Shown here: positions 1 through 64,000 of the stretch, in pieces
Layout: every line of letters starts with the position of its first letter
Numbering within the stretch: position 1 is the stretch's first letter
From: Rhyzopertha dominica
Taxonomy: Eukaryota > Arthropoda > Insecta > Coleoptera > Bostrichidae
Direction of reading: 5' to 3'
Length of the DNA: 64,000 nucleotides
Assembly (NCBI GenBank): GCA_025024175.1
Contig: QCXZ01000086.1
Location: 13,296,245-13,360,244, forward strand
Notes under the pieces: generated by a model
What the model saw: only the letters and a program-made list of their open reading frames with translations
Database searches by the model: none
Told to the model about the DNA's origin: nothing
Position numbers and translations under genes: made by a program

Positions 1-1542
1 AACCCGGCAACGCTGTAGACACCCGGAAGAGACACTTGGTGGAAAACCAGCCGTGCCGCTTGAAGAAATTCAGCTTCACTAACCCTTGGTTTTCCATCTG
101 CGAGGGGAAGGATTGCATACACCCCTATCAAAGGATTGACTATATTATTATCATTAGTTGGCACGCTATTAATAGATATGTAGAGTTGCAATTTAGATAG
201 GCTGTGCTTTGTTAGAAATGTTATAAGTAGGTCCGCGGATGAAAGCTGTTAAGATTTTTTGCGTCGAAGCTTTGTCCGAGAGCATAACGGGCAAGTAGAC
301 GTAGAACTTCTTAATGTTATAGTTTCCGTGTGAAAATTAGGTTTTTTAAAAACCAATTGTTTTCGTGCGGGAACGTAACTTGTAGATATTTTTGTACCTG
401 GTTATACTTACATATAATATGTTAATAATAATAATAAGTGTGATTGGTTAATCATAAACTACTTAATTCATTATAGAATAGTTACTTAAAAAAATTTTTA
501 CCTCAAAGCTCTAGGGCTACTAGTTTATGAGATATGACCGGCCACCTCTCTTATTTGTTCACCCTGTACATTAAATAAAGACCTTTATCATGCAGATAAT
601 GTTATGTGGAAAAGTAAAATTGGGCTGTAGGTCACAATAAATACCTAATACGAACATTTTATTTCTGTCAAGCTTTTGCAGATGTTTCAATGCTTCTTCA
701 GTTATCATATGATTTAGTGATGTTCTTGTATGATTATTTTATGATTTAATAATCCTCCTGTGTTGCCCGTAGTTATATGTGATATGGTCCGTAACNTTAA
801 TGGTTGTGTGAATATATTATATTCACACGTTGCGTTTTTTTACAAATAAAGACACCAATAGCCTTTAGAACCTGAAGGAGAGAAACAATTCCGAAAGCTG
901 GAATATCTAATTGGATTGCTTCATTTATCATGTACCTACCAACATCGTAATTTTAATTATTAATTTTATTTTGCGTTATCCTTCTACACTCTACGCTACT
1001 GACCCAAGTTCTTCGCTCCCCTGACGTCCTTCCCTTCTCGCCCTTTTGGTTGCATTCAAACAACCTGCCTACAAGCTAAACCGATGCCATATCTAGCTAT
1101 AGATATGATCGAAGGAATACTCGCAGTTTGACAACAGCAAGATGTCTGTTTTAGAAACATCAGGAACAAAAAAGGAGGAGGAAGTCTGAATTCCAAAATC
1201 AGTAAAGCAAGTGAGCGAACAAAACCGAACCAGGTGTTAGTGCTAGTTAAAGTACTATAGTGTTGAGCGAGTTAGTAGTATTATAATAGTAGCGTTTTCA
1301 ACTAGTTCCGTCTAGATTTAGTTTATTATTTGCTTCTGCACTAATAAAACTTTGATCTATTTTATCCCTATAACTAAGAGGTATATGATCTTAATTCATA
1401 TAACAATTTTTGTTCGGAATGATTCAAACAATACGTCGTCAAAAGTTTCTTATACTTATCATATCGTATATAAGATATGAAATTTAATAAATATCTGAAA
1501 AAGCCAAAAACCCAAAGACAACAGCTGTGAAAGCCTGTAACC
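1..1542. other. Anonymous AT-rich sequence
   Basis: No supportable gene, transposon coding domain or RNA is seen. Reading frames are short and closed by frequent stops on both strands. The first ~110 bases are more GC-rich than the rest and may be the end of an unidentified repeat. Confidence 0.5.

Positions 1543-1576
<34 letters not shown>
1543..1576. repeat. (ATT)n microsatellite
   Basis: An uninterrupted run of about eleven ATT triplets is read directly from the sequence. Confidence 0.97.
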
Positions 1577-2208
1577 TCGCACATAATACAAATTCTACTT
1601 AAAACTTAGAATTCAATAGCAAATTAGCAAAAGTAGCAGAAGAATAAGCACTCCACATACTGGGAACGTTCTAAAGCAGGTGTTTGAATGCCATCTACTT
1701 GACAAATTGAATAAGTTGACAATGAACCATTATTATCATTATCATTTTGTACAACCGATCCATAAAAATGTAAATGTATATATATTATGGCATAATGTAT
1801 GAATAGCCCCAATTAATAACTGACTATGCATTTCTCATTATCAGCAGGTGTCTTATCCTTATCTCTTTAAGTTAACCTTCATTTGTGGTCTTTGTGGATA
1901 GTAAGTTNTTGTTTGAAACTATAACAAATTTGTCTTTTACAGAGANTNTTAACACCAAGCATCTTACTGTATACACGTANAGTTAGATCTCCATTATTTT
2001 CNTAATCGTAGATTGTCAATTCTGTCGTAGTGTTAATGTTCAAACTTAGTGAATCAGAATAGGTGTTCAATTCGTGTTTGATTGTAAATAAAAGTTTTTT
2101 TTACAAACATTTTGATTTAACGCACGTCGTAAAAAATATAAACAACAGAACAACAGCATAACTACAGATCCCAACACAAAATGTTCAAAATGTTCCTTAT
2201 CAAAACGC
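1577..2208. other. Anonymous sequence
   Basis: No gene is supported. Open frames here are short, lack recognisable domains and contain ambiguous N bases. Confidence 0.45.
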
Positions 2209-2585
2209 AGTACGGAAAAAATGATACAAATTAAAAGATCAGCGGTATCAAATCGACTAGCAACCATAATATAGCTAGTAAAATATTACGATTGCCAAAA
2301 ACTATATATGTATGAATCAATTAAAAATGCATTATAGCAAAACTTGACGGACTCCAAAACAAGGAGTAAAATCATATTCCATGCTTAATTCAGGAAAGAT
2401 AAAAATGATATCAATTAAAAGATCAGAGATATCAAATCGACCAGCAACCATAAAACACCTAATAAAATATTGAAGACCAAAAGTAATATAAATGTAGGAG
2501 TAAAATCAGTCATATTCGTCGCTAAAACGCAGGAAAGACAGAAATGATGCCAATTCAAGAATGTCAAACTGACAAGCCATAGACG
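2209..2585. repeat. Decayed tandem repeat, about three units
   Basis: A segment of about 75 bases beginning near 2214 (AATGATACAAATTAAAAGAT, then CGACTAGCAACCATAA) recurs near 2397 with roughly 85-90 percent identity, and a shorter, more diverged third copy starts near 2536. Spacings are about 183 and 139 bases, so the array has internal deletions. It could be a satellite remnant or part of a longer repeat that continues outside the window. Confidence 0.6.
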
Positions 2586-3420
2586 CTTTATTTTAATAAA
2601 GCAGCTATTGCTTATACATTAAGGGTCGAACATTCCCTGTTGTTAAAAACGAGGTTCATATGAACCGAGATAAAAGCNCAGAGAAGCTTTAGAAAAACTA
2701 TGCAAAAACCAGAGTGCAGAAACGAAGAAATCAAAAGAACTTAATNCCAGGAACAAAAGTAGAACCCTTTAAAGAGCAGCGCAATCGCAGGTGCCGTACC
2801 TGAAACAAAAGAGAAAATTTTTTAGTAAATACAGAACACAAAAGGAACATTTGCTTGAAATAACATTTATTATTTATATCACACAATAAATGAAACGCTT
2901 TGGTAATAATAATAGTAATTCATTTATTTTACAGCAGACAATAAATATATTATACAAATAAGACATCACATCACATAGAAAAGTAAATTATATAGCCGCT
3001 TAACAAACGATGTGAATAAATAAATACAAACAAAAGAAAAATTTGTTACATAGAATACCTAATGCAACCACTTTTATTCCACATGAGCGATTGATCACAA
3101 ATCTTATCTTTGATGAACGATGCAGACCAACCTTCAGAAGGTCGTGGGACTGGGGCACCACCAAATTATAGATAGAGGATAATTTATATATTTATTCATA
3201 GTTACTATCATATACCCCACATAAAGATCCTGTGGTTGAATAAATTAATCGTATGTAAAAAATATCACAGTTTGTTTAGAAAAATGTTGCTTTGTCAACT
3301 TTCAATTTTGATGTCAAATAATAAATTAATGTTCTAGTTTGTATATAATAATTCAAAATATGTAAGTATTGTTAATAGTTTTGTATTTGCATACATGTTT
3401 AGAGTCGATAACACTTGTAG
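2586..3420. other. Anonymous sequence upstream of a hammerhead motif
   Basis: No coding domain is recognised. The last 150 bases are AT-rich and resemble the non-coding tail that precedes the hammerhead in the other Penelope-like copies of this window, but without enough identity to assign them. Confidence 0.4.
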
Positions 3421-3462
3421 TTCCCTGAAGAAGACTTTAGTAAATCAGTTGAAAGCTTGGAA
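3421..3462 (+). ncRNA. Hammerhead ribozyme motif, stand-alone
   Basis: The order of parts is that of a type I hammerhead: stem I strand TTCC (3421-3424), core CTGAAGA (3425-3431), stem II GACT/AGTT (3433-3436 with 3447-3450), core GAAA (3451-3454), a minimal stem III (AGCT) and the returning stem I strand GGAA (3459-3462). Such short-stem-III hammerheads are known from Penelope-like retroelements. No endonuclease ORF lies beside it, so it is probably a solo terminal repeat. Stem I and II are only four pairs each, so activity is uncertain. Confidence 0.6.
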
Positions 3463-4689
3463 GTATAGAGTTATAATCCAGGTCGAAATATCCTAATAAA
3501 CTTAAATTAAATAATATATTTATTTATCTAGTTATAGGACTCATTTGCATTATTCACTAGTTTACATAATAAATTAATCTTATATTATCGACAAGTACAT
3601 TTCCAGTGTCTCTTATTGTAAAAAAAAACGGTAATCCTACATAACTATCGTCCTATCTTCACAAAGGCATGTGAGATGCATTACTACTAACTTGAGCTAG
3701 TTTATGTAATATATCGCAAATTACGTAGTGTTGCATCCAAAATAGAGATGGGCGTATGTTAGTCGTTATTGGTTAGTGTTAAACAATTTGATTATTATTC
3801 TTATATCACATTCACGCCCTTTCTTACCACTACCCCACTCGAGCTCTGGGTGACGGACAAGGCTAGCACGTTTAATTAGACCAGTCGGGCAGCCAATCAG
3901 AACGCAACATGGAAACACAATTAAATCACGCATTAGCGAGATAATCACACAGAGACGAATAGTTAACTTACGGCGGGTGCCCTGCACCCTGGCGCTGGCC
4001 CTCTGGAACCGGATGAAGCACACGTAGGCCGGCAACCTGTAACATATCATTAGCAGGGATTGCCACCCTTAGGCCCCAGTCTTTCAACCAGGCATTCCAT
4101 ACATTGGCCGAATGTATGGACCCACTAAACCACCTAAAACCCCTGGTGGAATAACGGTATACAGAGGTTTCTGTTCCATCTGCGAGGAACTCCTGGCACT
4201 TACACTGGCCAGGTCACTGCCGCTAGCAGCAGGTCACGGACAGGATGGTCGAGACCACGCCGTCCAGGACTCCTATAGCTATAGGGTGGAGGAACTGCCA
4301 TAAACCTCCGCAGCCACTTGCTGCACAGACCCACTTGGTCTCGTGGCCACTGCCACCGGACTACTAATTAGTCCTGCGCCCACCGGCGCCCACACAATTA
4401 CAATAATGGCCAATACACATAGTACCCCTTTCAATAAGAATATACCTCTATAAATACCTGTCACACAGGTAATGCAACTTATCCATAATGCTCACGTGAA
4501 CACACCACTACCATTGGGCACTACATCACACACACTTATACACAGAGCCATACTCTCGTGCTAACCTCTAGCACACTCTATGCCCGACTGTCCCATTTCT
4601 TTTCAGATTTCTCCACATTTGCCCTAGTCCGAGCTGGCCTGCTGTTTTCTTTAACATTCGAGTTAGACACACCTCTTTATTTGGAATAA
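3463..4689. other. Intergenic, with a GC-rich island at about 3830-4450
   Basis: The segment is clearly richer in G+C than its surroundings and has open frames on both strands (for example 4112-4303 plus, 3766-4050 minus), but none matches a family I recognise. It contains a perfect 9-bp hairpin, CCATACATT at 4097-4105 with AATGTATGG at 4111-4119. It could be a repeat or a host non-coding exon; nothing decides between these. Confidence 0.4.
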
Positions 4690-4967
4690 TGGCCACGCTA
4701 AGTGACAGATTTACTTAGTTTCATCAAGCTAAATTTTTGGTTGCTACAGTAGATAACAAAGGTCAAGCTGGTATAGTATATATCGACTTGACAAAGGCCT
4801 TTGAGAGAATGGATCATGGCACTCTACTGAGTAAACTAGAGCAGTACAGGTTGAGTGACTCACTCACTCTATTTAATAAATCCTACCGCACTCACTGAAC
4901 ATCGTATATTTCATACAAGGTCATGCAGCTTTGCGGCAACCTCTGGATTGCCCCGAGGGTCTAAGTT

Positions 4968-5903
4968 TAAGGTGACCAACTTCCCAAACCAGAAAATCCG
5001 GACGCCTTCACGGTGCTATTTGTAATATAAGATAATAAAGAGGGATGACCAGGCATAGGGTTGCTAGACGTCCCGATTTCGGCGGGACAGTCCCGATTTT
5101 CATTGAAATGTCCCGCGTCCCGACCAAGGTCCTAAATGCCCCGCTTTTATTTTCAAATTTCCTGGCATCCTACAATTATAGCGCGATGTACCATAGTAAT
5201 CGTTCAGCCAGTCGTCAGTCGAAAATAAATGTAGGTAATGTGTTATGCGTGTTATTACAAAAAATATGTGTGGTCGAACAAAAGCATCTTTGTTTGTAAA
5301 TGATTATTGTTTCAAATAAATATCTTTTATTTATTGCATTCTGCATCAACTATGAACAACACGACAGAGGGTTTTTTGCAATCAGGATTAGGAAATTTAT
5401 GGGGGGGGGGGATTAAGCTAATGTCTCGCTTTTGTAGTACAAAACTCTAGCAACCCTAACCAGGCATTAGATTATGATGGCTACGGAATTGCGTGCTGTC
5501 ACAACAGAACTGAATACGGACCTATCGCACACTTCGGCAATCGCCATTTACTTTGTTACACCAGTGTGTTACCACGCAGACTCGCTGCCCTACGTACGAG
5601 CAATATGGCGTCTTACAGGTCGTCAGAATATTTTCTCACTCATGACATTTAGCCGTCTACATAATGGATGTCTGTGACATTAAGGTGACAGATGAAACTA
5701 TGAAGTTAGCTACGACAGCACCACTGGCAGGAATGAAAAAGTAAAATATCATGTGCACATTTTTAACCAAAACTTTTAAAAAAACGCGGACAAATCCAAA
5801 CAAAATTATGAAAATCCGGACAAATCCGGATACCATATTAAGTACGGACTCATGAACAAAAATACAAACCTGTCCGGCTAAATCCGGACGGTTGGTCACC
5901 TTA
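4968..5903. mobile_element. hAT-type non-autonomous element (MITE) with 8-bp TSD
   Basis: The ends are perfect 13-bp inverted repeats, TAAGGTGACCAAC (4968-4980) and GTTGGTCACCTTA (5891-5903). They are flanked by the direct repeat TCTAAGTT at 4960-4967 and 5904-5911. An 8-bp duplication is the hallmark of hAT-superfamily insertion. The element interrupts a LINE RT sequence, which confirms the boundaries independently. Inside, subterminal CCGGA-type repeats recur near both ends (about 4998 and 5816-5890). No transposase is encoded. Confidence 0.9.
5056..5458. mobile_element. Second hAT-type MITE nested in the first
   Basis: Perfect 13-bp inverted ends TAGGGTTGCTAGA (5056-5068) and TCTAGCAACCCTA (5446-5458) are flanked by the direct repeat ACCAGGCA at 5048-5055 and 5459-5466. 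The 403-bp element has no transposase. Next to its left end it has a GTCCCGATT repeat, and near the right end an 11-G run at 5401-5411. It lies wholly inside the 4968-5903 MITE and is therefore younger. Confidence 0.92.
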
Positions 5904-6230
5904 TCTAAGTTGAGACCTTTTTTTATCTTATTTATTCTTAATTATTTATCTGTGGCTTTGGATCAGTCATCTGTTTTTTTGGAGATGATTTAAAATTATT
6001 TGCAACTGTATCTACTGTGTATGAGTGCTTGGTATTAGAATAGCAAATTACATATGTAGGCTTATGGCATGCAGACCTCTTAATATCGAATGACCTTAAT
6101 TATATTCTTTCAAAACATCCACAGTTATTTAACTACACAGTAGAAGCTGTTTCATGAGTACGCTGTAGAACACTAAAGATTTTGATGTGAGTTATGATTT
6201 GCTGATCATATATATTTATAGAGCTGTACG

Positions 6231-6849
6231 TTTCATCCAGTGGACGTCGCTCTCCCAAAGAAAATGAAATTTCAGTTAATGTGTATCATGTAGATGTACT
6301 ACGTCGAACGTGCATAACATTGCATTTGCGTTTTTTACTGGAACTAGTTTTTATTATTCTTTCGCAAACTAATTTAGGAAACTAAGTTTACAGGGCGCAA
6401 GTCTGCGTCCAGTGATTTTATACAGTTGCTATATCTGGTTGCCATGGTTACCGCTCCATTCCATTCGGATTTTCGGATTAATATTTGCTTACATATGTGC
6501 ATTTTGGACTTTTCTATGCGTCTACAGTCAGTGTTGTTGCATTAATACATTTGTAGCAAGTGCAGTAGATAACAGCGTTGTCTTGCAGGTTTGGTACGAT
6601 GATTTGCAAGACAGCGCTGTAACCTACTGTTTCACATGCGCGAGAATAGAATTAATAAATCAAAAAAATTGAAAATAGTGAAATATTGAAAATGTATTGG
6701 CTCCAGTAGTAATTTGCTACAAAATAAGCCATATAACATTTACATATATCTGTTTTACGTCAACCATATGAAAACATGCCATTAAGAGTACTTTTTATAA
6801 ATGGTTGCTATTATTATTAACATTTAGTAGAATTAACGGTCGTTAAGAT
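6231..6849. other. Anonymous sequence
   Basis: Could include the decayed tail of the LINE upstream, but no domain can be read. A short inverted segment near 6585-6620 (CTTGCAGG...GCAAGACAGCG) is too short to classify. Confidence 0.4.
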
Positions 6850-7029
6850 TATTTTTTAATGTTTTAACGGGGATACCGACCTTTATTTAGCTTTAAGAAT
6901 ACTCTATATCATAAAGACTTTAGGTACAAAAATTTAGAAATTTTATAATCATTACTTATAAAAAACGCATACCCTAGAAAACTAGTAAGTAAATTACTTT
7001 ATAGTAACAATTATAGTAACAATTCGAGA

Positions 7030-7560
7030 GTGCAAAGTGAGGCAATTAACGTAATAAATAACGTACAAGGAAATAGTGAACCAAAAAAATTTGCAGTGTT
7101 ACCATATTACAATAATCTGACAGAAAAGTTAATAAACTTATTAAAAGATTATAACATAAATATTGCAAAAAAGAGTACGAAGTTAGTAGGTTCGCTGTAT
7201 ACAAAATTAAAAGATAAAACGCCATTACTATATAATACTGATGTGATTTACAAAATTAATTGTACATCTTGCCAAGGCTCTTACATAGGTCAAACTTGCC
7301 AGCAATTAAAAAATAGGCTGCGTTTACATAAAAGTGATATCCGTTTAAAACATGATAGTTGTGCTCTTTCTGGCCATGTTTTAGGTAATTCTCAACACGA
7401 AATTGATTTTGAAAATATAAATATATAAAAGAACATAATTTAGGCAAAAGATTAATATTGGAAATTATAAATATTAATACTAACAGATGTAATAACAGTA
7501 TTAGCAAAAAAAACGGATATACAAAATTTGAGTGTAATTTATACTTATTTACTAAATTAT
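7030..7560 (+). pseudogene. Penelope-like GIY-YIG endonuclease fragment
   Basis: The frame 7030-7428 reads through the C-terminal endonuclease of a Penelope-like polyprotein. An IY pair at residues 73-74 replaces GIY; the CTSC cysteine pair is at 78-81, YIG at 85-87 in the string GSYIGQTCQQLKNRL, arginine at 96, and histidines near 100, 116 and 123. This is the Cys-Cys-His-His arrangement typical of Penelope endonucleases, which nick target DNA for reverse transcription. After FENINI a +1 shift brings in LKEHNLGKRLILEIININT, the usual C-terminal tail, ending near 7560. Upstream the frame stays open to about 6930 without RT motifs. The first Met is not a biological start. Confidence 0.85.
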
Positions 7561-7775
7561 AAGAAGTGAATCAAATTTTATAATTTTGGTATAGTAATAT
7601 TTAAATTCTAAATTATAGAAATTGTATGAATAATGGTTCTTTGATAAAAAAAAGATGATATTTACTGAACCAGGCTGTTTCGTTTCTTTCATTGAAATTT
7701 TTTATTAGAGGAAAACAAACTTGTCATTTTGAAGTTGAAGGACCCATACTATATTGTAATTACATTATTTGTGGC

Positions 7776-7819
7776 AACCCTGAAGAAAGTGCGAAATAAA
7801 GTCCACCGAAAGCTTGGTT
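7776..7819 (+). ncRNA. Hammerhead ribozyme motif of Penelope-like copy A
   Basis: Stem I strands AACC (7776-7779) and GGTT (7816-7819) enclose core CTGAAGA (7780-7786), a short stem II (GTG 7789-7791 with CAC 7804-7806), GAAA (7808-7811) and a minimal AGCT stem III. It lies about 215 bases after the endonuclease ORF, in the same orientation. Stem II is only three clear pairs, so it may be weakened. It shares the CCCTGAAGA and GAAAGCTTGG blocks with the motif at 3421-3462, so the two belong to the same lineage. Confidence 0.65.
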
Positions 7820-7884
7820 TAGAATATAAAGAGTATTCTTAAAGCTAAATAAAGGTCGGTATCCCTGTTAAAACATTAAAAAAT

Positions 7885-8329
7885 ATTATTATTAACTATA
7901 TGCATCAGTATTTAGCGAAATTTGCATTGAATATTATTAGCTAAAAGAAAATTTAGCTGTAACATTATCAGTAACGCTTGACTAAGTGGAAAATTTCGGC
8001 AAACCAAAAATTTGATGGACAGTATCGCAGAATTTAATTTAAAAAAATTAATAGCTGTTGTATATTAAATTCTTAGGAAGTAATTAAAAATTAAATATTT
8101 TGAAAACATTATTGTTTTAAGGTGCGGAAAATAGCACTGAGCCCTTCCAATTCGGCGGTCCATAGGCTGCCACTGGATTCATGGTACACAACTTTGTTTA
8201 CTCATATCATTGCACAAGTCTTTATATTTCTTTCTCATTCCATTTAAGTTAACCAGTTATAATTTTTCTGTTGAAGATGCTGTATGTCAGTTATTGGAGT
8301 TTCATTGACAATAAGTTTTAAATGTCACC
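7885..8329. other. Anonymous sequence
   Basis: No feature is recognised between the Penelope-like copy and the transposase relic. Confidence 0.4.
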
Positions 8330-8760
8330 AAAACTGAAAGCCAACGGATTTATACCTGGTGACATATACTGGTATATGCAACCGGCAAACTAGAATTAGG
8401 TGGAGTAAAAGTACCGTCTTGTAAAAAAACACATATGCAAACTTGTCTCTAAGAGAACACCTTCTAACAAAGTGTTTTGTAAAAAATTTAGAGGACTTCA
8501 TGAACCATAAATAGTGAGTGAGTAGCGTGGAGATGTAATTCAATCACGTGTGAATCCAGCTTCATCGGAAAATATTACTTTATGAATTAATTTAAGGTTT
8601 TGTAGATATTCTTCCAGAATACGGTTGCACACAATCAAACTCAATTTAATAAAGTGCCTATACCTTCTGAATATCGAAACAGTATTTCCCTGCTCGATGC
8701 AATTTTTTTTAACACCTACCTGCATCTGCTTCAACTCTCGCAAGTATTTTTTGCTTTCGC
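8330..8760 (-). pseudogene. IS630/Tc1-mariner-like transposase relic
   Basis: On the minus strand 8540-8743 ends with KVIFSDEAGFTRD, which is the first catalytic block (SDEA, Asp followed by Glu) of a large arthropod IS630/Tc1-mariner-related family. Downstream, in other frames, are FLQNTLL (family form FLQNDLP) near 8490 and PGINPLAF near 8340, the decayed SPDLNPLDF third-Asp block. The middle, including the HDGAPPH block, is mostly lost. These relatives carry TIRs starting CAGGGTGTCCC, like the elements at 15386 and 39843. Frameshifts and stops make it a dead copy. Confidence 0.65.
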
Positions 8761-9056
8761 TTGCACTCTTTGGGCATATCTCACTCTTCCGTTATCAATG
8801 AATATATTTTAAAAGATTCCACCTCGCCCAATTGCCTAGTAAGTAACGAATATTTTGGCGCACGGGATATTCATGTAAATTTGACGTGCTTGTTCGGCAT
8901 ATCCATTAGCTTTTCCATAACCAAAATGAATATGAGGATATTCTTTGTTTGAGTATTCAAATGTCATCTTGCCCTATAAGATTCAAGTAATAATAACATA
9001 TATTTAATTCTTCAAAAGAAAATATTCTTAATGTGAACTTCCACTTTATTTTTCAA

Positions 9057-9099
9057 TTGTAAAGCGCTTTCGGCTACATGCTAGCCATCGTCAGTACAA
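9057..9099 (-). ncRNA. Hammerhead ribozyme, copy B left arm
   Basis: Mirror image of the motif at 10933-10975. On the minus strand: stem I TTGTA/TACAA, core CTGACGA, stem II GGCTA/TAGCC with loop GCATG, GAAA, and stem III AGC/GCT before the cleavage base. All conserved core positions are present. It lies about 105 bases downstream of the endonuclease stop codon. Confidence 0.8.
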
Positions 9100-9203
9100 A
9101 CGTTAAAAGGAAACTAACAGTTTGACAAAGTCAAAAAACAGAAACAAGCAAACTTGACTACAAACTGAAATGCAACCCACATGCCAGTAACTCAAACGAA
9201 ACA

Positions 9204-9953
9204 TTAATTTAGATCAAACAAAGAATTTAGAATAGGACAATTGAAATTACAAAAATCATTTAGAATAGTAAAATTTTGTTCGTTAATAATTTTATAAATC
9301 TCTAAAATTTCCAAATAATTTAATTTAGATGATTTAGTACACAAATGTAATGAATTTAGATTGTCTAGCGTGGCAGTGTGTTTATTTACTAATAAATGGT
9401 TAGCTAACGAAGAATTTGTTGTAACAATATCTGTATTTTTATACTTTTCAAATTGTTTCAAATGTTCTTTACCTCTAGTTAAAAAGGATCTTCCGGTTTG
9501 TCCAATATAAACTGAATTGCAATCATTACATGAAAAACTATAAACGCCTGAATTATTTAAAACTGAAATTTGGTCTTTATTACGGACAAAACGGGAAAAC
9601 ACACTGCCTACGGTAGAAAAAGCAATATTTATTCCATTAGAAGAAAATAATTTAGATAGGCTAACTGAGACTTGACCAGCAAACTTAAGAGGAAACCAAA
9701 CTTTAACTTTTTCATCCAAATAAGTGGTACAGAAAGAAAATTTAAATTTTGTCAAATACTTAAAATAAAGTTTTTCTATTAAATAATTAGGAAAATTGTT
9801 ATTGAAAGCAATTTGTAGTATTACACCCAATTCTTTTTCGAAAGCTTTTAATGACAGAGGTAATTTAAAAAGTCGATTAAAAATGAATGAAAAACAGCCA
9901 TTTTGTGTGCATAAGGGTGTAAAGAAAAATAAGAAATAACATTGTCTGTACAA
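9204..9953 (-). CDS. Penelope-like RT thumb plus GIY-YIG endonuclease (partial)
   Basis: A 249-codon frame, the longest Penelope endonuclease reading in the window. Residues 20-135 are the RT thumb/linker (NRLFKLPLSL, FPNYLIEKLYF, VWFPLKFAG). The endonuclease follows: GVY 136-138, SCNDC 141-145, YIG 149-151, GQTGRS 151-156, H164, H186 and H192, giving the Cys-Cys-His-His plus GIY-YIG set expected of this enzyme, which makes the target nick. The C terminus (NSLFDLN) is intact. The annotated Met is not the true start: the protein should continue upstream with the RT, and one base is missing near 9880 compared with the right arm, which shifts the frame from the family-typical FHSLFNRLF. Confidence 0.85.
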   Translation of the reverse strand: MYRQCYFLFFFTPLCTQNGCFSFIFNRLFKLPLSLKAFEKELGVILQIAFNNNFPNYLIEKLYFKYLTKFKFSFCTTYLDEKVKVWFPLKFAGQVSVSLSKLFSSNGINIAFSTVGSVFSRFVRNKDQISVLNNSGVYSFSCNDCNSVYIGQTGRSFLTRGKEHLKQFEKYKNTDIVTTNSSLANHLLVNKHTATLDNLNSLHLCTKSSKLNYLEILEIYKIINEQNFTILNDFCNFNCPILNSLFDLN

Positions 9954-10129
9954 GTAGATTTTCTAAAAATTTCAAAAGAAAGGTAAGAAGAAAATTCGTT
10001 ACGTGAAATTAATAAATCTAAAAAGGAAATTTGATTATTAATTTCTGTTTCATAGCTGAATTTTATAATTTTATAAAATTTTATAAAATTCAGCTATGAA
10101 ACAGAAATTAATAATCAAATTTCCTTTTT

Positions 10130-10828
10130 ATGGCTGTTTTTCATTCACTTTTTAATCGACTTTTTAAATTACCTCTGTCATTAAATGCTTTCGAAAAAGA
10201 ATTGGGTGTAATACTACAAATTGCTTTCAATAACAATTTTCCTAATTATTTAATAGAAAAACTTTATTTTAAGTATTTGACAAAATTTAAATTTTCTTTC
10301 TGTACCACTTATTTGGATGAAAAAGTTAAGGTTTGGTTTCCTCTTAAGTTTGCTGGTCATGTCTCAGTTAGCCTATCTAAATTATTTTCTTCTAATGGAA
10401 TAAATATTGCTTTTTCTACCGTAGGCAGTGTGTTTTCCCGTTTTGTCCGTAATAAAGACCAAATTTCAGTTTTAAATAATTCAGGCGTTTATAGTTTTTC
10501 ATGTAATTAATGCAATTCAGTTTATATTGGACAAACCGGAAGATCCTTTTTAACTAGAGGTAAAGAACATTTGAAACAATTTGAAAAGTATGAAAATACA
10601 GATATTGTTACAACAAATTCTTCGTTAGCTAACCATTTATTAGTAAATAAACACACTGCCACGCTAGACAATCTAAATTCATTACATTTGTGTACTAAAT
10701 CATCTAAATTAAATTATTTGGAAATTTTAGAGATTTATAAAATTATTAACGAACAAAATTTTACTATTCTAAATGATTTTTGTAATTTCAATTGTCCTAT
10801 TCTAAATTCTTTGTTTGATCTAAATTAA
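10130..10828 (+). pseudogene. Penelope-like thumb/endonuclease, one stop codon
   Basis: The frame is identical in layout to the left-arm protein. It starts MAVFHSLFNRLF and runs through VWFPLKFAG, GVYSFSCN, YIGQTGRS and the C-terminal NSLFDLN. One in-frame TAA at 10508-10510 replaces the Asp codon between the two endonuclease cysteines (CND-C in the left arm). The reading frame is otherwise uninterrupted across 233 codons. The few differences from the left arm (K/N, Q/H, K/E) show that the arms have diverged only slightly. Confidence 0.85.
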
Positions 10829-10932
10829 TGTTTCGTTTGAGTTACTGGCATGTGGGTTGCATTTCAGTTTGTAGTCAAGTTTGCTTGTTTCTGTTTTTTG
10901 ACTTTGTCAAACTGTTAGTTTCCTTTTAACGT

Positions 10933-10975
10933 TTGTACTGACGATGGCTAGCATGTAGCCGAAAGCGCTTTACAA
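10933..10975 (+). ncRNA. Hammerhead ribozyme, copy B right arm
   Basis: Stem I TTGTA (10933-10937) pairs with TACAA (10971-10975). The core is CTGACGA (10938-10944) and GAAA (10961-10964). Stem II is five perfect pairs, GGCTA/TAGCC, with loop GCATG. Stem III is AGC/GCT with no loop, as in the Penelope-type hammerheads thought to work best as dimers; the T before TACAA is the expected cleavage-site base. All invariant core bases are present. Confidence 0.82.
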
Positions 10976-11028
10976 TTGAAAAATAAAGTGGAAGTTCACA
11001 TTAAGAATATTTTCTTTTGAAGAATTAA

Positions 11029-13329
11029 TTAATAACTCCACTTAGAGAATATGGATCAGTTTTCAATTTTTAACATATATTTAAATCGTATAAATGGTCA
11101 GACTGACCATTATTGAAGCACTACAATTTGATTTTTAGGTGCCAAAGTATGAAAGGAATAAAATGTTTAACTTTGACTTATGATCAAACGGTGAGGATTT
11201 TTAAATTATAAATAAATAAAGAATACATTGTTAGATTCTGCAGTATGATTTTTAAGAAAATATTTCCTTTTTTTGAATGTCAAAACTAAAAAGTTATACT
11301 TAAAATAAAATTTGAGACTTGAGTAAAGCACCTTGTAGCAGCATAGCAGTGAAGTACGTTAATTTAAGCTCAAAATGGTGATCATACTGAACTTAATTTA
11401 TAATATTAATAATATTTATTAGCGATTAATGGCAATTACAACATTCATTCATCAAACATCAAAAAACATCAAATTTATAGTATACGCAAACAACCAAGAT
11501 ACAACAATAATATCTTCTTATCTAATCAATGACGTATAAAGGATGATTCACTAAGGGTACAGAGCTTTTAAATAAAAACTTATTGGAGAAAAATATCTTG
11601 AAGTTCCTAAGTTTCCCGTTAGGTGAATTTCACATTACGTTGCAAATAAACTGAAATAAATCCAAAATTTGCCGATAAAATGTAGGTGGTAGATAGAATT
11701 TTTAGAATCTCTGTTTTATTATGTAAAAGGTTTCTTAACATTTTTTCTCTAGTTGCCACGGTAGTGACAATAAAAATCTATATAAACTTCTAAATGCTAC
11801 ATTTTTTAAAAACCAAATTAACGAACTAGGACTCACTTAAGATGGAGTTTCAAGGGGATTAATATTAATGGTATATTGTTCCAAAATTGGTTTCTCTAAA
11901 AGCGCTATTTGGAAAACTGCCATATTTTCCTTGATTTCTCAAAAAAATTAAATAGAAAGATATATTTTTTCACCTCTTTTTGTAGGCTATTATTTAAGAA
12001 AGAGAGTGGCGAAAATCACAGGGGAGTGTCATTTTTTGTTTTAAAATTATTCACCAAAATAGTACACACAACACGTACAATAAAAATAACTAAATAAGAC
12101 AACATACTTTTTGCACTTTGTTGTGTAAGCTACTACTCAAGAAAAACTTTAGTAAAAGCCTCAGGTTGATAGCTTTTCTTGTTTAAAGTTATAGCCAAAA
12201 TAGTACACACTACACACACAAAATTATAAAAAGTAGCATTCTTTGTTTCCGGAAAAAGATTAATAAGAACGATATACAATTTTATATTTGTCACTAAGAC
12301 TATTATTTAGCAGAAAGTGTGGTGCGAACCCGAGGTTGATAGCTCTTCTTGGTTTAAAGTTACTATCAAAATAGTATATACTCCACGCATAACCGAGCAA
12401 CTAATTTCCTTATTTATTTAACAGTACATTAGTTTAATTTGCATTTCTAATAACTCACAATTGTATTTTTTAAATAGATTAATGTTTTTTTTTCAAAAAC
12501 AACAATCAAGATAAAATGAATAACGATGACGCATTGATATTTGTCTTGATATTTACGGAGCATGACCTACTTTGTTCCAAACTCACCTGGTAAAGTCATA
12601 AACATAAACATATCTAATTTTAACCACTAAAAATACATTTTAATTTTGATTTAAAAATAATATCTTGTGAATATTTTTATATTATTTATGCGCACATGTA
12701 TGTAAAATACTTGGGAAAAGACTTCAAAATTAAAAATGACAGTTCTCTCGGGTTTTTTGCACTTTCTTTCATATATAATAGCCTACAAAACAAAGTGAAA
12801 AGATTACTGTTTCATTTAAATTTGCGAGAAATCGAAAAAAGTATGACACTGTTTTAAATGACACCTTTTACTGTTGTTTAAAGTCATGTTTGGAACAGTT
12901 TACTGATAAAGATAAAAAAAAAGAATATTTGCTTATTGTAACTGCTAAATTCTAAAAATTTCATTACACAATAATTTTGGGTATACCATATTTATGTATC
13001 ATAGAGTTTTGAAATGTCCCTATGCATTTTTGTTTGATCGGGAAAAGTGTTTAGGTCTGGAATTGCCAATGTTCCTTTTGTGTTTACTATTTTTAAGGGA
13101 TCATCAGCAATTATGCACAAAATTTCAATTTCCATTGAGCGAAAAAACTTTTTGATGATTTCGAACTTCATTATATAACTATCGATCATTATTTTTTTAT
13201 ATAGAACCACCTTACAAAGTTTCCGAATGCATTTTGACGATAATTTTTATAGTTACGAGGGCATATTGGTATTTATTTGGCATGATAAACAGAATTTCAT
13301 TTGGTTGCTATGCTAACAACTATGATGTT
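11029..13329. other. AT-rich non-coding stretch with decayed repeats
   Basis: No protein domain is recognised. Two repeat patterns are visible and are listed separately: an inverted pair (11932-12000 with 12775-12830) and three diverged copies of a TTTAAAGTT...CAAAATAGTACACAC block. Otherwise the stretch is unassigned. A mariner-like end may begin near 13252 (TTACGAGGGCATATTGG). Confidence 0.45.
11932..12830. repeat. Foldback-like inverted repeat with internal periodic copies
   Basis: The block GATTTCTC...TTTTCAC...TTTGTAGGCTATTA at 11932-11995 recurs inverted at about 12775-12830. Inside, a block containing CAAAATAGTA followed by a C/A-rich run appears near 12054, 12197 and 12369, spaced about 143 and 172 bases. 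This fits an old foldback or satellite-containing element. Ends and target duplication could not be fixed. Confidence 0.5.
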
Positions 13330-14856
13330 TGATTAATTGTGAGAAAACTGAATTTTTGAAAACCGCACATATGAGAAAAAAGCTAGGCTTTGAGTTTCGG
13401 TTAGTTAATAAATATTTATTTTTGACAGGGTTGCTAGGTAAAGAAATTTTTGCTGATATGGTGGAAACCTTAGATGATCAGTGTCTTTCATATACCACTA
13501 TTAAAAAGTGGGTTGTGACATTTAAATGTGAAAGATTAGAGTCAAAGATAAGAACCGCTCAGAAGACTAGTTTTTATGATCACTTCGGAAAATATTGATT
13601 CTATAATATAAATGGCAGAAACATTGCACATTTTCTAAGGTGTGTTTCATATTGTTCATCACCCGATTTGGACATGAGAAAGTTTTCGGCCGAAAGGATC
13701 AGAGGCGTGTTCTAGTGAGAATGTCCAAAGAAATGCACCGTCGTTTTGAAGATCCCTCAATCTTTTTGGATTGCATTGTCGCTATGGATAACAAGTGTAT
13801 TCTTTACTATGACAGAGACTAAAGAACAACCTAAACAGTTGAAGCATCCCAGGTTTCCACAGTGGTGGACTAAGGTGGGGCGGCGGGGGGCGGTCCGCCC
13901 CGTGCCCCACTTGTAGGGGGCCCAATTTTCAGCTTAAGGAATTTAATAATTAAATTAAAATGTGGTAATCAAATAAACTCACAGCGTTAGTCCTAAAAAA
14001 TCTAACATTAAATAATAATATTTATAGGAAAATCTACAAATAACCCTATTATTTAAGTAGACACCTTGGCTAACACTATTTATGTCAACCAGTTCATAGT
14101 TTTGCAGGTTACTGTGGGTGCAATTTAAAAGATACAGTCTAACCCTGGAGAGGTTGGAACATCGTTTATATGTAGTGGCAAAGTGTAATACAAATAGTTT
14201 ATGCGCCGGTGGTTGGTTCCTATTCTCCGTATTAAGCTAATATCAAAATCCCATCATTTAAATCTGAACCGTCTGCCTTACTTGAAGGCGCTGTATGGTT
14301 ACTGGGTTTAATATCACTTATCGGCTTCAGTAAAGATAATTGTAATGAATACCGGCCGTACGACTTTGTGTTTTTATTGAATTGAATTGAACTGAGTTGA
14401 ACGATCGTACCTGTATTAAATCTATTCTTATCATTGCATTCGTGATCTAATGGAAAACATAAGTACCTAATGTATAAATTATATTAGTTGATATTTGATT
14501 ATTAAACTAGTCATAGTGTTGAGACACAAAACTGCTAAAATTTAATGACATCCTATATCTGTTGAGTATCAAAATCAAAACAAAGATGGGATATGTAACT
14601 CTGTTATATTTCTCTGAACAAGGTGTAACGGTAACGGTAACATACTATAGTGAGTTGTTAAAGAATTGTGAAAAACAACGCGGAAAATTTGTCAAAAGTG
14701 TGCTCTCCTTGCAAGACAACGCCCCTACCTACAAGTCGTTGATTGCATTGCAAGCAGTTGATAAAATTGGTTTTCAATTGGTTGAACATGCGCCCTGTTC
14801 TCCTGACTCTGATTTATACCCAAAGATCAAAAAACGCTTGAAAGGTAAAAGATAAT
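13330..14856 (+). pseudogene. mariner-family transposase relic, interrupted
   Basis: Pieces occur in family order. At 13365-13560 is the N-terminal helix-turn-helix domain (KYLFLTGLLGKEIFADMVET, then SYTTIKKWV). At 13600-13850 are LRC-type linker sequence, VRMSKEMHRRFEDP and the first catalytic Asp in VAMDNKCILYYD. At 14620-14856 are YYSELL, LSLQDNAPTYKS (second Asp) and CSPDSDLYPKIKKRLKGKR (third-Asp block with a short deletion). Frameshifts separate the pieces, and about 700 bases (13861-14555) have no mariner counterpart. The transposase would cut and paste DNA by a DD34D-type mechanism; this copy is dead. Confidence 0.85.
13861..14555. mobile_element. Probable insertion inside the mariner relic
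   Basis: Mariner coding similarity stops after KHPRF and resumes near 14560. The insert starts CAGTGGTGGACTAAGG followed by a GC-rich GGGGCGG...CCGCCCC palindrome and then AT-rich sequence. CAGTGGYGGA starts resemble hAT-type TIRs, but no matching right end or 8-bp duplication was found, so the element may be truncated or the class wrong. Confidence 0.45.
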
Positions 14857-15385
14857 GAAGTCTAATGTGCCGTTCAGGAGCAGTTTGCAGAACAAGATGA
14901 AGAATTTTTTCCAAAGGTTGAGAATTACCTTGTGAACGTTCTGCTAAATGTATAAGTCTTAAAGGATGTGATGCTGAATAAATAAAATTTTGTTTTAAAA
15001 TATTATGACAGTTCATATGGTAAGCTAGATACATATCAATATGCCATTGAATATATCGAAAATAGATTGTATGGGAGTGACAATCTTAAAATTTTGAAGT
15101 AATCATGGAGTTATTCTTTGTGATTTTAGAAAGTATAAAAAAATATAGTCCTAAAATAATGATTTAAAAAAACGTTTGGGTTATAAGGTAATAAATGTCT
15201 TAATTTACGCTATTGTGATGATGAGATAATCATGCTTTTACCTGTATAAGGTGTCTTCATATTTGTAATTGAAATCTAAAATTCCAAATCGTTTTACCAA
15301 ATAGTTGGGAAGTTATTCGCAAAAAACCTGGTAATGTAACACAACTATGAAAAGCCATAACTTTTAATGGGTATGCTTTTATATA
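14857..15385. other. Mariner 3' flank and anonymous sequence
   Basis: The first part is probably the mariner 3' untranslated end. No inverted terminus matching the 5' side could be seen. The remainder is unassigned. Confidence 0.4.
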
Positions 15386-16498
15386 CAGGGCGTCCCGCAT
15401 TATGTAGGCAACCTCTCGGAATCTGAAAACTAGCACAAAAATAACACTATTTTACAGTATAACTTTTTTGAAATAACGCCCGCTTACTGAGGTATTGACT
15501 CAAACATGGAGGAAGAGAAACAGTTGATATAATTTCATCAAATTTTGGCTATTATTGTTTGAAGTGGAAGCCGTTGAAACGACGCCCACATTTTTTCAGT
15601 AAACGTTTTGGCGGAGCGGGAGGGAACCAACCTCCAGCATTTTAACCCTTAACTTTAAAATTGTTATGCATTTTTTCAATAATATGATTTTTTAATCCTT
15701 GGACCTTGTAACAAAAAAAAGGTACTCTAAAATTGACCCTTTCCGAGAAAATTGTAGTTGAATTTTGGGATTCACATTTTCATTGCTTAACTAAATCATT
15801 TTTTTTGAAATTGGCCGTGATGTTAAATGTCAGTGTTAGATTGATATTTTGACAATATTTTACATTAATCGTTGCAAAAATTCTGAAATAATAATAATCG
15901 AATATTCATATAAATCAGTATGTCAGCGTACTCATTTATATGAATATTCTATTATTATTTCATAATTTTTTACAAATTTTTGTCAAAATATCAATGTAAC
16001 AGTGACACCTAACAAAGTTTTATTATTTATCATGGCCAATTTGATAAAAAAAATTAGCTAAGCAGTGAAAATATGAATCTTAATATTCAACTGCAATTTT
16101 TTTGGAAAGGGGGAATTTTAGCCGCATGAACAAAGAGTATGTTTTTTTGTTTACAGGGTCCAAAGATTTAAAAAACACATGTTTTTGAAAAAATACTTTG
16201 AAAGTTAATGGTTAAAATGCGGGGGGTTGGCCCCCTCCCGCTCCCAAAACATTTATAAAAGAAATGTGCGTAGCATTTTAATGGCTTCAACATCAAATAA
16301 TAATAGCCAAAATTTGATGAAATTATATCAACCGGTCTAAGAGATATTTTTTAAAAACTGTCCCTCCACCCTAATGTTTGAGAATCCACATCTCAGTAGG
16401 CGGGTTTTATTCCAAAATATACTATACTGTAAAATAATGTTATTTTTGCACCAGTTTTCAGATCCTAAGAGGTTGCCTCCATAATGCGAGACACCCTG
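15386..16498. mobile_element. Foldback DNA element with CAGGGTGTC-type ends
   Basis: Ends CAGGGCGTCCCGCATTATG (15386) and CATAATGCGAGACACCCTG (to 16498) are inverted and abut TA dinucleotides, suggesting a TA duplication. Similarity continues inward for several hundred bases on both sides (for example the GGCTATTATT and AACCTCT blocks), meeting near 15940, where GAATATTCATATAAAT faces its complement. The whole 1.1 kb is therefore one long hairpin with diverged arms. No transposase is encoded. TA insertion and this end sequence fit the IS630/Tc1-mariner group, whose transposase relics occur elsewhere in the window. Confidence 0.8.
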
Positions 16499-17109
16499 TA
16501 TATGGATGAAAGTGGTTGAATCAGCTTACAATTTATCAAGGATTGCCCATCAGTTATAGATTGGCTGCGTTTTTTAAGTAGGTAATAATCGACATATCGA
16601 TATTGAAAAAAAAGTAACAAATTTTTCTATATTAACGCAATATCAACATTCTATATCAGATTTCAATATCGCACATCCCTAGTATTGGCAATTCCAATTT
16701 ATAAAAAAACCTTTTACCCCTGGTATCTCTAACATTTTCTTTTTGAACATAGGAGAAGGGTTGAGTTTACCTCACTCTGAAAGATTTGCAAAACCTTTTT
16801 TGAAAAAGCACAGTGAAAAAACGATCAAATTTTTTTAATTAAATTTTTATCAGCAAATACTTTAAAGTTGTGTTCAAGTGTCCCCATAAGTTTTTAAGGA
16901 CGTCGATGGAAGTAAGTTTGAAACTTTAATCAGCTGAAAAGACCTTACTCAAATTTTTCTGCCATAGGTATTATTGAGGATGCCTCGTTTTTGTTGAAAC
17001 ACCTGGTATAATAAGCAGGATTTTACACAAATATTTGTGTTTTTTTTTAAACCAGATAGTACTAACAAGTCACTATCTGAAAATGACCGCGTCATATAGT
17101 GACTCGGAA
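16499..17109. other. Anonymous sequence
   Basis: No gene or clear repeat is recognised. Confidence 0.4.
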
Positions 17110-17254
17110 AAATTCATTTCCTTGAAAAAACTGCCCTATTGTNAATTATAATTCCAGTTAAATTTAAGCACGGACAAAATAAAATATAGAGAATGATATA
17201 GAGTATGTGGACGTCGACGAGATTATGGACTAGACCATACACTACATACACTAG

Positions 17255-17308
<54 letters not shown>

Positions 17309-18330
17309 TTTTTTTGTAATGCTCACATAATTGTAGATAAGAAATACTCACCATTAATTAAAATTGGCGCTGCTAAGGTATCATTTTTGGCCATGCAACC
17401 TTCAACTAACAGTTGGCGTAAACGGTCAAACTTGTATTATGATAATGACCTGCGAAAGACAGATATAATTAATGATTTGATATGTCATGTTGCGAATAAC
17501 TGCTGTTATTCGTTTAACTTTGTCGTCGCACATGGTATGACAGGTGTTCAATTAAAGTATGTAAGTAAGTTGTTTATGATTTGATGACGAACGAATAATG
17601 TCCGAAAAAAGAATGAGATTAATTGCTTATTACCACAAATTGACCACAAACGTTTTCCGTGCGTATTTGCTCAGTTAAATCATTTCTAAACGACAGTGAC
17701 CAGTTTCAACCATAGAGGAAGTGTTTTCCTAATGTGAAAGATAATTCCGGTTAAATTTAAATATGAACCAAACAAAATATTGAAAAACAAAGTAGTGTAT
17801 GACCGATGGTACATTAGTCCTACTATCACTACAACATGACGAATTAAAAAATAGGGACTAGATCATTACACCACTAGCTATGAATAATCAACAGCATATA
17901 CTCATTTACATAATACAATTATATTTGTATTTATTATTACCTTGTAAATACGAGGTACTCACCATTAATTAAAATTGCGCCGCTAATTTGTCGTTTTTGG
18001 CCATGCAGCCTTCAGATAACAGTTGGCGGTAAACGGTGAACCTTGAATCATGAACGACCTGTCAAATACAGATATAATTAGTGATTTGATTTGTCATGTT
18101 AAGAATAGATACTGCCGTTAAATGTTTAGCAAATTTTGCTTAACATTTCTATCATATATATTATGTCACTTGCTCGATTTAAAAAGTCATCAGGTCGCTT
18201 ATGATTTTAGACGAATGAAGACGGCATGAAAGAAAGACGTGATTCACGACCTCCTACTAACATAATCTGTCAATGTCGTCCATCGACCACAAACATACTC
18301 TGTGGACAGAAAGCTTGGAAATGTCTATTA
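17110..18330. repeat. Direct duplication, unit about 600 bp
   Basis: Blocks in the first unit (ATTCC-GTTAAATTT at 17151, CACCATTAATTAAAATTG at 17349, TTTTTGGCCATGCA near 17384, ACAGTTGGCG near 17408) recur in the same order at 17744, 17960, 17995 and about 18016. Offsets are 593-611 bases and identity is roughly 80 percent. The first unit contains the CA microsatellite. Open frames across it are not conserved between copies, so it is probably non-coding. Confidence 0.8.
17257..17307. repeat. (AC)n microsatellite
   Basis: Fifty-one bases of perfect AC repeat, read directly. Confidence 0.98.
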
Positions 18331-19588
18331 AAAGTAAGCAATTTCCATGAAAACATTCCTTCTGATCCGAATTGAATATATTTTTTTTTATTTTCATACG
18401 GGACTTTTATTTCAAAACTAGGGCATGCATTACATCAGTTAATTTACTTTTAAATGGCAGGGCCTGATTTTGACCATAAGGTAAGCGTTTAAAAAAAGTA
18501 TTTTCAGATATCTTGAAATGTTGTCAAACGCATGAGAGACTTTATGACTTCTTTAAATATATACCCATTATGTAACCCAATTAACTACTGAAGTATGCAA
18601 AAAAAGTATTGTTACTAAATCCTTTGTTTTTAAGAATGTCCGAAATGCTAAACCTTAGTTTCATTATCATTTTAATATTTTTAGTGGTCTTTGTTAGTTT
18701 TAGAAACAGGGTAATTGTGATTTCTCGAAGCTCTACAAACAGCAACCTGCTTTGGTTTTGCATACTTCTAGTTTGGAAGTTTTAAATGGATCAGCACAAG
18801 GAAACCACAAGTATACAGCCTTTCAGTTTCGTTCAGTAGTCCTTTATGTAGTTGTCTGAAAACAGTGGTGAAAAAAATAAAAAAGTCTTCAATGCTGAAG
18901 TTACAATAACCCAATGAATCGAAATGAACAATAAAACACATAAATGCAGTATGTGAAAGAGTAGTACTTACAATTAGTTCACTAAGTGACATGATGAAAG
19001 CACTGATGCTTGTGGTCACTATATTACAATTTCAAACACTGTCATTGGATGGCTATGCCAATGCACATTTGAGGGATTCTGTAGTTGGTTGAGGTGTAGA
19101 CAGCGCAGCACAGACATGCATTTTAACAGCATTCTTCATTAATAATGAGAATTAAAGACAGCGATAATTTTAAAGTTGATTTCACATCCGGAAATTGACA
19201 AGGCTACCTGAATATTATATCCTGGTTTTTGTTTTACTGCCAAAAACTCTGAACGTGGACATTCGTATATCATACACATGCGTATTCACACAACTTGTAA
19301 TTAATATTCACAAGAATTTACCTAATTGCCAATGAATACAGTCACTATATTAGCACCATTTTGTCAGTGCACAGCTTTGAAGTATATGGATAAGTTCTAC
19401 GAGCCATGATAAGCAGACCCCATAAAAACACAACAAAAATAAACGCCTAAAAACAGCATTTCATTTCGGACTGTATGACTGAACACCTGCGTCCGTTAAT
19501 TTGTAAAATTGATCAAAATAAGTACCCTGACCTTTAAATAGGCATTATGGACCCGATCCTAACCACAGGTAAAGTTCTAACAAGTCAG
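18331..19588. other. Anonymous sequence
   Basis: No coding domain or structured repeat is recognised on either strand. Confidence 0.4.
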
Positions 19589-20965
19589 TTTCTTTGAACG
19601 GCCGGTACCGTGTTATGTGAACGCAAAACTCATTACAAAGTGAGGAATGTGATGGCTAATATTTGTCTTAAAAATCAAACCCACACATTTCAATATTTAA
19701 ACAATGCAGGGACAAAATATAATTTTTGTAATCTTTTTGCTACAGTTATTTCTGTTATTATGTTGGTGGACCTTTAACGATAAGTTTCCAATAATGAAAT
19801 TGTTTACCTTCTTTAGCGTTAGATTTATATTTTTGATTGCATAATTTTGGCGTAAGCTTGTCTTGCGGTCACTTTAGCATGAATGTTTTATTAGTTACTA
19901 GTTAGATATAGGTATAGTTTGTATACTTTTTCTTAGAGAAGGCAATGTTTTTTCACTAAATTGCCAGCAAAACAACCTTACAACAAGATTCTCACAATAT
20001 TGTACAAACCAAAACTTTGCGTCGACATGAAGAAGTTTTCAGTTTTAAATCTGTTCTATTTTTAATCAATTTCATGTGTTTTTTTGTTAATAGTTTAGAC
20101 AAAGATGTATTAAATGGAAAAAGAAAGGCACAATTATTAATAATGCAGCTTGACAAAAGATCGTTTCACTTGTGTTAAAAAATAAAAGTAATAATAATAA
20201 TAATAATAATGCACATATAAAAGTAAAAACTTCTAATGGAAAATATCAAGGAGTATAAATATGCATGAATAACAATGCTACCGTACAACTATACAACCCA
20301 CTGCAACGAGATAACAAAATGTTAAACTACGAAACAATGATGTAATGTAATTGTAAATAACATAATAATTTTGTAATTCATTAGTTTGATGCATCTTGAT
20401 TTAAACAATATTTTTTGTTAATTGTCCGAAATAAGGTTCCAAGTAATTGACGTATAAGAATAATGGCTAAAAAACCGCTCTGTATTGAGGCGACGTTTTA
20501 TGTTATGACCACCACTGCTTAATCTGGTTTTGTTGTAAAGCTAATGAAGGGTTTTGATTAAAACCATATATTATGAAATAAATGAGGCTTTTAGAATTTA
20601 GTGAAAAACATTGCCTTCTCTAAGAAAAAGTATACAAACTATATATCTAACTAGTAACCAATAAAACGTTCATGCTAAAGAGACCGCAAAACAAGCTTAC
20701 GCCAAAATTATGCCAATTATAAATATAAATGTAACACTAAAGAAGGTAACCAATTTTATTATCGGAAACTTGTGGTTAAAGGCCAACCAACATAATAACA
20801 GAAATAGCTGTAGCAAAAAGATTACAATAATGATATTTTGTACCTGCATTGTTTAAATATTGAAATGTGTTGGTTTTGATTTTCAAGACAAATATTAGCT
20901 ATCACTTTCCTCAGTTTGCAATTAGTTTTGCGTTCACATAACACGGTACCAAATGTTCAAAGAAA
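19589..20965. repeat. Inverted repeat, arms about 375 bp, spacer about 630 bp
   Basis: The left arm 19589-19970 and right arm 20596-20965 are inverted copies. Shared landmarks are TTTCTTTGAAC, CGTGTTATGTGAACGCAAAA, the AATATTTGTCTT block, TTTTGGCGTAAGCTTG and CTTAGAGAAGGCAATGTTTTT. Identity is roughly 85-90 percent. The spacer is AT-rich, contains a (TAA)n run at 20189-20210 and no ORF. Sharp termini and a target duplication were not found, so this may be a foldback element or a local inverted duplication. Confidence 0.8.
20189..20210. repeat. (TAA)n microsatellite
   Basis: A short perfect triplet run inside the spacer of the inverted repeat. Confidence 0.95.
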
Positions 20966-21189
20966 CCGCAGTGGTTGCGGACCGGTCCTTAATACCCATT
21001 TAAATATGCAAATATTACCCCATCTGGTAGACCGTTGCCCTGATTTCTCGTTTTTCTATATTTAGGGAAACTACTCTAGCGCTTCCTAGCGGAGGAAGGC
21101 ACAATGCCGTTTATCGGCTCTGTAACCAATTGGTTACCGCCATCTACCGTTACCCACTTCGTGTGCCAAAGCTTGGCGTTTCTTCAATT

Positions 21190-21795
21190 AAGTCTTGGAG
21201 TGTACATGCCCTTATAGTATTGCGTATTTGCTCCAGGTATTAAGTTCCTTGTTAGTAAGAACTTTTTTGTTACCCGGATCATCTGCAAGATTAATTTTAT
21301 CATAACTTCATACATTACTTTATGGGGTACCGTCTACTTTCCGTTCAAGATTGTCAATAAAATTAATTATTTCATCAATTTTTGCTCTAGCATAACTTGC
21401 GCTAGTAGACATAAAACATTTGTGTGTCTTTAGAAAAGACATACCGAGTCTTGTCCAGGTAAGTTATTGCGAAAACAATCAACTTTTCTGCCAATTCCAA
21501 CACGACATGACTTTGCAACACATCTCAAATCAAAGGATGTTATAAAAAATCCATAAGTAGACAGAGCACTAGCTAATAAAATAAATATAGTTTGGCCGCC
21601 AATTTTTTTTTTGTTTTCCTTTTGATTTTAACCACAGAGTGTTTCCGTGTATATTATACCTTTTGCAATCGTCCTAGAACGTCATCTTCCTAGTTCCGAT
21701 TGCATTTACAGCTTCCTTCAGAAGTCCTGAGCAATTCTTACATGGAAGAACGCCCAGAGGTCTTTTGTATATCCGTGGCATAATTCTATACTAAT
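21190..21795 (-). pseudogene. Psq-helix/pogo-like (DDE_1) transposase relic
   Basis: On the minus strand near 21785-21600 is MPRIYKRPLGVL, then LLKEAVNAIG...CKRYNIHGNTLWLKSKGK, the pattern of a Pipsqueak-type helix-turn-helix DNA-binding domain. After a gap, 21480-21210 gives NLPGQDSVCLF, then ADDPGNKKVLT, the conserved linker and first catalytic block (family form NLxDDPGxKKV) of pogo/Jerky-like DDE_1 transposases. Several stops and shifts occur. It could be a transposon or a degraded domesticated gene; the decay favours a transposon relic. Confidence 0.7.
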
Positions 21796-24222
21796 CTGTG
21801 TACCAGCAGATACCGTAACATAACTGTAAAAGTTGTTCTTGTGGTGCGATTTTGTGAAAACGCTTGGTGCCACAAGTCACCTCTTAAAAGTTTGTAATTT
21901 TTTATAGTTCAAATTTATGCCAAATAGAATAGAATGAACAAAATCTAACTACGTGAAGAAATGCCTTATATGAGTTATTCACTATTTGCTTTGTCGCCAC
22001 CAATAAGTTTGCCAACAAATGTCACACAGTAATTGAGCACTCTTACATTTAAGGCTGGCAAATTTGGCAACATTTTTGGGTCAGCAAATTGGTTATACGC
22101 CAGTGAAAATGCTCTCAAACACATTCGACGGTACCTACAAATCCTATACAACAAGACGAGCGAAATGGAAAGTAAACAGAGATAGAGACGGAGAGACAGA
22201 AATGAGCAAAGGAGAATAGGAGGGCAGATGCCCTCAGTGCCATCTATGCGGAACTCTGCGAGCTAGGCGGTCTAGTGCAGGTTTATTTTATTTAAGAAAT
22301 GAGCAAATTTGACCTTCAATAAAATAATTCAAAAAAACGAAACATGGAGCGCCATCTCTTGAACATTTTTTAACTCAATGACCCAATAGCTTAATAAATG
22401 ACCACTATAGTGTATAAACACAGCCTTAATTTGGTGTAAATCACCTGCATTGAGCAAAGCTCTTCTAAACTGGCAGAGTGGTGGCACCACCTACTGGGTC
22501 GTATGAAATTACTAAGCCAAGCTTGTTGCCGCCTATCATTTTGGCGCTGATTATGAATTTCAAAGTTTCAGTCACGCCTCCCTACCTAGCAGTTTTATAG
22601 CAGTACTATGCAGGCATTTGTAACATTTTACAAATTTTCTATTGAATTTCTAACAGAGCAAAAAATTAAGCTTCATCCCATTGTCTTACCTGACTGGCTT
22701 GAAGTCTTCAGCCGTGCCTCATCAACGCGACAAAGACATGGGTAACTCGATAGGTCCGGGATTATTGGCGTGTTCCAGATCGTCCATAACAAAGTTCGGA
22801 TCTCCTCCTGGAATAATTGCATATGCAGGACATCACATAACAGAAGTTTGATGGTCAAACCCCAGGTGATTCGATATAGTCAGAAATACATTCAAACCCT
22901 TCTAGATTGCTTTTCCCACCTCCCTCGTATTGACCAACAAATATTTTAAGTAGTAATAAATTGCTAGTAAAATTTGGACGCTTGATCTGTTTAACAATTT
23001 TGATGTAAATTCTTATTGCCAAACCTAGCTATTGTGAATCACATTTGCCGCGGAATGGACAAGTAAAATAGAGAGTTGTGCAAGGTGGAATGTCTATTTC
23101 TATGGAATTTCTACTAGCATATTTAAACGTTACATATTATGTACATACATCGTACCATTCTCAGCCACATCGACCCAGGAAAAGTTGATATGTTTGTCGA
23201 GTCTATAAAAATATTTTAGGGAATCAATTTTAAATAACGTAAATAAATTGGCAGAAAGCAGCGAAGACTTTTGCTGTATTCTGGTATGAGAGACGTTCGA
23301 TTTGCATGAAAATTATTTTTTCAAGCAAATTTAAGTATTTCATATAAATTAAGCAGCGCAATATAAAAACTTTCCAACATTGTTTCCTGGCGTGCAGACA
23401 TTTACAAGAACCCTGAACCTAAATGATGTTAATGAAATTAAAAAAATTGATGATCAGTGGCGTCTAGTTCAATAAATAGAACCTCCTGATGATAAAATTA
23501 TAAATTATGGTATTGAATTGGAATGTTACTATATCACACTGGCAACTTTAAATTTAATACCCTATATTTGTAGCACTGCATTCTAACACAGTATGCGAGG
23601 GTTTTCTCAAGAATTAAATTAATTTAATTAACTGACTTACGAAATACATTGTGCAATGGAATTGTTAATAGTTTATTCTTAAGTAACTGTCCTTTTGAAC
23701 CTTCTGAAAGAAGAACGTATAACTCAAATCCACAAAAATAATAAAAGTAAAACAAGTGATGTCAATTTTCAGGATAGATAAGTGTTGATTGACTGATTAT
23801 TTATTTCTCTATCTACAAAAATGAATATTTCTAATATTAATAATATTTAGCATATAACTTTAATTTTGATATTTTTGTTAACATTTATATATTAGTTTTT
23901 ATTTTAAAAGTATGTTTTTTCCATTTTTATTACTTCTTGTATGTACATGCTATCATAATATGTACTTACTTTGAATAAATGTTTATTTAAAAATGTGTAC
24001 TATAAATTTTAAAGGAAATACATAAATAATATAATTTTTGTGTACCTATTAAATATTTTTGCTACTCCTATTTATTAAAACTTTTTTCTGTAAAAATATA
24101 TTATATTAAACTTCATTCTAAAAAGTTGGAACATCAATTTGAAAATTATTTAAAATAAAACCTTTAAACGTAGAAGTTTTAAAAATTATACTTTTAAAGA
24201 TAAAACTTTTATAAATCACGTT
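21796..24222. other. Anonymous 2.4-kb stretch
   Basis: No domain is recognised. A moderately GC-rich patch at 22660-22900 has short open frames on both strands without similarity I can name. The segment from about 23300 to 24200 is very AT-rich. Confidence 0.4.
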
Positions 24223-24638
24223 TCATTTCTGTACTCCTGTTAGCGCCAAGTTTAAACTATTGTAAGCACTTGTCATAGGCGCGTCGAAGGTAGTGAGTAA
24301 AATTTTGCCGGCCGAATCCTGTTGTCGTGCCTCCCATAGTTTCGTCAGCGATTCCAGAAATGAACTCTGGCGGCGAGGAAAACGATTCCATTGGGTTTCT
24401 TCTTTAATCCCTTCGTCCCCCATCCTATTGTCCGAGATTCCCTAAAAGGAAGAGAAGCTCTGGCACCCTCTGCATCATCGGGATAGGTCACTGTCATGCA
24501 ATTAAAAGTAGAATTCCAAATACAGTCCACAGAATATTCAAAAACCGAACCGGCGCTTTTAGAAATTATGCCATATTTTTGTGGTAGACTTAGAAAAATC
24601 CATCGAAATTCAACGTGAGTTTCAACTCTTAAGGACAA
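24223..24638 (-). other. Unidentified GC-richer coding-like segment
   Basis: Two overlapping minus-strand frames (24345-24638 and 24223-24423) are open in a patch of higher G+C than its surroundings. The joined sense would need one frameshift near 24400, and the product has no motif I recognise. It abuts the leader of Gypsy copy 1, so it could be host exon sequence, a retroelement segment or chance. No signal peptide or zinc motif is visible. Confidence 0.3.
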
Positions 24639-24870
24639 ACGTCTCCGTCGCCTGCATCAGCCTAATTACTGTGCTGCTCCTTGTACAAGTGGGAGATCAA
24701 CGGAACCAGAAGGACCAGAGGCTCCAGAGGTCAACCCTAATCGTGCTGTTCCTTGCAAAAGTGGGAGATCCACAAACTGGGAAAGACTCAGGTAGGTCTC
24801 TAAGTTATCGAGCTTAATATCTACGCAACTCAAATCAATTCTCAATTCAAATCAATCAATCACTTCAAAA

Positions 24871-25118
24871 CATGGAAGGTCATGTTCATAACACAGATAT
24901 CTTAAACAATTTAAAAATAAATGATGACATCATGTCCGAAGCTTCAGAAGACAGCGTATCTCCACAAGAACTGCCATTACGGTACTGTTTAAATTCATAA
25001 AACCATTCAACGATGATAGAAGTGAAATTAATACTTTCATCCAAAATACAAACAGCGCCTTTTCTCTAGCGACACAGTCACAAACGAACAGTCTATTACT
25101 ATTTGTTTTTTCACAATT
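24871..25118 (+). pseudogene. Gypsy copy 1 gag, 5' part
   Basis: It begins MEGHVHNTDILNNLKIND, the same start as copy 2 at 30785, which supports this ATG. Frame disruptions follow within 120 bases (after PQELP). Similarity to copy 2 continues to TTTCACAATT near 25118 and then stops abruptly at the 2-kb insertion. Confidence 0.7.
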
Positions 25119-27139
25119 GGGTATTTGCCATGTATTTATATTTTATTAAATTACATACTAATAGGTAGCGTCTAATTCACAAAACAGCTGTGACAGCTTA
25201 TAAAATCGAAAAAAAGATGGATCGTAAGGTGTATTTGTAATCCTAAAAATGTGAATATTTAAAGAACCGCCAAAACGTGAACATATTGGCCGTGACGTCA
25301 AATGTCTTGTAAATGGCCCCTTGTTTACATCTGGGGTCAGCGCATCACGCGTCAGCCTCAGCACGTCAATTTATCATTTGTTGTTTGCGTTCATTTTGTG
25401 ACAAGTGAATTAAAATACGCCAAGTAAAAGTGAAGTACTTATGAGTTCTGAAGGTATGTTCATTGTTATGGAATTTGTGAACAGCGACCAGTGGTTCAAC
25501 GCAGCGGACATTAACGTAGCATTGAAAATTTGATCACAATGAGTTGTTGGAAACATGCTATTTGTAAATATAAAAATGTAAGAATCAGAAATGTACCCTA
25601 AACTTGACATTTATTTTAGAGGTCAGAATAAATATAAATTGCCATTTATTTTCGGGATTCTTGAGACTCGTTTCCGGTCTGGCTACCAGTCGAATATATT
25701 GGGAACAGCGTCTTTCTTTATTATAACATTTCCCTCTATTAGCTTAAAACGCATATAATTACTTCTACATCCAACGGATGGGAAGTATTGTATCGCGAAA
25801 AAAATTTCCAAAAATGTTTTTATTTGCTCATTCGCTTTAAAATGGTCAAAAATGCAAAAAAACAAAATTTGAGAAAAAAAATTCTTGTCTGTGTGTGTTG
25901 TTCTGTGGTCTTGTTTGTGGACACGATAACTTTCGAAAGACTTAATATCTGAACTTGAAATCTGGCAAACGTATAAATCTCAGCTACCCAAATCGACCTA
26001 TTGTTTGTGGGGTAAGTAGGGTGTCGGGAAGGGGGCGAAATTGGGGGGTAACTACCCTTTTTGCAAATTTTTATTTTTTTATATTTTTTTCGTTTTAGTA
26101 TATGATTAATAGTATAACTGCGAGTATTATTAGTCCTTATAAATTTTCGGAACAGCAAACGGTTTAGAAAATATTACCAAAAAAGCGTCACTTAAAGAAA
26201 CGGTTTTTCCTAAATATCTCGGAATACATTTAATATATTCAAAAAATGAAAATGCCATCAGATAGGAAATAAAATTTCTCACCAAAAATGTCTTAGAAAA
26301 TTTATCCAAAATTTAGACATTTTCGAAATATTTCCAAAAAACCTATTTTGGACCCTGCTCGTACAATTTTTTTAAAATTTTAATATTATATAGAAAATCA
26401 AAGTTCTGATCAGAAAGCGGTCTTGCAATTTTTTTGTTAAGTTAATAATTTTCGAGTTATTTGGAAAAAAAGCCGATTTTTAAAATGTATGTATTTTTGC
26501 TAATATCACGAGGACTGTTTGTCTTAGAAAAAATGCTCAAAACCTGATTACTAGTCGTATAGTATAAGAAATAAAAACGTAAATGTCATTTTGACAATTG
26601 GATGTGGAAGTATTGATTCAACTTGCATTTTCCATATCCTCTTCAAGCTATAAAAAATTGAAATTGAATGGTAAACACCTATAACCTCAAAAGAATAATA
26701 AAACTTACATTAAGATGATCTTCACAACAGAAAAACAAACTGCGATTTCGGCATGTCACGCCTAGCGGCCTTGAACCACTTTTTCATACGTTGATAATCT
26801 CGAGAAACGGTTACAAAAATTTTGTTAAGGGTACTGACGTACTTTTACAGCCGGGTACAAAACAGCACTTGTTTTGTTTCTCATGTATAATAGATGCTTG
26901 TAAAACTACACAAATCACTTTTTGGTTTCCAAACACCTCACAAAAGCTTTTCCAATATAAGAATGATACTGGGTAATGTTTATGTGACACTTGACGTCAC
27001 GAGTTGAATAACCTTGGATAGAAGCGTTTTGGCAGCGACTCCTAGGATCCGAATTTCAGACCTGAAATTCTCTACTTACAAATGTTTTTTTTGTTTTTTT
27101 AATACGGCCTAAAATATAAATGCACTTCAAGATTCATTA
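25119..27139. mobile_element. 2-kb insertion in Gypsy copy 1 gag
   Basis: Gag similarity between the two Gypsy copies is lost at about 25118 and regained at about 27140, where about 60 bases of target seem to be missing. The insert contains repeat A (25761-26611) and about 600 and 530 bases of unassigned sequence on its sides. No transposase and no clear termini are seen, so it may be composite. Confidence 0.6.
25761..26611 (+). repeat. Repeat A, copy 1 (TIR-type element)
   Basis: It starts ACTTCTACATCCAACGG and ends CAATTGGATGTGGAAGT, imperfect inverted termini. The body is about 80-85 percent identical to the inverted copy at 31777-32636, with matching landmarks (CGATACAATACTTCC, CACAAACAATAGGTCG, GACGCTTTTTTG). 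No ORF is conserved between the copies. Similarity runs about 16 bases past the right terminus, so the true end may be slightly further out. Confidence 0.75.
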
Positions 27140-27850
27140 TAAAACTAAAACTATATTACAGTCAAACAATAAAACATCTGGTACAAGCACATGAACAATT
27201 AGAAACGATAAGGCAACAGAATCATGAAACGATTACGGAATTCTTTAAAAGAGTTGAAAAAGCTAAAAATGATTGTATACAAGCCGAAATTGCTTCTAAC
27301 GACGAAGAACTTCCGGGTATTAAACGTTCAATTCAGCAAACTGCTCTAAGAATTATTCATTGTAAGCCAGAAATTTCACAAATGTTACATGCTCGCGATC
27401 TTAATTCATTAAACGATGCCTATTCAATCGCTTTACGAGAAGAAAAAATAATAAACTATACCACAAACAAAAATCCTCAAATGTACTGTAAAATTTGTAA
27501 AACTAATAATCATAATACGCAAAATTGCAGAAACAAAAGAATATTTAGATCCAGCAATAATAATTATCGACAGGATGTGGGTTATCACAGTCAAAAAAGA
27601 CCGCATTATTCGCAATACAATTCTTAAAACACTTAAGTTCTGCAATTACTGCAAAACACCTGGTCACTTAATCAGTGAGTGTAGAAAACGTCAACACAGA
27701 AACGAAACACAAGCAACCAATTTATATAATCCTCGCGTCAACAGTTTAAACTCGCAAACGTTACCCTTTACAAATGCTCCACATGTATACACCAACAGAA
27801 AACAGAGGCATTCCCCAGCACATTGCAAGCAACAACAATCAGTTCAATGA
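27140..27850 (+). pseudogene. Gypsy copy 1 gag, 3' part with two zinc knuckles
   Basis: The capsid C-terminal region reads HLVQAHEQLETIRQQNHE and FFKRVEKAKND. It is followed by two CCHC zinc knuckles that bind RNA in the nucleocapsid: CKICKTNNHNTQNC near 27485-27530 and CNYCKTPGHLISEC near 27640-27690. The knuckles are in different frames, so a shift lies between 27530 and 27640. Confidence 0.8.
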
Positions 27851-28500
27851 CCCGATAAGCACAAACTTGAAAACACTAACGTTCAATTTAAAAAACTCTC
27901 CAAATCAAAATGTAACTTTTCTAATCGACACGGGCCCAGCAACTTCTCTAATCATGCTTCATTAATTCCACAACAAACGCCTCTAAATAAACAAAGTATC
28001 ATGTATGTTCATGGCATAAATACAAATTCTCCAATCAATAGCTTAGTTACGGCAAATCTTGAACTTTCGATACAAGACATTAAAATCACTCATAAAATTC
28101 ATGTTGTAAACGCCTTCAAAATTAATTCCCATCTTGACGGTTTTTTAGTCTATGATTTCTTAATGTCAAACAATGCATTAATAGATTATCTTAACGACTT
28201 AATAATTATAAACAATCGAAAAATCAAATTCAATAATTCAGTTACTTACAACAATATTAAGTTACCGCAACGATTAGAAAACCACATTCAAATTAATATT
28301 GCAAATAATCTAAAATATGAATTAATTACAAAAAGGCAACTAATTACAGATGTTTATGTACCAGATATTTTAGTCTTAACCATAAATCATACAGCGATTA
28401 TTGCAGACTTAAATTTAAACCCATTTGACGTCGAAATAGAAACACCAACTTTAGAAATTGAGGAAGTCATTCAGCCAGAACAAATAAATTATTATAATGA
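27851..28500 (+). pseudogene. Gypsy copy 1 protease region
   Basis: FLIDTGPATSLI near 27917-27955 is the aspartic protease active site (family form DTGA), with Pro at the position after Gly that is normally Ala/Ser. After a shift, the frame 28001-28612 gives DGFLVYDFLMSNNALIDY, the protease flap/C-terminal ILGxDFL block with Val for Gly. The same frame runs on into the linker before RT. The enzyme would mature Gag-Pol; this copy is unlikely to work. Confidence 0.8.
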
Positions 28501-29516
28501 TCAAGACTCAAAATTTTACAATCAACTCAAAACGAATATATTTATTGCACGAAAATATTCGAACAAGTCACTTAAACGACGAAGAACGTTCAACTTTATT
28601 GAAAATTTGTGAAAAATATAATATATTTCATTTACCAGGAGACATTTTAACGAGTACTGATACAATTGAACATACGATACCAACTTCAACTGAAACTCCA
28701 GTAACAGCAAACTTATATCGCTATCCTAAAATGAATGGGCAAGAAGTAAAAAACATAATTTGTCCGTCACATTTACCATGGTCCAGTCCAGTATGGATCG
28801 TTCCAAAAAAAACTAGATTCATCGTCATGGACTACCGAAAGTTAAATTATATCACTATTGGTGACTCATATCCATTTCCTAACATAGATTCAATCTTAGA
28901 TCACCTAGGAAATGCAATTTATTTCTCCACCCTAGATTTAGCTTCGGGGTACCATCAAATCAAAGTATCAGAAAAAGACAAACCAAAAACAGCTTTTTCC
29001 ATCCCTTCAGGTTTATTTGAACTTAACCATATGCCCTTTGGATTAATATCCAGTCCAGCTACTTTCGCAAGATTAATGAATATCGTACTTTCAGAAATAA
29101 CAGGCACAAAATGGTTTTGTGATCTAGACGACATTGTCGTATACGGTTTTTCATCATCAGAAACTAGAAGAAGTTTTCAAAAGGTTACCAGAACATAACT
29201 TAAAATTACAGCCAGGTAAATGCGAATTCTTAGACAAAGAAATTGCATATCTTGGACACATAATTTCTGATGAAGGAATAAATCTGACCCAAACAAAATC
29301 AAAACTATTCTAAACATTAAGTCTCCACAAACGCCAAAAGATATCAAATCTTTTCTCGGATTAGTAGGGTACTACAGAAAATCAATCGCTAAACCACTAA
29401 CTTCGCTTCTTAAAAAAGATACTAAATTCGAATTCTCAGAAAAATGTCACAAAGCTTTTCAACCACTAAAAGATATTTTAACTAGCGACACAATTCTCCG
29501 ATATCCAGACTGATTA
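28501..29516 (+). pseudogene. Gypsy copy 1 reverse transcriptase (truncated)
   Basis: The 233-codon frame to 29198 contains the RT fingers and palm: HLPWSSPVWIVPKK (residues about 92-105), DYRKLN, FSTLDLASGYHQI (first catalytic Asp at 147), KTAFSIPSGLFE, MPFGL and CDLDDIVVYG (Asp 211 and 212). After a shift, 29160-29513 gives LKLQPGKCEFL, LGHIIS, FLGLVGYYRK and the connection domain, ending at LRYPD. RNase H is absent because the junction with copy 2 lies here. Tyr of the usual YLDD signature is Cys-Asp. Confidence 0.88.
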
Positions 29517-29519
29517 GGT

Positions 29520-30390
29520 GTGTTTCGGTCCATTAGAAGATACGTATGAAGATCCTTCTGCCAGTCGCTGAATGGAGTGCTTGCACTGATGCGTAATTTC
29601 TTTAGCAATGAATTATTTTGTCTTTCCACTAAACCATTGGTTTGCGGCCAATAATGTGGTGTATAGTTTTATACCATTATTTTAAACAGAAGGGCTTAAC
29701 CTCTTGGCTGACGAACTGTCTACCGTTGTCAGCAGTTATGGTTCGAGGCAGACCCAGGAGAGAGAATAATTTTCGTAGTTGCTCAATAGTTTCTTTTGCA
29801 GTGATTCGTTCCATGGCCACTACTTTTTTAAATCTGCTATAGTAATCGATGACTACTAGAAGATAGTTGTTGTTTGGCATTGGTCCACAGAAGTTAATTG
29901 CAATGTCGGTCCTAGGTGCAGTCGGGAAAACTCTCATCTTCAAAGGCTGTGGAGCGTTGCTTATTGTAACCAAATTGCATTCGTGACAGATCTTGACGAG
30001 ATTTACTACATCCGAGTCGATCTTGGGCCACCACACTTTGACCGCAGTGAGCGTTTCATGTTTTCTATTCCGGGATGTCCTTTATGGCCAAGGGCTACAA
30101 TATTTGGGCGTAATAGTTTTAGGACAACTATTTTTGTTCCTCTCAGTAAGAGATTCTCGTGGAAACAGAATTCTGTTTTGAAGGACTTGTAGAGTTGAAG
30201 TGATTTTTCATGTTCCCATAATTCGTTGCTGTTGAGACATTCCCGAAGTAGCAAGATCTCGGGATCATTTTTTTGACATTTCATTTAATTCATTAATAGT
30301 CACGGCAGGAGCGTCTGTTGACGCTGTGGTTTCGATAATTAAATGTGCAATATCGTCTTCAAATAGCTCTGTTGTTTGTCGTTTGTAAGT
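29520..30390 (-). pseudogene. Gypsy copy 2 integrase
   Basis: The zinc-binding HHCC domain is seen as LGHKGHPGIENMKRSLR followed, one shift later, by WWPKID...CHEC. The catalytic core starts at IAINFCGPMP, where family members usually have Asp at the N (residue 48 of frame 29677-30036), so the first catalytic Asp appears replaced. The second Asp is present in TADNGRQF (residue 103), and the Glu is present in GLVERQN, reached in another frame near 29626. The enzyme would insert cDNA; with the D-to-N change and three shifts it is dead. Confidence 0.85.
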
Positions 30391-30395
30391 AGGTA

Positions 30396-30785
30396 ATCAT
30401 TTTTAGCTTTTTCAACTCTTTTGAAGAATTCCGTAATTGTTTCATGATTCTGTTGCCTTATCGTTTCTAATTGTTCATGTGCTTGCACCAGATGCTTTGT
30501 TTGACTGTAATATAGTTTTAGTTTTTGTTTTAGTTCATGCCAAGATGTTATATCTGTCAGTTCTAGTTCATTTACTACGTTTGTAGATAATTGTGAAACA
30601 AAAAAATAATAATAAACTTGTCGTTTGTGACTGCGCCGCTAGAGAAAAAGCGCTGTTTGTATTTTGGATGAAAGTATTGATTTCAGTTCTTGTGGAGATA
30701 CGCTATCTTCTGAAGTTTCGGACATGATGTCATTATTTATTTTTAAATTTTTTAAGATATCTGTGTTATGAACATGACCTTCCAT
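30396..30785 (-). pseudogene. Gypsy copy 2 gag fragment
   Basis: Starts MEGHVHNTDILKNLKINN and, after a shift, gives AAQSQTTSLLL...LTDITSWHELKQKLKLYYSQ and FFKRVEKAKND, a retrotransposon capsid pattern. It keeps the ~90 bases that the insertion removed from copy 1, so it shows the uninterrupted gag layout. Confidence 0.75.
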
Positions 30786-30971
30786 GTTTTGATGTGATTG
30801 ATTGATTGTGATTTGAATTGATTTGAGTTTGAGTTGCGTAGATATTAAGATCGATAATTTAGAGACTTACCTGAGTCCTTCCCAGTTTGTGGATCTCCCA
30901 CTTTTTGTAAGGAGCAGCACAGTAGTTTGGGCTGATGCAGGATGGTTGATGCAGGCGACACCCGGAACTTA

Positions 30972-31490
30972 TCCCATGAACTGACACCAATTTTTCACTG
31001 TTGTATTCCTCACTTGGAAAACACAGTTTTTAATAAACGTTTATTTCTGACAACAGGGCAGCTTTTATAAGTGAAAAGCTCCGTAAACACTGCAGAGTGA
31101 AGTGCACAGTTTCTAACACTGATTTACACTTGTATTTGACATGAACTGAATTACAGTATTTTAATTTAAAGAACTTGTTATTATGACAGAAATCCGATGA
31201 ACTGACTGACAGCGTGACGTGCTAGACGGATGGTAATCTGCAACTTACCGTGCTCAACTCGCAATCAACTTATATAGATATTGATAATAGCTGAGCTTGC
31301 AATGTTTATAAAACAATGGCCCTATTGTAAGGGTAGTTTGCTAACAACATAATGGCTGAATTCCTTAGATAATAAGGGCTCAAATGGTACTATTTAGATA
31401 AATAAATTGAAGACGTCATATCTTCGTCATGGTAACAAACTGCTCTGTTTCAATCGTCTCAAAATAAAGCTGTTTTTAAATTTTTAGATA
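30972..31490 (-). repeat. Probable LTR and primer-binding site of Gypsy copy 2
   Basis: On the minus strand, TGGTGTCAGTTCATGGGAT (complement of 30972-30990) directly follows an AT-rich segment and has the TGG start of a tRNA primer-binding site. The ~490 bases beyond it are unlike gag/pol and unique in the window, as expected for a single LTR. The outer LTR boundary could not be fixed, and the second LTR is absent. Confidence 0.5.
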
Positions 31491-31776
31491 CCAGTTTCAG
31501 ACTTTCTTTTTACTTTTTTTTTATTGACTCTCGGTATTACATACCACATTATATAAATATTAATACACCGTAGTGCATAGGTTAATGAAAAACCAATAAA
31601 CAAGCACATAGGTACTTACCGCCATTTGGATTGATTAGGTTTTACTCCTGTCTTAGAATAATGTATGCTTGATAAACGTACTCTAGTTCTATTACCTCTA
31701 CGGTAATCACTCTTTCCCTGATTATTGTCTATGACAAGGTGCAACAGTATAAAAAACCGCTGCAAATTGAATCAAT

Positions 31777-32636
31777 ACTTCCACATCCAATTGTCAAAAT
31801 GACATTTACGTTTTCATTTCTTATACTATACGATTTTGTAATCAGGTTTTGAGCATTTTTTTCTCTTTACACAACACACAACAGTCCTCGTGATATTAGC
31901 AAAAATATATACATTTTTAAAATCGTTTTTTTTCCAAATAGCTCGAAAATTATTAACTTAACAAAAAATTACAAGAGCGCTTTCTGATCAGAAATTTGAG
32001 TTTCTATATAACACCAAAATTTAAAAAAAAATCATATGAGCAGGGTCCAAAATAGGTTTTTGGAAATATTTCGAAAATGTCAAAATTTTGGATAAATTTT
32101 TTAAGACACTTTTTGTGAGAAATTTTATTTCCTATCTGATGGCATTTTCATATTTTGAATATATTAAATATATTCGGAGATATTTAGGAAAAACCGTTTT
32201 CTTTAAGTGACGCTTTTTTGCTAATATCTCTGAACAGTTTGCTGTACCGAAAATTTATGAGAGCTAATAATACTCGCAGTTATACTACTAATCACATACT
32301 AAAACGAAAAAAATATAAGAAAATAAAAATTTGCAAAAAGGGTGTAGTTACCCCCCCCCCAATTTCGCCCTCTTTCGGATAGCCTACTTACCCCACAAAC
32401 AATAGGTCGCTTTGGGTAGTTGAGATTTATACGTTTGCCAAATTTCAAGTTCATATATAAAGTCTTTCGAAAGTTATCGTGTCCACAAACAATGCCACAG
32501 ACACACAGACAAGAAATTTTTTTTGCTCAAATTTTGTTAGTTTGCTTTTTCGGTCATTTTAAAGCGAATGAGCAAATAAAAATTTTTGAAATTTTTTTTC
32601 GCGATACAATACTTCCCAGCCGTTGGATGTGGAAGT
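31777..32636 (-). repeat. Repeat A, copy 2 (inverted)
   Basis: Inverted counterpart of 25761-26611, bounded by ACTTCCACATCCAATTG and CCGTTGGATGTGGAAGT. It sits just outside the LTR side of Gypsy copy 2. Flanking sequences differ from those of copy 1, so the two are separate insertions or were separated by rearrangement. It has a C run at 32351-32360. Confidence 0.75.
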
Positions 32637-35179
32637 AATAGAACTTATAAATTCGCGCGGGAATACACTTTCCCGGTCATGAGTCATCACCAATATATCA
32701 CTGGTCTACTGTGGTTGGACGCGATTGTGGTATCCAGCGCTAGGTGGCAGCAACAGCCAGAGCGCATTTTTAGGTTTGCAAACGTTTGGGAATAAAGTAA
32801 TTACACGGTTATTTTTTACGAAATTCAATGAACCTTTTTTTTATTGGAAAGATAAAAGACAGACGCGTGCTATTTATTTGGCAGAATTTGAAAAGTAGCC
32901 TTAGAATTACCGTAAATTACAATCAAATATCATAAAACTTTGGTTGGTTAGACCTATTTTTTGCTGTTTTAGGAACTTTTTCCAAAAAACAGCAAATAAA
33001 TTTCCTGTCGGGACTTCTTTAGAGCACACTTGTGAAGTTTCACAATGATTGCTCTTTTTGTACGTTTATTATAATTTTTTTTCAAACATATGTATCGAGC
33101 AGATTTTTCATGTTAGGTATTCCCTCCTAAAGTGTTTGTACAGCTTTTTCATATTAGCACTTTTGGGTTCTTCACTTTGGTTTTTCTTGCATTGCTTTCG
33201 CTACCGCTGTTGCCATTTCCAATAGCATCAGTATCATTTTCATGTGAAGTATCCGTCTGACTTGTTTCAGGCTCTTTTATAACTAGTTACAAACCTTAAA
33301 TTGAATAAGTAGGTAAAAGAATATTTGTACAAACATACTGAACTGACAAAACTTCATATCCTGAGTCCTGACTAGAATTAAAATATTATTGGGTTTTCTG
33401 ATGAAAACGATTTATTGTATACAATACACATTCTACACAATACAAGAATGCAACCAGTAGGCAGTAAGCTTTAATTCAAACTTCGGAGGTTCGGACCAGT
33501 ATCGGGCATTTCCGATCCCAAACCACTCCCACTTCCAAAGTGTAATACGAATTACCAACACAACTGATTGAAATTAAAGAGTGCTTCATATTCATATTGT
33601 TTATTCGGCGATTATTATTAGTTGGAGCTTTGCAGCACTAGAGGGTAGGAGCGGCAGGAGTGAAAAAGGCAATGACATTATAGTCACTGCGAAGGAGTAA
33701 ATTACACTAATGCTATCTATTATAACAAAAATTATAATAGATATTTATTAGAATTGTAATGACGTAATAGAAATCTTATAAATGTAATAGATCTAATACA
33801 ATTGTAATAGCAGGAACAACCCTGACTCGTAGCCTTCAGTTTTAACCGAGGTATACAGATATTAGTTTCGAGCGCCATCTCTGTATCAAAATGGAACGTG
33901 ATTTATAATAGTATTATTTTTTAAAGTTTAAATTTTAACTTTTTGAAAGTGTTATTGTTAAAAGTTTTATTTGAAATAGTTTTTTAAAGTGATTTTTTAA
34001 CTTTTTTTAGAAAAAAGTTTTGAAAATAATATTTTATAGGAAATAATTTCAATAAATAGCTTAAATATTTAATATGTCCACAAAAATTGTATTATTTATC
34101 TAAGATTATTTTTGTTTCAAAAGGCGCTTCATGACTGCGTACCATAATTTGTTTCGAGATCGCAGGCAACGTGGCAACACCGTGCATCACAACTTCTCAA
34201 TCTCAACTGTCTTTGTCTTCTTGAACATTTAAAATGGAGATGTCGATGTCATGCTTGTGTGATGATATGGAGACTAACTCGTTCCTTGGTGGTTGCATAG
34301 GTGGATATTTTGTGCACTGTTTTACAATATTAAGTATTAATTTTTCATGTTATATACATAACACGGAGCAAAGATCATAATGCCGGTAAGAAATAATAAT
34401 AATAAGTAAATGCTAGAATGGTTGCCAGGCGCCCGCATTCTTGACAGGTTTTTTTTGTTCTTTTATATCACGTCCTTCGTTTTTATTGTTGCTTTACTAG
34501 GCATTAGAATCCAAATTCTTTTCAAACAATGTTATTCTTCAATAATGAGAAATTTCGATTTAAATTTGAAATCGATCATAACCAACTCGCCTGCAATGGT
34601 GACGTCTTAAAATCCAAACGTTGTCATGGTTACAAGATCCGTTACAAATTGAAAGTCGTACAGGTACCTAATAGAAAAGGTTTTATTTTGTTTTTTTTTA
34701 GATTAAANTGAAAAGATGCTACAGCTGGATATGAACCTTAATCAAAAGGACATTCCCCCGCTTCAACACAATCCTTAAAGGGGCTAGGCCGCTTACTAAT
34801 GGAATTACGGATGATATCCATTGGTATTTTTGCCGTTGCTAGAGCTAGACTGCTTGAGTGATCCCATTGTCATCTGTTGAATAATTCCTACCCAGTCCAA
34901 GAGCTGTAACTGCCTTGCCGTAAGTGTTAACCAATATTTCTATTCCTTCTTCGCATAAAAGTCATACCTTGATGGGATATTTCCCACTAACTTAGGGTTG
35001 CCATATGTTCAAGTACACTGGGACATGTTACCAGTTCCATAAATTTTATCCCTGGGTCCCAGTGTGAGCTGCGAATGTCCCAGACTATTGTGACCATATG
35101 GAAGCATTACAATATAAGGAACTTGATGTGTCAATATTTATATGCTCTTCCTGCTCACAGATATTGTCTCCGTTTATTT
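32637..35179. other. Anonymous 2.5-kb stretch
   Basis: No protein domain is recognised. A small palindromic piece at 34994-35103 starts GGGTTGCCATATG and ends CATATGG, with CTGGGACAT blocks in inverted order; it resembles a truncated MITE. A (TAATAG)-rich patch lies at 33720-33810. Confidence 0.4.
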
Positions 35180-35600
35180 TGGGTAGATCTTTTTAATTAG
35201 AGGTAAGGAGCATTTAGAACAATTTAAAAAGTATAAAAATACAGATATTGTAACAATTCTTCGTTAGCTAACCATTTATTGTTAAATAAACACACTGCTA
35301 TGCTAGACAATTTAGAAATTTTAGAAATTCATAAAATTACTATTGAACAAAATTTTACTATTTTAAATTATTTTTATAATTTCAATTGTCCAGTACCAAA
35401 TTATTTATTTTGTCTATATTAATATTATATTTGTGTAGCTGGTATGTAGGTTACTTTTTGGTTTGAAGTCAGGTATGCTTTTTAATAAAGTCAAACATAC
35501 TTGTAAAAGTTAGTNTTTATATTAATTTATTGTATTACTAACGATCGCTTTTACATGGCCGAAAACTTTTTATCATGTCATTAGTAAAGTGAATATAACT
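35180..35600 (+). pseudogene. Penelope-like copy C, endonuclease C terminus
   Basis: Nucleotide similarity to copy B is plain: TAGAGGTAAGGAGCATTTAG, the NHLL-NKHTAMLDNL block, and the EILEIHKI...QNFTILN tail, with frameshifts and lost segments. After the ORF comes a decayed hammerhead, CTAACGA at 35538-35544 and GAAA at 35561-35564, where the third core base G has become A. The order endonuclease-hammerhead is retained. Confidence 0.8.
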
Positions 35601-37754
35601 TCGAGAATATTTTGTAAAGAAAGCTTTTAATTATTACAACAAATCCATTTCTCAATTTTGTTTTAAACTTTTACCTATTACACTTATGTAGAGCAGTAAG
35701 ATTCTGATTTGCACCCGATTTTATCCATATGCCCTTGTTGATTCAACTTAACCGAAGAAAATAAAGACTTTGGGCCAGTTTCTTTTCTCTTTGTTAAAGT
35801 TGATAGCTAAAATTAACCCCGTAACCATGACAACAGCTTAAATTGGGGTTTGTGATTGGTTTAGAACTTAAAAATAGAGTTGATTTTAGCTTAAAATGGA
35901 GAAAAGAAACCAGCCTATTATACTTAACTGTATTAGCTGATCACATTGCTATGTCTTAGCTGTCTTAGCTGATCACATTGCTATGTCTTAAACAACCCAT
36001 GATTCAAAACGGTTAGTGAGCAACACAACTTATGGTATGACAATATTACATAAAATTTCTCGTAAAATCTGTTTCTTTCCAATGTGACAAAAAGGTTTTT
36101 TAGTCTTACACCAATGAGGTATCAAGTCATTATTACACTGTTCTGTTTATAATTATTATTATTATTAGAAAAGTTTTGCTTCCATCGGAAAAAATAAAAT
36201 ATAGGCGTCTATTATGGGTTCAAAAGGTTCGGTTATATTTTATATATTATTATTATTTTTCAAGTGACATTTCAATTGGTAGTTACATGATATGCCCAGG
36301 TGTAGTTAAAGTTTGTAAGCTAATAAGCACATTAAAATACAATAGCTGATTTTGGTCAGTTCATAAAAATAGAACAAATTGTTGATTGTTATTTTCACCC
36401 GCTTTCACAAGAATAATTGTTATTCTACTTTACATGATAAAAATACTTATCGAAATTCAAATTAAAAAATTATGATTTAGTAGATGTAAGACTTGCACTT
36501 GTAAATTAGAGGATTTCTTTAGTGCACACAATTTGGGCTCACTTCGGGGCACACATGTATATAAAATACCTGTAACCCCTTATCCCAGTGTGCCAAAGGT
36601 TAATTATTAATGTTTTAATGTTTTTGCAGCTCAGACTCTTTTTTTGGAGATTCGAACCTGGCTGATCAACATACAACCTACACAGTTACCTGCTGAAGGT
36701 AGAGAATTATGGTTTTTGCAAATTTCGATTAATGCTATTCGGCACGCAAGAAGAGAATTCGCTCTCAAATCATTATAATATGCCTTCACAGCAGACATAA
36801 AAGGTAAGCTACTATTATGATGTTTCCATCCTTTGTACTTAACATTAGTTGGTAACCTACCACTTAACTCTACTACACTTAACAATAAACATTTTCTCAT
36901 TTTCACCAATTATAAAATTAAAATGTTTGAATATTTTACTGCATTAAAACATTAGCATATGGTACAGAATTTTGTAATACTTCTGAATACCCTAATTCAA
37001 AACTATTGTTGGGGTAAGTCTAGACACTCTGTATATTATTATGCATTTATGGTCATATCAACAGTAGTACTGTTCCTAGTGGTTATCTACTGGTGATAGT
37101 TGGTATGCATTTTACTGTCAGTACCTGGGGATGTCAGTAATTACATTACTTATATATGTCATACTAATTTTGGTTTTGTTGAAATTTTCACAAAATTTTG
37201 TCTTAACTAGTCATGAAACTAATCAAATTATAGGATTGTCATTTTACAATATGCTTGTAAATATAATAAATTACCATAAAAATAAACAATCATGTCAAAT
37301 AAAACAAACAAAACAAATATAATTAAAATTATTGTTGTAAAAATCTGACAGTATATTTTTGATACTTGAACATTATGTTGCTTATATACAATATAACTTT
37401 CATAGTCCCGGCAGATATTGTTCCGGCATACGCCCGGATTTATTGGAGACACTTACATTTATTTCTTTCGAAAATGAAAACAACTCAAAAATTATGTAAA
37501 AAAACGTTTAATAATTACAATTTACAGATAAAAACGATTTTTCGCATTAAAAGAACAAAAGTGTAATTACATTATGTGCTTACAGCAATATATTATTTTA
37601 GCAATATCTGGCAATTTTGGTTCGAACCCTTTTTGATGAAGTTGATTCTTCTTTGAGCCTTTTCAAAAGCAGTAAATTTTTATTGGGAAAATTGTTTTCC
37701 TCAGCCCACCTGATTGTTATTGAAAAAGTGTTTTCAGCATCCGTATGTTTCCCT
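35601..37754. other. Anonymous 2.1-kb stretch
   Basis: The minus frame 36631-36909 (92 codons, containing KYKGWKHHNSSLPFM and three cysteines at its end) is open but matches no family I recognise. The mirrored frames near 37600-37800 are chance. A 32-base tandem duplication is at 35933-35990. Confidence 0.4.
35933..35990. repeat. 32-bp tandem duplication
   Basis: TTAGCTGATCACATTGCTAT followed by GTCTTAGCTGTC is repeated in direct orientation with a period of 32 bases; the second copy is partial. Confidence 0.9.
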
Positions 37755-38170
37755 TTCTCTATATGTACACCCACGGACATAGAAAATGAGACGTCCTAGC
37801 CGGGCGGGGTATTTTGGTTCACAGGTCTTCTGAGTGAAATCAGTACAGCTAGTTGCCGGGTAGCGGCGCACTTAGAGCCATTTACATTATATCACTGGAA
37901 GTTATGCTACCCTTATAACACTCCTCGGTGTTTTAAGTTTTAGATGTTATTTGAAAATTTATGTGCTTGCTATACTCATTAGTTTAACTCTGCTGTGCCT
38001 TTCTGTTTATTTTTTAGCTCGCAATGATGAATTTTAACAAAGCTGAATAATTATTACGACTGACAAGCAGACACATTAGCTGACTTGAGACATGCATTTT
38101 AAAACAAATTATTTTTTGCAAAGCAAAATTTAGCAAAGACATTGTAATATTACAGGTTTCAAAATGAAAT
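37755..38170 (+). repeat. Outer inverted repeat, left arm
   Basis: Inverted copy of 41700-42190. Shared landmarks are CATAGAAAATGAGA, the CCGGGCGG...GTATTTTG block, CACAGGTCTTC, GAGCCATTTACATTATAT, GGTGTTTTAAGTTT and AAATTTATGTGCTTGCTA. Identity is about 75-80 percent with several indels. Confidence 0.8.
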
Positions 38171-39842
38171 TATTGCAAATAGATATTTGTGAAAATATCA
38201 ATGCCGTTTTTCAATTCTTTTTTAAACTTTTAGGTAAAGCCACTGTATGTTAATTCATTATTTTTACGGATTACAGACCGTCGAAATACACAACTTTGTG
38301 CGTATTTAGCTGTATTCTTTTCATTTATGTTGACGTTATCAGTAGTTTTGCGTTATTCGATTTGGATGGACACAAATTATCTTCTGCTAAATATTTGAAG
38401 CAAGGGCGTTGCCATAATACAGGTTGCAAAATGCAGTTACAGATAAGTGGAATAATAATAATTAGTGGAAATATTATTTTACACCATGAACGGGACGTGG
38501 AAAATGGTGGATCTCTAATATCAGCGTAAGCTCTAACCTGTCGCAAGAAAAGTTCAAACGCAGAAAACATAACAACCCGCGACACTCCTGATAAATCATA
38601 TTGTTACATTCTGCACTGAATTTAAAACATAAGTATTTTATAAACCTTTTCAGAACTCTCAATGTGATCAATCACAGAAACATGGTAACACATGCAGCAA
38701 TTCTTATGAAGGACAAGAGGTACTTTTGCATTTTAACATACTTCAGAATGACTTTCCTAACTATCAAAGCTTCTTCGAAGTCCCCCCGGTTACGATTTTT
38801 CTGATTAATAATATTCTCGCGTTGGGTGAAATAAGTCCGGGCAAACACTCCAACAAAAATTTTGTCAGGGGCCGTCCACTTGCGACGTAGTAGAGCCATA
38901 AAAGTTTTAATATCGAAAAGTATAGGTAATTAGTCCTTCACAAATACAGAGGGGTGATAATGCAATATTATTCTTATCTGCATCGAGTTTCGCAGAACAA
39001 CCGGCTATAATAGCAGACCTTAATGCGCTGAAGCTTTTTATGCATCTCTAATCTTATTGCAAGATTACTTGAATGTTGATACAGTTAGAATTACTACAAA
39101 TGATACTATTTTTGTATCACTCAATCTCATTATAAATTAACGGCAGCTGACAGATAGCTCCGGAAAAAGTGCAGTCTTGAACTTACCAGTTTGTTAGGGT
39201 TCCATATACTTATCAATAAGAATGCAGTTTAATTTTTAAATGCAAAAGTCTCAGGTTGTTAAATAACTGTTAAGCATGCTTTTATACAATAAAATATAAT
39301 AAAGGAAATGTGACATATTATTAAAAAATTGGTAGACTATTTTATACTACTGTGTAGTTTAAAGAGCTGGTTTCAGTTTATATTAAATCCATCAAGTACT
39401 GTATGAGGATGACAGTGCTAGACATAACGTAAAAGAATACAATATATGTTGCAACTGATTACAACAAACATAATTTTTTATTACCTAATTAATTCCAAAC
39501 TCTTGTAAGTTACAGCCGTCCAAAATTTTACAAAAAAAAATTAGTTTTTGTGTTAATAATTATGTAAACAATTAACATATGTTAGTGAATTTTGCAGGTG
39601 CTTATGACTTATTTACATGAAATGTTCATGAAAAATTTTATGCATTTCGCAAAACGGAAGTTTTTTTTCCGGGGTACACTTGTAATTACCATAACTATGT
39701 TAATTCATTGTAAAGGCGCCTCAAGTATCTAAAATTTTTGCCTCTCTGCAAATTTGTCTAAAGTTAAACGTTTCTGAGAAAAATGATGTTTTCCAAACTT
39801 ATACCAATAATAATAAGATTCTTTTATTTAAATTGACTTTAT
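38171..39842. other. Anonymous sequence between nested repeats
   Basis: No coding domain is recognised. It repeats a short piece of the arm (ACAGGTTGCAAAATG near 38420), suggesting a further decayed copy. Confidence 0.4.
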
Positions 39843-41632
39843 ACAAGGTATCCCATAATTAGCCTGCCAAACTTCATCAGTAAATTCTATGCTTCAAAAT
39901 AATGTTAAAAATTTTAACAAACATATATCGAGAAATGCTTTCTAAGGGAGCTAGCATCCCTTAAAGCTTCATCCCTTAAGGGCGTTATTATTAAATATCT
40001 CTGCAACTAATGACGGTAAAAAAGCAAAATTTTGGAAATCCACTAATAATTTTACACTCAATTAAATGAGCTAACGTAAATTTCAATAATTTGTTCATGG
40101 GTAGTACAAATAGGGGGGTAATGGGGTAAAAAATACCTAAACTTTTTTGCAGATGCATTTTTTAGAGTTTTGATGAAGAATTGTGAAAATCTAATGCTTT
40201 ATTCATAAAAAATGTCTTGTTAAAAGTCGATAGGAAAAACCGTTTTCCAGTAAAATCGATTCAAAAATTGTATTACACATCTGAGGTATCAAAAATTTTA
40301 CTCCAAATCAAGTTGCCCTGCAATTACCGTGAGTTGTTATTGACCATTGCCAATGACAACAGTATGTTTTCGCAATAAAAACTGCTCGTTTCTGTAATTT
40401 GCTCTTGAACGTTTTTTTTCCAAAATACCAACACTTACAAATTGGGAGCTTGCACTTATGCGCTTTATGTATGGAGAAACGGAGTATATATTATTCACAA
40501 TAGCCATATTTGTATAGACTAAAATCCGAGAGTAACAAGATGCACTAATTTTCAATGAAGACTCTGTGAATGTTAGGTTAGGGATAATAAGAGATAGGCT
40601 TGTTTGCCCTGTTGTGTTACCAAACCGCATTAATGCACAAGAGTACTTGCATTTTTTTACAAAATAATCTATTTGACCTATTGGACGATGTTCTCCTTAA
40701 TTTAAGGGAAAACATACATTTTTAAAATGCCACAGCACCGGCTCATTATGGGCGACATGTTAGAGATTGGCTACATTAATCTTTTCCTGGCAGATGGATA
40801 GGTTGCAATGGTCCTATTTCCTGGCCACCCCGGTCACTGGATCTCAATCCATTGGATTACTATTTATGGGTGGTTGTGATATAAATAATCTTGATCTTGA
40901 TTTTTTTTGGTACCTCAGTTGTGTAATATAATAATTTTCTACTGAATTCAAAACACTTTTTCAGTTGTGATCCTTTAACGGTCTGCCTTNATCACTATCT
41001 CGTCAGAAACTACCATGGTCACTCAAGTTTTGATGAATATCCTTGTGTTAGGAAATCTTTTTCGATACTCCCACACGTGCTTTGCCGTTGCAGTACCCAT
41101 ACTCAAAATGCAGATCTGCAAGCTTTCGATTTGTAAATATTGGCATTTTGGAAAAAAATGTTCAAGAGCAAATTGCAAAAACGAACAGTATTTATTGTGA
41201 AAACATACCGTTGTCATTAGCAATGGTCAATAACAACAACTAACTCACAGTAATTGCAGGGCACCTTGATTTGGAGTAAAATTTCCACTTTTAATAAGTT
41301 GATATTTTTTTATGAGTAAAACATTAGATTTTCATAATTCTTCATCAAAACTCTAAAAAAATGCATCTGCAAAAAAGTTTGGGTATTTTTTACCCCACCA
41401 CCAAATTTATGTTAGCTCATTTAATTGAGCGTAAAATTATTAGTGGATTTCCAAAATTTTGCTTTTTTACCTTCATTAGTTTCAGAGATTTTTAATAATA
41501 ACCCACTTAAGGGATGCTAGCTCTCTTAGAAAGTATTTCTCGATGAATGTTTATTAGAATTTATAACATTATTTTTAAGCATAGAATACTGCTAANGTTT
41601 GNCAGGCTAATTTTGNGACACACTGTATATCA
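39843..41632 (+). mobile_element. IS630/mariner-like element with long inverted arms
   Basis: The left arm 39843-40462 and right arm 41107-41632 are inverted copies (about 80-85 percent): ACAAGGTATCCCATAATTAG against the damaged right end, the GATGCTAGCTC...TTAAGGGATG block, CTAATAATTTTAC, CAAAAAAGTTTGG and TTGGAGTAAAATT. The spacer encodes a transposase core. Long arms around a transposase relic suggest a solo or foldback derivative of an autonomous transposon. N bases spoil the right terminus. Confidence 0.8.
40523..40881 (+). pseudogene. IS630/Tc1-mariner-like transposase core
   Basis: The translation runs VRLGIIRDRLVCPVVLPNRI, NAQEYLHFLQNNLFDLLDDV, then (stop) ATAPAHYGRHVRDWL, GRWIGCNGPISWPPRS and LDLNPLDYYLW. 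These are the HDGAPAH block with its second catalytic Asp lost, and the SPDLNPLDYYLW third-Asp block, where Asp is kept as LDLNPLD. The N-terminal helix-turn-helix and first Asp are absent. There are two in-frame stops and one base insertion near 40650. The related relic at 8330-8760 contains the first-Asp block. Confidence 0.85.
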
Positions 41633-41699
41633 ATTTGATAGCTCAATATTTTTACTAATATTTAAATTGCCCTTATACTTATATGTAATAATTTCATTT

Positions 41700-42190
41700 T
41701 GCAACCTGTAATATTGCAAAAAATAATTTGTTTTGTCAAAGTCTACTAATGTTATGAAATAATATAGCCAGATACTACTCTAGAATGATTCCAAAGTGCT
41801 CATGGATAATTAAGTAAATATGAAACTAAACACAAAATACCTTTAATAAAAAAAAAAGTTATATTTTCCCCTGTCTGTTTGTCAGTCATAAAATTTATTA
41901 AGCTTTGCTGAACTTTATCATTGTGAACCAACAAATAAATGAAACTGGAACCTGGCCAACCAAGCGGGTGGAGTAAACAGTAAGGGTAGCAAGCACATAA
42001 ATTTTCGAATAACATCAAACTTAAAACACCAGGGAGTGTTACAATAGTAGTATAACTTCCAGTCCATATAATGTAAATGGCTCCACCTGTGCCGCTACAT
42101 GGCAACTTCGAAGACCTGTGAAACAAAATACCCCTCCCGACATGCCGCCCGGCTTGGTCATCTCATTTTCTATGATCATGGGTATACATC
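41700..42190 (-). repeat. Outer inverted repeat, right arm
   Basis: Partner of 37755-38170. It begins only about 70 bases beyond the right end of the inner element, while the left arm ends 1.67 kb before its left end, so the inner element is not centred. Confidence 0.8.
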
Positions 42191-43359
42191 TTCCGTTCAA
42201 AAAAAAATTGAATCCAATGCTTCCAGCACGCTCGAGAACCAAATGCGTATATATCACAAACGCAATAATTTTACTACTACAAACGTCGTCATACTGGATA
42301 AGTGCTGAATTAATGTAGCACTGGCATAGTCATTTTGCTTGGGAAACTACTTTTGGTATGTAGTTTGTTTATTCCCCACTGCCTAAAACTGATACAACTT
42401 TACTGTTTACAGTACCAACAAATTAATTCGATTTCATTATCTTACTATTCTAGTAATGCATCACAGAAAACAACAAGCATTTTTTAAATCAAAATGATTA
42501 TAATACACAGAATAATACCTTGAAATAGAGGCATGAATTTTTATGATTGTTGAATTTTTAAGATAGGTGCATTTAAGAATATCAGGTGTGTACCTATTTA
42601 ATTAATATATTGCTTTAATTAGGCACTGGTGGTTTCTGGTTGTTTACTGGGATGTATAAGTGTTGTTCTCAGCTCACACATAAAAGAAATATAAGCTTAA
42701 NATTTGTAACTGTAGCTTTATTACAATTATGTTTGTATTCAAATAGCTTTTACATCTATGTGGTTTTGTTATTTTATTGTCATTTGTTTCCTTGGGTGTA
42801 TTGACAACAAAATTTTATGTTTTCAGTTCGGATTACTTATACATCTTATTTATTTGCGCATTAAACTACGGTGAAAGTAAAATAGGGTGCTATTGAAAAA
42901 AATCGAGTTGGCTGGGATTGAGTATGATCAAATTTCTAAAGTAAATTTTAATACTACTAACTATTCTTATATTAATCCTTTATATCTACAGATGATGTGC
43001 ATTTTATTAGTAACATCCCTGCGAAAACTGCATACCTCTAGCTATAAAGGTTTTGAAAATATAATAATTTTGTACTATCTGTATAATTTGTATTATATCA
43101 GCCCTTTCAATTTCTTTATTACAATAAGTTTGAAAAAAAGACGTAATGGTGCATCGCAGAATGGTTTGTACGTAGTAATAATGTAAAGAATCTTGGAGAG
43201 ATTAGGAGAGTAAAAAAATAACCTGAACGAAATTTTTGTGTTGCATGTAACGATGGGGCAGTAACGATTAAATAAATAATTTAGTATTGTATGTAACAAA
43301 AAATTTCAATATTTTTATACCTTTAAAATTTTTTTAATGCTCATTACATATAATTAAAA
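42191..43359. other. Anonymous sequence
   Basis: No gene or repeat of known type is recognised. The frame 42887-43186 is AT-driven and has no domain. Confidence 0.4.
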
Positions 43360-43540
43360 ACGATCTGTCCGCTTGTCCAGCATAAAATTAAATGCAATCA
43401 TTTCATAAAAAACTATAAACACCTGAATGACTCAAAACCAATTTTGTTTTTATTATGGATGAAACGATAAAACACTATACCACCATGTCTGGAGAAGAAT
43501 TTATATAAACTAATATTAATTTTTTAAGCAAATTGTTAAC
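43360..43540 (-). pseudogene. Penelope-like copy D, endonuclease fragment
   Basis: The nucleotide run TAAAAAACTATAAACACCTGAATGA...ATTTTGTTTTTATTATGGATGAAACG matches the copy B segment encoding RFVRNKDQISVL and SGVYSFSCN, followed by a decayed YIGQTGRS. Only about 180 bases survive, and no hammerhead is left. Confidence 0.7.
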
Positions 43541-45859
43541 TACAGCAAGTCTATTTGGATCGGCATTCACTTCTGAATTAGGCTCGTAAAGCTAGAAAAT
43601 CTCTAGATACTTATGGAAGCGAAACAACTTCTTAAATATGCTTTAACGAAGCTTAACTTAAACAGGACTTAGCATCCGTTAATGTCAAAAGAACTTGCTT
43701 AAAAACAAATGTAAAGATTCATTACAAGAAGCATAACTTAGTTTTCGTACATAGTCTGTTATGTCAGGAGACTTTGTATCAATTATATTAAACAGTTATA
43801 ACTTGAACTAAGTAACTGAAAACTCGAATGAAAAAAATAGCTATATGCCATTCTATTCTGCCTAAAAGTTTTGTGGACTACAGTAATAGTTAAACAGTTT
43901 TACCTATTTTCGGACGGAAAGGAAAAGCGTGGTCTAAGTTGCACGGATTTTAATACGTTTATGTAGGTAAGGAAAATTTAGACGGAAATGCCAATAACAG
44001 GCGTAGTCATTAAATATCATGCATATAACACCTCATTGCAATTTTTTCACATATAATCTTGCGTTTGATAGAATTGTCGCCAACATTTTCCCATATCATT
44101 AAAAAATATATTTATAAACACAGAATTACGAGGATGACACTTTATTTCCTGCGTTGGTTGACTTAATCTCAAGAATACATCAATCAACGTTTCCGGATTA
44201 TTTACTTATTCAAATTTCGCTAATATGAAGTAAAATTTACTTTGCCATGCAGTAATACTCAGGCTCTAGTGCAACAAATAGTATCCAGAAATGTATCTGC
44301 TATGGAGAAAAGCAATAAATTCTAATTGCAAGGGTTTATTTGCTTTGTACCCATAAAATTTGCGACAGGTGGGCCGCACAAGTACCGGACAGCTCTTTGC
44401 TGTTGAGGGTCTCGACGTAATAACACATCTGCGGTAGCGCCCTCTAATGACAGGAATTTTATTTCAAGAAAAAGGGTTGGTAAGGCCCTAACTAATTTGC
44501 TCGTGCCATTTCTACTTGGGCCAGCCGTACACCTTGTATCGAGAGCGGCATACAATTTTTGCAGAATTATATATAAAAGGGCATCTCTCGCAACAGCACT
44601 TCTCCACTTACCTGAAACCAGGTTTTTTACATTTTACTAGTTCATGATAAGAAGTCGACTGAACATTGTAGCATTTTTTTGAAAACTGAAAAGTAACGAG
44701 GATACATACAGGGTGCCAAATAATTTTTGGTGAATAACTGTCAGTATTGTGTTCACATTGAAAATTGTAAAATATATTTCTTATATTATATTATATTTTG
44801 ATCTAATTTTGAACAAACTCCTTCAGTACTAAAGCTCTTTAGCCACTCTTGATCTTTATCATACACAGAAATAAAAAAATTGGTCGGTGAATAAATTTGC
44901 GATGAGCTTCTGTTTTTTTGCAGAATTTACAGAGTGCTTTGGTAACAAAAGCATACATGATGATAATTTTGACAAATATTGTATATTTATAATTAGTGTA
45001 AACTATTAAAATAAATAACTTTAATAGTAGATATTCTAATGCAGAACTGTCTCAATGTAATTTACGTTTTTTTCTTAACAATAAACAACTGCAATCTCTA
45101 CATACACAATGCATATGTATATGAATATATAACCTTAAACCTAAATAAACATAGAAGAAACACTATTGTCTTAACATAAACAAATTATAAATGCTTAATT
45201 TTATCTACCTTTTTTTGGTTTTTATATTTTGTGTGACTTCCTTGAAATGGTCGGTTAACATCATCACTATCCTTTTTTGTTATTAGAGCAACACAGAAAT
45301 TATGAAAATCATCAAAAAATTGATCTAGAGAACTTTGCATGAAAACCAATCTAAATTAAAATGATTTTTCATGAAAAATTGTATTAGTTCTACATTCTGT
45401 GACGTAATGCTTGGACTTTTTTATTTACAAATCCAGCACTGTAGCTTACAATTTGAGAATCCTTCTCATCACAGTTTTTTTAAGATTTGGTACTGAAACT
45501 TCCTCAAATTTACAGCCAAAAGTATCAAGAGGTATTCTTCAGCAGAAGGATTTGTAATAAATATACACAAATGAGAGAGAGGGAGAATGGAGTACAACTA
45601 AATTTTTGAGGACAGATGTTTTAAAGCCGGATGTAAACTGGCAACAGCTGAGATTAGTATTTCCAGCACTCTATCTTTGGATTGACCAAAATGTGTTTTC
45701 GAGAGGGTCTTGGCTTAAAGACCTTATCTTAAAAAACTAAAGCCTGTTTTTCTGTGTTCATAAAATAGTACCATCATTGCCTTTATTGTGATAACCCAAC
45801 CACTTTTACTTGGCATTTTAGATAGACAGATATTTATTAAGTGCTGATGCCCCATTCAC
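43541..45859. other. Anonymous 2.3-kb stretch
   Basis: A GC-richer patch at 44340-44560 has an open minus frame (44322-44555) without recognisable domain. TATATAAAAGG at 44570-44580 looks like a strong TATA box, but no ORF follows it. Nothing else is supported. Confidence 0.4.
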
Positions 45860-46260
45860 CATTCTAGGCCTACACATGTCATTATAAAAATATAGGTAAA
45901 ATATACTACACAGTTCTTTAATAGCCTTTTTAAATTACTTATATGAAAATTTTGTGGTAGCCTATTGTAGAATTTTGGTCCTGTAAAATTTAACCCTCGT
46001 ATACACTTTGATAGCCTATGATATGGCAACATTAACTCATTTTTTTCCTAGTACTATATCTACGTTCATATGTAAATTACCATTTGTTCTATAGTTTCCT
46101 GCATTTACCTTCATGTAAACTAGGACCTCAAATATATACTGAGATGCACTGTTAGAATCTTCAAATTTTTAAAAACATCTTTGCAAGCATCTCGATATGC
46201 CAAGCTAGAAAGTATTTGAACTGCTTTATGTAGTAGGGAAAAGCGCAAGAAAGCTGTATG
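45860..46260 (-). pseudogene. LINE 3' terminal coding relic
   Basis: On the minus strand, AYRDACKDVFKNLKILT (46205-46151) and then LMLPYHRLSKCIRGLNFTGP and KFYNRLPQNF (about 46035-45900) follow the pattern of the C-terminal region after the RT in Jockey/CR1-type LINEs (family form RESCRxLFKxLxILTxxSLYI ... GxKLYNxLP). RT motifs are not preserved upstream. Frameshifts are present. Confidence 0.65.
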
Positions 46261-47904
46261 CTAAAACTTTTAACTATTTGCAAATTAACCATCACTGTAA
46301 GCTTTGATGATATCACCACAAAATCTAATGTGTGGTGGTGGTCTCTGTTGAGTCCTAAGTTGTGGTGAAAACTGTACGCTTTACAACAAAATTTGATTAT
46401 TTAGAATGGAAGAGGTATTAATTTTAGATGCATCAACAAAACTAATAAGCAACAAAGAAAATTGCTAACAAGTATGAAAGCCTTTTCAGGGAAAGAGGCT
46501 TTGGTTCATTTTCCTTTCAATTCATTCATTTTAAGTATATAAGATACATTTCTTATATAAAGCAAAATAACAAACACAGTTTATTAAAACATTAGCATTT
46601 GATGGTCATTTTTCCAAAAAGATATTTTACACTTATTTAAATAGTAAATTTCTTTAGACAGAGGCAGATTTGCCACTTACAGTTTTCTCGTGATTATCCC
46701 TTATAATCCTCGGGTTCTGAAAGCCATTTACCTAATGCCTGTATGCAGTAACAGAAAAAAACCTGATATTTTGAGCCAATTTTGTCTCAGTCTTTGGAAT
46801 CATATCAAGACTTTTTGAATTTTCGTTTACATGGTAAATTTAAACAGATTTGAAAAGTCATATAAAACATAAGAAGGTGCAGTCTACAGCATTCGATTCC
46901 AAAACTGTATAAGTCCGTTTTTCCTAAAATTTACAGAATATAGCAAAAATTAGTCAAGCACTAGTAATTTTTTAAGCTACACAACTACGTTATTAGCTTA
47001 TTGATTAATGAGCAATTCCTTATTTTGAAATAAAATAGGATTTGAAGCAAATCAAAAGATAGTACTAATTAATTAATTAACTATCTATATTAATAGCAAA
47101 TTATGATGGTGTTTTATTGCAATTGCATGTTAAACTCTGCAATATATGAAGATGGCTTTAATAGTTGTTTTTACAGTAAGGCTACATGTAATTACAAGCA
47201 AAGCAAAAGGCATTTACTTGATTTTTTGTAAAACAGTTCATTCAAAGCTGTGACGTATATGAACCTTTAATTTAGTCCTTAGTTCTTCTTGTATATCTTG
47301 CACGCTTTAGTTTCGATCATTAACTGGCACCATTGTTGATTCCTGATTATCTTGTTCTATTTGCTGTTAGATTATGCGATCCATAAAAAAGAAACATCTC
47401 AATTATCTCATAATTTTTAATCAATAGACCCAAACGTACCTTAATAAAAATGAAGGAGCTTTAAATTATTCTTGTGCTGGATGAAAAAATATTGTAGGAA
47501 ATTTCATGTTTTATAGAATGCTGTAAACTTCATCCTTCCATGTTTTTATTTTATTTTGAAGATATCCAGTTTTTTCAAAATCATAATTGCCATTGAAACT
47601 TATTTAAAACTAGAAATTTTTGAATTGAAAGCCCATTTTTTTGCGATTCATGGCTACTGAAAACACAGAGATGTAATAATTGTGAACAATGCTCGTATGC
47701 TTCGGTTACTCAAAAGAAGATTATCTCAATTTGTTTGTATACTTTTATTCCTTGCAGTGAATGTTTTATGGTTATTTTCAAATTGATGTAAATGAGACAT
47801 TATCACATGTGATACTGACAAGACGGACTAAAATATAAAAGACATATATTTTCCCATATATTTATAATCATAAATAAGATTTTTTGTTGGATGTAGAATA
47901 ATAC
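46261..47904. other. Anonymous 1.6-kb stretch
   Basis: The first 200 bases may extend the LINE relic. The remainder has no recognisable coding or repeat structure. Confidence 0.4.
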
Positions 47905-47955
47905 ACAATTGACGTTTCACCCGCACTTGTAAGGGGCATCATCAGGACAGGAATA
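47905..47955 (-). ncRNA. Hammerhead-like motif
   Basis: On the minus strand the core CTGATGA (complement of 47939-47945) is followed by a hairpin with CCC/GGG, then GAAA (complement of 47915-47918) and CGTC, the canonical GAAACGTC cleavage neighbourhood. Stem I strands are not convincingly complementary, so the ribozyme may be decayed or a half of a dimeric type. No Penelope ORF can be read with confidence upstream. Confidence 0.5.
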
Positions 47956-48559
47956 AGGAGTATGGAATAGGGTACAAACATAATGTGAGAAACACGTCTG
48001 AATTGAACCAAATTCCAAGGAGGAATTGGGGATTTGGTTCAGTTCATTTAACAAATTAATGTCATTGTAGTCTCAGAAAGAAAGAAATGCAGTTCTTTAG
48101 AAATCTGCACCATTTAGGGCCTCTTTTGTATACTTACTGCTAAGCAAAAACTTTTTATAGTATTATCCAACTAGGTTTTTTATTCGTGGCATTTTGAAAA
48201 GTGCTTTTGAGAAAAGGAACACCAGCAGGATAAAGTTTGGATTCTACACCTTGAAAAAATTGAGCTGTTGATAATTCATAGGCCTATTTGAGTTTATTCT
48301 TTCATTGTTTTAAACAAGATATCAGTAGGCAGTAGGCATTACCACAACATACTGCAGAAATGTTTAATTTCCCAGAAAGTGACATTTTGTATAGCGTGCA
48401 GTCCTGTCACACCTATATGATACAAAAATACATACAACTACATACCTAGGATCCATATCTAAGCTTTTACAGTTAATTTAATGCTTCAGTCATTACAATA
48501 ATTCTACATCACACCAGACGGACTAGGATGGATCTTATTTAGCTGTTCGTGAACAAATA
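47956..48559. other. Possible retroelement 3' region
   Basis: Minus-strand readings have short Leu/Phe-rich open pieces, and the position upstream of the hammerhead-like motif is where a Penelope ORF would lie. No GIY-YIG or RT motif can be identified. Confidence 0.3.
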
Positions 48560-48791
48560 TTACTTATCTTTTTCATTTTCTTGAATAGGTGTACAGCTTT
48601 TAGTCATTTCGTCTAATGTTACTGCCATTAGAATAATATTCTGCATTGCATCAGAGAGATTAGGATGTTCCTGAACTTTTCTTAGTTCATACAAAAATTT
48701 AATATGATTTTCTGCACAAGAGATTTCAAAAAACATGCAGTATAAAATATTACATACCCTGATCACTCATAGCAAAATATATCACAACCAT
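48560..48791 (-). CDS. Candidate 3'-terminal exons of an unidentified host gene
   Basis: A minus-strand frame ending at 48560 reads ENHIKFLYELRKVQEHPNLS and AMQNIILMAVTLDEMTKSC, which looks like real protein composition, unlike the surrounding AT noise. A TCTCTTGTGCAG acceptor precedes it (exon 48560-48711), and a GTATGT donor lies 46 bases upstream, giving a candidate exon 48758-48791 that continues the frame (...FAMSDQ|E). The 46-base intron is near the lower limit. I do not recognise the family. Upstream exons were not found, so a retrocopy or chance remains possible. Confidence 0.35.
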
Positions 48792-49849
48792 CTGGATAAA
48801 TTTTTTAAATTTAGATAGACGATTCATAGCAGACATATGTTTTTACATATAAACTGTTACTTCTGTGACAGTACACAAAGATAGAATGATAGAAGTAACA
48901 TCTTAGCAAATTTGTAAATTAGTTTACAAGTTGGCCACATGTGCTGTACACAACTGGATGTGCAGTTTTAATGCAAGAAGAAAGCCTTTTTCAAACATGT
49001 AAATATCCTTGGAATAAGATTTTGTAAACAATCATAAATAAAAAAGTTCTGAGCGTGGTTTAAGTATGAAGGGCAGGTGAAGTCCTTTAATAATAAAGAA
49101 TTTACTTGTAATTTGAATCATACATTCAGAATAACATAAGAAGTATATTCACCACATTTGAAGATTATTGAAAAATAAGTAATTATTTAAAAAGTACTCT
49201 TCATCATCATTAGTTTTGAATTGTTACAAGAATGTTGAGTAGACTCACCTTAATTATTAGTTCACAATTTTCAGATATCACTTACATCACTTTCTTGTAT
49301 AAAGTATCTTTCTGATAATTCCTATCTTTTGCTACCTTCCAATCCTAAAAAAAATCCTTTTAATTTTGCGTTACCCTGTAGTTCCATTTTGAAACTAACT
49401 GTATGGTTTAGGAGTGTCTGAATATTGTACTAATAAGACTAAACAGTGAATGTCAATAAAGAAATCGTCAAATCTGTTTACACTTTCTCATATTGAGTTA
49501 TATATCAATTGTGTAACCTATTGTGCTTAATTGTCCAATGTAGTACATAATTTGGTTATTAGGGTTGGAGTATATAGCTACCTACCTACTTTATCATTTC
49601 CATTGGAAGTTGTTTTGAACATATTTGTTTTGTGTTTAATAAGATAGTGTTACTTATAATATTAGTAAAAATAAAATCATCTTTATTCACCCACTACATT
49701 GAAGCACAATAATTAATCGTGACTTAGAACAGTAGGAGTCGTAGCAGAGTAAAATGGCAAAGTTCAGTGGCAAATAATACTAATGATAATTGCCATCGCC
49801 CATGCTCTTCCGCTTAACCGTAAAAAGAGAAAGATGAAAGATGTAAAGA
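48792..49849. other. Anonymous sequence
   Basis: No domain is recognised. A GTGAGT donor-like site on the minus strand near 49240 could belong to the candidate gene at 48560-48791, but no convincing exon accompanies it. Confidence 0.35.
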
Positions 49850-50105
49850 TGAACATATTTAACAAAAAATTAGGAAATGTCAATCAGAACTGTTTGGAGC
49901 GGGTGTTTTTTCAATGGTTTATTATAAAATTTTATTTTAAATGTGCTTAGTCCTATATTTCGTGATTCTACTACATATTTTGTATGTAGCTTTTTAAAAA
50001 ATAAAAATTGGGGATTATGCTTTTGTACAGTAATATTGTCTTTACATCTAATGTTTATATGATGAATATCTGTTCTAATTTTGATTTTGTTTAAATGATA
50101 TGGAG
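49850..50105 (-). pseudogene. Probable LINE 3' coding relic
   Basis: The minus-strand frame gives DIHHINIRCKDNITVQKHNP, then FKIKFYNKPLKKHP, about 75 codons without a stop. The pattern (D-H-x-N-x-R-x-K ... F/YNKLP) is that of the region downstream of RT in LINEs of Jockey/R1/CR1 type. No RT motif is present, and the call rests on this pattern alone. Confidence 0.45.
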
Positions 50106-50275
50106 NACATTTATTTTTAATTACTTTATGTAGTACATAAAATATATAATTTGCAAGTTGTTATTTTTGAGATATAAAATGCACTTGTGTGTGTTAGTTA
50201 ACTATGCTCTCATAATGTTGGTAATAAGTCTTTGTTGCACTACATGATGAGGATTTTTCGTTTCCATAAAATAAA

Positions 50276-50284
50276 TATAAAAGG
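50276..50284 (+). promoter_or_regulatory. TATA-box-like sequence
   Basis: TATAAAAGG followed by a GGGCTC stretch resembles a core promoter. No ORF or leader follows before the retroposon at 50451. Low confidence. Confidence 0.2.
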
Positions 50285-50433
50285 GGCTCTCACACATCAT
50301 GTTCCATAATCATTCATTCCAAGTATATCTGTACAGTGAAACTTGTGATTTGAATATATTTTCATCTTATATTCTTAAGTGCCATTTGTTGTTTAGTTCA
50401 AGATTATAGTTTTTGGTTTATACAAGCCAAAAC

Positions 50434-50450
50434 AAAAAGAGCCATGTCAG
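50434..50450 (+). repeat. Target-site duplication, left copy
   Basis: AAAAAGAGCCATGTCAG, matching 50645-50661 at 16 of 17 bases (G/A at position 13). Confidence 0.85.
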
Positions 50451-50644
50451 TAGGCAAAGCCAAACAATCTCAGGGAGCGACATCCACCGGCAAGCCGATG
50501 AGCGCCGCCCCAACGAAACGTCTGGGATCGCTAGTGCGTCTACATTGGGACTATAGCCGAGCTGAAGAGATCTAATAGGTCGAAACAGCTGTCCTCGGAT
50601 TGTTTCTAGTGTAGACAACACAGCGCACACCTTTGTTATTTATT
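50451..50644 (+). mobile_element. 194-bp ribozyme-bearing retroposon (retrozyme/SINE-like)
   Basis: A GC-rich 194-bp segment lies precisely between two 17-bp direct repeats, the hallmark of target-primed insertion of an RNA copy. It has no ORF, no inverted ends and ends in an AT-rich TTTGTTATTTATT. Its 3' half is a full type I hammerhead (50538-50616). The 5' half has a second GAAACGTC block (50515-50522) with partly complementary flanks GCGA..TCCA and TGGGATCGC, which could be a decayed second ribozyme about 71 bases upstream. Non-coding elements that spread with hammerheads are known as retrozymes in plants and animals; assignment here is inference. Confidence 0.75.
50538..50616 (+). ncRNA. 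Type I hammerhead ribozyme, well preserved
   Basis: Outer stem I GTCTACA (50538-50544) pairs with TGTAGAC (50610-50616). After an internal loop, inner stem I CCGAG (50557-50561) pairs with CTCGG (50594-50598). The core is CTGAAGA (50562-50568) and GAAA (50582-50585). Stem II is GATC/GGTC with loop TAATA. Stem III is AC/GT closing on AGCT, followed by the cleavage triplet GTC (50591-50593). Every invariant core base is present and the internal loops of stem I resemble those that make loop-loop contacts in fast natural hammerheads. Cleavage is expected after C50593. Confidence 0.85.
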
Positions 50645-50661
50645 AAAAAGAGCCATATCAG
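50645..50661 (+). repeat. Target-site duplication, right copy
   Basis: AAAAAGAGCCATATCAG, matching 50434-50450 at 16 of 17 bases. Confidence 0.85.
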
Positions 50662-51353
50662 TCCAAGTTATCAAAAGCCTTTCAACTTGGTAATGCTGGA
50701 TAATGGAAACTGATACATTACATATGTAATATTTAATCATATTTGGCTTTCCTTAATGCCAAACTGCACTTTTTACTTCTGAATTCCTTTAACACTATTT
50801 GAAAGTCAAATAAAGGAGAAACTTTACTATTTAAAAAAATACTTATGCTAAATATTATATCGTTGTAAAGCTGACAAAGTGGCCGACTTTATGAGGCATT
50901 AAAAATATATAGATATGTGTTTTATCTAAAAAAAGGCAACTGGCATAATAAACTGGAATAGTTTGTTTTGTGAAACACAAAATTATTTGCTATGTTTATG
51001 TGTATAAATCTTCTGTAAAATCTGGAATATGAACTTTAAGGGTTGGGCTCACACAGGGACATATTTTCTTCCAATTAACTTTCTGCCTAGCTCTGATACT
51101 TTCCCAAATCTTCATATCACCTTTGAGAAAAGCTTGCTTTATGTAAAATACAAAATTATTTATTTCCTTTAAGTCAATTATAGGATGTGTTTAATAAAAT
51201 AGTGAAAGTATTAAATAAGCTGACCAGATAATATGTTTGCATCTTAGAAAAAATAAGGATATGCATCATGTTTTTATTTAGATTTATGGATACACCTGTA
51301 ACAGTAACTGTTTTGCTAATATACCATTTACAACGTATTTTCTTCTGTTTCAG
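50662..51353. other. Anonymous sequence, possibly intronic
   Basis: No coding domain is recognised. It ends in the polypyrimidine tract and TTTCAG of the candidate exon that follows. Confidence 0.4.
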
Positions 51354-51458
51354 AATAACAAGGTTAAATAAAAATGTCTGCCCAGTCAAATTAACCACAA
51401 AGCCAATGCAGTCCATAGCAGGCCTTGCTTTCCATTCGCTTTGTCAGAAATCCACATT
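51354..51458 (+). CDS. Candidate internal exon of an unidentified host gene
   Basis: TCTTCTGTTTCAG is followed by 105 open bases and then GTAAGTA, a strong acceptor/donor pair around an exon whose length is a multiple of three. The frame reads NKNVCPVKLTTKPMQSIAGL then AFHSLCQKST, with composition and G+C unlike the surroundings. The other two frames contain stops. I do not recognise the protein, and no neighbouring exon was found within the window. Confidence 0.4.
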
Positions 51459-52084
51459 GTAAGTATTAAATATCATAACTGCCAACAGTTAGCTTAAAGT
51501 TAGTTCAAATTGTATGTGGTTACACTTTATCTGAATAGAGAAGAATACAGGGCATCATCAATGACGTCATGTGCATAAACCATTTTTTGCAGGCGACACC
51601 AGCCGATGCCAGGTAACGATACCATTCAGTGGCGTGTTCACATACATCTAATTCAACGTCCGCCTTTCGTTTCGAGTAGACGGTCAGAGTGTGTGTTTTT
51701 ATTATCGCGTTTCGCATTTACTGTTTATACAGCATGGTTTCTTTATTATTAGTGTTTTGTCTGCATAATATAGCCTTCTATTTTGTTGTGTGCTGCGTAT
51801 TGTACTGCAACCTATTAACTGACCCCTATTAACGACGGCGACACTGGTTATGACGTGCAAATCGCGCATGCAAATGATGACGCTCCTGTATTCTTTTCTA
51901 TTCAGATAGAGTGTACTTATAACTGATGTTTATTTGTTACATTAAGGTCATAAAATATGCAATAAATTGTGTAAATCATTTTAAAGCTTTTTGCATAGAA
52001 TACTTAGAATAATATGTCATCGTTTGCTGATATTTAAAGATTAATCCACCAAGTCCAACTTCACCTACTTTATTTATGAACAAA
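51459..52084. other. Anonymous sequence
   Basis: A moderately GC-rich patch at 51530-51720 with an open minus frame (51520-51717) is present without recognisable domain. Confidence 0.35.
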
Positions 52085-53690
52085 TTGGCAAAGCACTTTC
52101 AGCTCGTATAAGCCATCGTCAGGGCGTTATAAAATGAGAATTACAAAATAATTTAAATAAAAGTGATGTCAAATTGGAAATAAGTAATCTTGACTTCAAA
52201 CAAAAAGTAGCCTGCATTCCTAAAACACATATATGAATTCAATGATCAAATAAAGAATTTAGAATAGGATCATTCAAAATTGTAAAGTTACCATTATCTG
52301 TAATTTTGTAATTTCCAAAATTTCTAAAAAATTTAATTTTGAAGATTTGTCCAAAAATGTAAAGAATTTAAATTATGTATTTAAGGAGGCAATGTGTTTA
52401 AAGACAATAAATGCTTTGCTCAAGAAGAATTTGTAGTAACCGTATCAGTATTTTTTAAAATATTTTTCATATTGTTTTAAATGTTCATTGCCTCTAGTTG
52501 AAAATGATCTTCCCGTTTACCCAATATAAACAGAATTACAGTTGTTATAAGAATAACTATATACTCCTGAATGATTCAAACCTGGAATTTTGTCTTTATT
52601 GTGAACAAAACGGGGAAAACACATTGCCTACCATAGAAAATCCAACACTTTCCCATGAGAGGAAAACAATTTAGATAAACTAAGTGAGATTGGACCAACA
52701 AACTTAAGAGGATACCAAATTTTGACTTCTTCAACATCACTGGTGTTCAAAGGACACTTAAATTTTGTTAAATATTTAAAATATAATTTTTGTAATACAT
52801 GATTCGGAAAGTTATTATTAAAAGCAATTTGAAGAATTATATTCAGTTCTTTTCAAAAGCTTTTAAAGAAAAAGGTAACATTTTGTTTGTATGAGGGTGT
52901 AAAGAAAAGTAATTGATAGTGTTGTCTGTACCATGTGGGTTTTCCAAAAATTTCAAAAGATTGGTATCATATAATTAATAAACCTAAAAATTGAATTTGA
53001 TTATTAATTTCTTTTTCATAACTAAAATTTATAGAATCATGAAGAGGATTTTTAAATGTAAGAAAATTATTTAGGTCATTGTGATTTCCTGTAAAAAGGC
53101 AAAAAAACATCATCTGCTAAAAGTGGGCTACGAGACAAACCCATTGCTAAACCTGAATTTTATATGAAATGTTTATTATCGAAACAGAAAAATTTTGGTT
53201 TAAGACAAATACTGTTAAAGAAATCAAATTATTTTTGTGTAACACAGGTAAGTTACAATTTAACAGAGACAGTCTTTTGGAGGAATTGAAGGAAATAAAT
53301 TATTGACATCGAAAGAGACAAGGAAAGAGTCTTGGGGAATATTTTGAAATTCTTGAGTTTATTGGTCAAGTCAATTGAATTTCTAATAGCAAAAGAATTT
53401 TTGAAATTCAAAACTTCAGGAAGTATCAATTTTAACCATTTAGCTAAATTATAACATGGAGAATTTATGTAACAAACAACAGGACAGTTATGTTTGTGTA
53501 TTTTGGGAAGTCTATACAGCCTTGGTGTTAATGGATTCATAGACAATAATTTTGACAGTACAGTTAAATAATTTTAATGTTGGTACAACTTTATCTAAAA
53601 GTTTTTTTAATTTGTTGTTAATTTTAATCGTATTATTAGTTTCAACCATCTTAGTATATTTCACTGAACCAGATGCTTAATAGTTGGTTC
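52085..53690 (-). pseudogene. Penelope-like copy E, RT and endonuclease relic
   Basis: The copy reads right to left. At 53620-53546 is an N-terminal segment; 53546-53253 holds the RT entry block TPRLYRLPKIHKHN, CYNLAKWLKLILPEVLNF and SFAIRNSIDLTNKLKNF. Decayed RT palm and thumb follow (53240-52640, including a WYPLKF match), then the endonuclease (52640-52240) with SGVYSYS, CNSVYIG and NHL-type remnants carrying stops. It ends with a decayed hammerhead at 52097-52122. This is the most complete Penelope-like layout in the window, but every domain is broken. Confidence 0.85.
52097..52122 (-). ncRNA. Decayed hammerhead core of copy E
   Basis: On the minus strand CTGACGA is followed by TGGCTTATACGAGCT and GAAA, close to the copy B core. 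Stem II still pairs (GGCT/AGCT), but the stem I strands are not complementary. It is probably inactive. Confidence 0.6.
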
Positions 53691-53699
53691 ATGTAGTAG

Positions 53700-54610
53700 C
53701 TGAAAGTTCTGCTATTGTTTTTCTCCATTCTCCTCTTTTTTTATTCCTCCCATCATGGAGCGTAACATTTTCCATTCCCATATTTCAACTTTTTCCAGTT
53801 GTTTTAATGTCAGTGTCCATGTGTCATTGACATTGTGTAGTTCTATATTTACTCTCTTCAATACTTTCTCTGTTGCAAGTTCACATCCTTGTCGTTAGTT
53901 CCATCTCGGCATATTTCCATACCCATGTATGTAACACTGCTAATCTCTCTTTAAACGTGTAAGTTCCTCCAGTTATCTTCAAACTCAGTCCTGCATCTTC
54001 TAATCTTTTGCTTTAATGTGTTATTGTATAATTTAACTTGCTTTTATTAATTTGTAATCTCACCCTTCATGCTTCTGCATATTCTCTTGGGTCATTTTTT
54101 TAGTCTTTGTGTTCTTGGTAATATGAATGCACCATGAGCATAAGCAAGCCACTGGTATAGGTTTTGCAGTATTATATTTAATTTTAACTTTGTTTCTTCT
54201 CCATGTATAACAAATATTAAATTAGTCTCCTTGTTCTAGGCCGCTACGACTCTGATAGGAGCACTCCTTTGCTTGAATTTTTTTAATTTGTGATGTGTAT
54301 CTGTTACTGCCATGCCACCTAGTTTTAGGCCGTTTTGTTGCTTTTATCATTCTCATCTTTTTTCTGTTGAATGCCTGCATAAAATCTACCCACAATGAAT
54401 GGTACATAATATTTTTCCTAATGCATATCTCCTGCTTATTGCTTTAAGTGCATATGATTTATTACAGACCTTTCCTTTATGAAACCTGCTCCATTTTCTT
54501 CTGTCCTTCCACTTACATCTTTTCGTATATCACATTTATGAAACTAACCAGTATCATGCAAATTATATTTATCAATCCTATTGGTCTGTAGTTTTTAGTT
54601 AACTGCAGAT
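53700..54610 (-). pseudogene. RTE-like LINE reverse transcriptase relic
   Basis: RT blocks follow in order on the minus strand: NYRPIGLINIICMILV (about 54595-54545), DFMQAFNRKKM (54400-54350), SRSGLEQGD (family form NRGLKQGDP; about 54240), LAYAHGAFILPRTQR (family form LAYADDIxILxRT; about 54150-54105, catalytic DD changed to HG) and YMGMEI (family form YLGxxI; about 53930). This order fits RTE/CR1-like LINEs. Several stops; both ends undefined. It abuts Penelope-like copy E. Confidence 0.7.
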
Positions 54611-55139
54611 TTTCCTCGTGATAATTTCTTAGATTTCCATGCTTTTTATAACATCATATATTCTTTCTGACATTTTATGGTCTACACTTTGTATCCACTG
54701 TAATGTCCCCAAATTAACTTTAGATATAGTACTCAAACATTCTATTGCAGGACTAGTCGTACCAACACACTAGCAAGAGCTCTGTTAACCAGACAACTTC
54801 AATATAATATCTGACTGCTGCAATATTCTTTTTCAAAACATATCTTCAGTAATTAAGGCTTCATATAGAACCTTGATAAATATTTCGTGATTGAATTTAT
54901 TTTTGTTTAGTTTAACATATCAATTAAAAATTTAATTTACGGTTACTGTGTGCTTTAGTCTTCTCTTTGTATTCGTAGGGTTTTGTGCAGTAATAAAATT
55001 ATTTGATAATTGAGAAGTTAATGTATTGAAATATTTCTTCCATTAACCAATGTACTTTATTTAAATTGATTAGATTTTGAGTAATATGTCTTTAATTCTG
55101 GTTTTCTCTAATAATAATAAAATACTTATTTATGGTCCT
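54611..55139. other. Anonymous sequence between LINE and Penelope relics
   Basis: No domain is recognised. Confidence 0.4.
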
Positions 55140-55299
55140 ACTTCCAAAATTTTATTTTTGGCAAAGCCAAATGCCAGGGTTTTAACTGCCACATGGCCTT
55201 CTTCGGTGGCTTAACAAGTATGCCTAAATTAAAATATGTAAACATATCGTAAACAGATAGGTACAGAGTTGTATCTTGTGGGAAAAGTATTTGTTTATA

Positions 55300-55925
55300 T
55301 TACGTTTTTGGCTTTATGTTTGCGATAAGTGGGTTATTTAAGAGCGTGAGATCCATATTTAGCAGATGGTTTGAATTGCATTTCATGTGAACAACCTCTA
55401 AGGGGTTCAAGTAGGCCTGTGTTGAGGGTTTGATGTTCTTGGCATTGACTATATTAAATATGTGATGTGTTTCAATATTATATAATGCTAGTGCCGATAT
55501 GTCCTTTGGATCGAATATTTGCATTATATTTTGTTTGGCTAATGTACTTTTTTGGGCAGTTACAGTATTTCATTTCATAAATTCCAGATTTATTTAACAT
55601 ATCTTCTTTATCTAGGGCATTGCCTAAAAAGTTTCTTAATATGCAGTTGTTACCAAAAGCTAGATTAATATTAAATTTAGAAAATTTATCTTGAAATTTT
55701 TTCTCTTGAAAGATGGTATGTAAATTTTCTATGGTATATAGTTTCTTTTTCAGGACTAACATGCATGCGAGATTGCAAATTTAATTTATATTTGCGTTCT
55801 TTTAATAACTTAGCGATATTTTTTTTCTTGTATCCATTTGAATTGGCTAAATTATAACTGTATGGTAGTTCATTTCTGTAATTTTCTGTGGATAATGGAA
55901 CATTTAGTAATCTATATAAAGACGA
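55300..55925 (-). pseudogene. Penelope-like copy F thumb and endonuclease
   Basis: RLLNVPLSTENYRNEL and NLANSNGYKKKNIAKLLKER form the thumb. After shifts come FGNNCILRNFLGNALDKEDM, then GIYEMKYCNC and KKYISQT, a GIY-YIG endonuclease whose YIG has become YIS. The C-terminal part (55300-55524) contains HIFNIVN and NPLEVVH-type sequence. Three overlapping frames are needed to follow it. Confidence 0.75.
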
Positions 55926-56042
55926 TACAAAAATGGCGATAGTATGGCTCAACTCATAACAAAAAAGTAACTGAAACCGCAATTCTCTAGCATTTATAGT
56001 TAACGAGATACCCTACAATTACAACGAAAATGGGACACCCTG
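55926..56042 (-). mobile_element. Short IS630/mariner-like terminal fragment in copy F
   Basis: On the minus strand the insert starts CAGGGTGTCCCATTTTCGTT at 56042 and runs to about 55926, between the RT part (ending ...LYAFQAQ) and the thumb. The start matches the TIR type of the elements at 15386 and 39843. Only one end is visible, so it is a truncated piece or a mini-element; the inner boundary is approximate. Confidence 0.5.
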
Positions 56043-56565
56043 TGCTTGAAAAGCATACAAAAACTGTTTTTCATGTAGTCTGCATGTTGGTCTTCTGTAA
56101 ATATTAAATATGATTTTATCATTATTTCTGGATATTATTAAATCCAGAATTGGCAATTGGAAATCCTTTTCTAGTTGAAAAGTGAAATTTATTGAACGAT
56201 ATAGTAAATGTTTTTTTTGCGAAAAATTATTAATATCAAAGTTATCGTCTGTTATGGCAAAAACATCGTCTACATATCTATACCACAATATCGGAAATTC
56301 ATTTCTATTTTTAGATTATTTTCCAGGTAGCTTAAGAAAAGGTTGGCTAAGAAAGGTAAAAGAGGGTTTCCCATTGCTAAATCAAATTTGTGTTTTTGAT
56401 TAAATATAAATGTGTTCGATGCACAGTTTTGTTAACTTCAAGTATTTGTCAATGACCACTCTATTCAGATTATTTTGTTTAAGAAAATTTTCCAAAAATT
56501 CTAAAGCTTGAGGTACTGGTACGCTATTGAACAATGATTCGATATCAAAAGGTATTAGTCTGTGA
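56019..56565 (-). pseudogene. Penelope-like copy F reverse transcriptase palm
   Basis: LIPFDIESLFNSVP is the first palm block (Asp in FDIESLF, family form FDVxSLF). LEFLENFLKQNNLNRVVID follows. The catalytic YVDD is in MWYRYVDDVFAITDDNF (residues 5-8 of frame 56019-56288), with LPILDLIISR and IYRRPTCR downstream, which are diagnostic of Penelope RT. Stops at the ...IYI/SKTQI boundary show it is dead. Confidence 0.85.
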
Positions 56566-58004
56566 TTTATTTTATTTTATTTTATTTATTTATATACAGA
56601 AGCACAAACAGAACGAACCTAAAACAGTGCTTACAACTTATTCACCGCAAAATAGAAACTATTAAAATATAAAATTAATACCTAATTAACACCTTTATGA
56701 TTATAACATTATGTAAGAAGTAAACTATCAAAATACGAAAGGAAAAGGAAGAATTTATTGGTGAAGCACTCCGAAATGAGTATACAGAATCACTAAATAT
56801 ATCAACTTCAAGTGATGGATTAGTTAGCCTGCTTAATGAATTGTAGGACTTCATACTTCTAAGAAGTGGGGAGTTTGCATATGCATTAGTAAAATGTACT
56901 GGTACATAAAACAAATTATGAGACCTAGTGTTATACATAGAAGGCACCAAAATATTCAACATACTCAAAATAACTGTCGAGTCCACTGCACCATTGCAAA
57001 TGCTGTGTAGATAACGGAGATCTGCAAAATATCGTCGCAGCTCCTGAGGCAGCATGCGAAAGTGTTCACGTATAAGATCAGTACTCTGCAGATCCATACG
57101 AACTTTATAAGCAACATATCTAAGGAATTTGTTCTGAATTCTTTCAAGGCCATTAATGTACACAATATATTGGGGATTCCAAATAACCGAAGCATAGTTC
57201 AGAATACGATTGACGTAAGCCATGAACAAAGAATTAAAAGATTTCCATTTTCTAANTTCAGANCAAACTCTAAAAATAAATCCTAAANTATTATTTGCCT
57301 TGCTTACAATATAAGAAATATGTTCACTAAATAGCATCTTTGAATCAAATACAACACCCAAGTCTCTAATTGAATTTATCCTATTCGACAAGCTACTGTT
57401 TATACTATAATCAAATTTTATAATGCTCTTATTCCTGGTAAATGATATCATGCAACATTTAACACTGTTAAAAAAAAGGCTATTACTCTGGCAGTACGAT
57501 TTCAGCCTTTCAATATCCTCCTGGAGAAGCTTGCAGTTGTCTATAGAAGAAACACAACGATAGATTTTTAAATCATCGGCATACATTAAAAAATTTGATG
57601 TTTGAAACAATTGGAAATGTCATTTATATAGATATTAAACAACAAAGGACCTAGATGTGATCCTGAGGAACACCTGAAGTTATTTCTACTTGATCACACT
57701 TAACCCTACCAATCTTCACAAACTGACGCCTATCAAACAAATATGATTCAAACCACGCAAGAAGAGAATCACACACACCAACATCTTCCAATTTATTAAG
57801 CATTATAAAATGACCAATTTTGTCGAAACGCTTTGCTGAAGTCAGTGTAAATGCTATCAACTTGTTGTTGATTGTCCATTTGTTGTAATAAAAATTCTGT
57901 GTACACAAACAAGTTAGAAACCACTGAGCGTCCACTCATGAATTCGTGCTGAGAAGGACAAATCAGAAATTTTACGTAGAAGAGGACATGATCGTATATA
58001 ATTG
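56566..58004 (-). pseudogene. Jockey-like LINE inserted in Penelope-like copy F
   Basis: Blocks on the minus strand: FMSGRSVVSNLFVYTEFLLQ (about 57940-57885), DSIYTDFSKAF then HFIMLNKLEDVGV, SLLAWFESYLFDRRQF, VEITSGVPQ (to 57651), and in other frames LMYADDLKI (YADD at residues 10-13 of 56675-57610) followed by 290 open codons through SIRDLGVVFDSKM, NYASVIWNPQY and the C-terminal region. The 3' end is an A-rich (TAAAA)n tail at 56566-56592. Two frameshifts separate the palm pieces. It is 5'-truncated; the 5' boundary is uncertain by about 50 bases. Confidence 0.85.
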
Positions 58005-58205
58005 ATATGATTGATTACGTTTTTATAGAATCTAGAAAATTTTTGATTGAACAGTTATTATTTAGCATTAATTTACTGAATTCATTAACCAACTACTTTA
58101 CTAACTGTTAATTTGGAACGCTTACATTTTAGACTATAAGGCGATATTTAATCCCTGGTTTATGAATTTTTGGTAGAGCATAGCTTTTTGATACCAACAG
58201 ATTTT

Positions 58206-59019
58206 TTTACTTTAACTTGTATTTGCTGTGTTCTAGCAGATCACTTTTATTATGTACTGTTATTGTAGTGTGCAGTTTTGTCTCATTCTGCACAACCTGG
58301 TATGATGACGAAGAAGTGTCCAATTTATTCTCATTCTGCGTAACTTGGCTTGAAGGCAATGAACCTTGTACACAACTTTCAATTTTAATTTCCTATAATT
58401 CTTTTCCACTAATCACTGTGTGCACCTTTTGTTCGAAAAATTTCCATTCAGTATGAGAATATAACGCTGCTAATTTTAGGTTTGGAAGTAGGATCGTGCT
58501 GTACTTTTATTATTTATTAACTTTCAAAAAACTCTACTATTCGTTATTAATACTGGTTTTCTTTGTTTCAGATTTCTTCAGGGATTCTGACACCATCGTT
58601 GGTTTTCTGATGTTGTGATATTTGGGTGTCGTTCATTTTGTTCTTGGATAGATATTGCATTACATTATCCTAAAACAGTTCTTCTTATGGATTCTGTTTC
58701 TTATTGAATGACTGATTGATCCCTTATAAACCCAATTCAAGAAATATTGATACCAAATTTGAGTTTTTATGATATACAGTTGGTGCTACTTACTTTGGTT
58801 AGGTTTGTTTTTATCATCGTCTTGTATTCAATACACTTTGACATACTTTTTAATGTACAATTTATATTTTACGTAAATATGTGAATTATTGTTTTGACCT
58901 GTGTGCAGCAACACTGAAGCATAGCTAACACAGTTTATCTAATGTTGAGGTGGTAAAGTTCATCGAGGTTGAAGTGGCATCTTCTCTGTATCGTGGATGA
59001 ACTGGTAGTGGTAAACAAC
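58206..59019. other. Penelope terminal remnants and anonymous sequence
   Basis: The inverted tail piece of copy F is near 58483-58520. A CCCTGAAGA-like block on the minus strand near 58574 lacks stem II and is not called a ribozyme. No gene is seen. Confidence 0.4.
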
Positions 59020-60300
59020 TAGTGAGGTTATGAGTCAATGAACTTATCATTCAAGTTACTTAAAACAAAGAATTCGAATCGATTCTGTTTGTTAAGACAT
59101 AACTTATTGGATCTTATGGCTTTCTTTATTTCTAAGGTTTCCAGGATGTCCAGTCTCTGTCCCTTACTGCAAGAGTGGATAAGATTAGAATTTTCTGGGT
59201 TAAGATTATGTTTTGATTTATTTATATGGTTGGCAAAGTGGGATGGTCAGTCAGGATCCTCAGATTCCTTAAATGACTTGATATACCTAAAATGTTCCTT
59301 AATTCTAGTGTAAATACTGCTCCCTGACTGTCCTATATAGATGGCCAAGCAAGAGTCACATCTGAATTCATAGACTTCTAATTGTTGGAGGGATGGGATT
59401 AAATCCTTGTTTCTGACTAGCAAATTATGCAAGTTATTATCAGTTTCAAAATCTATCTAAAAATTTAATTTCTTGAAAGCTCTACCAAAATTGGTCAGTA
59501 TGGGGCCTATATGTATATAACAAAGAAGCAAATTTATGTTTAATGACATGAAATTGTAACTTATACCCACATATCTGTAGCAGAACTTAAGGAAGCTAGA
59601 GTATTGAGGGTTTGACATGACTTCATTTTCAAGGATAGAAATAAAAATTTTTGCCCATAAAGGGAAAAGACGAGAATCCATAGCTATACCCGAAGTTTGC
59701 TTGTAAAAGGAATTGCAAACCTAAAAGAAAATCTGGTCCACCACCAACTCAGTTAAGGTGTACAAATTNAGAGCATGTCTGACAGGAACCATGGAGTCCA
59801 GAAGCAAATTCTTAAGCACATTCAATGATTCCTTAGAAGGGGTGCTAGGCAAAAGATTAATGTTAAAACTAACCAAAAAGGAATCTGGGGGCACTTCAAG
59901 ATTTTTGATTTTAGAGGTTAAATGTAGACTATTGATCACTGAATATTTGTTGTTAAAGTTTAAAATTGATCGGAAAATCCTGTTTAGCCATTTAGCAAGA
60001 AAAGGAGCTGGGAAATTGGCAAAAGAAATTGTTGCGTTGGGTATTGGTGAAGGGGAACACATGAATAAACGTCTGTACTCTAGCGTGTTTATTCATCAAC
60101 TGTTACAAATGACGTGGAGCGTGGTTCACCGTTGATGGTTGTAATCACACTACCGTATATTACACTTCCTAACTGAAAAGACAGGTCAAATGGGATGTAC
60201 CGTTTGATCTTAACTAGCCCATACAGTCTGGGAGTGGTGGGGATTATTAATGTAAATTTATAAGTTGAAGCACTGAAGAATTCAATCTGCAACATCCTGA
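59020..60300 (-). pseudogene. Penelope-like copy G, RT and endonuclease relic
   Basis: Reading right to left: PTTPRLYGLVKIKRYIP (60240-60190, family form PRLYGLPKIHK), FLAKWLNRIFRSILNFNNKY and SFLVSFNINLLPSTPSKESL (palm; usual Asp in SFDV is Asn), SRLFPLWAKIFISILE, then YRYVGISYNF, a broken YVDD. The thumb is largely deleted. The endonuclease has EVYEFRCDSCLAIYIGQSGS (59370-59300), then SHFANHINKSKHN and LETLEIKKAIRSN to NDKFID near 59040. This is a third lineage, distinct from B/E and F. Confidence 0.85.
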
Positions 60301-60500
60301 AATGTGTTCTTGACTAGGGTGATAAATTGGATTATAGGCTTCCTATAGACTATGAAAAAGAGTCCAATGAAAGAAATTCTTTGAAGTCTGTTTGGTTTTT
60401 CCACTGAAGTGTACCTATGTATTTGTTATTATATAGGTGATAATGACCTCTTGATAAGGTCAAAACATGTTCTAACATCATATCTTCAATAAAGTGCAAT
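60301..60500 (+). other. Copy G 5' flank with hairpin resembling a decayed hammerhead
   Basis: On the plus strand GTGATAA is followed by the strong hairpin TGACCT...AAGGTCA and then AAAACATGTTC (60442-60475). The order mimics CTGATGA-stem II-GAAA-stem III, with substitutions at the first core base and at G of GAAA. It is opposite in orientation to the copy G coding strand, as would be an inverted 5' terminal segment. Confidence 0.3.
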
Positions 60501-62100
60501 CAGACTGAAAAAATCCGATTTCTTCGTGAATCCAATATTGCACTAAAATTATGTATCAGCACTTGATACTATTGTGTATCCAGTTCACAAACACTTTGTG
60601 CTGTATGGTATGTTACGCTTCAGCATTTCCAATGTTTTTGAGTTATTCTGATAGAATTTCGCTTTAGGCTGGCCTAGAGGTAAAAGTTGCATAGTCTGGA
60701 CATCATCGTGGTGCATATAAATTATCACATATTATTTTTTCTTCTACAAAATTTCATTGGAATTTAGTGAGGTACTGATAAAAACATGGCAAGTCACTGC
60801 ATCTTGATCAAATATATAGTAATAATGGTATATAAATGTGTCACAAAAAGGCAGTTACATGCAAAACCTCATTGAGAGGTCCATTACATTTGCCTTTTTA
60901 CTTACATTTTGAGAGAGTTCTCTTTTTGAGTCAAATGAACAAAAAATTCTTTATATAACCATTAATAGACAGCTGTATTCAACGACCTGAAATTGTGCAT
61001 TATATCTAATTCTCAAACAGGTGTGGGGTTTCTGATGACCCACAGAAGTTTTGTGTTACTGAATGCTCTGTACTNCATTCAATGTAATCTGATATATGGG
61101 ACTATTTTTCATTTGTTAAAATGAGTAAAAGTGGGTCTAGTAATCGGTCAGTATTATTCTGTCTACTCTTATCACAGGACCTTCTAGAAACATACACTGT
61201 GTTGACGTGTTAGTACTAGTGATGTGACCTGGCTATTTATTCTTCAGGGCAAATTGCCGGTATAAACAGGCACTGCAGAGGAAGTACACATCAAATATGC
61301 TTTTTGTTCACGAAAATTTAATAAAGAAAGCTTATTTTAATAATGAGCTTTACAGTTAAGCAGCAGCAACAGAATTTTAGTAACATTGTTAGAGGAAACT
61401 TGCCTAATTTTGAATAGGTAATTTTTTCTTTCTTCTTTGGTTTCTCTGAATATCTCATCTCTTTCAATAAATCAATGATCATAGTATTCAAAGCATCTCA
61501 TTCATCAGTATCTAATTGCTGTTTGGGAAGACATCTTCCTTGTTTAATGGTATTATTCCTGTCTTTCGAAACCCAGAAGTAATTCTGTACCACAGAACCA
61601 AACTGTCTTAAGTCACATTTAATAGATTTTGCAGGAGAGCAGATTAAAGGCTGTAAAAAACTATGTAACTTACAAATATCCATGTATATTAAAAAAAATT
61701 TGAACACATATAAAATATTCATTATTTTAGCTAGTAAAAGTGAAATTGTCATTTAGATATTTTCTTAAAAAAAAAAATTGGACTTGATACTCTTTGGCAC
61801 TGATGATGGACTTAATATTTCTGTGACTTAATATTTAAATTTGATAGCATACACCGACTTAATTCTTTTTTGCTCAAAATTTTATTGCGACTTAATATCG
61901 TGAATCTGGACTTGAAATAATATAGCTGTGAACTATTTGAAAGAAAGTATTAATTCCGAAGAATGACCTTCAGTACATGCTTATAACACTTTGTTTCAGA
62001 TTTTTTTTTAACGTAGTATCAACTACCAATACAAGACCGCAAATAAAAACAATCTGTACTTTTATTTGAAAATATGTAGAAATATAACATTATTTTTTGA
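60501..62100. other. Anonymous sequence with a GACTTAAT cluster
   Basis: No coding domain is recognised. Between 61781 and 61916 the octamer GACTTAAT or a one-base variant occurs six times (61781, 61809, 61825, 61856, 61889, 61909), all in the same orientation. Confidence 0.4.
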
Positions 62101-64000
62101 TTACTCTAGATCATCAGCAGTGGATGTTTCTTTGTAGGAAAGTTCTTTATAAAATTCGTGGAACCTTTTAGGCACCCACTTCAAAAGCTTTTGTAAGTCA
62201 TTATACTTTTTCTTAGTAATTGGATGTAAACTAGATCGCAGAGGTTCCAAAGTAAGGCAAGATCTTTTGTATGTTTTTCTGTTGAAATCTACCTCCTCAA
62301 AATCCTTATCCAAGTCACGTTTAAAGTATAATATTCCAGGAGATTCTTTCCTAAACTGCATAGAAATAATTTTGGAAATCACAAAATTTCTGTTATTTTG
62401 AAGTAAAGGTGAACGTGCATTATCATACATGACACCAAAGTTGTTCAAATCTTCAAGTTCCATTGGTTTAACTTCTAGATTTCATTTAGAGTTACATAGC
62501 TTTGCGAACTGTTGCCAATCGCAAGGTGTTATTATCGAAAAATCTGGGATCTTATTCATTTCTTTTTCTAATCGGCATGAACGGTATCCACCTTTAGATG
62601 GGTGTGCCCTCTGAGGAGATATTTGTGTTCAATAACTTTGATTGACGGTTTAAGTATGAATGCATAAAAATAGGCAACAATCATGTGCATATTACAGTTC
62701 TGCGAAGGGCAGTTGTCACTCCAAACTATAAGATGTTCAACTGAATTATCTATAATAATATATATTATCTATAATATATCTAACAGGAATCTACAGGATG
62801 CCATCCCATATAAAACATGATGACTTTTGAGGTTGCATTGTAGACTGTATAGTTGAAAGACCAGAGCTTTAACGAATAAAAACTCTGGGCATTATGTAAT
62901 AATGGCGTGGGTAGACATTTTTGGAGATCCACCATTATGACCTTTACATTGGACTTGCCTTGTGAATCTTCTTTATCTTTGCTCTTCATGGAATATCGTT
63001 TTTGTGACTCAAGCAAATGCAGATCATATTCTTGAAGTTTTTGGCGTTCTTCCAAGAAAAGTGTATCTTTCAAGTTAATAATGAACTCGTCACAGCTGTC
63101 ACAGGTATCATTCGAGGGCTGGCTGAAGGATAAGTTAAATATATCCGCGTACAGCCAGTACTTAGGTATATCTTTATCAGAAATACCATTTTCTTTGCAA
63201 TCTTCTACAAACAAACTATACATTCGAGAAATATTGAGATGTGCACCCAAATACTTTCGTTGTGTCCTATTTCTTGAATAATGAGACTCTTCACATGGAA
63301 ACTTGTTAATATGGTCACGAACTAGATTTCTGAATGCAGCTGATCAATTTCAACAATACCACTGGACTGTCTCTTTTTCAAGGCAGTGCGTACCGCACAA
63401 TACCACTGGACTGTCTCTTTTTCAAGGCAGTGCGTACCGCAGTCTGTACAGAGTGTATTAAGGAAAAATGTACGACAAATTGGAGTCATTACACTATTGA
63501 CAGAAAAAAAATACTTCAGCGAGGTTTTTTTGCCTTCATTCCGTCCATTTCGTAGTCGAGTTCGTTGTACAGGAACTTCTTCAATGCACAAAATTATAAA
63601 TTGCCTTTGTTTGTTTTCAGAATCGGAAGAATTCCAGAATTGTGAATGAATTAACCTACGATCTTCTTCACTAATTTTTTGTGTACATTCTTTTAAATAT
63701 TTAACACTGCTACATGGTGCACCCATTTTCTTTTTCTTAATTACCTTCTTTAATGTGTTAACATACTCATCCCTTGAAGCTCTCTTTGTCTTTCTTATGT
63801 TTTTTCCCACATAGTAACATTTTTTTTCCTTTTTGTATTATTAAATGTCCATTTTCTACATTTTGGTTAGCTAATTCTGGATTTATGTTGATTGCATTAC
63901 TGTTATTTTCTTCATCACTACTACTGCTTCCACTGTCGTCTTTTTCAGGGATATAAGATTCATCTGAATTGGTTTCATTCGAATTGACTTCTTGTGCTTT
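62101..64000 (-). pseudogene. Uncharacterised arthropod transposase-like gene, frame-shifted
   Basis: Four frames follow one another from the window edge: an acidic Ser/Asp/Glu-rich N terminus (about 64000-63850), 63322-63810 with HSQFWNSSDSENKQRQF and VRTALKKRQSSGIVEID, 62780-63250 with LNISRMYSLF, DTCDSCDEF and VIMVDLQKCLPTP (Asp 108), then near 62740-62590 VWSDNCPSQN and RGHTHLKVDTVHA, and 62101-62463 to the end. The three Asp-containing blocks (DLQxxLPTP, SDNCxxQN, GHTHxxxD) recall a repetitive arthropod protein family that I believe is transposon-derived, with an RNase H-like DDE core; that function is inference. Frameshifts and an AT-rich insertion near 62750 break it. Confidence 0.6.
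63354..63441 (-). repeat. Perfect 44-bp tandem duplication inside the transposase-like gene
   Basis: Bases 63354-63397 and 63398-63441 are identical. Because 44 is not a multiple of three, the same DNA is read in two frames in the ORF 63322-63810: once as CGTHCLEKETVQWY and once as AVRTALKKRQSSGIV. Confidence 0.95.

Follow-up and report, generated by a model that had tools for sequence, protein, structure and literature searches.

Non-LTR retrozymes of metazoans, known from coral, mussel and axolotl, are multicopy elements built on a non-coding, self-paired unit of about 150-450 nt that carries a type I hammerhead ribozyme (HHR), and salamander HHRs with a short palindromic stem III act as dimers (PMC7229834). 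In its available sections, this original retrozyme paper names Penelope-like elements (PLEs) as a strong candidate for the mover, and the corresponding part of a review states that retrozyme repeats show no conserved motif pointing to an autonomous helper (PMC7761336). PLE copies are inverted, most often head-to-head, with an optional 31-bp tail on one inverted repeat, and in rotifers their target duplications measure 8-10 bp or are absent; for the inverted structures, self-priming on antisense RNA was favoured in the portion of the paper that treats them (PMC3846280). In vitro, PLE insertion proceeds with cutting and extension of both target strands, internal starts and a preference for unprocessed RNA, and the HHR is dispensable for it (PMC11167929, as far as its available text describes). 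We found no description of a head-to-head retrozyme insertion in the open-licence PMC literature, which, as a search of texts without supplements, is weak evidence of absence.

The locus considered here lies in a 64,000-nt stretch of the Rhyzopertha dominica genome (the window). Direct repeats at 50434-50451 and 50645-50662, identical at 17 of 18 positions, bracket an insert that has no ORF and is non-coding, with a GC content of 50.5% versus 27.7% in 1 kb of flank. A first-pass annotation of the letters alone had described a GC-rich insert of 194 bp between 17-bp repeats; the composition and the repeat match were borne out, but not the length of the duplication. This is most likely 12 bp (AAAAAGAGCCAT), because duplications in the family are mostly 12-13 bp and the family unit matches from 50444 onwards. 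The GTCAGT that follows the left AAAAAGAGCCAT matches that unit, and in the additional GTCAGT/ATCAGT match the left copy would be element-derived and the right copy a product of chance or annealing. No second copy of the insert was found in the 64-kb window. Elsewhere in the window, a direct repeat with 17/18 identity and a spacing of 170 bases (12165-12352) has flanks that are alike over a longer stretch, and is perhaps a short tandem repeat.

When aligned to the 346-bp tandem unit of the family (U, read from locus L051), the insert resolves into an antisense and a sense piece placed head-to-head with five shared bases. Its parts are as follows.

50434-50445, no strand: left target-site duplication AAAAAGAGCCAT (most likely extent); the repeat match runs on to 50451, 17/18.
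50444-50542, minus strand: antisense piece of the retrozyme unit, U299 down to U201, 99/99 identical to U of L051; its outer end would be reverse-transcription start site 2.
50455-50459, minus strand: CTTTG motif (U284-288), mapped from U positions, adjoining start site 2.
50538-50542, no strand: five bases common to both pieces at the head-to-head joint, from the alignment to U.
50538-50644, plus strand: sense piece, U1-107 (HHR and tail), 101/107 identical to U of L051; its outer end is the putative start site 1.
50538-50616, plus strand: type I hammerhead hairpin, with a stem I of 13 outer bp and inner CCGAG/CTCGG, stem II GATC/GGTC and a palindromic stem III.
50562-50593, plus strand: catalytic core, CUGAAGA to GUC; predicted cleavage after C50593 (between U56 and U57).
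50617-50644, plus strand: tail with CTTTG (50631-50635, U94-98) and the start site 1 region.
50645-50656, no strand: right target-site duplication AAAAAGAGCCAT (most likely extent).

The window copy therefore has one HHR and less than one unit, and because of this single HHR and the lack of a whole unit it is probably a dead end, unable to make a new circle.

The ribozyme itself was recognized by Rfam at 50556-50599 (RF00163), with a score of 33.6 bits just below the gathering score of 34 and a significant E-value of 1.5e-4 for the window or 7e-7 for 301 bases; the four HHRs of L051, at 28.0 to 32.9 bits, also lie below that cut-off. The hammerhead core CUGANGA ... GAAA ... NUH with three stems is present, and a strict core-plus-stems descriptor gave the insert HHR as its single match on both strands of the window (400 dinucleotide shuffles gave 6 matches in all). 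The CTGAAGA, GAAA and GTC segments and the pairing of CCGAG/CTCGG, GATC/GGTC and the outer helix had all been pointed out in the first-pass annotation, and hold. Its wording of a near-ideal hammerhead went too far, since helix III has 1-2 bp within a palindrome (ACAGCUGU) and stem II contains one U-G pair where the majority of copies have U-A. From the palindromic helix III of 1-2 bp, the window HHR is expected to act as a dimer, and self-cleavage after C50593 would follow from the predicted core. With regard to the loop I-loop II tertiary contacts of a canonical type I HHR, the loop UAAUA looks, by eye, like the Rfam consensus loop. Although the hairpin at 50538-50616 is stabler than 499 of 500 shuffles, its predicted minimum-energy fold (-29.5) is not the HHR fold (-21.7 to -22.7), which lies 7-8 kcal/mol higher with tertiary terms left out; in the minimum-energy fold the core is blocked, because GCTG pairs with CAGC. 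We rejected a second HHR in the 5' half (CCGATGA ... CGAAACGTC from 50495), for which 107 of 1000 shuffles scored as high and Rfam gave no match, and likewise a viroid-like RNA with ribozymes on both strands, as Rfam found no minus-strand ribozyme in 50400-50700.

The idea that this copy is specially preserved, under selection or recently active, finds no support in comparison with its relatives. Among 53 complete family hairpins from 43 loci (22 partial matches set aside), 44 keep the strict core. Fifty of these hairpins could be aligned, omitting L124 (a duplicate) and L050 and L108 (indels), which left 45 distinct rows with 96.5% of cells paired in the 50-hairpin alignment. Two-sided change was seen at 1 of 24 pairs (UA 21, CG 15, UG 9; 15/45 distinct rows). 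Shuffles matched the observed number of two-sided pairs in 293/500 cases and the number of pair types in 500/500; no shuffle (0/500) reached the observed percentage paired, covariation score or number of two-sided cells. The stem covariation that had been proposed as a check thus lends the ribozyme fold modest support, because this is a young family of similar copies in which the double change could have come from two lineages.

The genome (479 Mb, 138 contigs) contains many further copies, so that the single-copy case is excluded. A search with the insert gave 80 matches, with the best 40 of 498 candidates scored, and a search with U gave 96, with the best 40 of 269 scored. In the first search, about 16 loci had both insert halves together; positions 1-92 and 88-194 of the insert were frequently located on opposite strands, with a distance of 93 or 54 bases between them. 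This arrangement is that of U, which consists of H (HHR and tail, 107), G (93), a' (the reverse complement of insert positions 1-92) and S (54). The 194-bp insert is consequently unlikely to be the mobile unit it had been taken for: within the 346-nt unit, the 5' half of the insert runs antisense to the half with the HHR, and the inner joints vary between copies. S can pair with the H tail, lengthening stem I, and U folded as a circle is highly self-paired, with a predicted -146.9 kcal/mol and a z of -9.8 versus 100 shuffles (one unknown base set to G). We did not retain G + a' as a diverged repeat of S + H: the score of their alignment was equalled by 3 of 500 mononucleotide shuffles, but this alignment is full of gaps. 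Of the first-pass reading of a retrozyme- or SINE-like passenger, the retrozyme part therefore stands, on a non-coding multicopy unit with a type I HHR, flanking duplications and runs longer than one unit, whereas the SINE part conflicts with the joints and strands. The insert had no match in a phage collection, and viral contigs had no match to three patterns. In other genome contigs 27 loci had a 17-mer, about chance level, and none was HHR-like by eye.

We mapped U on 66 fetched loci, 40 from the insert query and 26 more from the U query. As these are the best-scoring of longer candidate lists, the fractions below are not genome-wide, and the first 40 are biased because the insert query is itself head-to-head; L123 and L124, having an identical duplication, are probably one duplicated locus, which leaves 65 independent loci. 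A head-to-head structure was found in 49/66 loci (33/40 from the insert query, 16/26 from the U query). In 44 of them the antisense outer end is no more than 16 from U297 and the sense outer end no more than 14 from U106; three lack the antisense end near U297 (L065, L072, L107) and two the sense end near U106 (L067, L122). None of the 49 has an identical site at both ends. Immediately 5' of each of the two sites are a predicted hairpin and a CTTTG (U94, U284). The other 17 loci are not head-to-head and comprise seven single runs with site 1 only, seven with site 2 only and three with neither. Because seven single runs end at site 2, one of them (L128) with a 15-bp duplication, site 2 alone can seed an insertion. 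In L107, the antisense outer end of the head-to-head copy (U53) adjoins the HHR cut site, as if it had been primed from a cleaved RNA end; this is one case.

Target duplications, scored as matches minus twice the mismatches with a cut-off of at least 9, accompany 38/66 loci, among them 35 of the 44 in which both outer ends are the fixed ones, versus 3 of 396 swapped-flank pairs. They range from 9 to 18 bp, with 12 bp in 15 loci and 13 bp in 9, and none scoring 9 was found in 28/66 loci. In L123 and L069 the retrozyme sits in a PLE-like ORF; taking out the element together with one repeat leaves a sequence to which the window PLE aligns over the joint, with no gap at that point. The outer ends were fixed and the inner joints varied, by eye, in 17 aligned copies with adjacent halves. 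For the 33 head-to-head loci of the insert query, 22 inner joints, by raw count, share 1-6 bases, one shares none and ten contain 1 to 39 unexplained bases. Tandem copies occur as short arrays: same-strand runs exceed 346 bases in 11/66 loci (L042, L050, L051, L052, L053, L061, L062 and L106-L109), the longest being 780. Fixed outer ends together with free inner ends point to two reverse transcriptions, each with a set start and any stop, and runs that pass the HHR cut and even a whole unit imply a circular or multimeric RNA.

A comparable geometry was found in the window itself. GIY-YIG domains lie at 6949-7428 (plus strand) and 9204-9962 (minus strand), scoring 20.9 and 19.0 against a Pfam cut-off of 22.6, and we presume that the copies carrying them are PLE-like. 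Protein search found five PLE-like relatives at 30-46% identity; with the second GIY-YIG copy as query, one relative has GIY-YIG plus PF26215. Two insertions have flanking repeats.

8994-11087, no strand: head-to-head PLE-like pair with outward tails; arms 9001-9883 and 10149-11031; flanking repeat 8994-9010 and 11071-11087, 16/17.
6809-7896, no strand: second PLE-like GIY-YIG insertion; 66-nt inverted ends 6844-6909 and 7826-7891; flanking repeat 6809-6821 and 7884-7896, 13/13.

Their duplication scores are 14 and 13, respectively; among 200 random flank pairs a score of 9 was reached by 11 and a score of 11 by 2, and in a further control 5 of 2000 random pairs were at 16 or more of 17. The arms of the 9-11 kb pair are 99% complementary with 265 nt between them, and the left copy ends 51-61 nt past the HHR cut while the right extends 39 bases beyond the shared part. 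By eye, the PLE-like tails contain minimal HHR-like motifs (CTGACGA ... GAAAGCGCTT, about 10939-10970), for which Rfam at E up to 1 and the descriptors gave no report. Locus L123 (100-1720) adds a retrozyme inside a PLE-like element with outward tails on both sides, the flanking repeat of which is weak (11/12); the local PLE geometry comprises the two insertions with duplications and L123, four other PLE-like window copies not being counted. The middle of the PLE pair holds a near-perfect palindromic hairpin (10028-10121), for which Rfam lists the plant miRNA MIR6288 below cut-off and which is probably an inverted joint and not a miRNA. A large nested inverted arrangement also surrounds a Gypsy-like element at 24757-32639 (RVT_1 at 28488-29198 and, in the opposite orientation, integrase at 29677-30081), with about twenty inverted stretches of 60-160 nt, 83-97% complementary, between 24.8-27.3 kb and 30.4-32.6 kb. 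We rejected the insert as a fragment of a window PLE, since its similarity to five PLE-like tails of the window is no better than that of shuffles; it also has no RT or GIY-YIG ORF. The CTTTG of the retrozyme sites has one loose PLE parallel, CTTTTG. Nevertheless, the Penelope link that the first-pass annotation had suggested gains support from the head-to-head layout, outward tails and target duplications; by this geometry, not by shared sequence, a PLE enzyme would be the best candidate mover, because the insertions resemble both published PLEs and the two PLE-like insertions of the window.

The explanation that we favour, with a probability of about 70%, is that an animal-type non-LTR retrozyme gave rise to the insert in one of its integration events, in which both strands of the cut target primed reverse transcription of its circular or multimeric RNA, starting at two fixed sites within that RNA. 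Where a copy has two same-strand HHRs, its transcripts would be cleaved into RNAs of 346 nt, which a host ligase would circularise. A Penelope-like enzyme with an endonuclease would then cut both target strands about 12 bp apart, and each target 3' end would prime reverse transcription, with either circular RNA or multimeric RNA left uncut as the template; synthesis from one strand would begin at site 1 (near U106) and from the other at site 2 (near U297). The two cDNAs would extend back around the RNA, end at varying positions and be joined, often at a few matching bases; at the window copy, reverse transcription would have stopped early on both sides. We infer the PLE driver, the RNA circles and the cleavage from sequence features. 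The narrower proposal, that Penelope-like enzymes integrate retrozyme circles by two-ended target priming with one cDNA per fixed, non-equivalent site, we regard as evenly balanced. Both estimates take account of the small number of PLE insertions behind the PLE link. The two start sites could possibly correspond to one per subunit of an enzyme dimer.

Other routes to such structures were considered. A head-to-head master element that is long and linear, for example L051 (1188 bp), could be transcribed end to end, its palindromic RNA making the reverse transcriptase jump, which would give fixed ends with variable internal deletions and need neither circles nor two-strand priming. This accounts for the fixed outer ends, the one inversion per copy and the absence of an identical site at both ends, and several long head-to-head copies do exist (L051, L052, L106). 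However, the seven single runs with a site-2 end and no site-1 end, including L128 with its duplication, would require loss of the 3' end, runs over one unit vary in length between loci, and the window PLE-like insertions share the tails-out layout although their RNA is of one sense. We therefore consider a master element unlikely. A LINE-type element that moves the retrozyme by ordinary target priming and twin priming (5' inversion) is quite improbable. Inverted 5' parts, microhomology joints and duplications of 9-15 bp would be in keeping with LINE biology, but in twin priming the inverted part begins at variable internal places, whereas here it begins near U297 in 44/49 head-to-head loci; moreover, the joints showed neither poly(A) nor a 3' repeat tail of constant form.

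That the 194-bp joined form constitutes a young SINE-like family in its own right appears very improbable. The window copy, L036 and L037 do have a common TCTA joint and 96-98% identity, so that this form may have been re-mobilised, yet TCTA is a shared-base joint that could recur, and the joints are different, by eye, in the remaining 14 of 17 aligned copies. In addition, the two halves come from opposite strands of a longer unit, so that the colinear unit with constant interior expected of a SINE is missing, and Rfam found no tRNA-, 7SL- or 5S-derived head in 50400-50700 at E up to 10. A tRNA-derived SINE in particular was rejected, as no tRNA was found in the insert.

Returning to two-ended priming on retrozyme RNA, the head-to-head insertion geometry would be a signature of the helper of the kind that the repeats themselves had not provided, and it can be scored in any retrozyme-bearing genome. 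The copies would provide dozens of naturally occurring examples, for both strands, of the start and stop points of a Penelope-like reaction, and would bear on how PLEs make inverted structures. If the proposal is true, each insertion records two divergent reads round a circle, the RNA of the 346-nt unit is shaped for bearing a pair of Penelope start sites, and a product replicates again only when it extends beyond a full unit on one strand.

As far as PMC7229834 describes them, metazoan retrozymes resemble this family in their type I HHR, multicopy state, runs over one unit and target duplications longer than 4 bp, in the presence of PLEs in the genome, and in a unit size range that includes 346 nt. 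The GC content of U (48.6%) is above the <45% of Figure 1C and below the <50% of the text of that paper. They differ in that tandem repeats, and no head-to-head structure, are described there, whereas in the present family the majority of examined copies combine a head-to-head layout with two fixed outer ends, and no same-strand run exceeds 780 bases (about 2.25 units). The newt and salamander HHRs share the very short stem III with palindromic loop, and hence likely dimer action (PMC7229834; PMC6155905, in the parts available), but have another sequence and unit. The schistosome SMalpha element is likewise a small non-coding retroelement with a type I HHR (PMC8490949, available portion); in contrast, our insert is not colinear with its family unit and lacks a tRNA. 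Endonuclease-bearing PLEs, as covered in the accessible text of PMC3846280 and PMC11167929, show the same head-to-head arrangement, unlike outer ends, internal starts, short duplications and minimal HHR near the tail. The retrozyme departs from them in having no ORF and no similarity to the window PLE tails, in start sites about 190 nt apart on the unit versus 30-40 in PLEs, and in duplications (mostly 12-13 bp) that are longer than the 8-10 bp of rotifer PLEs.
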